DNA of 64,000 nt from Arctopsyche grandis (Eukaryota > Arthropoda > Insecta > Trichoptera > Hydropsychidae): the NCBI RefSeq assembly GCF_051622035.1, contig NC_135364.1:26962501-27026500 (forward strand). The letters are read 5' to 3'. This document shows, one piece after another, positions 1 to 64,000 of the stretch. A program made the position numbers and the translations under genes. The number at the start of each line of letters is the position of its first letter. Positions within the stretch are counted from its first letter, which is position 1. Below the pieces are notes generated by a model. The model made no database searches, was not told the DNA's origin, and saw only the letters and a list, made by a program, of their open reading frames with translations.

Positions 1-12
1 GTTTGATCGTAT

Positions 13-1444
13 TGTAGGAATCTCGTCACCGAATTTAAACATCTATTCCGACGGAGGATACATTTCTCACGCTCAACTATTGACGTCATCTCGAGTCGAG
101 AAACTTCCACCCTAACAAATCAAGCGGAACGACGCGAAGTCGAAAAACACCTGCATCCATTAAAGTGCAGGTGTACAAACAACAACTACATTGTAACCCA
201 TTGAACAAACATCCAGACTCCTTGGAACAAAGGGCGATAAAAACTAAATCGAGTGGAATGACGCCACATATTCGAGAATATTCCACCCTAACAAATCAAG
301 CGGAACGAATCGCATTTCTTGCCCACGAACCGCATACAGCGGACTAATATATAAACCCGCACAGCGAGCTCAACATCAGTCAACAACCAGCAGCAGATCA
401 TGCTATACCAACAACCAGTCAGCTAGAAGCAGCCGACCAGCAATAGAGCCAGACTCACTCAACCTGCAACAACCAACATGGAAGAACCGCTCCAGAACAC
501 AGCCGAATCCAGCCGCTTCGAGAACTTCCAGAACTTACCCGCTTCATCAACATAATATTATATTTTATACACTTGTATACCCGAACTATATAATAAAAAC
601 AATTTATTCAAACAAACACAACCAGTGGCGTAGTGAAGGGGGGGGTCCAGGGGGTCTGGACCCCCCCTCTTGGCGGAGCGCAGTCGGGGGCAAAATATCC
701 CACAAATTATCACAAATCCATGACAGATTTTTAGGACATAAACATATACTTGAAAATTTCAAATCTTTGCTTCCCGATGGAAAAAGCTCTCAACCATCAA
801 GTATTTTAAAAAATAAGATAAAGACTTTGGGGGAAATTTACAACCAAAATATATTTTGTGGGCCTTGCATTCGAACTGGAGAGTTGGAAATGTGGTGGCA
901 ATATATATGTAAGTACTAGTGAAAATCGACCAAAAAACGCACTAGCTGCAATTGCAATTTGCAATCCTTCAATATTCTCCAATATTCTCCAACATACTTC
1001 TAAAAATTCTAGCAACACTTCCGGTGACAACAGCCACAAGTGAACGGAGCTTTTCCACACGACGACGACTAAAAACATATTTAAGAAATACGATGTCGGA
1101 AAATCGACTAAATGGACTTGCTTTAATTAAATATTCATAGGGATATAAATGTTAGTGCAGAAAAAATATTAGATATGTTTACAATAAAGACGCGAAGATT
1201 GGATCTGTGAATTTCGTACTTTTTTAAAGTATTCATTATTTTTATTTTATTTGAATTTTGTTCATACCATATTTTTATTACGTATTTACTTTATTTTTAT
1301 ATGTCGTGATTTTATATTAATTAAATATAAATTATATAAATTATCTTGCCTTTTTTCCTGTCAACCCCCCCCCCCCCCTTTGACGAAATCCTGGCTACGC
1401 CACTGAACACAACAGTATTTCGTTAGGCTGGGATACGGTCAACA
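13..1444 (+). mobile_element. LTR fragment (fossil), interrupted by a hAT element
   Basis: This is an old LTR-type remnant. It begins with TGTAGGAATC and has a TATA-like TATATAAA stretch near 348. AATAAA lies near 593, and the end near 1444 reads CGGTCAACA. A hAT derivative (623-1405) sits inside it. No gag or pol coding remains were seen nearby. The opening ~120 bases recur inverted at 4217-4372, and bases from about 165 recur inverted before 3590, so it belongs to a locally repeated family. Flanking duplications were not found, so the exact ends are uncertain. Confidence 0.5.
623..1405 (+). mobile_element. hAT DNA transposon derivative with transposase C-terminal remains
   Basis: Ends are CAGTGGCGTA and TACGCCACTG in inverted orientation, flanked by a perfect 8-bp duplication AACACAAC (615-622 and 1406-1413), the hallmark of hAT insertion. 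Inside, 952-1140 encodes a 62-residue stretch with the hAT dimerisation-domain signature (ATLPVTTATSERSFS, then R-LKTYLR, then NRLNGLAL). The reading frame shifts near 1123 and continues as NIHRDINVSAEKILDMF to a stop at 1208-1210. The N-terminal and catalytic regions are mostly missing, so the copy is defective. It resembles the ZMYM-type hAT group, recalled from memory. Poly-G and poly-C runs lie just inside both ends. Confidence 0.9.
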
Positions 1445-1539
1445 CTACCCTACTACACGAATACTACACGAATGTTAGTAAATTACGAAATTCAAACGAA
1501 GTAATAAAATCAGAACCGAACAAACTGGCCAGGAAGTGG

Positions 1540-1584
1540 GGAAAAATTTTTGCATCAGGGCCCAAAATTTCTAGCTACGCCACT
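1540..1584. mobile_element. Solitary hAT-like terminus
   Basis: The sequence ends TAGCTACGCCACTG, like the right terminus of the nearby hAT element, but no matching left end or duplication was found. It is probably a truncated relict. Confidence 0.4.
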
Positions 1585-1764
1585 GGCGCGAACAAAGTAA
1601 AAGAGGTTAGTAAAAAGATGTCACCACACTCGCTGATTCGAGGCGCGAGTTCACGCCGTTTTCGCACGCGAGTGAAGAGCCCGCTTTACATTTTTATACA
1701 CAATTTATGTCACGCGTATGTTTTCCCTACAATTTCATCCAAAGTTGGTCAAATTCCTCGACCT

Positions 1765-2754
1765 TTAAGAGGGCTGGACAGCAGCGCCTTGTCCATACAA
1801 ACGTACTATACTTCTCCATTCCTCAATTATGGCACTAGAGAAATTATTTTTTAATATGCTATGGATATCCACTATTGGGGTGCATTTATCGTTTTATTTT
1901 TTTGATAAATTATTTTTTATAGGAGCTAGGAACCGCCAAACATCTATAAAATCGCCTTCTTTACACCCACGAAACGAGTAAAGCGTGCTTATTTAACGGT
2001 TGATTTGTAGGCATATAGTACAACTTAAATGATCTCATCAGGTCACTGCGACACATATCCAGGAAAGTCATTAACGCATGGCACACGCTTGCCTCGTAAA
2101 AAGGTCGACACGTGTTTCTATACACGTGTCTTGGAAACAAAGGAAGAACACACTGAACCCATAAAAACCACGAACTACGTCCAGGCGTATGAACCCAAAA
2201 ACCACGCTCGCAGCATAAATACGTCAGCGCGAGTACCAAGAACAATGAGAAAGATGTGCACACGACACACTTCAACCCAAAACGTTTATAAAGCAACGCA
2301 GCAACCTTCACCGGCAGAGTGAGCCTTTGGAGTTCATACAGATCACTTCTCCGAAGAAACCTCTTCGTACATACAATAACCATTGTACCAAATTGAACGA
2401 AAATAAACGATCCTCTTTCAAATTACACAGCACGTGTTTCGTTAGACCGGGATACGGTCAACATACCTTCCCTGTCTTACACTGATGACCGCCGACTACT
2501 AAATTGGCGATCTTACAGATTTTTAAAAAAATACGCCGATAGATGCACAAAAAGTATCTTTCTCATACCGATGATGAAATTTTTTTAAAATTGGTCCAGT
2601 TTTGGAGGAGAAAATAGGAGAATACGAAACCTCGATTTTGTCAATTTAAAATACGTTTTAACTGGTCGAAGCGCAACTGTCGCATTCACTCAATATATAT
2701 ATCGAAGAAAGGAACGGTAACAAAATTAAGGTTTCGGGTGTACAGCCCTCTTAA
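1765..2754 (-). mobile_element. TTAA-target MITE, copy 1, carrying a solo LTR
   Basis: The element is bounded by TTAA on both sides, and its ends are AGAGGGCTGGACA and the inverse of AGAGGGCTGTACA. The body matches the copy at 17378-17907 in reverse orientation, for example the stretch around a block reading CACCCACGAAACGAG. A 512-bp LTR with a GATT duplication interrupts it, so its own length is about 470 bp. TTAA targets occur in piggyBac and Kolobok; the end sequence does not decide between them. Confidence 0.75.
2006..2517 (+). mobile_element. Solo LTR (fossil), 512 bp
   Basis: It starts TGTAGGCATA and ends GATCTTACA, flanked by a 4-bp duplication GATT (2002-2005 and 2518-2521). It contains AATAAA near 2402. 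No internal retrotransposon region is attached, so it is a solo LTR. It interrupts a TTAA MITE whose uninterrupted relative at 17.4-17.9 kb shows the empty GATT site. The family is probably gypsy- or BEL-like from the 4-bp duplication, but was not assigned. Confidence 0.75.
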
Positions 2755-2939
2755 GCGGGCTTTACTATCCTCCATCAATGTGTTTGAAGCTGAAACATTT
2801 GTAACACATCGGTGGAGGATCGAAACGAATTCCTAAACGATGTAAATTATCCATGGCGGCCATTTTAGATTATGGGGACTGATCTAGTTGTGAAGGTGTT
2901 CTTTACCACCAGTCCGCCATGTATTATACACGAGTTCGT

Positions 2940-3590
2940 CTGTGTTTTAGTAGTTATTACTGCTGTTTGTTTGGATAAGGTACTTTATTGTTTGAATATA
3001 CAAGTGTATAAATATGTTGTTGAAGCGGCTGGAATCGCAGTGTTCTCGAGACGGCTATTGGCTGTTGACTTGGTGTCGTGATGGCCGCTGGATCTGCAAT
3101 GTGTCGTTGCTCTGGATCCGGCTGAGTTGCAAGCGTTCTTCCATTGTAGGGGAGTGTAGTGGTAGCTGATCAGATGCTGGATGTCGACTGCTGTCGTGGT
3201 GGTTGCTGAAGTCTGACTGGTTGTTGTCCACTCGTGGTGGCTGTTGGAGCTTGACTGGTTGTCAATGTGGCATGGTCTGCTGCTGTGTGTCGACTGGTCT
3301 GCTGCTGTGTGTCGACTGGTTGTCAATGTAGCATGGTCTGCTGCTGTGTGTTGACTGGTCTGCTGCTGTGTGTCGACTGAAGTTGTCTGGGTTGGATCTC
3401 CACGTGACTTTACTGGTGATTGATTCTGAGAACCGCAGGTGGTGTTTACGTGTGCAAATTATGCGAGGAATGTGGTTTAGGGTGGAATATTCTCGAATAT
3501 GTGGCGTCGTTCCACTCGATTTAGTTCTTATCGCCCTTTGTTCCAGTGAGTCTGGATGTTTGTTCAATGGGTTACAATGTAGTTGTTATG
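2940..3590 (-). mobile_element. LTR fragment (fossil), minus strand
   Basis: The reverse complement of 3440-3590 matches the LTR sequence from about 165 to 300, including the segment that begins AACAACTACATTG. It contains several copies of a ~22-bp tandem unit around GACACACAGCAGCAG (3270-3380 on the plus strand). It lies head to head with the plus-strand fragment that starts at 3590. No coding remains were seen. Confidence 0.5.
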
Positions 3591-4216
3591 TAGGAATATA
3601 ACACAAAGTGTGCCATTTCTAAGCAAAAACAGTGATCCCATATATCCTGTACAATCACGCAGAACTCGAGAGCAACGACCCCTTCGACCATTCCAGAAGA
3701 AAGAGTTCATCGTTCGATCATAAACAAACAATGATCTCACCAGGCCACTGCGACACATATCCCGAAAATCGTTTACTCGTGGCAATCATTTACACGTGTT
3801 CGTGGAAACAAAGAAAAAGCATTCATGTGTGGCGCTTGAACCTATAAAACACGCGCCTCGAAAATAGGTCGACACGTGCTTCGTATACACGTGTCTTGGA
3901 AACAAAGGAAGCGTATGACCCCATTCTCTTACGGACATCGTCCTGGCTTTGACCCCAAAGCTATAAAACTCTCGCCCTGAGAACACGTGCCCTGGAGAAC
4001 AAAGAGATCTTTTGCACACGCCACGCTTAGAACTTCCATATATAAACCCGCACAGCAGACGCAGCAGCAGTCCAGTCCAGACTATTCCCTGAAGCAGGCA
4101 ACTAGCCCACTTCCCCGTGAATCTTTCTGTACTTACCATAAATTGTATTCTGGAGAAAATAAATATACTCTGTTAACTACAACGAGTTTCCGTAGGCCGG
4201 ATTTCGGTCACAACAT
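3590..4216 (+). mobile_element. LTR fragment (fossil), plus strand
   Basis: It opens TGTAGGAATATAAC and ends GGTCACAACA. It shares words such as CTGCGACACATATCC and the terminal GGCCGGATTTCGG-type segment with the LTR at 2006-2517. It carries a TATATAAACCCGCACAG promoter-like segment (about 4037) and AATAAA near 4157. It looks like a further family member without an internal region. Confidence 0.5.
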
Positions 4217-4372
4217 AACCTCTCGACCTACGCCTTCGCGTCGTTCTGATTGATTTGTTGGGGTGGAAGTTTCTCGACTCAAGATGACGTCAATGGTTGA
4301 GCGTGAGAAATGTATTCTCCGTCGCAATAGCTGTTTCGATTACGGTGACGAGATTCCTACAAGATCTACGTC
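4217..4372 (-). mobile_element. LTR 5' end fragment (fossil), minus strand
   Basis: The reverse complement matches bases 13-135 closely (TGTAGGAATCTCGTCACC at the start). It therefore forms the distant right arm of a ~4.36-kb inverted arrangement whose left arm opens the window. Confidence 0.6.
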
Positions 4373-4561
4373 ACTGACTCGGTCCTCCTCTTATACTTAA
4401 AACTTTATCAAACAGACGTGTTTACTGCTTAGCCTATTTGTAGGCAGGTACTGCGGCCAAAGAATATTTTTTACGTATGGCAATTAATATGCGTTTACGG
4501 TAGTGGCAACCGCGGTCAACTGTCATTGTACGGTCGTGGAGCCGGAGTGGACAGTGCAGCG

Positions 4562-7500
4562 ATGGCGGGCTCGCGAATAAGACGACTGTGGACTGTGGCC
4601 AGTTTGGGCGCGGGCGGGTGCGGGGTGGGGACGGCGCTCGCCTATTGGTGGACGCGGCGGGGGGGCGCAGAACCCGCTCTCGCCAGCTGGACCTCCAACT
4701 ACACGCCCAGCGTCCACTGGGACTTCAACTGGGATCAGTCAGTCACTCGCTCACATTACCTAACTCTAGCACTAGCACTCGCACTCCATCTCTCTATCTC
4801 TATCCATACCTTTTGTTTTCAGTCGCGACCCCAAAAGCATAGTCAAGCCGAGCAAAGGCACCGCCGAAGACGACAACAGATACAATTCCGAAATCGAGAC
4901 GTACAAATCCACTTCCGTCCGCCACTTGTTCCTCATTCGACACGGACAATATCATCTCGATGGAAAGACTGACAAAGAACGCATCTTGACGACACTCGGT
5001 ATATCCTCCATTTGTACATTCTTTACACATACTGACTGACTATGCTACGTATTTGAACAAAAATTAATACTATGCAGAATTATGTATATATACTGTAATA
5101 TAAACCACTCGTAGTTTCCGATTACGCCGACGTTCTCAATTATGCCCGACAATCAATTCGACTATTTTTTCTTCGTAACGGATACAATTCTAAAATTACA
5201 TTATTTTAATAATACCTAACGGAATACATCAACATTGCGTTGCTAAGCAAATAATTAAATGGTGTCCATTTTTTTAATAGTAATTTTGGCTCGGGACGAT
5301 ATTAAGTTATGAAAGCACAATAAATCACTACTCTATTGTGTATATAATATTGTTACGTAGGGGTGGGTGGAGGATCCAAGTAAAAGGCCAACAGTCGTCT
5401 TACAGCATTTATTGATGATTAAGGAGATACACGTATTGCCAGTGTTCAGTCCAGAATGACATGATATCGCCTACGTACCGCCTTATAAAGGGTAGATCTC
5501 TCAGGACGCCTAATCTGTTTACCCGTTGTATAGTCACGTATTCGGATATGTATTTCCACGACATTGGATCTCCCCGTACCAATTCTGAGAAATAACTAAT
5601 AACGGTCATTGTTTAGCCTCAATGCACTTAGAGTCAAGATATAATCTTTAGAAGTAAGTGCATGCATTTAGTTAATCCGATAACAGATATCCGTTGGTCT
5701 AAGTGCAATTCGCTCAATCCGCGGCGTATGTAACAATATTCTGAGGTTAACCCTTTGCCCGCGGCAATAAATATAGCGAACAGAAAGGAGTGATCATTGA
5801 CTTATGTTGGCTCTTGCAGATAAAATCATGCAATCCGGCTTCGATGAACCATGGAAAAATGTGTAATTGTGGTAATAATGACTCCTTTCTGTTGCTTTTA
5901 CTTTCCTTTATTTGAAGAAATAGAAGAGGGACTGCCGGCTGGTGTTTGGTGATTGGCACATCACCTATTGAATGTTTAACTGATACTCATATTAATGAAT
6001 GAACGCAGTGCACCGTCGGTAGCCCTCTGTTTATACATTTATAATATATCAGGTGGGGAGCGACCATAACAATATGAAGATTGTCCAAGCTCTATACGCA
6101 GCACGTTTATCGCGAATTTGGCAATCGAGTTTTCGACCGTGAATACAGATTTTAATATTTACTCAAGTAACCAGATATGTTAATTAACACATAAAGTATT
6201 ATTTTAAACAATAAAATACATAATATATCTCGTAGTTTTGGCTTAATTGTCAAATAATCATTCTTCATACAATTGAGACGTATCGTCGCCGTTGTTCAAC
6301 CGACGTGACGTCACATAAATGAGGTTTCAGTATGGTTCCACAAAACCACTAATTTTGACTGGTATATATGCATTTTAAGCAAATTGAATAGATGGCATTC
6401 AACTCTCAGTAATATATTCAACCAATTTTGAACCTTAAAACAGTTGAAATAGTCGCATATAAGGCTCAAAATTCCGTGCAAAGTTCAGAAATTCTATGGA
6501 ATACAGCCGCGCTACAGACTTGTCGCCCAAAGCTTCCATAGAAGACGGCCACGGGCATACAGTTAAATTAGATGCATAGATTGTCGTATATGACATACAT
6601 ATATAATCTGTGTGTTGAACTTAAAATTACAGGGGTTGATGAATAGAACGCTATTTCAATATAAATGCAGATGTTACATCGTTCTATCATACAATTCTAT
6701 GTTGTATAATGAGCTCATCTTCGGAGTATGCCATTTGAATTTTCAACGATTTGTAAGTTTAATTCTACAGATAACAGTAAGCTGTTCATAAAATATGGTA
6801 TAGCGAAATTTCTCACAATTTCTTTAGTGTTTTGAAAAAAAATTCAGGTATAGACGAACCTTCTTGTTAGAAACATTTTTTACTCTCAGAAGTTATAAAT
6901 GCTATTTGGTAAATAAAATTATAAGAAAAATTTGTTAAAAGTTATTATAAATACATGCATATCGAATGGTACCCGAGAGTAAAATGATGCAATTGGAAAT
7001 GGGTGCATGAAATTAGGAAAATTTGTTGGATGAGATGGATGAGAGTTGCCCAAAACAGCTTAGATCCAGAAGTGAATGGCGAATGATGACATATTATGTT
7101 TAATATGAAGTGTGGTACTACAGATTAGTCAATGAGTCCATATTAATCTTTCAATAAGTATTAATTGCTATATGAAAATAAAAATTCGGATGTGACCAAC
7201 CCATGAGTTTATCTACGTATTTGAGGAATATAAGGTAACAAAACAAAATTCGATAAGTAAACATACATACACGTTCACACATACCAATTGTTAGAGCATT
7301 TTCCATACAAATTGAGCGCAAATGTAGGGAAACTTACACAAGACAAAAGTTCTACTTCCAGTTGTCGGATATTATTTGAAATTTTTTTATTACTTAAAAT
7401 CACCATAATTATTATGCATATTAAATATCAAGAAAATAAAAATAATTTAAAAGGTCAAGATAAAATAATGAAATATTGTTTTTTAAAAAAATACTACTTC

Positions 7501-9137
7501 CGGTTTATGAATTCTGACCAAAACCTTATCAGCTCTAAGTCAGTATGTAAAGAATACAAATATAATTTTTCAGCTTGATAAATTTAGGGGTGTGGAAAGA
7601 ATCGTGGTCACAACATATTTGACTTTTCTAAGAGGAAAAAAATCCGTTTCCGGTTTATTAAATTTAGTGATTTTTTTTTTATTTTCATTACAATTGATAC
7701 AAAAATTATACTTGAATTTTTTCGTGACGAACACGCATGTTTAAGGGGTCGAAAAAAATAGTGGAAGAACAATCGAACAAGAATAAACTGCCACTTCCGG
7801 CTAAGGGATGCTTAGCAAATTTTATACATAACTTGGTATTACGCTTTAACTTCTAGATATGAAATTTCAGTTCAATAATCCAAAAGGTTTATGAGATAAA
7901 AACATAAAAAACCTCGATTCTCTAGAGTAAAAGTACTACTTCCGGTTCAGGTAAAAATATTTAAAAAATATTAGGGTATAAAATTTATAATTTCTATTGC
8001 ATGTGAAAAAAATTCGGTCTGAATCGATTAGCGGTTTGGGAGATAATTGAATTCAAAAACTTAAAAAAAAGAGCACACCTATAAGGGGAGGTACCATTTC
8101 CGGTCAACTTAAAAATTTTAAATAAATTTACGTCATATCGATAAGAATTTCAGTGACCGATACTAAGTTTCAGTTCAATAGGACTAACAGTGTTCAAAAA
8201 ATTCCCAAAATACACACACACACAAACACACATTTTTTCTAGATCATGAAAACGTGATCAGTAATCGATTCTGAGCTCGAATCAGTCAAATTTTCGCATG
8301 ATCACCAAACTTCATCTATTGTTACTATGTGCATAGATAAATTAAAAACTTACGAAGCACCATATTCTCTCTTTCTTGTATTTGAATCCACAGACTTAAT
8401 TATCTAAAAGCATGCTTAAATATATCAACAATTATACTATTTTGAAGCTTAATATATAATTGAAATGCAGGTAGAGAACAAGCGGAATTGACCGGAGCCC
8501 GTCTTAAAGAGTTAGGTTATAAATGGGACCGCATGGAACGATCCACAATGACCCGTGCCCAAGAAACGGCCAAACTGATAGCCCAGTATTTAGATCCGGA
8601 ACTGAAGTTCCGAGATTGCAGCTTATTAGAAGAGGGAGCGCCGGTTCCTCCGGAACCACCTATTGGCCGTTGGAAACCAGAACCTTATGTAAAACGACTG
8701 CCCTGATTAATAAAATACACTTTATATTATGAAAAAATCACATCGACCGATTCATTAATGACGTTTGAAATATCCAGCAGTTCTTTCAAGACGGTGCCAG
8801 GATTGAGGCAGCTTTCCGGAAGCATTTCCACCGAGCTAAGCCGTCTCAGACGGATGATACGTTCACGCTGGTCGTCTGCCACGCTAATGTAATTCGCTAC
8901 TTCGTATGCAGGTGCGTCTTTTAGTATTATGTATCATCGCACTCCATTCTTATTTGCATTTGAATGTTTCGATTGATCTGTTTCAGAGCTATGCAGTTCC
9001 CGCCCGAGGCTTGGTTGAGAATCTCTTTGAGTCACGCGTCTATAACGTGGTTGTCCATCTTGCCCAACGGCCGTGTGATCCTTCGAAGTCTCAGCGATAC
9101 CGGCCATATGGAGCCGAGATGTATTACCTCTCAATAG
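4562..9137 (+). CDS. Pgam5: PGAM5-like mitochondrial serine/threonine phosphatase
   Basis: Five exons: 4562-4737, 4823-4998, 8471-8688, 8778-8911 and 8987-9137, all with GT/AG borders and consistent phase, giving 284 residues (recalled insect PGAM5 length is about 290). PGAM5 is a phosphoglycerate-mutase-fold protein that acts as a protein Ser/Thr phosphatase at mitochondrial membranes. A hydrophobic N-terminal segment (about residues 9-30) should anchor it. The multimerisation motif WDFNWD is at 53-58. The catalytic RHG is at 98-100, with STMTRAQET downstream and the second catalytic His at 225 in CHANVIRYF. The ATG at 4562 has a good context (GCGATGG), whereas the in-frame TTG at 4526 is an unlikely start. 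The relative usually has GHGN where this copy has CHAN, a mild change beside the histidine. The exon 4 start could also be 8781, which would drop one Gln. The second intron (3.5 kb) is full of repeats. Confidence 0.95.
5351..5735 (-). mobile_element. Solo LTR (fossil), 385 bp, in a Pgam5 intron
   Basis: It begins TGTTACGTAG and ends GTATGTAACA, flanked by ATAT (5347-5350 and 5736-5739). It is the same length as, and the near-identical reverse complement of, the LTR at 58946-59330, so both belong to one fairly young family. No internal part is attached. The gypsy or BEL type was not decided. Confidence 0.85.
5740..6955. other. Pgam5 intron 2, AT-rich, mostly unassigned
   Basis: 5748 opens with TTAACCCTTTGCCCGC, which resembles a piggyBac-type end, but no partner end was found. 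An inverted pair ACAGAAAGGAGT lies at about 5779 and 5881. The rest shows no recognisable gene or repeat. Confidence 0.4.
6960..7090 (+). mobile_element. LINE (RTE-like) 3' tail fragment
   Basis: The segment ATGGTACCCGAGAG and a following GAGATGGATGAGAGTTGC block match the RTE-like tail at 49735-49880. It is the last part of a reverse transcriptase ORF plus 3' end, decayed and too short to code. Confidence 0.6.
7352..8290 (+). repeat. Diverged ~150-bp repeat array with an ACTTCCGG-like core
   Basis: Six copies of a core, (C)TACTTCCGGTT-like, sit at 7352, 7494, 7644, 7790, 7936 and 8094, spaced 142-158 bp. Between them recur words such as TTTCAGTTCAATA and AAAAAATTC. The array ends with a CA run (8213-8233) and a segment TCTAGATCATGAAAACG. 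The last unit and tail match 29040-29290 in reverse orientation, so the block is a dispersed repeat. Confidence 0.65.
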
Positions 9138-9197
9138 TAATTGATATTGTGTTCGTTTGCAAATTCGTATGTCCGATGTGCAAAATCCTCGTATATT

Positions 9198-9203
9198 AAT
9201 AAA
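9198..9203 (+). terminator. Pgam5 polyadenylation signal
   Basis: AATAAA lies 61 bases after the stop codon, the first such signal downstream of the gene. Confidence 0.7.
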
Positions 9204-9444
9204 GATACTGCCATGTATTAAGCTGTTTATGCATTTATTGTATAGTAAATATTTTTTAATCTATTATTAGATAGACGGAATTGCTAGTTTTCAAATTTGT
9301 GATTTTTTACACGCTCAAGTGTTCATTTGAGTATTAAAATTATTGTAATCGGTGCAAATTATTTGTAAATACGGTGTAAATTAAATATTTTTTATTTTTA
9401 ATAAATAATAAATTTACTGTTACATCTTGTTTTTATTAAAAACT

Positions 9445-9648
9445 AGCTGTATTACCCGGCTTCGCTCAGTGTTTATAATATAAACCGCTTAAACATGACT
9501 AAGCTAATTTAATTAAAAAAAAAAAAAAATTTTAAAATTTTAAAAAAAAATTTTAAAAAAAAATTTAAAAAAAAATTAAAAAAAAATAAAAAAAAAAAAT
9601 CAAAAAAAATTTTTTAAAAAATCAAAAAAAAAATCAAATTTTTTTTTT
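9445..9648 (+). repeat. 'CCCGGCTTCGCTC' repeat and A/T homopolymer tract
   Basis: 9450-9480 contains CTAGCTGTATTACCCGG then CTTCGCTCAGT. This word also occurs at about 48200 and, altered, near 50720 and 20805 (inverted). It is followed by about 130 bases of alternating A and T runs that form the left border of the GC satellite. Confidence 0.5.
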
Positions 9649-10930
9649 TGCCTTCTAGGGCTTCGCCCTCGGCACCCCCCTGAGCCTTTGCCTTCTAGGG
9701 CTTCGCCCCTCCACGCCCCATGAGCAATTGCCGTTTAGGGCTTCGCCCCCATGATCAGTTGCCTTTTAGGGCTTCGCCCCTCCGCGCCCCCATGATTCAA
9801 AGCCGTCTAGGGCTTCGCCCCCCTTAGTTAATGCCTTTTAGGGCTTCGCCCCCCGCGCCCCCAAGATTAATTGCCGTTTAGGGCTTCGCCCCCCTTAGTT
9901 AATGCCTTTTAGGGCTTCGCCCCTCCGCACCCCCATGAATAAATGCCGTCTAGGGCTTCGCCCCCCCTAGTTAATGCCTTTTAGGGCTTCGCCCCCCGCA
10001 CCCCCAAGATTAATTGCCGTTTAGGGCTTCGCCCCCCTTAGCTAATGCCTTTTAGGGCTTCGCCCCTCCGCGCCCCCATAATTAACTGCCGTTTAGGGCT
10101 TCGCCCCCCTTAACTAATGCCTTTTGGGGCTTCGCCCCTCCGCACCCTCATGATTAAATGCCGTCTAGGGCTTCGCCCCCATGATCAGTTGCCGATAAGG
10201 GCTTCGCCCCTCCACGTCCCCATGGTTAAATGCCGTCTAGGGCTTCGCCCCCATGATCAGTTGCCTTTTAGGGCTTCGCCCCTCCACGTCCCCATGGTTA
10301 ATTGCCGTCTAGGGCTTCGCCCCCATGATCAATTGCCGATAAGGGCTTCGCCCCTCCACGTCCCCATGGTTAAATGCCGTCTAGGGCTTCGCCCACATGA
10401 TCAGTTGCCTTTTAGGGCTTCGCCCCTCCGCGCCCCCATGATTAACTGCCGTTTAGGGCTTCGCCGCCCTTAACTAATGCCTTTTGGGGCTTCGCCCCTC
10501 CGCACCCTCATGATTAAATGCCGTCTAGGGCTTCGCCCCCATGATCAGTTGCCGATAAGGGCTTCGCCCCTCCACGTCCCCATGGTTAATTGCCGTCTAG
10601 GGCTTCGCCCCCATTATCAGTTGCCTTTTAGGGCTTCGCCCCTCCGCGCCCCCATTATTAAATGCCGTTTAGGGCTTCGCCCCCCTTAGTTAATGCCTTT
10701 TAGGGCTTCGCCCCTCCGCGCCCCCATTATTAAATGCCGTTTAGGGCTTCGCCCCCCATAATTAATGCCTTTTGGGGCTTCGCCCCTCCGCACCCTCATG
10801 ATTAAATGCCGCCTAGGGCTTCGCCCCCCTTAGTTAATGCCTATTAGGGCTTCGCCCCTCCGCGCCCCCATGATTAAATGCCGTCAAGGGCTTCGCCCCC
10901 ATGATCAGTTGCCGTTTAGGGCTTCGCCTC
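9649..10930 (+). repeat. GC-rich satellite, 72-bp units in a 360-bp higher-order repeat
   Basis: The core AGGGCTTCGCCCC recurs every 30-42 bases. Two half-units (about 40 bp with CCTCCGC-CCCCCATG, and about 32 bp with CCCCCATGATCAGT or CCCTTAGTTAA) alternate to make a ~72-bp unit. The segment from about 10110 recurs at 10470, exactly 360 bases on (five units), nearly unchanged. Each core can form a GGGC/GCCC hairpin. Open frames here are a by-product of the period. Confidence 0.9.
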
Positions 10931-11720
10931 ATAAGGCTGCGCCCCATGGGGCTTCGCCCCATGAGGCTGCGCCCCCTTCGGGGCCCCATAAGGCGGCGCC
11001 CCATAAGGCGGCGCCCCATAAGGCGGCGCCCCATAAGGCTGCGCCCCATAAGGCGGCGCCCCATAAGGCAGCGCCCCATAAGGCGGCGCCCCATGAGGCT
11101 GCGCCCCCCTGCGCCCCCTTCGGGGCCCCATGGGGCTGCGCCCCATGAGGCTGCGCCCCCTTTGGGGCCCAATGAGGCTGCACCCCCTTCGGGGCCCCAT
11201 GAGGCTGCGCCCCCTTTGGGGCCCCATGGGGCTGCGCCCCATGAGGCTGCGCCCCCTTCGGGGCCGCATGCGGCTAAGCTCCATAAGGCGGCGCCCCATA
11301 AGACTGCGCCCCATAAGACAGCGCCCCATAAGGCTACGCCCCATGAGGCTGCGCCCCCCTGCGCCCCCTTCGGGGCCCCATGGGGCTGCGCCCCATAAGG
11401 CGGCGCCCCATAAGGCGGCGCCCCATAAGGCGGCGCCCCATAAGGCGGCGCCCCATAAGGCGGCGCCCCATAAGGCGGCGCCCCATAAGGCTGCGCCCCT
11501 AAGGCTGCGCCCCATAAGACAGCGCCCCATAAGGCTGCGCCCCATAAGGTTGCGCCCCATAAGGCTGCGGCCGATAAGGCTGTGCCCCATAAAGCTGCGC
11601 CCCCTTTTGAGCCCCATGGGGCTGCGCCCCATGAGGCTGCGCCCTCCGGGCCCCCTTCGGGGCCTCACGGGGCTGCGCCCCTTGTGGCGCCCCTGGCGGG
11701 GCCCCATGAAGCTACTCGCG
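10931..11720 (+). repeat. GC-rich satellite, 15-bp units
   Basis: Runs of CCCCATAAGGCGGCG (15 bp) at 10980-11100 and 11390-11560 are separated by longer units around GGGGCTGCGCCCC and CCCTTCGGGGCCCC. The period is a multiple of three and the units lack stops, so open frames occur on both strands (up to about 286 codons on minus). These are not treated as genes. A short related module lies at 40797-40905. Confidence 0.9.
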
Positions 11721-11753
11721 AAACGAATAAAACAAATCGGCGCCCATGGATCG

Positions 11754-11855
11754 AAAAAAAAAAAAAATCGAATCACGTGTTCGATGACGTCACCGATCTA
11801 CGGACGACGACGACGACGACGAAGACGACGAAGACGACGACGACGACGACCAAGG
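11754..11855 (+). repeat. A-run and (GAC)n microsatellite
   Basis: An A-run at 11754-11767 and a GAC/GAA trinucleotide tract at about 11802-11850 close the satellite block on its right side. Confidence 0.8.
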
Positions 11856-11859
11856 ATAT

Positions 11860-13690
11860 TTACATACATACAAAGTCTCTTTCCAAATTATAGATTAGAT
11901 ATTGATTGATTGTGACTTTTATATACAAATTGAATGTATGGAGACTTCTTTACAGGTGCGTTATATGAATCTGGAATCTCTGTACAGAAGATGACTTGTT
12001 TTAAGACGGGAACAATTTAAAAAACCATTTTGTAAAATAAATGTGCATTTAAAAAAAATTTCTGTTAAATAACAAAAATTTGTGTGCATTTCCAAATGAC
12101 GGATACAGATTGCTTGCTTTGATCATTGAAAAAAATGTTTGCAACTTAGAAAGTGGATGAAATGTGTATTAAAATGAGAGATGAACAGAATCGGCAACGT
12201 CGCGAATACCAAAATACGAACCAACGTTTGTTTATGTTTTATTTATTTATATGGTTTGGTTAGGTTAGGTTAAATTATGATTGGTTTTATTTATTTAAGA
12301 TTACATTTCACTAGTGAGAACCAAAAGTGTTTAACTTTTGACATTTGACAGATTTTGTATCTTATTGTATCCATTCTAATGCTAAAATCTATTTTTTCGA
12401 ATGATCGTTTCATATTTTTTAATGGTCACTTTTATGGTGCCAAATATTTTATTCGATGCACAATGCGAGATTGTTTAATGTACCGAAAATAATGCAAAAT
12501 TTTAATGCACAAACAGTTTTTTTTTAGATATAAAGTATTCTTCTCAATGTACAGTTAAATCGCATCGCACCTTTTTAAGACAGACTTCATGAAATATGGT
12601 TTGAGAAACCTTGTTTTAATGGTAAATAATGAGGAAGTATACGAAAAAACCATCATCAAATATTAAATAGTGTAATTGAAATATTGTTCTGTTACATGCA
12701 TATAAAAAGATCAAATGCAAACAATTTCACAATTCAGCACAAATACACATAATATTCACGAGCGTTCTTCAAACAAGCTTCACAACCTTTAAAAAAAGAC
12801 CGAAATAGAGTTTCTTTTTAAAAATAGTGTGCATAAAAATTACATTCAGTGAAATATTTAATATCGACCAAAATATGTAATATTATAGGTACGAAAAATT
12901 CATCTTACTCGCTAATATATATATAAGGAAGAGTAATATATAATAGGCCATTTAATTTTTGTAATGATCCATAGCGATTGTTCTTGAGTTATTAACGTAA
13001 ATATTACGACTTGGTCCATCATTGGTTGATATTGAAAATGTATAGTAAATATTAATCAACGTTAAAATGATGTATCATTAATGATTCTTACATTTATAGC
13101 AAATGTGATGTGTTTTAAAATGTACAGATATTTCAAATTTTTTGATAAACCGCAGTTTTATTATGGATTGAGAATGATTATACATACATAATGTTTGTAT
13201 TTGACCAAGTTTCCTTCTTCAAAAACTGATAAGTGTACTTAACTTACCGTTATCGTGCGTTTACCTGTTTACTGAAGTAACAGTTTACTCTTCTGCTCAA
13301 TCTATCTACATTATATTGTATGCTTATTACATTTTTGAAACATTTTATCACAATTATTGATCAAGTAGTTGATTTTGTAATTGTATATGATTTTGAATTC
13401 GTCCGATCTATAGCTTGGCAACAGTACTTATACACATTTTATCAATAGATGACCAGATATTTATAATTAAGTTTAATAATAAAGGTGCATATTATATAAT
13501 CGTTGAAACTTATGTACATTCACATTAACAGTGCCGTCGAATGAGAATGAACTATTATTAAAAATTCAAGATGGTTCGTATACGATCGCTATGCAGTATT
13601 TTTTAAGTATCATTAATATTGACAAAATATTATATTATAATTTGAAATATTTAACATTGAAAGAGATGCGTATAATTCATAAACTTTTGA
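11860..13690. other. AT-rich intergenic space between two convergent genes
   Basis: No gene was recognised. A short insect-telomere-like word GGTTAGGTTAGGTT lies near 12257 but is too short to be a telomeric array. The 3' UTR of the minus-strand EF-hand gene presumably lies at the right edge. Confidence 0.6.
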
Positions 13691-13691
13691 C

Positions 13692-15820
13692 TTATGTGTA
13701 AGTTGCGGTCGCTCTTGTAACATTTACTACTGCTCTAGATGAAAGTTCGATGGACTGATCAGTCGCATCGTCTTCTTCTTCCTCTTCGTTCTCTGCCGGA
13801 TCTTCAGGCTCACCCAAAGCATGAACGAACTCTTTAAAAACAATATGGCTTCAGTACACATTTACATATGAATTATTAATAACCTTGTACATGATATACT
13901 CACCGTAGAAATCAATACGACCGTCTCCGTCAACGTCTACTTCTTTTATCATATCTTCAACTAAAATAAAAACAATTGTTTAATACAATTCTACTTGTTC
14001 AAAGTAACTATACATCCCTTCTAAGAATATACTCACTTTCTTCCTCGCTCAAATCTTCACCTAGACATTGCAACACAGCTCGTAGATCCGAAGCACAAAT
14101 GTATCCCCGATTGTGTTTGTCAAACACTCGAAAAGCGTCACGCAGCTCTTGTTCCTCTTGAGCTTCATCGGTGCACTCTTGTGTTGCACCAATGTTTACT
14201 AATATACCGACGAATTCCTCAAAACTCACATTACCATCACCTGCACCGAAGAACAAACGGAGTTACAATACAAATAAACTTAAAACAAACCTTGTTTGAA
14301 GCGCTCACCATCACTGTCCACTTCTTGGAGCATCTCTTGCAATTCTTCACCACGAGCAAACTGACCCAGACTTCGCATGACTCGACCCAGTTCTTCCTTA
14401 GTAATGCTACCATCGCCATCTTTGTCGAACAACCGGAAAGCTTCGCGGAATTCTGGTGAAAATAATAAAAAAAATCACACAGAAGAACAATTCTATCTGC
14501 TTATTTATAGGTGCCATTGTGGTAAATGCTACCCCATTTTGGATCAGTACAAATGTATCTTTGTTTATAGTTTATTCAGGACCGGTTTTAGGGGGGGGGG
14601 GCCGGGTCGGGTGGTGCCCGAGTAAGGGCCAGGCCGCACCGTGCGACTTGCGAGCGACTTGGTTGAGGGCGACCAGACCAATGCATGCAGGTATATGGGA
14701 CATGCTACACCCGTCAACTTGTTTGTTGCACACATTTCGATACATTTTTTCGTGTCGCGCAACTAGTCGGCCGACAAAGTTGCACGGTGCGGCCCAGCCC
14801 TAAGTTTAGTTAAATAAGTAAGGGCGCTGCTCGATGCGCCAAAAGCACTTTGAAATTAAAAATTAGAGCGCCAAAGGTCCTACATTTGTACTCGGCAAAT
14901 TATATTCAAACAATCTACTGGAAAAAGCCGATCTTCAAGTTAAGCTCAAGTTAAGCGAATTCAAAATCTCATATTATTAGCAATGAACGTATCAATTTAA
15001 AAGCCTTTCTTTCCAATAAAGTTCAAGGTAAAATTAATCCATTCATTGTATTAAATTTTATAAAACAGCACAATTTACAGGAATTATATCCAAACATTTG
15101 GGTTTCTATGCTTTTGCTGAAACTGTAGCAAGGTTCCAAGGCCGGGAAAAAATAGGATGGTAATCCACTTTTTCATAATTTTTTTCTAAGGGTGTTTAGA
15201 AAAAATTGCCTAGGGGCGCCATTGGGTGTAAGGCCGGCACTGAGTCTATTCTTAAACCCAAACTCAAACTTATTTAACCTATTCGTTATAAAATACAACC
15301 AGATGCTATACTGAATTAGTAAGTAGTCAAGAAAAATGCATCTCTTTACTTATAAATATTAAAAAGAAGACTAAGATGAGCAAGTTATAGATACATAGTT
15401 CCCAGTCGAAGAAAACCGTTTTAGAAAGCAAACCAGATACGATTCAAGCTAAGGTGGCTGGACTGCAGCATCAGAGATGCAAGATGTTTAGTGCATCCAA
15501 CTGGAAGTCACTCAAATTGAGAGGATATTCTTGGGAGAGGTGATTATGGATTGTCAAAACATTATTTAGGGTTATACATGTTGAAGAGTGTATGTATATG
15601 TTTTTGAGCTACCTTTCATTTGAGTTTTAGAGATTCCAAGGTGAGCCGTTCCGCGAGGTGAGTCTATGTTGGTGGAAGGTCTTGTGAAACTCATCTGCTT
15701 TCCGACTAACCGTGGGACGACCTTTGCAGGAAGAGGTGTTGGCTCCGATGCTGGAGCTGATGGAGAAGTTGGCGGCTGACTTTCAGCCGCCGCTTGACCC
15801 GATCCACGAGTCTGCGACAT
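13692..15820 (-). CDS. Calmodulin-like four-EF-hand protein (CG11638-like)
   Basis: Five exons on the minus strand: 15613-15820, 14309-14452, 14037-14240, 13904-13960 and 13692-13831, with clean splice borders and matching phases, giving 250 residues. It is a cytosolic calcium sensor of the calmodulin superfamily, recalled to match Drosophila CG11638. Residues 1-69 form a Pro/Ser/Ala-rich, probably disordered N-terminal extension that calmodulin lacks. EF loops: [12 protein letters not shown] (79-90), [12 protein letters not shown] (115-126), [12 protein letters not shown] (158-169) and [12 protein letters not shown] (194-205). Loop 3 has non-ligand residues and ends in Asp, so it probably binds calcium poorly. 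A run of acidic residues follows (218-226), then a short variable tail. The start is the ATG at 15820; the in-frame TTG just upstream is unlikely. The recalled Drosophila protein is longer at the N-terminus, so an upstream coding exon cannot be excluded. Intron 1 holds a hAT derivative. Confidence 0.9.
14577..15242. mobile_element. hAT-type non-autonomous element in an intron
   Basis: Ends CAGGACCGG and CCGGCACTG are inverted, flanked by AGTTTATT (14569-14576) and AGTCTATT (15243-15250), an 8-bp duplication with one difference. No transposase remains were recognised. A TAA-target MITE (14626-14800) is inserted near its left end. Confidence 0.8.
14626..14800. mobile_element. TAA-target MITE (Harbinger-like), 175 bp
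   Basis: Terminal inverted repeats of about 22 bp (GGGCCAGGCCGCACCGTG left; inverse of GGGCTGGGCCGCACCGTG right) are flanked by TAA on both sides (14623-14625 and 14801-14803). A 3-bp TAA target with GGGC ends fits the PIF/Harbinger superfamily. It is nested in a hAT element. Confidence 0.75.
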
Positions 15821-16041
15821 GATCAAACACTTACTGACGAATGAAGTATTATGATAAAAATAAATGCATTGAAATGATTGTTTAAAACCGGTTTGAGACC
15901 CTGAACCATAATAAACCGCATCCGACTGCGAACTTGAAACTTTAAATCACAATTGTTAGTGTTATTATTATTATTGTGAAACTAGTGTTGTATCCATAGA
16001 TATATAATACACATAGATGGGCCCTGACGCGAGATTTTGGT

Positions 16042-16206
16042 CGGAGATCTTGTCGTCACTAACTGAGGGGTGCGGGGGGTTTAACTAGCGGGGAAGTTGG
16101 GAAAAAAAAAGGTTTTTTTTCCCTACGACGCAGCGGTCGGCGTTTTTTTCACTTCCCCGCTAGTTAAACCCCCCGCACCCCTCAGTTAGTGACGACAAGA
16201 TCTCCG
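16042..16206. repeat. Perfect 56-bp inverted repeat (foldback)
   Basis: Bases 16042-16097 are the exact reverse complement of 16151-16206, around a 53-base spacer that itself contains facing A and T runs. The arm starts CGGAGATCTTGTCG and is GC-rich, unlike its surroundings. Any transcript would fold into a long hairpin. Confidence 0.95.
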
Positions 16207-16249
16207 CATATCTATCGACCAGATCTCCGCAATCGACCTTTCCTACTTA

Positions 16250-16745
16250 TAACCAGCAGCGTGGTCTAGTGGTGAATGTTGAATTATTTCGTACTTGATG
16301 TTACGAGTTCGATTCCCCGCTAAGTCTCGTTGTTGGCCAGACCTTGATTTGTCTAGGTCGATCGTTTCTTATCAGAATTTGCCAATTTTTCTGATTTTCA
16401 TTGAAACGATTCCTGTAAAATTGGCGTTTCCTTCCCAATTTTCTGTTGCGAACCATTAGTTATTGTTATATCTTAGGTTTCGCCATATTGCTCACCATAT
16501 TTGTCTCTGTGGTTGTTTATCTAATATCAAATTCGTATTGTTACATGAAAGTTATTCATCGTTATTTATCGTATTAATACGATATTTGTAATATCTGACG
16601 ATAGATATCAGATATTGTTTAGATTTACATGTATCTATGTAATAATTATGTGGACCAGAAAGGCGCATTTGGGGTTTACCTGTTAAGCCTTCCTGATATA
16701 TTTGTATATATGTATGTGAAAATATGTATGTAAAAAAACATTAAA
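16250..16745 (+). mobile_element. tRNA-headed SINE, copy S1
   Basis: The head carries box A (TGGTCTAGTGGTGAATG, about 16263) and box B (GAGTTCGATTCC, about 16307). A conserved body follows (GTTGGCCAGACCTT, TCGATCGTTTCTTATC, GCCAATTTTTCTGAT), then a tail AAGGCGCATTTGGGG ending in TGTATG repeats. The same family recurs in both orientations through the window. Confidence 0.85.
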
Positions 16746-17006
16746 AAAAAATAAGCTAACTACCTACTGAGAGAAAGTATGCATGCGCCATGTATTTTTC
16801 ATGCGCCAAAAGGGAGACCAGTATAAAACGTGAGGGCGGATCCATATATTATACATCTATGGTTGTATCCAATGATATACCATCGCATGGGTTATGGAAT
16901 ATTAAGCTATTAATTAAAAAAAAAACCAAAAGATATGTGTCGGTCCTGTGTTCGATCTGTACGCGGTCGTATTTTTTTCAAATACTTTTTAAATATACAT
17001 ATTTAA

Positions 17007-17273
17007 CACACCTTAAGCGGGTCACGTGGTACTAAGTTTCATATGAGCTTGGCGAGAAATGCGGGATACGTAGTATTACGTTTGATATTGGTTCATCGCG
17101 GAAGGCGGGATACGTAGTACTACGTTAATTCTAATAGTATGTATATGGAGATTATTTTTATATGAGTTTGAATGTTGGGCGATTTTTATAATCTATTGTA
17201 TTTATTCGCGCAGCCTTGTGATTTCGCCCGCTACCGCTAGTCGCCGCAAAAAAAGTCGCCCGCTTGAGGTGTG
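17007..17273. mobile_element. TTAA-target MITE, 267 bp, second family
   Basis: Ends CACACCTTAAGCGGG and the inverse of CACACCTCAAGCGGG lie between TTAA copies (17003-17006 and 17274-17277). Relatives of the host Helitron-like element show the empty TTAA site. An internal GCGGGATACGTAGTA word is duplicated. Confidence 0.85.
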
Positions 17274-17377
17274 TTAATTTAATATTTATATTTACCTACC
17301 TACGTATAAACTATATAAAGCACCAATAGAAAAATTAATTAAATAAATTAAATAAATAAATTTTCAATTGATGGCAC

Positions 17378-17907
17378 TTAAGAGGGCTGTACACCCGAAA
17401 CCTTAATTTTGTTACCGTTCCTTTCTTCGATATATGTATATATTGAGTGAATGCGACAATATATATCAATATATATATATATATATATATTGAGTGAATG
17501 CGACAGTTGCGCTTCGACCAGATAAAATGTATTTTAAATTGACAAAATCGAGGTTTCGTATTCTCCTATTTTCTCCTCCAAAACTGGACCAATTTTTAAA
17601 AAAAATTCATCATCGGTATGAGAAAGATACTTTCTGTGCATCTATCGGCGTATTTTTTTTTAAATCGACCGTTTAATAAGCACGCTGGACTCGTTTCGTG
17701 GGTGTAAAAAAGAGGCGATTTTATAGATGTTTGGCGGCTCCTAGCTCCTATAAAAAATAATTAATTAAAAAAAAATAAAACGATAGATGCACCCCAATGG
17801 TGGATATCCATAGCATATTAAAAAATAATTTCTCTAGTGCCATAATTGAGGAAGGGAGAAGTATAGTACGTTTGTATGGACAAGGCGCTGCTGTCCAGCC
17901 CTCTTAA
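17378..17907 (+). mobile_element. TTAA-target MITE, copy 2, 530 bp including targets
   Basis: TTAA at both ends encloses AGAGGGCTGTACACC and the inverse of AGAGGGCTGGACAGC. The body matches the interrupted copy at 1765-2754. Inserted into the Helitron-like element H1, whose relative at 19076-19095 keeps the uninterrupted sequence. Kolobok or piggyBac type was not resolved. Confidence 0.85.
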
Positions 17908-18115
17908 TGCTCAGAGACTTATTTTACTAGATGAAACATTGGTAGCGAGCAGTATATATAGAAGTTTTTCGTTCATCTGTTATTATGTTCGTATTATATT
18001 CGTACATTTTGTTGGCAGTGTTTTTACATACATATGTCGAATCGAAACGACTATTATAGTATGGCGAGCGTTATCTCACACAGACACACAGAATAGCGCT
18101 ATTATATATATATGA

Positions 18116-18880
18116 TGATATTGAAGAGAAAATCAACGAAATTATAGTGCTTAAATATACAATCGATATTCTGTCTCTTTCTTTCCAATGCAATGCATTG
18201 AAAGAGTAAAGAGAAATAAATATATGTAATTTTCCGCGCCGGGAAACTCGTGCCCGAAGACAATAAAACAATTTAATATTATTTTCAAAAGAAAATTAAT
18301 TTGAGCACTTTTAATACAACAACAACCTCCGTCTATTAATTATTTTATTACTAAACTTTTACTTGTATACGAATTCGTTCGCAACTTTTCGTATACATTT
18401 ATTTTCAAGGATCTCAATAAAAATTATCGCGTATATATTAAACGCACGAGTAATAAAATATTATTTATTAATTTACCCGTTGATAAGTTATCAATACCAT
18501 TTCATATTTAGTGAGGCTATAATTCGAAATTGTTCCATATTGATACATTAATGAAGGCAATAAAATAATTGTTTACACATTTCGGCTCATTTTCTTTTTA
18601 GATACAGTGTACATATGTATATATTAAATATTGCATATCATATACATAGATAAGAGACGTCACTGGGGGATTTGCGAAAAAGGCAACGCCTAAGGGCGGC
18701 ACGTTCTGAAATACGGCAATAGTGATTTATTTCGATATTGCAAAGATAAATTCTTATTTTGGAAACTTTTATATCCAAAACATGAAACTTTTGATTAAAT
18801 TAATTTAAAAAAATCTTCTCGGCACACTATTCTTAAACATGTGCTATTTTTAATGTACATACATATGTATTATACATACA
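18116..18880. other. AT-rich intergenic stretch
   Basis: No gene or repeat family was recognised apart from short TACATATGTA microsatellite-like words. Confidence 0.5.
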
Positions 18881-19277
18881 CTAGTGTTGTAGCCGATAAA
18901 ATAACTTAGCATGGGTTATGGCATATGAAGTTATTAAATTTAAAAAAATGTATATTTAATTTAATATTTATATTTAATATGAAAAAAAGGTAAAAACTAC
19001 CTACCTACCTACATATAAACAATATAAAATACCAATAGAAAAATTATATAATTAATTAAAAAAAAATTTCAATAGATGGCGCTAAATGCTCAGAGACAAA
19101 TTTGCCTAGATGAAACAATGGTAGCAAACAGTATATATAGAAGTTTTTTCCTTTCGTAATTATATTCGTACCTTTTTTTGGCATTGGTTTAGCTGTGACG
19201 TACATATGTATGTATGTCAAATCGAAACGACTAAAGTATGGCGAGCGTTATCTTACACAGACACACACACAGAACAC
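18881..19277 (-). mobile_element. Helitron-like element H2
   Basis: Begins CTAGTGTTGTAGCCG (3' terminus in reverse), followed by the family blocks ACTACCTACCTACC, AATAGATGGCGCTAAATGC and GGCGAGCGTTATCTTACA in the usual order. The terminal hairpin has decayed. No coding part was seen. Confidence 0.65.
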
Positions 19278-19690
19278 AGATCCCCACGCGGCGGAATTTT
19301 TTTCAAATACCTTTTAAATATATTTAATTTAATATTTATATTTCATAATTTAATATGAAAAAAATGGCTAAAACTACCTACCTACCTATACATATATAAC
19401 ATTATGAAACACCGATAGAAAAATTAATTAATTAATTAAATGAATTTTCAATAGATGGCGGTAAATTCTCAGCCAAGCGGAAAGATTGGCATCGACTAGT
19501 ATATATATAGAAGTTTTTTTCTTTTTTTATTATATCCTCGTATACGTTTTAGCAGTGAAGTACATACATACATATGTACATATGTCGAATCGAAACAACA
19601 TTATAGTGTGGCGAGCGTTATCTCAGACAGATAGACAGACAGACAGACGGAATAGCGAAATTATATACGTACATATATGATGATATGATA
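19278..19690 (-). mobile_element. Helitron-like element H3, truncated
   Basis: The same family blocks follow directly after H2 (CAAATACCTTTTAAATAT, CTACCTACCTA, AATAGATGGCGGTAAATTC, GCGAGCGTTATCTCAGAC), with a GACA microsatellite near the end. The CTAG terminus is missing. The tandem placement next to H2 is notable. Confidence 0.6.
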
Positions 19691-19879
19691 TAATTCAATA
19701 CAGAATATGCACTCATTTTTTTATTAAAAATAATCACTTGGGGTGCATTTTAGTGTCATAAAAAGAATTTGAGAATGATTTTAAGCAAATTAGTATCAAT
19801 CATCGCATGGCGACTGATTAATGTATGTAAAATGACAATTTCATAAAGATTAAAATTCATACTAACCATAATTTCTTTT

Positions 19880-20580
19880 ATCTGATTCACCAGGGGTGAA
19901 TCAGTGAAGAATTGATTCACCGCTGAAAATATTTTTCCTTCCAATTTGACAATGGGATTCGAACCGCCGATTGGCGGTGTTGCAAACCCTGCTGCGCCTC
20001 TTCATCCACGGCCTTCGTCCAGTTACGATCCCACTTTCAGATCATCGAATATCACCGTGTAAAATCTGCGAACCAAATGAACAAACGTTGTACTCTAAAC
20101 GCACACCCAATCGGCGTTTATGTCAGCAAACAAATATAATAAAACTTTACGACGTTACGCTAACGAATTACGACAATATTTCGGAAAATTGCACGCCGAA
20201 ATCGGTTAGCTTATATTTTATAATATAATATGTCAACGTGCGAAAGATTTTCATGAAAATATTCGAGCGATTCAACAGATTGTAGCCGGGCTACGTTACA
20301 GAAAGTATTACGTACCGGGAACGTGCCTGCAGTCTGTCGGAAAACTCGGCGATTTTCAGTCGATCCGTGGGGTTTTTTCCGGTGATGATGGCACTTGAAA
20401 TTGGGGTTGAAGGGTTTGAATGGCGAGTAAACGTCAGTCTTTGTAATAAAAATCAATGTGAGGAGGTTCGCAGTGACGTGTTCTAGAAACGGCGCTTCGT
20501 ATCCCACTGAATGGGGATGCTGTTGAATATTTTCCCCAGTCGGCTGGGAAACTGGGTGTCCACACGATGTTCACAAAATC
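19880..20580. other. Moderately GC-richer unassigned block
   Basis: The word TGATTCACC occurs three times near 19886-19922, two copies forming a small hairpin. Open frames on both strands (19971-20228 plus, 20211-20507 minus) have no recognisable domain. Possibly an unclassified repeat. Confidence 0.3.
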
Positions 20581-20639
20581 TTTTCTGAAAATTGAATATT
20601 AGAATTAATCCAGTAAAATATAATATCATCTATATATGT

Positions 20640-20825
20640 ATATAAAATTGAATGTCTGTCTGTGTGTCTCATATAGGGTCCTAAACCAATGAACCGATAC
20701 GATGGAACTTTCAGGATTTGTTGTATGCATGTCCGGGAAGATTACTGTGAAAAAAAAAAGGGAAAACACGGGATTGAGTTTCATTGCAACGCAATAATTT
20801 CAACTCATGCCGGGTTCAGCTAGTA
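20640..20825 (+). repeat. Dispersed repeat ending CGGGTTCAGCTAG
   Basis: It opens ATATATGTATATAAAATTGAATGTCTGTCTG and ends GCCGGGTTCAGCTAGTA. This kind of start and end is familiar from insect Helitron- or RTE-related repeats, but the class cannot be decided here. Confidence 0.4.
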
Positions 20826-20937
20826 TATAAATATAATATCGCTATTCTCTGTGTCTGTCTGCGATAACGCTCACCGTACTATAATGGTAGTTTCGATTCG
20901 ACATAGATATATGTATATACGCCAACGAAACGGACGA

Positions 20938-21500
20938 ATATTTATTTATTTATTTAAAGTTTGGACCATTGTAGCATTACAGGAATTCCTAATGCGCCAC
21001 AGTGGTCAAAAATATAACAGAAAAGAAACAAAATAATAACTAAAGAAATTAGACATTACAAAAACAAAACATATATTGTATATACACAAACAACACATTT
21101 AACACAATCATAAAAATAATAAGCTATATAATAGCGGATAATAATAATAATAACAAATTATAAAAAAAAAACAACAAAGAAGGGAATGTCTTTGTAAAAT
21201 AAAAAAGAGAAAGAAAAATAAATATAAACATATGTACATATACACAGACAAAAATACATTTATACATAATCATAAAAAAAACAATAGCAATTAAGAATAG
21301 TAGATAACGTAAAAATATCAAATATAAAATATAACATAAGGAATGTCTTGCACCTACAGCCAGTTCCAATAAATAGGAACCGACTGCAAATACAAAACAT
21401 CTCTATGAGGGCCAAATGTAAGAGAGTATATCAAAATTCCAATCGTAAATCACAATCAATCATGAAAACAATGATGAGCGCAGACTACCAGACAAATATA
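20938..21500 (-). mobile_element. Probable LINE 3' end, minus strand
   Basis: The left edge is an inverted TAAA-type tail (ATTTATTTATTTATTTAAAG). The following sequence is AT-rich with AATAAATAGGAACCGACTGC near 21368. It interrupts H4. No coding remains were recognised, so the class is tentative. Confidence 0.4.
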
Positions 21501-21761
21501 ATAACTGAAGAAAAAACTTCGATATATACTGTTGGCTACCAATGTTTCCTCTAGGCAAATTAATGTCTGAGCATTTACCGTCATCTATTGAAACTTTATT
21601 TAATTAATTAAATATTTTTTATATTGGTATTTAGGTAGGTAGATTTTACCTTTTTTTCATATTAAATAATTAAATATATTTAAAAGGTATTTGAAAAAAA
21701 TACGACCGCGTGCGGATCGAACATATTTCTTTTTTTAAATTAATAGCTTAATATGTCATAA

Positions 21762-21914
21762 ACAAAGGCCGCCGCGACCCTGCTTGTTCATTGCTAATTT
21801 TTATGGTGAACCTTTTTTTTTTGCTCTCTAGCTTTGTAGTTTGCCCTGTTTCCTGAAAAATAGCCCCAAATCGCCCTCTTTCCTGGAAAAAGCACGCTCC
21901 ACCGCCGAAGATTA
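21762..21914. mobile_element. Short insertion with 7-bp duplication GTCATAA
   Basis: GTCATAA flanks a 153-bp segment on both sides, and relatives of H4 show the empty site. A segment around TTTTTTTTGCTCTCTAGCTTT also occurs inverted at 33700-33730. No terminal inverted repeat is visible. Confidence 0.55.
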
Positions 21915-21959
21915 GTCATAATCCATGCGATGATATTTCACCGGGCACAATACTAGTTG

Positions 21960-22154
21960 AATATTGATATTAAGGTATCGGTCAATTCTGAGAAGGGGCC
22001 AATAACGGCCAACTCGATCGCTATTGTTTAGCCTACATGCACTTAGTTTGCCGATAATCCTCGAAACCAATTATAACGGTCACACAGTCTCTGGGATGCT
22101 ACTCGGGCTAATCCGATTGCAACTACTCGGCGGCTCTTTTTAGTATACGTAACA
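21960..22154 (-). mobile_element. LTR remnant (fossil), partial
   Basis: The reverse complement starts TGTTACGTATAC and contains CACTAAG-type and GTAGGCTAAACAATAG segments seen in the 385-bp LTR family (5351-5735, 58946-59330). It is a diverged, partial relative. Confidence 0.5.
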
Positions 22155-23345
22155 ATACAAAAATGGAATAAAAATAAAAGTCCAGATCTAGCCAGCAGCT
22201 TTCCGGCCGGGATTTGAACCCACTACCTAAGCTAATCTTGATCTAACGTGTTAGAAATCTCCCTCATCTTCATTCCTTTCTTCTATCCGTACTATTCTCC
22301 ACTCTTCTCGTCACATGTTCAAAGAATTGAAGAGTTTTCAAAAGGCAAGTAGATAGTAGTCAGTATGTATTTTACCTTCAACACCTCAAGGATAGATTTG
22401 TTAGTCTACTTTGCTTTCCAAGTGTGATCAAGATATTGGAAGTATTCTTTTCAAGACACTCTATCCACTCCAGTTTTTAAACCCACAGAATCTGAACTCA
22501 CCTACAAAACCAATTTTAATGTATGGTTTTTGTTTAAATAAATGTTAGTTTAGATAGATAAGTCACAGGAACCCTGTAGTTTTTCTGCATGGAAAACGCT
22601 GGATGGTTGATGAACGAGGCCGCACGTTCCAACCTCTGTACTCAGTGCGCAAACTCTTTCCTTTCGCTACCCCTGGACGGAAAGCTCGTAGAACCTAGCT
22701 CAATTTCCGCACACGATAAAAATGTCTTTTTTAATATAAATTTATTCGGTTTTTAAATTTATTTAAAAGAAATCCATATTACAAACTGTAAGTTTGCATA
22801 GAAATGAGAACTATCGACCCTTTTTAATTTTCTTTGCGATAAGCATTCAATGTTTTTAGCGTCCGAATAAAACAAATCCTAATTTTAAACGCTTACAAGA
22901 GTATTCGAAACTGTTCCAATTCAGGGCTTAAGCGAGTTTGAATTAATTTCCGATTGACCGTAATATATCCACTTCTGACTCCCTATCAGTGGAGTCAGAT
23001 GGATTGGATGGAGAGGTCACTTAATTTAACATTCGAGTTACTTAGCCGCAATCGAACCAAGTTAATACCCACTATATACATACATAGTAGTACAAAAGTC
23101 AATTCCAAAGTAGAAACATCCACAATTTTTATTGTATTTATACATAAATAATATCCACTTTATTTTATTAAATTCACATTAATATTTTACACGTTTATTG
23201 ATGATACTTTTATTGATAAGGTCACCATAAAACACCTTTTTAATGTTCTTAACACAATAAAAGACTTCTTAGTACTGAGAGATGACGTCCTCATAATATT
23301 TGTTTTTTTTTTTTATATTCAATGAAAGGTCATTTCATAATAAAG
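22155..23345. other. AT-rich intergenic stretch with a SINE-head scrap
   Basis: About 22185-22245 resembles an inverted tRNA-type head (GGGATTTGAACCCACTACC). Nothing else was recognised. Confidence 0.4.
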
Positions 23346-23349
23346 ATAA

Positions 23350-23600
23350 GCTACAGCGTAGCTCAGTGGATAATAGTAGAGAGGTCATGGGTTCAAATCC
23401 CAGCCGAAATCGAAATATTTATTCCATTTTCTCGATGATTATAAAATCTGGATGGTAACTAAATCCAGATCAACCGTCTCTTGTTAAGATTTGACAATTT
23501 ATCTAACTTTGTTATGGTGGTTCCAATAAAATCGGCATCCCCTTCCTCTTTCGCAATTTCGGCTATTTCGACTTTGTTGATTGATGCAAGCATATATACA
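23350..23600 (+). mobile_element. tRNA-headed SINE variant
   Basis: A head with GCGTAGCTCAGTGGATAA (box A) and GGGTTCAAATCCC (box B) is followed by a body reading AACCGTCTCTTGTTAAG, a diverged form of the main SINE body. Confidence 0.6.
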
Positions 23601-23659
23601 TACATATTTTTGCGGTTTTTAATCAATATACGTATTCATACATTATATAATATTTTATT

Positions 23660-24073
23660 TATTTTTACATAGATATATAAGCCTCCCTAGACAATTAATT
23701 ACAAACATTCAACATTTTTCTTAAATAAATCACTGTATTTCAAGAGGCTGAATAACACGAAAATAACAATTAATTAATTGATGAATTAATCCATAGAGAC
23801 ATCTATGGATTTAGACTTGTACATAAAGTTTTACATATTGTACATAAATCAAATTCAGATATTTGTGACAGCGGGTAGGATGATTTTTGCCAATTTGAGG
23901 AACCGTTTCAACAATGAAAATCAGATAAATTGGCAAACTCTGATAAGAAACGATCGACTTGGAGTCACAAGTATCCAAGTCTAACCAGCAGTATTAAAGA
24001 TTAGCACAGGATCGAACCCAGTAATCTCTCGGTGCTAAACATAAGAGCAACCACCGAGCCATACTGCTGGCTA
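23660..24073 (-). mobile_element. tRNA-headed SINE, copy S2
   Basis: Reverse-strand copy: inverse tail near 23680, body CGATCGACTTGGAGTC (23945), and inverse box B GGATCGAACCCAGTA (24008), ending GCCATACTGCTGGC. Confidence 0.8.
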
Positions 24074-24079
24074 ATAATG

Positions 24080-25665
24080 TGTTAATACATGCAATATCAT
24101 TTCAATAACCCACTGATAAACATTTTATTATGATATTTATAAGTTAAGAAAAATAGATAGAAAAGTTAATATTTTTTGTGAAAATTCGCATGGTCATTAA
24201 CGGGTTATATATTATATATTCATAATTTACTGTGAAAATTATTCATATACATACATTTTATGTATAAGTACAGCTAATTCGTTTTTTTTAATTTAAATAT
24301 TTAACTTTAACTAAGCGGATAAAACGTATTTACATACTTTTACATAAAATCAATGATTTATTTTTCAATTATGTTTGAGAAATATTTGAATATTAATAAA
24401 TGATATGAAGTAACTTTTACCTCATTTACATATTTTGATATACGATATCAAATATATGTATACATATGTATGTATATACTTACATACATTGTATATAATT
24501 TGATGTTTACTGGCTTTTCTACATAAATAACAAAAAACAAATAGAAAAATATGATAATATTACGATACTTACATGTAATCGAACTCTTTCCGGGATATAA
24601 AATAAGGCTGTAATATGTTTTGCGGAAAAAAATAAGAAATATGACACAGAAAACAATATTAATGGTAGGTTATTTCGCTAAAATGGGCTGTACGTCACGG
24701 AAATGATAAGCGATTCATTTTCCCAAAGCACATACATACATGCATACACAACAGATAAGTACACTCGGATGAAAATTCGGAAAATACCTCGCATATTGGA
24801 AATTGAATCCCATCTCTCAAATCCCAAATTTCAAGGATGTTTATGTAAAACGATCAATATCAACGTTTTCTTCTTATATACAAATTCTCGTCGATTTTAA
24901 AAATACTTTATAGGCTTTTTTAAATATTATTTCTGATATTTTACTCCCTGGAGTTTCTTCCGAGAGTACTAACAGGAAATCACCATTAAAACTTTCAACA
25001 CGACTTTTACGGAAGTATCGGCAAGGCATTCAAATAGGCCTTCCTGTCTCCGGTAAGTCGCATCCGCATCTCTTCAATTATTTATTATACATCTCTATAT
25101 TTGTTCAACGTATTGACATAAAACTACATCTATTAGCGAGAGTATTACGTATAGATAACGGTAACCGTGACACGGAAATATATGGCCATTAAATTCGCTA
25201 TAAATCCAAGACTATCTCTCGCATAACGAAAATACTTTGACCATTGAATAGAACATGAATGAAATATTCTAACAATAATAACTATGTAATGGTGATATAT
25301 ACAGGTACCATACAATATTGAATATTCCGTCAAATTTATACTAAAAATGTATGAAGTTAAAAGTACGTATGTATATTATGTAGGCCGAAAAAAAAACGAG
25401 AATTTTGGGATTCCCATCGGTGGAACTAATAGAAAACATGCTTACGTTGATTCGATTTATTTCGACGAAAAATTAAAAACATTTTTAAGTAAGTAAACGT
25501 ACAATATTCGCCAGTTGCAATTTAATTGGGTAGGTTTTGTTAAGTTTGACTGATTGACGAGAATTCAAAGTGGCCGTTTTACGATAAACTCCCAGACCAA
25601 GCTTCCAACGCCAATTTCCAACGAAAATCATCATTTTTTTTGGTACCCTGACTTCAGACAAACAA
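24080..25665. other. AT-rich intergenic stretch
   Basis: TACATATGTATG-type microsatellite words recur (24470-24500). No gene or dispersed repeat was recognised. Confidence 0.5.
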
Positions 25666-25671
25666 AAACAC

Positions 25672-26440
25672 TTTGACATTACCGCGAGGCGACGAAATCG
25701 CGAGAGACAAAAACCGCGAGTTAATAACCGTGAGAGACATAACCGCGCGGCGACATAACCGTGAGGTTATGTCGGAGTCAAAATTGATTCTTTTTTTTAT
25801 ATATTCTGGTGCAGTTTTGTCGCTGCGTGGTTATGTCTCTCGCGGTTTTGTCGCCTCGTGGTAATGTCGGTGCGCTTTTTTACCGAGTGGTTTTGCCTGG
25901 ACACCTATTTTTTTATATTCCCATCATTATTTTGAAAATAAAAGTCGCGAGAGACATAGCCGCGCGACTATGTCGAAGTCGAAATTGATATTTTAATTTT
26001 TTCATATACATATTCTGGCGTGGTTTGTCGCCGAGCGCCTTTTGCTGTGGTGGTTTTGTCGGCGCGCGGCTATGTATCTCGTGGTTTAACCGTGAGAGAC
26101 ATAACCGCGCGGTTATATCGAAGTCGAAATTGATATTTTAATTTTATCATATATTTTGGCGCGGTTTTTGTCGCCGAGGTCTAACCGTGAGAGACATAGC
26201 CGCGAGAGATATAGCCGCGTGGCAACATAACCGCGCGTTTATATCGAAGTCGAATTGATATATTAATTTTATAATATATTTTGGCGCAGATTTGTCGCCG
26301 ATCACCTTTTGCAGGGGCGATTTTGTCGGCGCGCGGCTATATCTCTCGTCGTTTTGTCACCTCGCGGTAATGTCGGAGCGCTTTTGTACACCCATTTTTT
26401 TATATTCCCATCATTATTTTGAAAATAAAAGTCGTTGAGA
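25672..26440. repeat. Complex inverted and tandem repeat of GACATAACCGCGCG-type words
   Basis: Words such as GACATAACCGCGCGG and CGCGAGAGACATA are packed head to tail at 25676-25762 and inverted at 25812-25873. A core reading TCGAAGTCGAAATTGATAT, followed by an AT stretch and GGCGCGGTTTTGTCG, then recurs about four times. A ~75-bp flank (TTTTTTATATTCCCATCAT) is repeated about 505 bases apart (25905 and 26396). The class is unknown. Confidence 0.8.
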
Positions 26441-26444
26441 GCAT

Positions 26445-27858
26445 CATTTAAGCACACAAAATGAAGAAAAAGTTTAGTTTTAACATTTTTTGGAAACATA
26501 AGCAGGCCAAAATGTCCTTTTACATTAAAATGTACATACTAATTTAAAAAAAAGGAAATAAATTAGCAATTGAAAATAGCAACTTTGGTATTTTCGGTAA
26601 CAATTGAAAATGGCAGAACTTTTAATCACACATTAATTGTTTTATGATGTAATACGCAATCATTAATTATCATATTCATTCGTTGGACACCCACGTTGCG
26701 ATAAATCTGATTTATTTTTTTTATATAAATTCAATTCCGACACTCGAAACTCTCCCGTGGGAATGTGAGAGGTATGAAAGAGAATTTAACAATGTTTTTG
26801 TGCTATTGTGTCAGGCGATTCTTTGCCGCATCAATTTCTTCCTCCGTGTCTGGTCATTCATCTACTCTTTATAATTGCCAATGAATGTCCAAAGTATGTA
26901 ACTGAACACTTCAACTGGATAATGGCTACGATTTGTCAAAAGGATTATCATCGTCTTTGTTAAGCGCAATTATTCATATACATTTTAAGATTAAATAAAC
27001 TGAATCAACAGCATATGCTCTAAAGCTATCTGAAATATTGGCTATTTAATAAGCATGTGAATCGATAAGGATCGCCCTTAATCGGTCGATGGTCTCGATA
27101 GATGTAAAAGAAGTCAATTTACAGAGGTCATTACTTATTAGAGGGGTCGTTAATTGACGGCCCTATTGATCAAACGACGTTCTTTTGAATGTACATATGC
27201 GTATATGTATGTATGTATATAATCCAGCAAAATGCCATTAAAACTATTTTTAAATTGCGATATGAAAATTTAAAAATTCACACGTAATTTAAAGTGTCAC
27301 ACCTCCTACTCGATAACAAATTTTGTCAATATTTAATGATAAATTCTGTAGTAATAGTCGGCATACCCACCTGATTGACGGCACGTAGTAACGCAAATTT
27401 CGATAACGGACTATTTTTGAATTTAATAAGACATACAAGTGTAAAAAAAAATCAGAGTATATGCATGTGTAGCGAATCGTTCGACAATTTTTCTATTATT
27501 GATTTAAATCATTTATATGTATGTAAATTATTAATTGAGAAATATGTAGGTATGTACATATGTACATATGTATATGCATACATACATACATACATTGTAT
27601 ATATACTGCAATAATTTTTTATGACGTGTGCCATTTCAGAACAAATTTATGTAGGTACTTACATAAGTTTGAAGAAAATGTGCTGCATATCGCTGAACAC
27701 ATGTCTTCTAGATATTTATTGCAGTAATTTTTATATGTGTATATGCGTAATGTATGTATGTACCTTTGATAGTTACAGTTACATACAATGTATTGTCATT
27801 ATCGTAAAAAAATACAATATGTATACAAAATTTGTTTTTGCATATTTCAATACTTAAT
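26445..27858. other. AT-rich intergenic stretch
   Basis: Contains CATA/TATG microsatellite-like words (27190-27230, 27550-27600). No gene was recognised. Confidence 0.5.
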
Positions 27859-27861
27859 TTA

Positions 27862-28305
27862 TTTTTATTTAGATATATTCAGGAAGGCTTGACAGGAAGA
27901 CCCCAATGCACCTTCCTGGACAATTAATTGCAAACAATGCAGCATTTTATTATTACATAAATCACTGTATTTCCAAAAGCTGAAGAACACGAAATATCAA
28001 TTAATTAATTAATTAATTACAGAATTAATCCATTGAGTCATTTATGGATTTCAGATTTGTACATAATTTTTACAAATTATACACACAATAAATAAAGTAG
28101 ATTTGTGACAACAGGAAAGATGATTTTTTGCCAATTTTGAGGAACCGTTTCAACAATAATCAGATAAAATTGGCAAACTTTGATAAGAAACGATCGATTT
28201 GGAATCACAAATACCCCCAAATCTAACCAGCAGTATAGCGGATCGAACCCACTGATCACTTGGTGCTAGACATACACGCTACCATGAAGCCACACTGCTG
28301 GCTAT
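27862..28305 (-). mobile_element. tRNA-headed SINE, copy S3
   Basis: Inverse tail with AGGAAGGCTTGACAGG (27882), body AACGATCGATTTGGA (28189), inverse box B GGATCGAACCCACTG (28239), and the head ending CACACTGCTGGC. Confidence 0.85.
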
Positions 28306-28555
28306 TTATATTCCAATATGATTATTAAAATGTTAAAAACTCAAAATAAGCAATATCAAACTCAAGTAATATGAAATATCAACGGGCATAACACTAGTTT
28401 TAAATTTAAAATGTATTTTTCCATGGTATCATTGTGGGACTTGTCCCAAGGCACTTTGTACATATGTCCTATATATAAATCGTTCTTCGATGAAAGGGTC
28501 TCTTAGACTGTATTCGTTGGGGGGGGGGGTGGCCTCATGTTGAGGGCTTTGAGGG

Positions 28556-28585
28556 TCAAATTCCTTGACCTTTAAAGCGGGCTTA
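28556..28585 (+). other. Paralogous empty site of the TTAA MITE
   Basis: GGTCAAATTCCTTGACC followed by TTTAAAGCGGGCTT matches both flanks of the MITE at 1765-2754 without the element. About 30 bases only are shared. Confidence 0.5.
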
Positions 28586-28639
28586 GAAATATATAAATTT
28601 GTTATATTGTTATAAATTTTAAATTAAATTCAAATAATG

Positions 28640-28760
28640 GTGAAATATCAGGTAAGGTGGCCAATTTTGGTAGGATAACAATGAAATCAGATAAATTTGG
28701 TAAATTCTGAAAGGAAATAATTGACCCGGAGTCACATACATAATATATAATAAAGGCTTC
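28640..28760 (-). mobile_element. SINE body fragment
   Basis: Inverse of the SINE body: CAATGAAATCAGATAAA, then TTGACCCGGAGTCAC. The tRNA-like head is absent. Confidence 0.5.
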
Positions 28761-29029
28761 CAATCCCGGGATGTTGTGAATCGTGAATCCCGGTGCTGAA
28801 ACTAGTCTGAATACCGGGATTACGGTGCTGGCAAAATTTCTTTAAAAATATTATTTTTACAAAAATAATAAAGAAAAAACATAAAACAACATTACGTAAT
28901 GAACAATGGTGGGATGAGCAATTAGTCATAGGCCATTTGTTTTCTTTGACCCGTTTAGACACCGGCTTGCCGTTCCCACGAAATGGTATCAACGGCCTGT
29001 ATTGTGTAGCAGATTTGTGCTCAACTGCA

Positions 29030-29300
29030 ATGATAGTTGTAGCATATTTTGACTAATTCGAACTCAGAATCGATCACTGATCACGTTTTCACGTGTGTCT
29101 GTGTGAGTGTCTGTATGTGTGTCTGTACGTCAGTGTATTTTGGGGATTTTTTGAACACCGTCCTATCAAACTGAAACTTAGTATCGGTTACTGAAATTAT
29201 TATCGATACGACATAATTTTTTTTCAAATTTTCAAGTTGACTGGAAATGGTACCTCCCATTATACATAGGTGTTCTCTTTTTTACTAGCCTGTTTTCAGC
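29030..29300 (-). repeat. Inverted relative of the ACTTCCGG-array tail
   Basis: The region GATCGATTCTGAGC-like, a CA/GT-rich stretch, GTTTCAGTTTGATAGGA-like and GACTGGAAATGGTACC match 8080-8280 in reverse orientation, a dispersed tail of the Pgam5 intronic array. Confidence 0.6.
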
Positions 29301-29478
29301 TTCCTTTCGATTTTTTCGTCTGACAATATTCGGGTTCTTATCCACACTCTTTTGTTTCGATGAATAATTACTTGACGGTGCAAACTATTTTTAAAAAGGG
29401 AATCAATGAATCAAAGTGGTATTTTTTACTTTATTTGATTAAATTATGTCTTTTATTTAATCTTATAAATCTAGAAAT

Positions 29479-29837
29479 GGTGCAAACGATCGAATAGCGC
29501 CAGACAGATTAACTGGATGACTGCTTTAAACGCAATTCTCGACTTCACGAATGAAAAATTGCACATCAGATGACGAGTAACCTTTTGATGTGCACAGATG
29601 CAATTATTAAAATGGTAATTATTAAAATTGAGTTGGATCTTTCTGGCAGGTTTTTAATAATTTAATAAGGAAAAATTCGGAACTAAAGTATCAAAAGCAC
29701 GGAACGTATACAGGGTAGATATACCGGGACTTCGGGTAGATTTCGCTTAGTGTAAGTGCGAGCAGTGCGCACGCATAAGGTACACGTGTCGTTAATCTGT
29801 GATTCAGTCTATCTGGCGCTTTTTGATTGTTTGCACC
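29479..29837. mobile_element. Long-TIR DNA element, copy 1 (359 bp)
   Basis: Ends GGTGCAAACGATCGAA and the inverse of GGTGCAAACAATCAAA, with further inverted similarity AGCGCCAGA. A close relative lies at 39536-39883 in the opposite sense. Non-coding. The superfamily is undecided because no clear target duplication was seen. Confidence 0.75.
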
Positions 29838-29859
29838 GCATCGATAATATATCTAATGT

Positions 29860-29935
29860 CTGGCCAGCAACACTTGGCTCGAGCACATGACCCCTTAGTT
29901 GTTGACATTACACGCTAACCATTGAGCTATATGTA
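29860..29935 (-). mobile_element. SINE head fragment
   Basis: Inverse head: CTGGCCAGCAACAC, then GCTCGAGCACATGACC (box B region), then CGCTAACCATTGAGC (box A). Confidence 0.5.
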
Positions 29936-29939
29936 TATG

Positions 29940-32730
29940 TGATTACAACGAATTCTAACAATCGTAAATGGCTTACAATACAGCTAACATAATGCCCCAA
30001 TGATACATAATTTAACTTTCATTGATATTGAAAATTTAACTATGTAGTAAACAGAGCTGAAAACTTATTTAATTGCTGTAATTTTGTACGGTGTTTATGT
30101 ACATATGTATATTTTCTGAGAAGGATAAACAAAAGTGACTTTCTGCAATCAATGACACCGACCTATTTTAAAATATAATAAAAATAGTTTTTCATAGAAG
30201 TACATAGCTGCACATGGTGGACAAAGTATCACTGCATGACGCCAAACATTTGAGTTTATTTCGGACACCATTTTTTTTTAAACTGGGTCGTACTTTTCAA
30301 ATATAAACTTCGGTTCCAAAGTTCGTCAAAGCGACATAATAACATTACGTGAAGACGAAATTCTCGGACACATTCAGCAAGCTTGAAAGCGAACTCGTAA
30401 ACAAGGAGTTCAGATAACGATTTCTTGAACCGTCAACTCGACGTATTGTTGTCGTTTGCAGAAACGCTCGTATGAATCGATTGTTGTGAACCGATAAGAA
30501 TTCATGTTTAACTTTTTGCATAAGTATGTACGTAGGTAAGTGTAAAATTAGCGTATTAAAAGACTATATATGTACATACTACTGGATATTGGGTTAACAT
30601 TTGCGTAACAGACTTCTGGTTTTGGTTTTCAACACTTCGTTATACTAAATGTGCATAAGCAAAACGTTTAGTATTGATTTCAAAGCAGAGAAATATTTAC
30701 ATTTCTACGCTTCAAAGTGATAATAACCCAACGGTAAGCGTTTAGCTGTTGGATAATTGGAGAAAAATAATATCCAGATAAAGTGCAGACAGAAAAAGTA
30801 TCTCGAGCATTGGATCAAAGCAAATAACTGATTTGATATAAGTACATTAGAGTGACCCTCAATTTGCTAAATTAGTGAAGTAAAAATATATTCGAGAGAT
30901 AATTAGATCCTATAATGCAAATTTTTTAAGATATAGTGTGAAAATGATAAAGTTTATACAATTAAAACGATTGGGGGGGGCGGAAAGTCGAACAAACAAG
31001 ACCACTGGCTATTGGCAATGGGTGAGCTGTCACCGTCTCCAAAAATTTTTGATTCTTAAAACTGTTTATTATGATTTTATTTCAACATCGACTTAGCGGA
31101 CCCAATTTGAATCTCTATCGGTGGCCAAACCTCGCAAAATGGCAAAGTTTCAAAGCAATCAAAATAGTGCAGGAAGTTTATCAGACCAATTGATGACGTG
31201 AAACTAATAAAAACCTTGTAAAAAATTGTAAAGGTACAGACACACAGAAGGTACAAACGTTCGTACCTTGTAAAGGTACAAACACACAGAGCTGGACGTA
31301 TGCTTTTTTACGTTATCTATGTTTTTCGATAGCTTTTGGTGTGAAGAAAAAAATTGACCTCGATCATCGATTACTTTCGCTGCGTTTCTCCCTATCTTCA
31401 AGTTATATTTTATAAATGTGTTGACATGGAGACATTAGTTTCATAATTGTATGTACTTGTGCACTCTGATCGACTCGGGTAGTGGCCTTTTATGTCGACT
31501 CCCTACGGTACCAAGTCCATTTTTTTATTTAATGAAGAAAAATTGTTCCCTGCGAATTATAAAATGAATTTGGAATAAAAATTCCATTTTATGCAACAAT
31601 GTAAGTAAATCACTCTATTGTAAATAATGTGCATTCGATATATTCTTTTTATATAATAGGGATATCGATATCAAATAATAACAGGTTTAAAAGTAGCTCT
31701 CCACACATTGACAGTGAGTAATCATATACTTAATCATCTTCATAAAGAAAAAATTGTCATTTTATTAATCATATAGGGTTACCATCATGGTTTTTTTTCA
31801 ATACGTGTATTTTATTTTTTTATTTTTTTTAAGCTTCAAGAGTCATTCAGGCATGCTTTTTGTTGAAGAGTTTATAAATAAACGTAAGTTGCAAATATTG
31901 AATATATTATATATAAGTATTTTAAGCGTTGCCATTGTTTGTTAATAGCTGCTTACATACAATGACGTGATGTCACAAAAAAATATGTTAAGTTGAACAA
32001 AAAAGGGCAGAAATATTTTTATAAGATCTCTTTCTTATTTAAATGCAAAAATGCGGTAACCATTTTATTATAAAATAATTAAAACAAGAGTAAAATATTT
32101 TCAGTTTCACATTGAAAGGTTGCACAAAAAGCGTTAAAAGAACTAAAGGGTATTCAGGTTTTTCATTTTGAGCTTTTTCTGCGAGTTTTTTTGCATTCAT
32201 TCTTTAAGTCGACTGTCAGTTTTTTGCACAGCGTGACCTTGTAAACATCCGCTCACCAAACGAAGCATCACATTTGAAATCAAATACCAGTCTACCATTA
32301 ATTTACAATGCAAAATTTGACTAATATTTCAAAACGGTGTATTTTGAGAAATTATATAAACTGACGAAAAGATTTTTCAACCAACTTCTATGTAAATCCG
32401 TTACAAACACAAATAGCAACGGAAAACAGTTAAATTTTATCATTCCGACTTAAATAGATAAGTGAAATATCATTTGCAACTTTCCTTATTTTATTTGTTT
32501 CAGTATGACACAAAAAGTTTATCTAAGTCATGTTTTAATTTTTATATTGGTATAAAGTGCTATATTATAAAAAAGCTTCAAGAAAAAAAATTGAGTTTAA
32601 TTTTATCAACATTTCTTATTCATTTGTTGCATAATCTAAAACAAGGTCTATGCCCTATTTACTTTCAAATCTAATTCAAAACTATATATTATATTTAATT
32701 GAAAATAATGTGCAAATAGTATTCCATTGT
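29940..32730. other. AT-rich intergenic stretch
   Basis: A short direct repeat around GGTACAAAC or GGTACAGACACACAG lies at 31231-31290. No gene or known repeat was recognised. Confidence 0.5.
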
Positions 32731-32732
32731 AA

Positions 32733-32842
32733 ATTCATAAAGGCCTGCCCCCCCTCCACGAAAAAATGCGCACGCTTGAATCATGTACTGACCGTTGCTT
32801 TTGCGCACCATTTCCGATGAGTAGGGGTGGGCCTTTATGAAT
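32733..32842. mobile_element. Short inverted-repeat MITE, 110 bp
   Basis: ATTCATAAAGGCC at the left is the exact inverse of GGCCTTTATGAAT at the right. The inside is GC-richer than the surroundings, with a run of C. No clear duplication was found. Confidence 0.55.
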
Positions 32843-32844
32843 AA

Positions 32845-33650
32845 TCATATGTATATTACATATATAATATATATAAAGGGCTGATGAGACAAGGAGAGAG
32901 AGAGGGGGACAAAATCTCGGGGCTCGTGCTATTTAAAGGGACCGGTTATTACAAGTACATATTCAAAAACCGACAGCGAATAGAAAATCCGCATTCGCTG
33001 GGTTGACCTGTACTCGTTTTTAAAACAACCTTTTTCAATAAATATATATGTATACTCACTACAATTTTTAGCCTGTCAACATGACAATTGTGAAAGTCAT
33101 TTTGATTCGACTTAAAGATAAGATTAGTGAATTATTGAGTATAATACGAGTACTTGCATGCGTTTCGGTAATTGCTCAATTTTGGAGGAGTGGGTAGACT
33201 GAGCTCCAGAGGCTCACTGGCGTCTGGAGCTGGTGTGATAGTTTATATCCTGGACGATCGTACAATGTGTAGCTTGGCTGGTGAGATCATGTTCTTGGGG
33301 GTTCCTGTGGACTCGAGTTTGTAAAGCGAGTCGATTTTGTATTATCCTTTGTTTAAACGAAGATATTTCAGGCAAGGTAGGTTCTACATGCTCGTGCAGG
33401 AACGCGACGATGCAATCGTGTGACTTGTTCTTTATGGAAAAATAGATAAGATCAAATTGTACTGTGTTCCTACATAATAAATCGCAAAATCGAAACGTAA
33501 ATATGGGTTTCAACTAATTAAACAGTAACAGTAAGTATATTTTCGGTCACATGCTGTTTTTGACTATTGCCTGTTTGTCAAGAAATGGTATGATCGATAA
33601 GCGATTTACTTACCGTTCATATTTTTCTACGTAGTACACTATTATTACTA
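32845..33650. other. Unassigned stretch with a minus-strand open frame
   Basis: A 99-codon frame (33214-33513, minus) has no recognised domain. A hairpin-like pair CAGCTCCAGACGCC and GAGCTCCAGAGGC lies at its 3' end. Left unannotated as a gene. Confidence 0.3.
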
Positions 33651-33654
33651 CAGA

Positions 33655-33860
33655 TCGTTGCTAAATGGGTTCACTATTGTCAATTACTATTGTCCTATAA
33701 AGCTAGAGAGCAAAAAAAAGGTTGACAATAGAAATTGTTAATGGTGAACCCATTTTTTTGACCAAATAGAAACCGACCGCCATCCTCTAATTATTACCAA
33801 ATTTAAGCAAAACTTACTGACCATTTAATGAAAAAAACTGACCACTTAAACTGTTGCCAA
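33655..33860. repeat. Inverted-repeat segment with GGTTCAC arms
   Basis: ATGGGTTCACTATTGTCAA faces TTGTTAATGGTGAACCCAT around a spacer AAAGCTAGAGAGCAAAA, which is also found inverted in the insertion at 21762-21914. Confidence 0.5.
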
Positions 33861-34329
33861 AAAAAAATTTTATTTTACCTGTTTTAAGACTTGGTAGAAA
33901 TTTTACAATAAGTTAACTAACTGTAACACATGCGTACAGAGATTGCAATTTACGCATTCGGCAAATAATGTGCCTGATTAGACTTGCATTTTTCATGAAT
34001 CAGGGAATTTTCTACCTATTTCACGCATTGGGTAATTGCACAATTTGTTATCGATCCCATATTCGTTATCGATCACTGTCAAGCAAGGATACAATTTTAC
34101 CGAAAATGGTCCAAAGGGTCGTTTTGGTATAGATCACCGTCAAGCAAGAATAAATACTACCATACAATTTCAACGACATAGTTCGAATGTCTTTTTTTGA
34201 AAGGACTATCCCATGCACTCGTGCCATGAACGTCACATTTTTTCTATATGTTTAAAACGGTTCGGTGATTACTGGTCACAAAATACTCGTCACAACGTCA
34301 CTAAAATCTCTATAACGGAACATCTGGCA

Positions 34330-34445
34330 ACCGAAAAGTCCATCATACTAACGATAACTATCATACTAACGAGAACTTGAGTGCCAAATATTGTGTATTC
34401 GCGATTTTCATGTCAAAAATTGTCTTTGTGACCACCGCAATGTGA
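34330..34445 (+). repeat. Dispersed repeat shared with 41020-41120
   Basis: CCAAATATTGTGTATTCG, GCGATTTTCATGTCAAA and GTCTTTGTGACCACCGC recur in reverse orientation at 41030-41115. The class is unknown. Confidence 0.55.
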
Positions 34446-34639
34446 CGAATTTATTTATTTAATTTAAAATAGCAAATTGCTAATGAATATATAACAAAAA
34501 TAACAACTATAATTGTAACTACAAAATAACATAATATAATTAACAAAAAAAAAACTATAATTATTAACTATAACATAAAATTATAATGCCAAACATTGCA
34601 TTTATTAACCTATATAATTACATCATCTTCGGGATTACA

Positions 34640-34741
34640 CGAACGGGATACAAGAGGAACAGCCTGTTCCTCTTGTATCTTGCTCGTGCACATTAAGTAA
34701 GGCTGTACGACAAAAAGAGAGAATTTCAGCGCACGCCACTG
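34640..34741 (-). mobile_element. Partial copy of a CAGTGGC-ended MITE
   Basis: Matches the reverse complement of 38199-38368 and ends GCGCACGCCACTG. Contains a perfect 16-bp hairpin with a 1-base spacer (34647-34662 and 34664-34679). Confidence 0.65.
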
Positions 34742-35173
34742 GGTGCCAGGTATTCCGTATTCGAGATTTTCATGGCAACGATTGTCTTGTGCGCTATCAC
34801 TAGAGGTAGGATAGTCACAGTGCTATCTATTGTTCGGCAAACCTTTAACAGTGCATTTACAACCTTTGAACAATACACGGCCCCCTCAGGCTCCGGTGAC
34901 TAGCTATCACAATGTGCGAAATAATCTGAAACAGGATACACCGGTCGATTTGCCGTACGGTTGAAACTTCTACGGCTACTCTACACTTTGAAGAATGCTT
35001 CTATTATATAGACATATACAGTACCGCTTAATATATTGCATATTTGGTCACCCTACACAGCAAGACCACGCGATCCGACCGGCATTCGACCGAGTTGAAC
35101 ACTTCCCGCGTGGCTACCGTAGCTCTCGTACACGTCTACACCCAACCCAGCAAACCATCTCCAATCTATCGCC

Positions 35174-38100
35174 ATGGACGCCTTCCTCGACAAGAAATAC
35201 AAGCTCCAAAAATCAGAAAACTTCGACGAGTTCATGAAAGCTCTCGGTGAGTTTATTAAAAAAAAAAAATCACACAAAAACCTCTACTTTCACAGATAAG
35301 AAAGTTCCCGCTTCAGATGCCGGCCGGCATTTTCTCCACGTGCATCCCACACACGCTCAATACTCCTCTTTTTGTTATTTTTATCTCATTTTTGCTCATT
35401 TACAAACCAATATTTTAATGTGTGTGCGATAATAACCCGATTGTTGTTGTCACATGTAAAGTTTTATTCACACACGTGTAATCACTCATGTGAAAAATAT
35501 AAGCCTAGTTTAACGGATATCCAATTATAACGGATACATTTATCTTAAAAATTTAGCATGCCAACATCCGTTTTCAGTGTGTCATGAAAAGTTATCGGTA
35601 GTGATGCATTTATTCAAATGCGATTTTTTCACGCTATTTTAAGTCATCAGTTCCAAAGATCGCGAGCGTGAATCCAAAGGTTGCTTCCAATTACATGTTC
35701 GTTCTTCGTTGATCGAAATCATCATCGTCGACTCTTTCCAATTCGATTCTTGTTCGCTTCGTTTGGCGCTGATTGGTTCACAATGGGGAATTGAAGTTCG
35801 TTGACGTCTAAAAAGGGGGAGTTGGAGCCTCGGTCAGCTTGACGGGAATTTAAATTTATAATGAGCAAATATCACACGCAATGGCTCAATAAACGCATGA
35901 ATTAGTCAAATATGTATGTATGTAGTGTGTGCTCAAATTTGAGTGTTTGCACGTTCGCGTAACGGGATTCCCGTCGCTGAAATCTTTTTGGTGGCTTCCG
36001 TGACGGAAACGGCTCATTGTAGAATGTTTTAAAAGAGTGATGACATCTAAAGTACGACCTACGTTCATTATGGGATTCTACAGGATATCGCGGGGACTAC
36101 CAGAAGTCCTTTCAATTCGAAAGCCAGACAGCCGTTTATTGGGGGCTATTAGTCTACCCTGATTGAATTAAATTGAATCAGTTCACTTTGAATGGAAGAG
36201 AGGCGTTGTCCAATTTTTATGGGATGCTTTGATTTTTTCATACATGTATTATGACTACATCTCTTTTGTATATACATATTTAAAGTAAATATTCTGCAGT
36301 TTTTTTTTTATTATTTTGAAATATCAAAGCTTAAACTCCTGGGCTTCATTTTAAAACTCAGTAAATAGAGTGTAATATAAGCAATCGGCATTTAAAGTTA
36401 CAAAAATGATCCATCCAAATTATTTTTACAACTTCAAAAGCCGTTTACTTCCACTACCTACTGCTAGTTTAGGATTTCCCAGTGGTTTTTGTTTAATGTT
36501 TTCAAATTCAAATTGAAAATATTAATTTTATTCGCATTTTAATGGAAAAAGAGCGAAAAATAGTGCTATGTGTGATCGGTACTTTTTTTTTCCTACCTGC
36601 AACTTTATGATGTTTGTTTAATAGTGATTAAAAAAATTGCTCTCAAGTCCTCGAAATCAAATACAAATATTCGTATTGTAAATACGTGTAGTAAAATAAC
36701 ATAAAGCAATCATTTTTTATATTCGCTTAATTTTTAATTTATATCTCGTTTATTTATACAAAAATGGTGGTGGTGAATATTATCGGATCATGTTGCAATA
36801 TGTAAAAATATATTAAATATTTGTGGCTTATAAAAATATTTTCTGATTTTCTTTGAGTAATTCGTAAGTACATAAACAAATGATAAAGAAAATTTTATTT
36901 CTGATAAGATAAATATATGTTATCCAAGGGTTAGCCTTTGTTGTTTTTTAACTTTATCTTATCCATTTTTTATGTCTTAAGTAAATCAAAAATTTAACTG
37001 GATGGCGTCGACTTATCTTAAAAAAATTCTAATCTAAAGTTCATTTCAAAGTGGAAATTTCAGTTACGAGACTTTAAACAATTATGCGACCTTTAAATTT
37101 ATTTATTATAAATGAGTGTAGGGTGTTTTATAATGGGGGAAATAAACACCCTAGCGCAAAATTTGGGTTTGTGCGCAATGCTATCGATTGGTCGGTAGTC
37201 ACACCACCAGCCACCTCATCTCTCCCCCTTTTGTCGTAGTACAGCAAATCTCAAACTGTTTCATTACACATATTCAAACATGTAAATTTAAAACAATACT
37301 AAAATATGATATTTGTAAAAAACAACATATATTTTTTTAAATACATTTTTTTGTTTGAAGTGCATTTATGATGCACTCTATTTCGAATCGTTGTGATTAA
37401 CTATAATTTTACGCATCGTTAGGCCAAAAAAAAAAGATAATATGCCAAATCATTCTTCAACAATCAATGTTGTACATCGTCCCATTATACTAAAATATTA
37501 TCATTAGGTATACAATAAAAGTTAGATTTCAACAAAAAATTTACAACTAATACTGGCATAAAAACATAATGCACCTAAAATGATTACATACGTATATATC
37601 GGGTCTACCTCACGGCACCGAAAGTGAAAAGGTTGAAAAAACAAATATCAGAAGACAAAGATCGAAAGTCGAAAGATCAAAAAAAAAGGGTGTATGGTAA
37701 ACGGTGCTATGTACATATATATTAATTATTTATTTTTACATATATACCAGGAAGGCCTTACAGGTAAACACCAATGCGCCTTCCTGGCCAATTACAATGC
37801 AGCATTTTTATTACAAGTCGTTGAATTACGAGACACTGAAAAACTCGCAAATTAACGAGACATCTATGAATTGTACATAAATTTTATTGTACATTAATCA
37901 AATAGTGGTGACATAGTAGGTAGGAAGGATTTTTAGCCAATATTTTTTAAAAGGGAACCGTTTCAACAATGAAATCAGAGAAAATTGGCAAACTCTGATA
38001 GGAAACGATCAATCTGGAGTCACAAATCCAGGTCTGACCAACAGCATACTCTGAAAAATTCATTTTCATTCAGGGATTGAACCCGGCACCTTCTTGACGC

Positions 38101-39981
38101 TAAGCAGAAGCTTAACGACCGAGCTATGCTGCTGGCTATAATATATATCAGTGATATATAATATATATCAGTATATGCCACTGATATATAATATATATCA
38201 GTGGCATGCGGTGAAATTATCTCTCTTTTTGTCATACAGCCTTGTTTAATGTGCGCTTGCAGGATACGGGAGGAAAAGCCTGTTCCTCTTGTTCCTGTTG
38301 TATCCTGCTCGCGTAAATTAAATGAGGATGTACGACGGGGGAAAAGATAGTTTTACCGCATGCCACTGATATACATATATGTATACTAATCATTTTTCAT
38401 ATGTATGCATGGTAAACGAACATTTTCGACTTTTTTACGGTCACCCGTATATATCATATATGTAATATCACTATTTGGTGTATCTGTGTGTGTGCCTGTG
38501 TAAGATAACGCTCGCCGTACTATAATAGTCGTTTATATAATACTACTGTTTTCTACCAATGTTTCCTCTAGTCAAATTAGTCTCTGAGCATTTAGTGTCA
38601 TCTATTGAAAATTTATTAAATAAATAAATAAATATTTTTTTTATTGGTGTTTTATATTGTTTATATATAGGTAGGTAGGTAGTTTTTACCATATTTTTTT
38701 TATACTAAACAATTAAGTATAAATATTGAATTAAATATATTTAAAAGGTATTTGAAAATAATACGACCGCATCGGATCGAACACAGAATTTGCTTTTAAT
38801 TTTTTTTATTTAATAACTTAATATGCCATAACCCATGCGATGATATTTCATCGGGTACAACACTAGTATAATATATCTAAGAATATTTGATCGCGAGGGA
38901 AAATTGAGTTGTAGTAAGCTCAAGTTTCTAACCAGACTGCTTTCACCATGCAACCAGTAAACATTACTTAGTTACATCTGTATCAATATCATGCCACCAT
39001 ATCATTGTACACTTTATATAAATAAATAAGTCAACAATGCCATCTTATACATTTCTTATACTGTTCATAATGTACGAGCAATTTTATAATGACTTTTAAT
39101 TTATTTTTCACAGGAGTGGGCTTGGTTACCCGAAAAATGGGTAATTCAATTTCGCCCGTTGTCGATTTGAAGAAAGAAGGGGATGTATATACTTTCTCTT
39201 CAGCATCCACCTTTAAAAATACCGTAATTACATTCAAATTGGGTGAAGAATTTGATGAAGAGACAGCCGATGGACGCAAAGTAATATTATAATAAATATG
39301 AGAAATTTAAGTACCTTAGTTATGCTTTACATATTTATTTCTTAATTTTTTGATTTCCAGGTGAAGGCTGTTTGTTCTATTGAAGGTAACAAATTGACCC
39401 AAACACAAAAAGGTGATGGTAAAACTACTACTATCATCAGGGAATTTGGAGATGATGAATTAACAGCTGTAAGTTTTGAATTTTGTATACATTTTTATTT
39501 AATCAAAATTATTATTATACATATAATATCGATGCGGTGCAAACGATCGACAAGCGCCAGACAGACTGAACCAGACAGATTAACGACACGTGTACCTTAT
39601 GCGTGCGCACTGCTCGCACTTACACTAAGCGAAATCTACCCGAAGTCCCGACATACCTACCCTGTATACGTTCTGTGCTTCTGATACTTTAGTTCCGAAT
39701 TTTTCCTTATTAAACCCGCCAGAAAGATCCAATTCAATTTTAATAATTGCATCTGTGCACATGGAAAGGTTACTCGTCATCTGATGTGCAATCTATCATT
39801 CGTGAAGTCGAGAATTGCGTTTAAAGAAGCCATCCAGTTAATCTGTGGTTCAGTCTATCTGGCGCTTGTCGATCGTTTGCACCAAACCCACATAATATTG
39901 ATATAACAATTTTTAATTTCATTATAACAGACAATGACAGTGGATGACATCACTTGCACCAGAATTTACAAAGCGCAATAG
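35174..39981 (+). CDS. fabp: Fatty acid-binding protein, upstream copy
   Basis: Four exons: 35174-35246, 39114-39280, 39361-39468 and 39931-39981, giving 132 residues, the normal FABP length. FABPs are cytosolic ten-stranded beta-barrels that carry long-chain fatty acids. The family signature is seen at the N-terminus ([18 protein letters not shown], residues 8-25). Ligand-carboxylate residues are R107 (in [10 protein letters not shown]) and R127-x-Y129 (in CTRIYKAQ). The [12 protein letters not shown] ending is typical. The start ATGG follows CGCC and is the only good in-frame choice. Intron positions (after 24 codons plus one base, then two phase-0 introns) match the classic four-exon animal FABP gene. 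Intron 1 is 3.9 kb and repeat-laden, and intron 3 holds a long-TIR element. A same-strand paralogue starts 1.6 kb downstream. Confidence 0.96.
35247..37725. other. FABP-1 intron 1, left part
   Basis: Ordinary AT-rich intron sequence. No exon with a usable splice pattern or recognisable protein was found. Confidence 0.6.
37727..38141 (-). mobile_element. tRNA-headed SINE, copy S4
   Basis: Inverse tail CAGGAAGGCCTTACAGG (37751), body AACGATCAATCTGGAGTC (38004), inverse box B GGGATTGAACCCGGC (38073), head ending ATGCTGCTGGC. It lies in the FABP-1 first intron. Confidence 0.85.
38199..38368 (+). mobile_element. CAGTGGC-ended MITE, 170 bp
   Basis: Ends CAGTGGCATGCGGTGAAA and the inverse of CAGTGGCATGCGGTAAAA. 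The flanks are AT-alternating, so a duplication cannot be read. The ends suggest hAT. It contains an inverted GCAGGATAC / GTATCCTGC pair. Confidence 0.65.
38455..38866 (+). mobile_element. Helitron-like element H5, most complete 3' end
   Basis: It contains GATAACGCTCGCCGTACT, CCAATGTTTCCTCTAG, GTAGGTAGGTAGTTTTTACC and a perfect terminal hairpin CGATGA-TATT-TCATCG (38838-38853), followed after nine bases by CTAG (38863-38866). A short hairpin just before a CTRR end is the Helitron signature. It is non-coding and lies in FABP-1 intron 1. Confidence 0.75.
39536..39883. mobile_element. Long-TIR DNA element, copy 2 (348 bp), in FABP-1 intron 3
   Basis: The terminal inverted repeats are nearly perfect over about 38 bases (GGTGCAAACGATCGACAAG at both ends). 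The body matches 29479-29837 inverted. It fills most of the last intron and has left both splice sites intact. Confidence 0.8.
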
Positions 39982-40543
39982 AAAAAAATATGCATCTTCA
40001 TCCAGCACTAGTCATTCGGCTTCATGCATATAAAATTCAACTTTTTTTTACTTTTTTAAGCAATTATTCATGTTCTTCATGAAACATCATAAACATTCTT
40101 GATATTACTAAATTTGTGATAAAAAAAATCCAATGGCACAATGTTTGAAGTATAGATCAAAAATTAAAATTAAATTTTGTATAAAATAAGTACATATACT
40201 AATTTACAAAATCAAAAAATATTCATGAATTATAATTTAATTCAATTTATTTTTTTCCTTGAGTATCTTAAATTGGATATATTTAGCTATATCTATAAAT
40301 CATATTAGCTAATATTAGCTATAATATTATTATTTTTCCACACAGTGAATTATTTTTTGAATAAATATCTATGCTTCAACAATTTAAAGCTAATTGACTG
40401 AATATTTTTAGATCCCTTTAGAAATGCTGGAAACATCCAAATATATTTTTAACCTATTATTTTTTTAGCAGATTGTGTAAAATTCAATTTGTACTTTGTA
40501 ACTTTTTATGGATTACAAATAAGATATAATATGTTCCTTTTGA

Positions 40544-40553
40544 AATAAATAAA
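40544..40553 (+). terminator. FABP-1 polyadenylation signals
   Basis: Two overlapping AATAAA hexamers lie about 560 bases after the stop, the most likely 3' end of the gene. Confidence 0.5.
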
Positions 40554-40796
40554 CTATCTTTTTTTACAATTTTACAATGTATTTTTTATTTAATCAAATA
40601 AAATGAAAATATTTTTTATAAATAGAAATTTGGATTTAGATGAAACGTGTAAATCATGAATGATTAATGTGATAAGGTAAGTAGGATTTATTACATCTGC
40701 ATAGATTTCAATAAGGAAAGCGCTACAGTTATTGGCCACTTAGATTTATATTTATATAAAATAAAAAATATATATATAAAAATATATTTATTTATT

Positions 40797-40925
40797 TTAT
40801 TAGGAGCGGCGCCCCCGACAGGGACCCTATGGGGGCTGCGCCCCCTTCAGCGGGGCCCCATGGGGGGGCAGTGCCCCCAGCGAGGCCCCATCTGGCTGCG
40901 CCCCGTGCGCAAAAAAAAAAATAAA
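40797..40925 (+). repeat. Small GC-rich module related to the satellite
   Basis: GGGGGCTGCGCCCCCTTC, CGGGGCCCCATGGG and CTGGCTGCGCCCCG match units of the 11-kb satellite. Like that block, it is followed by an A-run (about 40910-40924). Confidence 0.75.
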
Positions 40926-41024
40926 TCCAACGTGTTTTTCCCACCCAACCAATGACCACCCAAACCACGCATTGCACATACAAATATACAAACATTAGTG
41001 TATTATATATATTGATTGGGTTAT

Positions 41025-41120
41025 TAGTCACATTGCGGTGGTCACAAAGACAATTTTTGCCATGAAAATCGCCAATGCAGAATATTTGGCACTCGAGTTT
41101 TCGTTAGTATGATAGTTATA
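41025..41120 (-). repeat. Dispersed repeat shared with 34330-34445
   Basis: Inverted match (GCGGTGGTCACAAAGAC, GCCATGAAAATCGCC, TATTTGGCACTCGAG). Confidence 0.55.
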
Positions 41121-41127
41121 AAAATTC

Positions 41128-41214
41128 ATTTTCATTCGATGCCCGGGCCAGGGATCGAACCCGGTGCCTCTCGACGCTAAGCAGAAGCTTAACGACCGAG
41201 CTATACTGCTGGCT
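41128..41214 (-). mobile_element. SINE head only
   Basis: Inverse box B GGGATCGAACCCGGTG and box A region CTTAACGACCGAGC, ending CTGCTGGC. The body and tail are absent. Confidence 0.65.
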
Positions 41215-41551
41215 AATTATATAATTATATATTTATAAAATAGTTATGTAAATTTAATGCTTTTATATTGTAAAAAAACCTCTATAAAATGAAACTTCAA
41301 CATTGTTTCACATATTTCTATGCAAGTGCTCACACATGAAATGAAAAAAATTGAAAGAATTTAACAATTATAATATACATATATGAGAGACCGATTTATG
41401 AAAATATTACAAAATTACAAAGAAATCAAATTATCAGCAAAATTCGAGATACATCACTATCTTTTACATCTGACAGCTATGAACGAATGGTTACTCTAGC
41501 CCACATTTAGCTGTCATTTGTCGTGTGGTGCTGTCGCTTGCTGTCCCCCAT

Positions 41552-41557
41552 TCAGTG
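41552..41557 (+). promoter_or_regulatory. Possible initiator (TCAGTG) of FABP-2
   Basis: An arthropod-type Inr word lies 36 bases upstream of the ATG. No TATA box is evident at the right distance. Weak evidence. Confidence 0.3.
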
Positions 41558-41587
41558 TCTTGAATTTTGTTTACTTTGTACTTAAAC

Positions 41588-43316
41588 ATGGAAGCATATC
41601 TCAACAAAAAGTATAGATTGACGAAATCGGAAAATTTCGATGAATTCATGAAGAAAATGGGTAATTTGATTGTTCACTTAAAAGTTGAAATCTATTTGCT
41701 CACTTACTGTTTCTGACTCACTTGTAAGAAAAATTCCACTCGTATGTGTTTAACCTTGTTATGTAAAGTATTTGATTCGTCACAGTTAAGATACTTCTTG
41801 ATACTTGAAAATTCAATACAAATGAATTGCACAGTGAAAATGTACGTATTTTCTGTTAGTGAATCACAAAATTAGGTGATTGATAAAAGTTTTTAAAATA
41901 CATGTAACAAATATCTATGTATGTAGGTAGTATTCTACATTCTACATCAATATGACAAGATCTTCAAATCGTTTGATTTATCCCTATCACCTAAGTGGTG
42001 TTGAATTAAAGTTAGATTTTAATGATTTGGGGGTCTTGTTCTTTAACTAATTTTATTTTAAACGGGACATAGACAATATTTGTTTGCGGGCAACTACAAT
42101 GCTGTTACTCTTACAACGAATTAGTAAATCTTTCCAGAGTGCGTTGATGCTTAAAGTTCTTTATGAAGCTCTAGTACGTAGCATTCTAGAACTTTCTTTC
42201 ATTATATGGAGTCCTACTCATATGACTCATTCATTGAAGATTGAGAGATTCCAAAAATGGTTTCTCAGATATCTTTATATGAAATTGTATGGTTATTATC
42301 CTTGATTATATCCTAGTGCATTCCTATTAGGGCCGTTAGGCTTCAACTCATTGGAGTCTCGTCATGTTATGTGCTTCCGGGAAGCACTTTTTTAAGCTAG
42401 TAAGTGGGTTAGTACACAATCCTCAGGTTCTTAATGAATTTAAGTTCAGGGACCTGAGGAATCGTTATTTGTTTTCTCCTCCTGGGGGCCCGCACAAATA
42501 TGTTGGCATCGTCTCCAATATCTAGAGCATTATATCTGCTCAACCGGGTTGCTGGTGAAATTAACCTGTTTAATATAAGCTCGGCTGAATTGTTTGAATG
42601 GTTTTGGAGCAACGCCCGTGGTTGATTTTATCAATTATAAATGTCAAGCACAGATGTTTTATATACCTTTATTTGAGTTATGATTGTGTGACTGGCTACA
42701 GTGACGCGAGTAAATAATTATTAAAATTATTAAACATACTATACTTCTGATCAATTGTTTGATTGTATTTGTGTGTTTATTGCATAATATGTAAGTTTAT
42801 CATTAAATCATCGTTTTAGGAGTTGGCCTTATTGCCCGTAAAATGGTTGGATTGCTGACGCCGACTGTGGAATTGCAGAAATCAGGCGAAGAGTATACCC
42901 TTCTTACAGTATCAACATTCCGGACCATGGTGCTTAAATTTAAACTCGGCGTAGAATTCGATGAATTGAAACCAGATGGTAGAAGTGTAAGTTTTTAAAT
43001 ATATATTTTCCATACGATTAGTTTTATATTTTACTGAATTTTTGTTAATATTATATGTATACATATTATTCTAGTTAAAAACAGTTATAACTTTGGATGG
43101 AAACAAAATGAAACAATTACAGAAGGTGGATGATATTGATGTCATCATAATGAGGGAGTTCACCGATAATGAACTGAACGTTGTAAGTATTTTATTGCTT
43201 TATTTTTTATTTATCAATGTATAGAAAAATTGTCTTAGTTATGTAATTATTTGTTTTAGGTAATGACTGCAGGTAATATTGTTTCCACCAGAGTTTTTAC
43301 AGTCGTTGAAAATTAA
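41588..43316 (+). CDS. fabp: Fatty acid-binding protein, downstream divergent copy
   Basis: Four exons: 41588-41660, 42820-42986, 43075-43182 and 43260-43316, giving 134 residues. Exons 1-3 have exactly the lengths of the upstream FABP (73, 167, 108), and the N-termini are nearly identical around [10 protein letters not shown], so the pair arose by tandem duplication. Residues R107 and R127 of the ligand site are kept, but the usual Tyr is Phe (R127-V-F129). The MTVDD segment reads MTAGN, and the C-terminus is two residues longer (VVEN). Hydrophobic substitutions in exon 2 (MVGLLTP, MVLKFKLG) also differ. It probably still binds lipid, with changed affinity or partner. The ATG has a fair context (AACATGG). 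Intron 1 holds a LINE fragment. No disabling change was seen. Confidence 0.95.
42070..42625 (+). mobile_element. LINE reverse-transcriptase C-terminal fragment
   Basis: A 73-codon frame (42084-42305) reads LYEALVRSILELSFIIWSP, followed by IERFQKWFLRYLY, the thumb/C-terminal pattern of non-LTR reverse transcriptases. In another frame, NRVAGEINLFNISSAELF and FWSNARG to a stop near 42625 give the protein end. Stops and frame changes interrupt it. It belongs to the Jockey/R1/I-like group in general appearance. Confidence 0.75.
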
Positions 43317-45060
43317 TACTTAATGTACTTCTAAATACAAATTAAATTAATATATTGGACCTAAAATACTTAATGTTATTTGTAATTTTATAATGGGTGT
43401 TGAATCTATTGTCAGTTAGACTTGTAAAAGTTCTAATTTGTTACTTTTAATGTGCATTTATATAAATTATTCTTAAGAATATCATATTTTCTCAAATTAA
43501 GAGAAAAGAACTGTGATTTTTCATTTGTCGTTGATATTTTTTATACTTATTTACACGTTTTTATACATTTTATTGGGAAAAGGAATTTTTAATATTTAAA
43601 TTTTTATATGTGCATTTGTACGTAAATATATACATTTATATTGAAAACTGTTTTATATATATTTTTTATATTATCCTTAATATAAATCCTTTTGATAGGA
43701 AATCAATCTTAGAAATAATATGTATGCATGTAAATTTAAGAATAATCAAAATGGCAAGTTTCATTATCAATTAAAGAAGAAAGAAACAATATGTATAATC
43801 GTGATCCAAATCTTATACGTGATTGATAATAAACTGCAAACAATTACAAGTATAATTGATTACAAATTGCAACTTCCCAAGTGATGATTGATTTCTATCA
43901 AATAAATACTTACGCTACACTACGACCTTTAAACGTTTAACATACCCAAATTTATATTACTATATTGTTTATTTATTTTTGGAGACAATTTAAAAATAAG
44001 TTCTAATGTACACATTTAAAAAAGCAACAGTAGAAAAAAAATATTTTTGGATTATAAGAGAAAAGAATATATACAAAGTCTTGTTTCTTTAATATAATAC
44101 TTATAATGCAATAAGACCAAAACCCTCCAATAAAAAAATACTTAAATCATTTGAAAAACTCATTATTTAATTGGGTCAGCATTTTAATATCAAAACCGGG
44201 AATTTGATAGGTTACATACTTTCACTACAGAAAAATATAAAGCAACCTAAAATTAATGAAATGCGCATTAAAGATCTCGCATATATGTATGTATGTAGGA
44301 TCGGCAACCGCTCAAATTGGCCCACTCTACATAATAGGTGTTAAATCTTAAATAGTCACTAGTTAAGAATTTGTGAATTTGCAAATTTTTAATAGTTGAA
44401 ATCGAGTGAGTTTTTTAATTCTACATTAACGTCAACATAATCAATAATAAGAAAACGGAAGCATCATCGACGACGCAAGAGAATGTAAGATTCACTTCGT
44501 GAAAGGGATATGTGATACAGGTAATTAAGACACATTTAGCGATTGAAACCATGTTTAATAATCAAATTCATAGTTACGGAGTTACACAGCATAGTGAACT
44601 TAAGGGCGAAAACACAGAGTGGCACGTGGGAAGTGTTTTTTTTTAAGTTCCTAGCCTAGGTAAACAGTCCCAAAAATCACCCCCTGGAGTGTTTTCGGTG
44701 TTATTTTATCCTTGTTTTAATCATTTTTTTATTTTTATCCTTTTATCTTTGGTTGACAATGATCGATAATGATAAATTCCATATTTTAAGAAATGTAAGA
44801 GAAAAACATATGGATATGCAAACACATGCGACCTCCCAAATATATTCATTCTAAATGTTTTCGCTGTAATAATTCACTCGACACGAGAATACCAACTTAA
44901 TTATGTATATTTTACTGATGGATTTGAGAATTAAATCTAATAGTTATGTCACAAGGATTTTATTATAACTTGAGGCTTAAGTCTAAAGCGCATGCTTTTA
45001 TCTATCCGTTACAAAAATTTCGCTCGAAATAAGCGGAGATTACGGTTGCATGCGTGAGAG
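43317..45060. other. FABP-2 3' UTR and AT-rich intergenic stretch
   Basis: The 3' UTR presumably runs to the AATAAA at 43901. Beyond it nothing was recognised. Confidence 0.6.
43901..43906 (+). terminator. FABP-2 polyadenylation signal
   Basis: AATAAA about 585 bases downstream of the stop, a similar distance to that in the upstream paralogue. Confidence 0.45.
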
Positions 45061-45203
45061 TGGGTTGTAATCAGTGGCGGCTCGTCCTAATGGGCTGCTG
45101 GGCTGCAGCCCCTCCTATAAAATTCTAAAATATATGTTTAATAATACATTTAATATTTTATTTATTAATGATATTTTTTTATTAGTTGGATGGACGAACT
45201 ATT

Positions 45204-45293
45204 GGGGCCTTCGACAGAGTAAATATTACTTACAATATCACCCATATCCAAAAGGGTGATATTGTAAGTAATGTTGACCGTTTCGAAGACCCC
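45204..45293. mobile_element. Hairpin MITE, family with ATATCC loop
   Basis: Arms ATTACTTACAATATCACCC (45225-45243) and its exact inverse (45254-45272) surround ATATCCAAAA. Outer ends GGGGCC-TTCGA and TTCGAAGACCCC are inverted. Related to 51600-51727. Confidence 0.75.
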
Positions 45294-46144
45294 ACTAACT
45301 TGTATGGTGACAGATGAATTAAAATGTTGCTGTACTGGCTGTAAAGTTTTACAGCGCCGCCCTGAACGCCACGCAGCCCGGAGTCTCGGAACGAAAAAGA
45401 GAAAGAGCTATTTGCAACTGCAGATAGCTCTTTCTCTTTCACTCACTCTGTCGTTTTGGGCTGGATAGTCAGCAGCCTTCGCCTGTTAAACGACATTCAT
45501 CTGTCAGTTTGTGTAAGATTTCGCGCGCTTGATCTTACATTTGATTAGTTGAATCGCACGATCACAGCTTTATTCGTTTTCGTTACTCTTAATTGGTTGT
45601 GTACGAGCCCTCATCAAATCTTCGGTGAGTCGTTTTCATTTCGATAACAGCAAACTTTTTTCAAATCTGCTTAATTTTTTCTCGTAATTTTTATTTAAAT
45701 ATATTAAGATTTTTTTTTCTTTCAAAAATGGAAGAAAAAAAGAATTCAGTAAAATATTTACAAAATTTGCACTTTTCGCGACTAGAACTTACCGAAAAAG
45801 TCGCTATAAAAGCATTAGGCTGCCTCACGCCCAATTTAATTATTTCACAGCCTGCTACTAGTAGATCCTTTAGTTACTCGCGAAAATTTAATCCAGACAT
45901 TTATAAAAAATACAATTGGTTAACGGGATGTTCAGACGAAAACAGGAGTTATTGACTTAAAACATTTAAACGATAAAATTAAAAAAACACGAGGGAAGTG
46001 TCGAACACTTAAAAAATGTGTGTAATCTCACGGGATCGGCTAACATAAAAACCCATTTAAGCGAAGCTTATCGGCGGGAAATAGATAAGCATAACGAAAA
46101 CTTTTGTCCTGTTATGACTAAAGAGCGGACCCAGAGCGCACTGT

Positions 46145-46235
46145 CCATTGTTCACATGTTGTAAATGCATTGTTAAAGGTTTGCCGAACCTTTTTAACAA
46201 AGCATTTACAATAATGGAACAATAGACGGCGCGCT
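46145..46235. repeat. Hairpin element with GTAAATGC arms
   Basis: TTGTAAATGCATTGTTAAAGG faces its imperfect inverse around TGCCG, with ATTGTTC / GAACAAT outside. The segment CCTTTAACAGTGCATTTAC at 34847 is a related copy. Confidence 0.65.
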
Positions 46236-46349
46236 TCCGGTCCTACCTCTAGTTATGACATGATAGAACAATTATGGTGACATGTTTTAGACATCTTTTC
46301 AGTGCAGCCCCGCCACTAAAAATTATCACGAGCCGCCACTGGTTGTAAT

Positions 46350-46786
46350 ATTTTGTCGTGGCGGTATTCATTACGAGTCGGCTAACGCTAAAGCTTAAAC
46401 TTGGATCTCACTAGGCATGTTACTTGTATGAAATTTTATGAGATAAAACGCACTACGAGTGGCGCGACACTACGAGTCAAAGTTGCCTTTTGAATAGGTC
46501 TGCCAAATATATTGATATCCAAACCGGGATATTTTTATTGTATTCCCCCCCCCCGGTTTTTGTGAAAGCGTAAACTTAACAAATTACATTTAAGATCCTT
46601 CCTTGTATAAACTAGTATTTCCTTTCTTTTTTTCCAGTTTATTTATTTATTTTAATATGAAATGAAATTAATTACATATTGGCAAAGAAGATTGAAAAAA
46701 AAAATGATTTTCTCAATCTCGCTTTTCTTGCTTTTTTAACCATGGATGTGGATCTACAGTGAGATTGGATCTACAGTGAGATTGGA
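46350..46786. other. Unassigned intergenic stretch
   Basis: A 17-bp word GGATCTACAGTGAGATT is tandemly duplicated at about 46750-46785 beside a hairpin. Nothing else was recognised. Confidence 0.45.
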
Positions 46787-46888
46787 GTCGTCCACACACA
46801 CGGTATCTACACACGATATTTACCATATCCAGTTCCCATATGGAAAATATCGTAAATATCGTGTGTAGATACCGTGTGTGTGGACGAC
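46787..46888. mobile_element. Hairpin MITE, perfect 37-bp arms
   Basis: 46787-46823 is the exact reverse complement of 46852-46888 (arm start GTCGTCCACACACACGG). The 28-base loop holds CATATCCAGTTCCCATATG, the word shared with 51640-51690. Confidence 0.85.
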
Positions 46889-47189
46889 GCATTGAGGTTC
46901 GTGCATTTTTTTGCAGTTTCATAACTGCGGGGGGGTCGGTATTTCTGAACAATGAAAGGTCAATAAGCAGTTATTGAAAACCAAGAATTTGGCTGTCTCG
47001 AAAGGTCCCTTCGGGACTCCTGGACGAGAGGCTTAACCCGGAATACCGGGACGCCTGGTACTTTTGTACCAATTACGTTGCTGCAGCGTATTGTCACTTA
47101 GTGCGATCAGACTTTAAGAGGGCTGATAAAATTCAAGTGGGCAACGATTTCGCATGGCTGACAGCTATTGTTTTTCGACGACTAGGTTA

Positions 47190-47800
47190 CCGAGCAGCAA
47201 AGGGGTATAAGTTTTAGCAGTTGGCAGCAGATGCAATGCAATGCAATGCAGTGGCCAGAAGTGAGTTGGCAGCAGTGGGATGTGTTTACTGGCCTCGAGA
47301 GACGAGCTGTCAAACGGAGTCGCGCGTGCGGTGAGGACGTTCGCCTCGCTCGCTTTTGTTTTGTATCGGTGTTGCTGCTGCTGCTACACCAAAACTCCTC
47401 ATCCTGGTCATCGTAATCGTCATCGGTGAGGAACAGGAACAAACGTGAGCTGTGAGCAGTGAGCAGTGAGCAGTGAGCGTTGTGCGGTGAGCGGTGTGGC
47501 TTCGACCCTCCGCTCGGGGCGGCTTCGTCCCACCCCGCCGTCACCACCCTCTGCAGGTACATAACCAAACACGGACGACACGTTAGTGGTTGGTTGTTAG
47601 TGTTTAGTCGACACTACGACGTTATCAAATCGACCCTATTTGGACACATTTGGAGATCATCTTACATCTTACATCTTACATCTTACATCTTACAGTGCAG
47701 TGCTTGTCGAATTATGCACCACCGGCTAAATGGCTCGACTGCTCGTTTGACAGTCGAACAATCGAACGGTTCGATTCGCCCGAAGTGAGTGAAAATTGTG
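47190..47800 (+). promoter_or_regulatory. Candidate promoter and untranslated first exon
   Basis: A locally GC- and CpG-richer stretch contains ATGCA x4 (47234-47252), a GTGAGCA 7-mer series (about 47449-47490) and an ATCTTAC 7-mer x5 (about 47661-47695). Donor-like sequences are TCATCG-GTGAGG (47424), CTGCAG-GTACAT (47554) and GAA-GTGAGT (about 47782). No convincing protein is encoded. It could be a 5' UTR exon of a gene beyond the window, or simply low-complexity sequence. Confidence 0.3.
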
Positions 47801-47991
47801 CAGTGATTCATTTGTTTTGTTTTGTTTCGTTTTTAATTCGAATGATGTTCGATTGTTTTCAAATAATGGCGACGTCTTCGATGAAAAGTGATGCAAACTT
47901 TGTTTGTTTATATTTATATATTGAATGTTATTATTTATACCACGTTTTATTTAGATTGCAATCTCGATCTCTATCGGTCAGTACGTTCTGA

Positions 47992-49295
47992 CTGAACAAT
48001 GGAGGGAAGCGTTTCTTTTTGAACGAAATGTGGATTGAAATAATGTTATCGCTTTGGCCAAGATTTTACTCACTAGAGTGACTTTCGAAAAGAAAATTTC
48101 TAATGAAATTTCCCTTATGGATATTGAGTCGACGTGAAAATTTTGAAAGACTTCATTCTAGAATGCTTTTAATTTATTTATATATATAAGAAATTGCTAG
48201 TGCTACCCGGCTTCGCTCGGTAAATGGAAATGAAAACCATGAAAAAAAAATCTCAGTTTGTTTTTTTATTAAATTTATTTGAATCGAAAACAATTAATAT
48301 TATATTAAACGACCGACCAATCACAAACGTCTTTGACCAATCCAGCCAATCAGAAACGACTTTCACGACAGCCAATCAGAATCGAATTACAGATTGATTA
48401 ATGTCTGGACAAAATGTTGCTTTCGTGACAAATTCCGACATTTGGATTTTTTTAACCTAAAAACACTGAAAATCGACTAAAAACTACAAATCTACTGTAT
48501 GTTGTAAAACTTTATAACGATCTCAATTATCCGATTCTATTTTTAATTTAGAAAAAAATGCGCTGTATATATATTTTCCCGCTTAAATGACTGCTCTACA
48601 TATGTACATGTGATACTATGTATCTGTTAGAAATGGGAAAAAATGCTTTGCAGGCGAAAATTTTTATATTGCGGTCGAATACATTTCTTGTGGCAAGTTC
48701 AGTCAGCACTGTTTCAGTTGTTGCCCAGGTGGGTTTTAAAGTCAACCTTTTGGGCCTCCATGATGCTCCTGTTCATTACCAATGCATATTATCTTACATA
48801 CAATAGACTAAAATCGATGTATTGTTTTTATTCATTTTTATTCAAGTGAGCTATAGACTAGTATTAATATTCCATCGAGCATTTTTCGCGGAATAATTGA
48901 GAAATTTTACCTCGAAATGAAATAAAATAATTTTTTTATTTTAAAATATCATTGATTACGACAAATTGAACTGTTATTTTATTTTCATTCAAATTCGCGT
49001 TGCCTCAAATGTTTCATGAAAGTATTGATTTAAAAAAATTATATATTATACTTTGATTATCATGGTTTGAAAAGTAGCAGGTTTTTCATTACGAGTCAAT
49101 TTTGCCACATTCTAACACTCAAAATCTTTCCAAAAATTCATACGAATTTATTATTATTTTACCCGTTTTTAAAGTGTTAAAAATCAGAAAATCGACTTGT
49201 GTTTAAAATTTTTTAAAGTAGAAAGTAGAAATTTTTAATTTTGTATATACCTAAAATAATAACCAAAGATTACTTTCAATAGTTATTGCATGCCT
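47992..49295. other. Intergenic stretch with a 'CCCGGCTTCGCTC' repeat
   Basis: 48195-48420 begins with the CTACCCGGCTTCGCTCGG word shared with 9470 and contains several CCAATCAGA-type repeats. No gene was recognised. Confidence 0.45.
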
Positions 49296-49299
49296 GATA

Positions 49300-49905
49300 G
49301 CATTTTATTACATGATAAAATAGTAGAAGTAGTAAATAATTATTTATATTTAGGTCAAATAATAGACATGTCCGGTAATAAAGAAGAACATATAAAGAGA
49401 CGTATGAAATTATGATGGGGTGCATTTGGACGACGAATGTCGTTTTTAAATCAAAAAGGCCACTTTGCTTGAAGAAAAAAATCTTCAATCAATGCGTTTT
49501 GCCACTGATGACGCATGGATGCAAAACTTGGACATCGAACGCCAAGATGCTTCATAAAGTCCAATGCACTCAAAGAAGTATGGAACGCTGTATGCTTGGC
49601 ATAACGAGGAAAGACAGGAATAGGAACACGTGGGTGAGAAGTATGACAAAAGTAGTGGATAGAGTAAATATATTGAAATGGCAGCGGTCGGGCTACGTGG
49701 CTAAAAGAATGGACGTAGACAAAATAAGCACTAGAATGGTACCCGAGAGAATCCAAAAGGATAAAGGAAGACCACAGGTAAGTTGGGTAGACGAAATTAG
49801 GAAAATGTGTAGGTGAGATGGATGAGAGTTGCACAAAACAGAGACAAGTGGAAGCGTGTTGGACAGGCCTCCATCCAGCAGTGGATGATGAGTGACTGTA
49901 GATGA
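49300..49905 (+). mobile_element. LINE (RTE-like) 3' portion
   Basis: An upstream frame (49314 on) reads NNYLYLGQIIDMSG. The 134-codon frame 49412-49816 reads MTHGCKTWTSNAKM, SMERCMLGITRKDR and GRPQVSWVDEIRKM, the familiar C-terminal part of RTE-type endonuclease/reverse transcriptases. The two frames are not in register, and an in-frame stop interrupts the first. It ends in GATGATGATGATGA. Defective, 5' truncated. Confidence 0.85.
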
Positions 49906-50371
49906 TGATGATGATTAATTATTAAATGCAATTGAATTCAATGTTAGGCATTTGAGTTGTATTTACAATATTTATTCACAAAAAATGTATGTATTTATTT
50001 ATTGGGGGTATGAAATGATTAATTTGTTCCGTTCCGCAAACTTGCACAATTTCACTATATGTATGTACGCATTGAACGTAAAATTCAAGAGGAAACAAGG
50101 AAAGAAATTTGTGTGCAATTTTTTGACATTGATTTAGACTGTCAATATGAACATATATATGTATGTATGTAGTAATATTCATAGACGTGCAATATGCAGT
50201 TTAAAAGGTCACTTTTTCAAGTCAATTTTGGGCGAAATTTTGACACAGGTCTTTTCACAGGTGTTTTCCATTCGGAATAGCTAGAGCAGTTTTCGCAATG
50301 CTTTTTGCACCACTCTAGTCTAGAGTGTACGGAATTTGTCACGCCTTGCATTTATCGATTGCGCTCTAGGC

Positions 50372-50372
50372 A

Positions 50373-50404
<32 letters not shown>
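50372..50404 (+). repeat. (GT)n microsatellite
   Basis: About 16 uninterrupted GT units. Confidence 0.9.
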
Positions 50405-50406
<2 letters not shown>

Positions 50407-50979
50407 TACGCACCCAGTACTTTCGTTGCTCGCGTATATACTATAGATTGGCCCCGGTGAAAGTGAAACACCTTTCTATTCGTACATTTTACGTTATAGA
50501 TACGATATACATATTATATATCGTAGGAGGTACCTACCCATCGAAACGGGACACGTAGATAATAATTACTCTACGGTGTGCATTACGGGGCAGATTCGAT
50601 GTTCGGCCGTACTCGGATCGATCCGACGCGACGTTCCACTTTTGGTGTCGGACGAGACCGTTTTAGGCGGACACTCGTTTTTTCAACATCATTGTGTTGA
50701 AATAATTATTATAGCCGGCATTGCTCGGGTGGATGAGAGTGGAGAAAATTGCTTGAAAGGGGCTCCGAACCCTTCCGAAACCCTAGTACGGTCCGTGTAA
50801 GCTAGGGAGGTCATCCACTGAGCAGCTTGGCGAAAAATTGCTTGCTACGAAATTTTTCGGAGCGAGCAATTTTCGGTATCAAATTGATCGTAATGAAATT
50901 ATAACGTTAGCTCCATTATTATATAATATTTTGAGTCCATGTTAGTATACCATTACATATACATATTATACTAACATAG

Positions 50980-51235
50980 CCACAGCTTAGTGCACTGGTA
51001 GAGCTTTACATAACCGTAGAGGTATCCGGAGTTTTTGACCGGGGTATGTGTCCAGGGGGTAAGTGTCGTTGAACCACCATTACATAGATCGTGGGTCCAA
51101 GTCCCGGCCAAATACGCTGCTGGCGAGGTCTTGTGGTTATTAAACAGATCGACCGTCTAGACCGTCTCCTTTTATAATTTTCCGATTTTTCCAGCTTCAT
51201 GGTTGTGAAGAATCTTATAAAAAAAGGGTTCCCGG
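50980..51235 (+). mobile_element. tRNA-headed SINE variant
   Basis: CCACAGCTTAGTGCACTGG (box A region) and GTGGGTCCAAGTCCC (box B), then CTGCTGGCGAGGTCTTG and AGATCGACCGTCTAG. A long insertion separates the two boxes, so Pol III activity is unlikely. Confidence 0.5.
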
Positions 51236-51287
51236 AAAGATGCACTAAATTGCACGGAATAGTAGCGCAGTTTCGAGAAGTCATAAT

Positions 51288-51424
51288 TTTCAAAGGCGCT
51301 CAAAAAGAACTTGAGCAATAGAATTCCACAAAAAAGTTAGCACCCTCGGACAACATACAAAAATACCCCTTGACGCTTTTTTGTGGAATTCTATCGTGTT
51401 AGTTCTCCTTGAGCATCTTTGAAA
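51288..51424. mobile_element. Inverted-repeat MITE, 137 bp
   Basis: TTTCAAAGGCGCTCAA and the inverse of TTTCAAAGATGCTCAA form the ends. The inner arm ATAGAATTCCACAAAAAAG is exactly inverted. About 50-bp imperfect arms with a short loop. Confidence 0.75.
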
Positions 51425-51599
51425 CTATGGGAGTGTCTCGAGAGTGCATTTTTCCAGTCATCAATATATCGGAATCTCAGTTTCTCTCAAATTTTAGTTA
51501 TTAGCATTTAGAATTTGTTCAATCTTATAAATTCTACCTGCATAATGTATTTCTACATACATAATGACATCCCTATTTTTTTTGTCTAAAAATTACATT

Positions 51600-51727
51600 G
51601 GGGCTGTCGACACCAACACTTTTACTTACAATATTTTCCATATCCAGTTCCCATATAGCCACCTGTGGTGGCTATTTGGGAACTGGATACGGAAAATATT
51701 GTAAGTAATATCGTTGTCGACGGCCCC
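51600..51727. mobile_element. Hairpin MITE with 40-bp arms
   Basis: 51624-51663 pairs with 51667-51706 at 38 of 40 positions. Outer ends GGGGCTGTCGAC and GTCGACGGCCCC are inverted. ATT follows on both sides, suggesting a short target duplication. It shares ATATCCAGTTCCCATAT with 46787-46888 and ACTTACAATAT with 45204-45293. Confidence 0.8.
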
Positions 51728-51779
51728 ATTGAAACTGGTGTTCACTCAACAAAATATTTTTTTATACACCTATACTTTT

Positions 51780-52090
51780 GTAGTACTGTTGCAGTGTGCT
51801 AAACGTTCGATCTCGTTCTAGTTTTTTTTTTTATTATTGTTTTCGAGATAATTCGAGTGTGCGTGTGTCGGTCATATTGCCGTCGATTCGCTACTAATCT
51901 AATTTGTTCGCATTCCGTTGTCGCCGCATAACAGTAAAGGCAGAGGTCCTCAACCGGTGGCCACCGCGGGTCACCGGGTCGTCGTCAATCGATATTTCGA
52001 CTCGACGTAACACTTTCTGCGTAACACGATCGTGGGTGACTGTGTGTGGACATTTTCCATTTTTTTTCGCCATCGAAGGTGATTCATTTT
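51780..52090 (+). promoter_or_regulatory. Possible second untranslated first-exon region
   Basis: A GC-richer stretch with several TTCG/CGAT words and a donor-like ATCGAAG-GTGATT (about 52073). No recognisable protein. Weak. Confidence 0.2.
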
Positions 52091-52496
52091 GTTTGGCCTT
52101 TTTTTTAACTTTATTTTGTATGAGCGCATGTACAGTGGTTTTATCTCGCGACGGTGTGTTTTATCACGCGGTTCGCATGTGTGAAAGGGTCATTTTTTCA
52201 CCCCTCGATAAAAGTCTCCACCAAATGTACATACATACATACCTTTCGTGATATTAAAAAAATGCTTTTGAATGTTTGCAAATTTTCTATTTGGTATCGT
52301 TGATCTTATGAATCCGTGACACTTTTTTTGTATGTGTTTTGTAATATGTAGTATGACGTTGATTGACTTTGTATCACATTACATTTGAATGCAAACTGTA
52401 TTGGATGCGACTGTGGGGTAAATGAACTTTTTTGGGTCAATTTTTGACCTTTCATCATTGAATTTTGCGACGGCAGTGTCACAATTTGAAATTTAA

Positions 52497-52783
52497 GGGC
52501 GGTTTCAGACTAGCGTTTTATACGCGCGTATAATATAAGTGCATGTAGGCGCGTATAGGCGCGTCGTTTTCCATACGCGCAACTCGTACGAGCGTAGACG
52601 CGCTTATAAGCTCGTATTATCCATGTTGATACTAAATCACCACTACCGGTTGGAGCGAACACGCTGGAATAAGCCCGTGTACGCGAGTCCGGTTTTTTGA
52701 AGCGCGAAATGTAGCGCGCGTGTAAGCGCGTATGCCGAAACAACGATATACGCGCAGAAAAATACGCTAGTCTGAAACCGCCC
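52497..52783. mobile_element. TAA-target MITE (Harbinger-like), copy 1, 287 bp
   Basis: Ends GGGCGGTTTCAGACTAGCG and its inverse are flanked by TAA on both sides (52494-52496 and 52784-52786). The interior is rich in TACGCGCGTATA-type words. A close copy lies at 55400-55695. Confidence 0.9.
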
Positions 52784-52879
52784 TAAAACGTTCTGAAATG
52801 CTTTAAATTTATTAGGAGGTAAACATACAGTTGTTTTGCAATATTGTCTTATTCTAATTTGATAGAATCGAAACATACA

Positions 52880-53442
52880 CGACAGTGCCGCGCCGACATA
52901 TCTGCGCAGGATAAAGCCGCGCTGAAATATCCGCGCAGGACAATTCCACGCCGACAATGCAGCGCTGACATAAGTATTTGCTCAGGTCGAAAGAAAATTC
53001 ATATGTATTATATTTTATATCCAATAATATTTATAGCATAATTAGACATTTTTGATTTTTAGTGACAGGCGTCTACTATTTAACCCTTTGCAAATTATTA
53101 TAAGTGTGATTATTGCCAGGTAGTTTGTTTTCGAAGTATGAGAAATAAATTTCGAATTTTTTTTTGCCCCATAAAATTATTGCAATATTAAAACCGGCTT
53201 ACTAAATTTTTTTAAACTTGTTATTGAATTTTAAAAATAGTGGAAATCTCGGTGTACAAAATCCAAAAAACCCTAGTAAATTTCTATCGATGAGCAGTTC
53301 TGCATAATCGAGTAAACCAAAAAGAATTTCTTTTTATTAGATTTTTTTGTTTTTTTTTCTGCGCGGCTTTGACGGGGTTTTTCTACGCGGCCCTGTTATG
53401 CCCTGGTATGTTGGTGCGCCAATGTCGTGCGCGGCATTGTCG
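52880..53442. mobile_element. Element with arms of GACATATCTGCGCAG-type words, 563 bp
   Basis: The left arm (52880-52990) and right arm (about 53365-53442, inverted) are built of ~15-bp words mixing GACA and GCGC parts. The outer ends CGACAGTGCCGCGC and the inverse of CGACAATGCCGCGC match. The core is AT-rich and non-coding. Architecture like 25672-26440 and 62977-63640. Confidence 0.65.
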
Positions 53443-53471
53443 AGTCACCGCTTTATATATTTACATATAAA

Positions 53472-53532
53472 AAAAAGTTCTGTCAAAATTTGAATTGACA
53501 GAACTTTTTGCAACATAGTGACACTATGTTGC
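53472..53532. repeat. Two abutting hairpins
   Basis: AAAAAGTTCTGTCAA (53472-53486) and its exact inverse (53495-53509) form the first. GCAACATAGTG (53510-53520) and its inverse (53522-53532) form the second, with no gap between them. Confidence 0.85.
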
Positions 53533-55015
53533 ATATATACACTTCACATGCTTGAATACATTTCATAAAAAAATCAAAGCTATTGCGCAAGTGAAATAAA
53601 AAAAATAAAAACGCCTTTTACTTTCGTTCGAATGGTTGAATGTGCTGCAGGTGAATTTTTTTTAACAATACACTCAGTAATTATGAACAATCGTTTATTT
53701 CAAACATTTTCAAGACGCTGTCTCCGAACAATTTGTCACAATTTTATTTGAGTACATGCATTAAAAAAAAGAATGACACAAGAATGTTATTTTATTACAT
53801 TTTAATAACTATTATTGTTAGTTGCATTGATGAAATCAATCATGGTATGATATATTTTAAAAATGTTTGTACATATGTATATAATCTAACGGGTATTTTA
53901 TTAAATATGATCCCAACGAGTAGTATTTTCTTTTAGTAGTGATTTTGCATTGTACATAGAATCATGTCTAAGAGCAGATCGAGTTTCATTTTCTGCATTC
54001 TAAAGGCGTTTTTTTTGTTCGAGATTGATATCTTCGACGTCAAAAACAAAAAAAATAAAAACACTTCTATGAAATATGCGAATGTATTTAGATAATAATT
54101 TAGATGATTTTGAACTTGTTCCACTTTCGTTTTAATTCCACTTCAACTCCGAAACCAGTTTGCCGATCTCATTTATATCAATTTTGTAATTGAAAGCGCT
54201 TCACCTGTTGGGGGGGGGGGGGGGAGGTATCGGTAACTATCAGTCCTAAAATCAACAAAGCTAATTTTGCGACCGGGAAGCGCGTAGTATTTTCTACGAC
54301 TGTTTCGCGTGTGGTCTACTTTGTATCGCGTGTCGTTAAACTCATTAATGACGGTTGATGGCCACTCGATAATTCTATCTAATTAGATAGTGCGTAAGTG
54401 CTTCCGATTTCAATCATCATTATTGGTCGCCGATTGACTCTTCTCTTATGTAAAATTCTTCATGGGAAAATGTGTGTGTGTGTGTGTGTGTGTGTTTATG
54501 CAAGTTTTTTTAGACGACATTCTTTTGATCGTTTGTTTGAAACATGCTATATATGTATGCCGTGCTATAGTAGTCTATGGTGTGTACGTAACAGACTAAA
54601 TTAAATAATATTTGCAATCGTCGTGTTTGTTGGTTTAATTGTCGTTTTTAAGGTCGCGTCTTAAATTCTTGTACACATCGAATTGGTAACGTGGATACTT
54701 TATTGTGTGAAGATTTCTATAAAAGTGCTGTTGTGCATGATTGCCGAAAAAACTGCTAAAATGTTAAAGCAAGTTCCATGATATTATGTAGAAATAAAGG
54801 GTTCCACAATGAAACGTTTAAAGAGACAACATTCTCGATAAAATCAGGGATCGATATTGAGTACGAATCAGTCAAAATTTCAAGGTTGAATTTTCTCATG
54901 AATACAAAACTTCTATTGATACATCGTGTATTTATATATGTAGATAAATATTCAGAAGGAAAGGAGGGGGGGGAGGTATGAGTTTACTTTTTGTATAGAT
55001 ATAAAAATTCGATTT
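53533..55015. other. AT-rich intergenic stretch
   Basis: Contains a poly-G run (54210-54224) and a GT microsatellite at 54471-54495. No gene was recognised. Confidence 0.5.
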
Positions 55016-55016
55016 T

Positions 55017-55290
55017 TGTATTTATTTATTTATTTTATAGAACATGAACATTCTCCTTTACAGATCGCTCTAAAAGGACGAGTGCACTTATAAAGATACA
55101 ATAAAATCAATATACATTAGCTAATAATTTGATGTCTTCGTCGCCTGTTGCTCGGGGCATCAAGCTCCTCAAGCAGATTTTTGTAAACTTGGATTTGTTC
55201 AATCCAAAATATGCTGATCTGGTTGAGGAAATGTTTAATTTGAGATCGTAAATGTTTTTTTATAACTTTTGTTCTGTACTTTATATAATT
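55017..55290 (-). mobile_element. Probable LINE 3' tail, minus strand
   Basis: An inverted TAAA tail (ATTTATTTATTTATTTTATAG) at the left is followed by a segment reading, on minus, IEQIQVYKNLLEELDAPSN. The family was not recognised. Confidence 0.35.
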
Positions 55291-55399
55291 TTCATGCTTT
55301 ATTTTTGTTTATATTTTGATATTTCATATACATATGTGTATATGCCTAGCTATAGTGACGCCCTGGAGTATACATATATGTAATGTCACTATAGCTTAA

Positions 55400-55695
55400 G
55401 GGCGGTTTCAGACTAGCGTTTTATACGCGCGTATAATCTCGTTTTTTGAAGTGCATGTAGGCGCGTATAGGCGCGTCATTTTCAATACGCGCAACTCGTA
55501 CGAGCGTAGACGTGCTTATGAGCTCGTATTATCCATGTTGATACTAAATCACCACTAACGGTTCGAACGAAAACGCCGGAATAAGCCCGTGTACGCGCGT
55601 CCAGTTTTTTGAAGCGCGAAAAGTAGCGCGCGTGTAAGCGCGTATGCCGAAACGACGATATACGTGCAGAAAAATACGCTAGTCTGAAACCGCCC
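55400..55695. mobile_element. TAA-target MITE (Harbinger-like), copy 2, 296 bp
   Basis: Same ends as 52497-52783, with TAA at 55397-55399 and 55696-55698. It has a short internal extra segment TCTCGTTTTTTGA near the left end. Confidence 0.9.
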
Positions 55696-55704
55696 TAACT
55701 GTAA

Positions 55705-56035
55705 TAAATAAATAAACAAATAATAATCATTTTACACAATGCGAATTCGTGCAAACATCCACAGTGACATATATGGAGAAATTTTTGCGGCATTTTATAA
55801 GCATGTTGGCGAACTACAAGATGCTGAAGAACTTGAGATTAGCAAGAGAGATAGGAAAGGAGATGCCAATTTTACAGAAACCGTTTAAATGAAAATGAGA
55901 AAAATTGGTAAACTCTGTAAAGAAACGATTGACCTGGAGTTACAAACCAAGGTCTGTCCAGTAGCGGGACTCTAGTGGGACTCGAACCCGTGACCACTTT
56001 GCTCGAAAGCATAATATGCTTATCACTAGTCTGCA
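55705..56035 (-). mobile_element. tRNA-headed SINE, copy S6 (second tail type)
   Basis: Inverse tail GCGAATTCGTGCAAACATCC, body AACGATTGACCTGGAGT, and inverse box B GGACTCGAACCCGTG (55978). The tail matches copies at 60.0 and 62.6 kb. Confidence 0.75.
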
Positions 56036-56039
56036 CAGT

Positions 56040-57400
56040 TTTTAATTAGGGAAACAGCTCAAGTAGCCACGAATGAATTTTAAATATGTGATTTATATTT
56101 GTATGTAGGATAGGGTAAGGTCGAAATATTAAAGTTTTTTGAAATTTTCCGGAAATTAATTTGGATTACTGTAGTATGTATTCTCGTGAACCCGAGACTA
56201 ATAAAACACGACCTTTTGAGTTAATTTATAAGGTGTTTTTTTGTTGATAAAAAAAGTTATTAGTAAAAAAAAATGTAGCCAAATCCAATAATGTACATAA
56301 ACGTGTCATACTATATTTATAACATCCGCCGGTGACCTTTGGGTAATCGATTATTTCTTTGCCTTTCACTTTCGTTTATATACCGAAACGAAATCGTTGC
56401 TATTATGGTTATTTTGGCGTATTTAAAAATAGCGTAGATATAATTTTCGCACGCGGAAAACTCCCGGAAAACGTTTTTTTTCCATACGACTTCCAAAAAC
56501 CGACAGGCGTGAATCGATTCAGTCTAGTTTTGTGTATATTGTATATACCTATAGATATAGTAATTCTTCAATAGAGCTTACAGCTGTTTCATATTATGGT
56601 TAAACCAATTTTATGATGTATTACAGTCGGTTTCGTGATAGAGCGCGCAAACTCTGGCTGGGTATCGATCGATAATGCCGGCATTGTGCCATGCTGGTGG
56701 TATAAACCTGCATGTCTCTTGGCTTTGAATTTTTTGTTTATTTTCACATGTTTATGTTTCGAAACACGAAAATGTGTGACGAATGTTCATTTTGACTTAT
56801 CTAATCTCGATGACATTTATACGTTCAAATTTTTTAATATTACACTATATGTAAGTACATGCGTATATTCGTGGTTAACTGGTCACGTATGTATGCACGT
56901 GTAGTAAATGTGTCACAAGTGTTGGCATTGTTTTTATGTATAATAATAGTATAATCTTAACACATTCATAATGTGCTAAATTTCGGGTGAAAAATTTTCT
57001 AATAACCAACCAAAGTAAATGATAAATTGAATATAATTTTGGAAAAATTGCCAATACTAGTGGCCACGGTGCACGATAATTCGTGCACTGGTAACTTCGC
57101 GCTCTTCTGTTGTCGGCCACATCCCCACATGTTTATTTCGCATAGTGCCATGGTATGCAAAACGGGCTTTTATTTCGAGTGTTTAATAGTATTGATATCG
57201 TATCCGTCACGGACAGTTTAGCTTTATATACATGTAGGATTTGGTTTTGAATGTGTAGGGTGTATAGTACGGAGCGTGCATGGGTAGAATGTGAGCGTGT
57301 ATGGGTAAAATGCCATACCATGTATAGGTACATACATGATCCATGTACATACTTATGTAGTTCATCATTTGGAACCCTTACATACATATGTATACTAACC
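56040..57400. other. AT-rich intergenic stretch
   Basis: Several open frames without recognisable domains (for example 56635-56904). No gene could be supported. Confidence 0.5.
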
Positions 57401-57407
57401 AGCTGAT

Positions 57408-57828
57408 TAGACTGGTGGTTAGTATACAATGCTTTGAACAAACTGGTCGCGGGTTCAAATCCCGCTGGTTTCTGTTGGCCAGACCTTGGATTTATGACCC
57501 CAGGTCGATCGTTTCCTTTAAAATTTTTCCAATTTATCTGATTTTTATTGAAACGGTTCCAACAATTTGGCAGCCTTACTCATTGATCATAAATGTCTCT
57601 GTGGATGTTAATTGATGTGTGTTTTTACTGAATTTCGTTGAATTGTTTCAAAATGCTGCAAATTTACAAATTTGAACATGATTGTCTCTGTGGATGTTAA
57701 TTGATATGTATTTACTTTGTATAGTACTAATAATACTTGTATCAAATGTACAATGTTTCTGGCTAGGAAGGCGCATTGTTGTAACCTGTTACGCCTTCCT
57801 GGTATAAATTAAAAATAAATAAATATAT
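57408..57828 (+). mobile_element. tRNA-headed SINE, copy S7
   Basis: Box A TAGACTGGTGGTTAGTA (57409), box B GGGTTCAAATCCC (57451), body GGTCGATCGTTTCC, tail AAGGCGCATTGTTG and CGCCTTCCTGGTAT, ending in an AAATAAATAAATA run. Confidence 0.85.
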
Positions 57829-57829
57829 G

Positions 57830-58350
57830 ATGTGTAGGAATATTGGGTGTAAATAAATTGGCTTTATCTATGGAAGCTCAAACAGTTTAACACTTGCGTT
57901 AATGTGTAAAAGCGTGTGCTTTAAGTTAATACAATGCAAAATCTGCGAGGCTTATTATTGTAATTAGATATAAAAATCATTTTATCATGTATCAAACGTC
58001 GAATAATATAAATTACGTGCAAAAATAAGAATGTCATTCCAAGGCGGATTTCATTTTCACACCGACCGTTGAGCGCAGCTCCTCTCTCTTGCACCCGTGA
58101 GGCAAGTGTACAAGGAGCTTCCCGTGAAAATAATTATTTCTGTTGAAATTGATTTATGTTTTTTTTTTTAATTTCGTAATGACATAATTCGAATCATCAA
58201 GGTTTTCATGATAAGTGCAAACAATATGAACATTCTACATTCAGTTTATTTGGAGATATATAACAAAATATAAGTTCTGGATACTTGCTATCCATCACAG
58301 TGCGGCAAGTGTTGAGTAACATTATATATGATTTTTTATACCGACATCTA
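57830..58350. other. AT-rich intergenic stretch
   Basis: No feature recognised. Confidence 0.5.
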
Positions 58351-58355
58351 TGTAT

Positions 58356-58852
58356 TGTTATGTACCCCGCTTATCACTCTAGTTCCCACAATATCAAATG
58401 TACTTTTCACACGCTCATATACGTGAATAACAAAACTATAAAAATTCCTGTAATAGTATATTCAGATAACACAGGAATGTGCCCAGCCCATAAGATAACA
58501 AATCATTTATATAGATCGCCATTCGATCGCATTAGTCAGTCATCATCATCGACTCCGAGAGTGACAGTCATCATCATCGACTCTGAGAGTGACAGTCGTC
58601 ATCATAAAGACTCCAAGAACGCGTCCGCAAATAACGGTCAGCACAGCAGCAGAATAAAGTGAACGAAAGTTAAAGTTATAGTGAAATAGTTCTACGTGTC
58701 TCCTATTATAAAAGTCATCGTTCCATAATCTATCGTTTTCGAATATATCTATAATATAAGATAAATGTAACATTTTAATAATAATAAAGAAACTTGGTTG
58801 GTTAACCAAGTAGTAAATAAAAATTAAATAAATATTTTCCTGGAACGTGACA
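58356..58852 (+). mobile_element. Solo LTR (fossil), 497 bp
   Basis: Begins TGTTATGTACCCCGC and ends CTGGAACGTGACA, flanked by GTAT (58352-58355 and 58853-58856). It contains a duplicated ~28-bp segment around CATCATCATCGACTC and AATAAA near 58787. No internal region is attached. Confidence 0.75.
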
Positions 58853-58945
58853 GTATGTATGTATATTAGTTATGTAAATATGTCCAATTAAAAGTGATAT
58901 TGAACCTACAAAGTTACTTGCAACTTTCAATTTCATCTGGGGTAT

Positions 58946-59330
58946 TGTTACGTACGCCGCGGATTGAGCGAATTGCACTTAGACCAACGGATATCTGTTA
59001 TCGGATTAACTAAGTGCATGCACTTACTTCCAAGGATTATATCTGGACTCTAAGTGCATTTAGGCTAAACAATGACCGTTATTAGTTTTTTCTCAGAATC
59101 GGTACGGGGAGACCCAATGTCGTGGAAATACATATCCGAATACGTGACTATACAACAGGTAAACAGATTAGGCGTCCTGAGAGATCTACCCTTTATAAGG
59201 CGGTACGTAGGCGATATCATGAAATTCTGGACTGAGCACTGCCAGTGCGTGTATCTCCTTAATCATCAATAAATGCTGTGAAACGACTGTTGGCCTTTTA
59301 CTTGGATCCTCCACCCACCCCTACGCAACA
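58946..59330 (+). mobile_element. Solo LTR (fossil), 385 bp
   Basis: Begins TGTTACGTACGCC and ends CTACGCAACA, flanked by GTAT (58942-58945 and 59331-59334). CAATAAATGC near 59268 would be the polyadenylation signal. Near-identical to the minus-strand copy at 5351-5735. Confidence 0.88.
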
Positions 59331-59334
59331 GTAT

Positions 59335-60020
59335 CAATATCGAGTCAAGTCAGTGAGCTCGCGCGTCATTTATTTGTGTCTTGCGTTTGCGTAGTGAGCG
59401 GGATAAACGTGGTTTCAATGATTGATGGCAATTTGTTCATCATTAAACTATGAAAATAAAACATGGAGACAAATATGGTACATCGGAAACCCACCAGGGA
59501 TTCTATTCAGCAAGTGTCGATATATGTATTCACGAACTCAAAATTAAAATCTTTATTATTCAAATCGCGTGCAGCGTAAGGCTAGGCATGTTATTTTATA
59601 TGAAGTATCATTGCAATAAAAATCGATAACGATATCCGTATCTGCATATATTGCAATTTTAGATAAGCGCCATAACATTCGTGGATAGAATGATCTTGTA
59701 ATTATAATATTAATATAACATTATAAAATGAAGTTTTACGGAATGGGATCGCGGCCAACTTAATTTAATCGGCGTGTTGACGACGAACGATGAGATAATT
59801 TCGTATAAATATACCGTTTAACGGTGATTTAATACGCCCTTTGGCGATTCACCAGTCGCCGAACGAGATGCACATTCGTATTATCTTAATTTAGGTGGAA
59901 AGGTGACTGTGTTGCCAGTAATAATTAACCTGGTTCTAAAGGTGGCCGTTGAATTAGAGATTTGTCCGCAGGCAAGTCTCTAGAAATTTGTCTACCGTAG
60001 ATATTGTACATATATGTTAA
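59335..60020. other. AT-rich intergenic stretch
   Basis: No feature recognised. Confidence 0.5.
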
Positions 60021-60024
60021 TTAA

Positions 60025-60382
60025 CCAGCGGCGTAGACTGGTGGTTAGCATATTGTGCTTTCGAGCGGTGGTCACGGGTTCGAGCCCCACTAGAGTTGCG
60101 CTGCTGGCCAGATCATGGTTTGTGACTCCAGGTCGATCGTTTCTTATCAGATTTTACCATTTTTTTTCATTTTAATTGAAACATGGCCATCTCCTTTCCA
60201 ATCTCTGTTGCTAATCTCAAAATATTCAGCGTCTTGAGGTTCGCCAGTTTGATTATAATATGCTGCACTGTGGATGTTTGCATGAATTCGCATTGTATAA
60301 AATGCTTATGTATATTGATTGTATTTTATCTGTATAAGATCTATAAAGGCGAACTTTCATGTTCTATTAAATAAAATAAAAA
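60025..60382 (+). mobile_element. tRNA-headed SINE, copy S8 (second tail type)
   Basis: Box A TAGACTGGTGGTTAGCA (about 60034), box B GGGTTCGAGCCCC (60077), body CAGGTCGATCGTTTCTTATC, tail GGATGTTTGCATGAATTCGC and CATGTTCTATTAAATAAAA. Confidence 0.85.
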
Positions 60383-62555
60383 TCCCACTAGATTGTCTCA
60401 GATAAAGTTTCTGTTCATCACATACATAAAACAGTTGGACCTGGTGATCCTAGTTGTATTCGTCATCGTATCAGGAATTTCGAGGAACCTTTATTAAGTA
60501 TTGGATCGGACATAATAGTAATTGCTTTAAAATGTGCATATTTTAAAAATTAGATTTGCGATTATTATTTTACTTACAGGTATTATGTTTGTGAAAAAAT
60601 TTTACCTTCAGATTTTGATTCAATGTGGATCCCCAGTCTGGCTTTTGTGGTTTTAAAAAAAGTGTGTGTTTTCTGACTCATTGTATTTGAGGATAACTCG
60701 GACACCGTTAGGGCGCAGACACATGGAGTGGTACGTGGCATGCGTTTTTTTTAGATTTCGTTTTGTCAAAAAATCGTTAGCACGCCTAATCTATCATATG
60801 ACTACTATCCAGGCCAAAACTTTCGGTAATATTATGTCCTTGTATTGTATAGATTTGACAGTGATCGATAATGATGATTCTTGTATTTGAAGTAGTAAGA
60901 CCGTACGAATTAACAATGACATGAAGATACGCCCATCACAGCTGGAGTCTATCTAGGCATGGCGTGCCGTACGATCCAGTGTGTTTGCTCCATAAATCCA
61001 ATCGAGCTGAAATAACTTTTTCCAATTTAAATCCAATCGAGCTGAAAAAGCATTTTCAATTGTAGATTTCTTTTATTTAAAAATATTTCTTTGAGTTTTT
61101 TATGTACTAATTTTTATGTTATAATCTATAGGATGGAACGTAAGACTTATGAGAACTGAGCATGCTGTCGCATTCATGCAATGTGTTTTAACATTGTAAG
61201 GACGTAAAATAATTTTTAATTATTTCTTATAATATTATTACAATATAATTCAATGCCAGGTCTTTAATAATATTACTGTAAGTTTTGCTGTACATAACAT
61301 TACCTTGACAGTTACTTTTATCGGCTAAAAACGAAACACGAACTCAATATTAATAAAAATAAAAGTCAAATTCTACCGACGCACGAACAATGTTGTATTT
61401 TTAAACCAAAATGAAATTCGAAACTGAAACGAATTGTAATTGGCCATTGCGGGTCGAGTGCGTGGTTAATGCGATAGTATGTACATTTTACGCAAGTCTA
61501 ATCCTAGAAAAAGTTTTTTTTTGTTAATTTAAATCCCAAAATTGCATTCGCAAAATGAATTTTTTTGCGGAAAAAAGATTCCTTAAAATCGAAATTGACA
61601 GATTTGTTTCATTATATTTCTCTCGTTGGATATGTCGACAAATTTGCTAGCTAGAAACTCTACGAGAGACTTGTTGTAAATTTATCAAACACTCAAACTG
61701 GACCAATGTAGGTACTTTGGTTTTTCATATCAAAGTCGTCACAATATTTAACCCTTTCGTCCGTCCAAGGAGGGTGAATAAATTAAATTCACACACAAAG
61801 GCCGTATGTGTAATGCGTATAAACAATGCGTGCACTCGAATGGGAGATCTTTTATTGGCTCTCTTCCGGCGGAAGTGTCGTTGTGACGTTTCACACCTAT
61901 GGCGTTTTGGAATATGCAGTCAGTCACACACTCGATAATGTCATTTTGACGTATCTCTCCAGTCTATGTAGAATATCAATTCGCCGATGATGCGGGTGAA
62001 TCATCATGAACATATTGTATAATCGATATTTTTAATTTCTCCGAACACACCCATGTATGCGATCAACCGTGCCATTGACCCACTTTTACTCTGCTTAGTA
62101 GTCATCGATCAACTTATTGAAATTTTTGTGTTGTGATGGGTAGATTCAAGGTATTATTTTTATTTTTATTTTTTTGTATGCTGCGTGTTTGTTTGGTCGT
62201 GCTAAAAATATGCATGAGTTTACCAGAGGCGTGTTTTTCATTTTATGTTTGCTAATTACTGTTCGTTGTATGTAGGAGTGTTTGGTTTTGAATTCAATGT
62301 ATGTGTGCTTGATTGAATTTGAACCGTGTCAAATTTTCGTGCGATGGTCCTTGATGTGTCGAATTCTTTTGGAAATATGGTTTCCTTACTCTCGAGCGGT
62401 AAATTTGTAATTACGTCTATATGTGTACGTGACTGTGCTAGAAATGGCTCTGTTTATTGCTATTAATCGATATGTGAGATGTAATCGTGTGAGTAAAATG
62501 ATTTTGTATTGCTGGTGATTGCGAAATACTGTAGTAGTACATTTTTTGTATGTTA
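60383..62555. other. AT-rich intergenic stretch
   Basis: A diverged near-duplication (AATCCAATCGAGCTGAAA) lies at about 60996 and 61029. No gene was recognised. Confidence 0.5.
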
Positions 62556-62557
62556 GG

Positions 62558-62965
62558 GTGTTGATTGGTGGTTAGTATATTATGCTTTCGAGCAGAGTGG
62601 TCACGGGTTCGAGTTCCACTAGAGTCCCGCTGCTGGCCAGACCTTGGTTTGTGACTGCAGGTCGATCGTTTCTTATCAAAGTTTGCCAATTTTTCTGATT
62701 TTAGTTGAAAAAGTTCCAATATAATTGGCTTCTCCTTTCCAATCTCTCTTGCTAATCTCATGTTATTCAGCGTCTTGAGGTTCGCCAGTTTGATTATAAA
62801 ATGCTGCAAATTTTTCCATAGATGTCACTGTGGATGTTTGTATGAATTCCTATTGTAGAAAACGCTTATGTATATTGATTATATGTATTTTATCTGTATA
62901 TGTAAGTGCACTATCCGCTTTGGACCGATCTGTAAAGGCAAGTATTCATGTTCAATAAAATAATC
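62558..62965 (+). mobile_element. tRNA-headed SINE, copy S9 (second tail type)
   Basis: Box A TTGATTGGTGGTTAGTA (62561), box B GGGTTCGAGTTCC (62605), the same body and tail as S8, ending TTCATGTTCAATAAAATAA. Confidence 0.85.
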
Positions 62966-62976
62966 AGATGGCATGA

Positions 62977-63640
62977 TTTCACGACTAAACGTTCACCGAC
63001 AAAACATTCATCGACATAATGTCCACGATAGGACGTCAGAGACAAAATGCTCACACGATGGAACGTTCGCAAACATAACGTCACAGTCAAAACGTTCACG
63101 CGACAGAATGTTCGCTTATAATATGATTTTTTAAATGTAATTATCAAAAAATAATTATAACCAGTTGCAGCTCGTTTATAAGAATTCCAGCGCTGCATCA
63201 ACCTTAAGAAAAATTACGAAAAACATGCATTTACAATTTGTGAATACAAATGCAATAAAAATGATTAGATATTTAACATACTCATTATTAATGAGTATGT
63301 CAAATATCTAAATGCAAGTTGAACATGAAATTTTTGTTTACTGCGGCTTCTATGCACGAACCGCCACTGAAAAAAAGAAGAAAAATATTTCGCACACTTA
63401 AAATCCACAGTATATACATATATCGAATTCTTGATATATAAGTTATTTTTATGAAAAAAAAAATCATTTTTGAACGTTTTGTAGGTGGACATTCTGTCGT
63501 GTAACACGTGTAAACGTTCTGTCGTTTACTTGTTCGTGAGTGTTTTGTGAACGTTCTGTCGTGGACATTTAGCCGATGAGCATTCGGACCGTGAACGTTT
63601 TGTCCGTGAATGTTTTGTCCGTGAATATTTTGTCGGGGCA
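62977..63640. mobile_element. Element with arms of GACAAAACGTTCAC-type words, ~660 bp
   Basis: The left arm (62977-63120) has about nine words such as CGACAAAACATTCAT and GACATAATGTCCACG. The right arm (about 63485-63640) has the same words inverted (GTGAACGTTTTGTCCG). Between them lie AT-rich sequence and a 21-bp hairpin. Non-coding. Confidence 0.65.
63266..63310. repeat. 21-bp hairpin inside the word-array element
   Basis: TAGATATTTAACATACTCATT pairs with 63290-63310 at 20 of 21 positions around a 3-base loop. Confidence 0.8.
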
Positions 63641-63644
63641 CTGG

Positions 63645-64000
63645 TCTGGGCACTGGTCTGGGCACTGGTATCGGGATACATGGTCTGGGTGACAAAATCA
63701 TACTCATTAATGACATGAGCATCATTCATACAGAGTTTTCAGATACTTGAGCATTTACTCGACCCAAGCATGCAAATCTAACCATTCACTCACACAAATT
63801 AATAATTTAATTTGATCTGAAAATGTCTTAAAGATCTGGAATTCATACTTCATTAAGTATTAGTGGTATACATATTATGTATATGTAGATCACAAAGCTG
63901 GTGTTATATTGAAGTCTAGACCTGTCACATTGATTCTAGGAGGCCGCATGTCCGGCCATTTTATTATATTCTCTGCACGCTCACGATGTCCGCATGCAAG
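63645..64000. other. Unassigned right edge
   Basis: A triple GGGCACTGGTCT-type direct repeat (63635-63670) abuts the word-array element. Otherwise no feature was seen. Confidence 0.4.

Follow-up and report, generated by a model that had tools for sequence, protein, structure and literature searches.

Three elements with foldback-like inverted arms of ~15-bp words in a 64-kb window of the caddisfly Arctopsyche grandis

Features of the locus

The window, the whole 64-kb stretch of Arctopsyche grandis DNA analysed here, contains three elements, E1 (25662-26389), E2 (52880-53443) and E3 (62982-63636), in each of which words of ~15 bp run forward through a left arm and inverted through a right arm, with an AT-rich middle between the two. 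The E1 word is approximately GCGACATAACCGCGC. The parts of the elements are as follows.

E1
25662..25775, plus strand: outer left arm; by the word model, five forward words and one opposed word (25673-25775)
25772..25808, no strand: core copy 1 (TCGGAGTCAAAATTGATTC plus AT-rich sequence)
25809..25899, minus strand: proximal right arm; four strong inverted words (25809-25870) and two weaker ones further out
25898..25947: AT-rich 50-bp flank, first copy
25948..26180: internal duplicated units with core 2 (from 25973) and core 3 (from 26118); the words here point both ways
26182..26283: unit 4, with core 4 (from 26244), forward words at 26191-26236 (three) and a single opposed word
26284..26389, minus strand: distal right arm, collinear with the left arm
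26385..26434: second copy of the 50-bp flank

E2
52879..52968, plus strand: left arm; six forward words (five at a stricter cut), consensus approximately CCGACAATGCCGCGC, steps of 14-15 bp
52969..53355: AT-rich middle
53356..53443, minus strand: right arm; five inverted words (three at a stricter cut)

E3
62981..63114, plus strand: left arm; seven forward words, 15-bp consensus approximately CCGACAGAACGTTCA
63115..63470: AT-rich middle, holding a 23-bp palindrome, 96% (63265-63311)
63471..63636, minus strand: right arm; ten inverted words (nine at a stricter cut)

Elsewhere in the window two exon-like open reading frames carry Pfam domains, a histidine phosphatase domain at 8464-8703 and EF-hand domains on the minus strand at 14011-14262; short frames of this sort suit eukaryotic, insect-like nuclear DNA. 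The former we take to resemble PGAM5, and a candidate for its first exon lies near 4776-5036. The start of the frame at 39346-39681 presumably resembles an exon of a fatty-acid-binding protein and the frame at 49382-49813 presumably the C-terminal region of a LINE reverse transcriptase, both being frames to which Pfam gave no match. Approximately 2 kb of GC-rich arrays (9647-11644) are made up of 72-bp and 31-bp units with GGGCTTCGCCCC, followed by 15-bp units, e.g. GGCGCCCCATAAGGC; they yield the longest open reading frames of the window, which look like repeat artefacts. The translation of 40668-41103 resembles, on reading, the one given by the 11-kb GC-rich array, and the region is possibly a dispersed copy of that array. 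Other inverted repeats in the window are a perfect 56-bp repeat with a 53-bp spacer (16042-16206), perhaps a young hairpin or MITE-like sequence, a 42-bp repeat, 98% complementary, with an 18-bp spacer (46787-46888), and several long inverted pairs at 18028-21718 (up to 92 nt, 88%), most of them 2-2.7 kb apart and perhaps belonging to a large inverted duplication.

Anatomy of the elements

The left outer edge of E1 lies ~10 bp beyond the boundary given in the original prediction. Further degenerate words can be seen by eye in the outer left arm near 25662 and 25719, and the arm closes with two opposed words that form an imperfect palindrome (25752-25773). Across E1 a 22-bp palindrome made of two opposed words recurs in four imperfect copies, and the word steps alternate between 15 and 16. 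In register the outer arms are 80% identical over 46 bp, falling to at most 57% out of register (slides up to 35 bp); the corresponding inverted repeat of 46 nt, 80% complementary, pairs 25662-25707 with 26342-26387.

It had been predicted that the core of E1 occurs about four times, and four copies do align to one another, the 19-mer taken as the core being exact in two of the four (25973 and 26118), one base short at 26244 and substituted at 25772. A flank of 75 bp, said to be duplicated 505 bp apart, was recovered by computation as a 76-nt pair, 82% identical, at a distance of 506 bp. A second duplicated stretch, the 50-nt pair of flanks, is 96% identical and 487 bp apart. The simplest account of the four cores would be that a single arm-core-arm unit was duplicated in tandem and carried 50 bp of flank with it.

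For the E2 arms the best alignment (70%) needs a shift of roughly one word, identity in register being only 48%, so that unequal gain or loss of words seems likely. No open frames of at least 75 aa lie within its middle. The arms of E3 are 80% identical in register over 46 bp and 70-74% identical when shifted by roughly one or two words. A 12-bp repeat, GTCTGGGCACTG, adjoins the right end of E3 in approximately three copies (63632-63669); it may have overwritten any target duplication there.

Statistics of the word arrays

A word model was trained on each element and set against 200 dinucleotide shuffles of that element, retrained identically, with a cut-off of at least 9 bits. Words above this cut-off numbered 28 in E1, 8 in E2 and 16 in E3, against shuffle maxima of 8, 7 and 10, the count for E2 exceeding the maximum by one word. 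Same-strand neighbours 14-17 bp apart numbered 12, 5 and 10, against maxima of 1, 1 and 2. Words of ~15 bp running head to tail and then inverted, which had been noticed in E1 by inspection, are thus confirmed by counts and steps beyond those of every shuffle, as are the two further elements that had been assigned the same plan of arm, middle and arm. All words had also been described as pointing from the outside inward. The strand strings of E2 (+++++---) and E3 (+++++++---------) agree with this, but that of E1 (+++++------+----+--+++------) is mixed inside, where several cores sit.

Models trained on the left arm alone picked out, on the opposite strand, the element's own right arm. In E1 there were 5 matches to the right arm (equalled by 0.6% of 500 shuffles) and 5 to the distal right arm (0.2% of 500), in E2 there were 6 and in E3 10, both equalled by none of 500 shuffles. 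The E2 left-arm model also had 2 matches on the unexpected strand of the E2 right arm (3.8% of shuffles). The tables of consensus and word relations kept 23 of 31 words in E1, 11 of 12 in E2 and 16 of 18 in E3, mostly weak words being dropped, and the consensus figures are therefore sharper than the raw word lists; the shuffle-retrained word counts and the matches of the left-arm models are independent of this selection.

A motif-free scan for tandem self-similarity at 14-16 bp, which covers the 64-kb window with no selection of words, placed one arm of each element among its top 11 ranks (E3 fifth, E1 eighth, E2 eleventh). The other eight of these ranks were taken by the GC-rich array (four peaks), an A-rich tract and repeats of GTGAGCA, GAC and TG. 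The remaining arms were weaker, the E1 proximal right arm falling in the top 2.2% of positions, the E3 left arm in the top 3.5% and the E2 right arm in the top 5.7%. Single strands of the elements fold better than shuffles, as inverted arms must, with z-scores of -11.6 for E1 (20 shuffles), -7.9 for E3 (20) and -4.6 for E2 (100).

Relations between the word families

The E1 and E2 words match mutually (P 0.0005 and 0.001, shuffled consensus). Words of the E1 left arm matched the two arms of E2 on the expected strand, at a number of places reached by none of 500 shuffles. The reverse comparison is less clear-cut. Words of the E2 left arm had 4 matches in the E1 proximal right arm (0 of 500 shuffles), but in the E1 left arm they had 3 matches on the expected strand (3.0% of shuffles) and 3 on the other (0 of 500), an effect, perhaps, of the opposed word at the end of that arm. 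E1-left words also had 5 matches in the left arm of E3 (0 of 500 shuffles) and 3 in its right arm (11.8%). E3 words found nothing beyond chance in the arms of E1 and E2 (best 8.4%, expected strand), E2-left words had no matches in the E3 arms and E3 words do not match E2 words, while the comparison of E3 with E1 words gave P 0.0255 in one direction and 0.47 in the reverse. A word family shared by all three elements holds for E1 and E2, with E3, for which the results conflict, attached only weakly.

All three words share a CGACA start, which is suggestive, but the elements had been picked partly by that start in the original prediction. The E2 model chains 8, 5 and 15 words in one direction within the GC-rich array (10985-11600), where the E1 model chains only two; the E2 model is thus not specific, and the likeness of E1 to E2 may in part be one of G+C-rich make-up. 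A speculative reading, to which we give rather little credence, is that E1-E3 are branches of one lineage, in which the CGACA-AA half of the word would be fixed as a transposase contact and the other half would turn over in concert across both arms, giving rise to new word families within one genome that do not cross-react. The wider interest of the elements lies in whether word families within one genome trace shifts in the binding specificity of transposases.

Further copies, target duplications and coding capacity

Matches to the word models outside their own element, compared with one shuffled window each, numbered 57 vs 46 for E1, 142 vs 87 for E2 and 72 vs 72 for E3, the excess for E2 being due at least partly to the GC-rich array. 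Beyond E1-E3 the models chain in one direction only in the 64-kb window, and do so in that array.

Target duplications were sought as 8-, 9- and 10-mers with five pairs of ends and flanks of up to 30 bp, and no convincing target site duplication of 8-10 bp was found at E1, E2 or E3 within this range; a narrower search likewise gave none. The best 9-mers carry 3 mismatches at E2 and 4 at E3. The flanks of E1 share an exact 9-mer, CATTTTTTT, at distances of 21 and 5 bp from the arms (1.5% of 400 random pairs of places reach 0 mismatches); they also share, 22 bp out on either side, a 10-mer that differs at one position (at most 1 mismatch in 2.5% of 400). These candidates are discounted because they are T-rich, lie partly within the duplicated flank and come from five end pairs at three lengths.

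No transposase domain was detected by Pfam in 84 of the 103 window frames of at least 75 aa, nor in five more frames at E1 and E3; 14 window frames lay outside the scans, eight of them in the GC-rich array. The 84 frames gave EF-hand and histidine-phosphatase families only. The five frames at E1 and E3 gave nothing above the Pfam cut-off, the sub-threshold match being to a bacterial immunity family (E 0.082, 13.7 of 27 bits). The AT-rich middles of the three elements differ from one another on reading and, on these results, are variable and non-coding.

Three GACAWAA words were found together in at least 50 stretches of IMG/VR, but in the 500 bp on each side of the first match 0 of 50 had at least three such words with both orientations represented, and the matched strings look, on reading, like simple or in-frame repeats. 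The exact E1 word pair, E1 core, E3 word pair and palindrome each had 0 matches in IMG/VR. In GTDB the E1 word pair occurred in 10 contigs; within 90 bp either side of the first match, all 10 look like coding repeats of bacteria or pairs arising by chance, and none shows an inverted array. Both collections are prokaryotic or viral, so that these negatives say little about eukaryotes. Six word-like strings occurred in none of the papers searched, a text collection with no repeat catalogue in its scope. Coding repeats of the pentapeptide type, which share the 15-bp period (a Planctomycetota match looks, on reading, like such a repeat), were rejected as a candidate, since the steps in E1 switch between 15 and 16 and the arms run in opposed orientations.

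Origin of the elements

E1-E3 have a foldback-like form, with inverted terminal arms composed of short tandem repeats. They are very probably decayed, non-autonomous copies of DNA transposons, and in the light of the search for target duplications they are filed under the structural kind alone. Long terminal inverted repeats (TIRs) that hold short subterminal tandem repeats (9-15 bp), a feature common though not universal in Aedes members of Mutator/Phantom, are likewise present, and by analogy that lineage is our best guess, if one held with modest assurance. On this reading each arm would be a TIR enlarged as a ~15-bp word was duplicated in tandem. The word is most likely a site bound by the transposase of an autonomous element that is absent here and probably belonged to the Mutator/Phantom lineage. 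Multiple words could then load several transposase molecules at each end, allowing both ends to be paired and cut. E1 would later have undergone tandem duplications in its repeat-rich unit, by slippage or unequal exchange, giving four cores and a copied flank. Of the two functions originally suggested for the arrays, transposase binding is, by this analogy, the most likely.

The words might instead be the seeds of a local minisatellite or satellite, amplified by slippage, inverted by chance and never transposed. The lack of convincing target duplications fits such an origin, as do the clear local duplication inside E1 and the presence in the same window of a large one-way array of 15-bp GC-rich units (10.9-11.6 kb) in which the E2 model chains. 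Slippage in one direction does not, however, yield inverted arms; three separate loci have an identical order of arm, middle and arm, the words of E1 and E2 are related though 26 kb apart, and the arms of E1, like those of E3, are collinear. A minisatellite origin is therefore unlikely. The other function originally suggested, that of replication or recombination sites, such as the integration of an insect virus carrying repeated palindromes might leave, is highly improbable. Insect viruses of that type carry palindromic repeats and E1 has its four imperfect 22-bp palindromes, but this palindrome is absent from the listed repeats of E2 and E3, the strings from E1 and E3 had no exact match in IMG/VR and the 84 frames held no more than the two families given above; nothing was found in favour of the suggestion.

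A transposon with array arms from another superfamily (P/Galileo-like, hAT, piggyBac or unknown) would differ from the Mutator/Phantom reading in lineage only, and is a possibility of lesser but appreciable weight. The lineage of E1-E3 is fixed neither by a transposase nor by the length of a duplication, and the foldback form spans lineages, Galileo being described with a P-type transposase (PMC3688188). Against this, it is for Mutator/Phantom elements of Aedes and Meloidogyne that a repeat unit of 12-15 bp is described, and the sites of Galileo are described as lying within much longer repeats.

Comparison with known elements

The original prediction knew of no transposon class with such word arrays, a premise that proves wrong because Mutator elements with array arms are in print from Aedes and Meloidogyne, namely Muta1, Muta5 and Tm1 (PMC5225508, PMC3169594). 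Among the long-TIR Mutator families described from Aedes aegypti, 10 of 12 have subterminal tandem repeats of 9-15 bp (PMC5225508). Muta1, which is termed a type 2 foldback element, has 145-bp TIRs with nine 12-bp repeats separated by spacers of 3-4 bp, a period of 15-16, and Muta5 has nine 15-bp repeats per TIR, the TIRs of the two measuring 145-151 bp; both have non-autonomous derivatives with varied middles and the number of repeats in Muta1 is variable (PMC5225508). E1-E3 resemble these elements in having arms of short repeats, a likeness in the described plan and repeat length. Muta1 and Muta5 are also described with a terminal motif outside the array and target duplications of 8-9 bp, neither of which is established at E1-E3.

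Tm1 of Meloidogyne, a Mutator/foldback element, has arms composed mainly of tandem words of 13-15 bp; MITE-like members are described and one member encodes a Phantom-like transposase (PMC3169594). The number of words differs between its ends, as it does in E2 and E3. Tm1 is described with 9-bp duplications and 7-bp end motifs, unlike E1-E3, and its word CGATTCAGTATCCGC does not match the words of E1, E2 or E3 beyond chance (P 0.78, 0.52 and 0.14). The Muta elements have been grouped with Phantom, aphid members of which are described with a minisatellite after the transposase (PMC6446971).

Binding of a transposase to repeats within TIRs is described for Galileo, a Drosophila element of the P superfamily, in which the repeats hold several transposase sites, one demonstrated by footprint and two by gel shift; the discussion of the same paper treats the tandem repeats of Foldback and Phantom as untested in this respect (PMC3688188). 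The TIR of Galileo is ~1.2 kb with long repeats, whereas each arm of E1-E3 is a continuous array at 15 bp. Tetris, a foldback element of Drosophila virilis, is described as having no apparent coding capacity and TIR tandem repeats that expand, as those of E1 seem to have done, but differs from E1-E3 in its unit of ~220 bp, its duplications of 8-10 bp and its arrays of kilobases (PMC4079207). Elements with array arms are thus a described kind of foldback/Mutator transposon, which closes the question raised by the original prediction; the array words of E1-E3 are new and the kind of element is an ordinary one.
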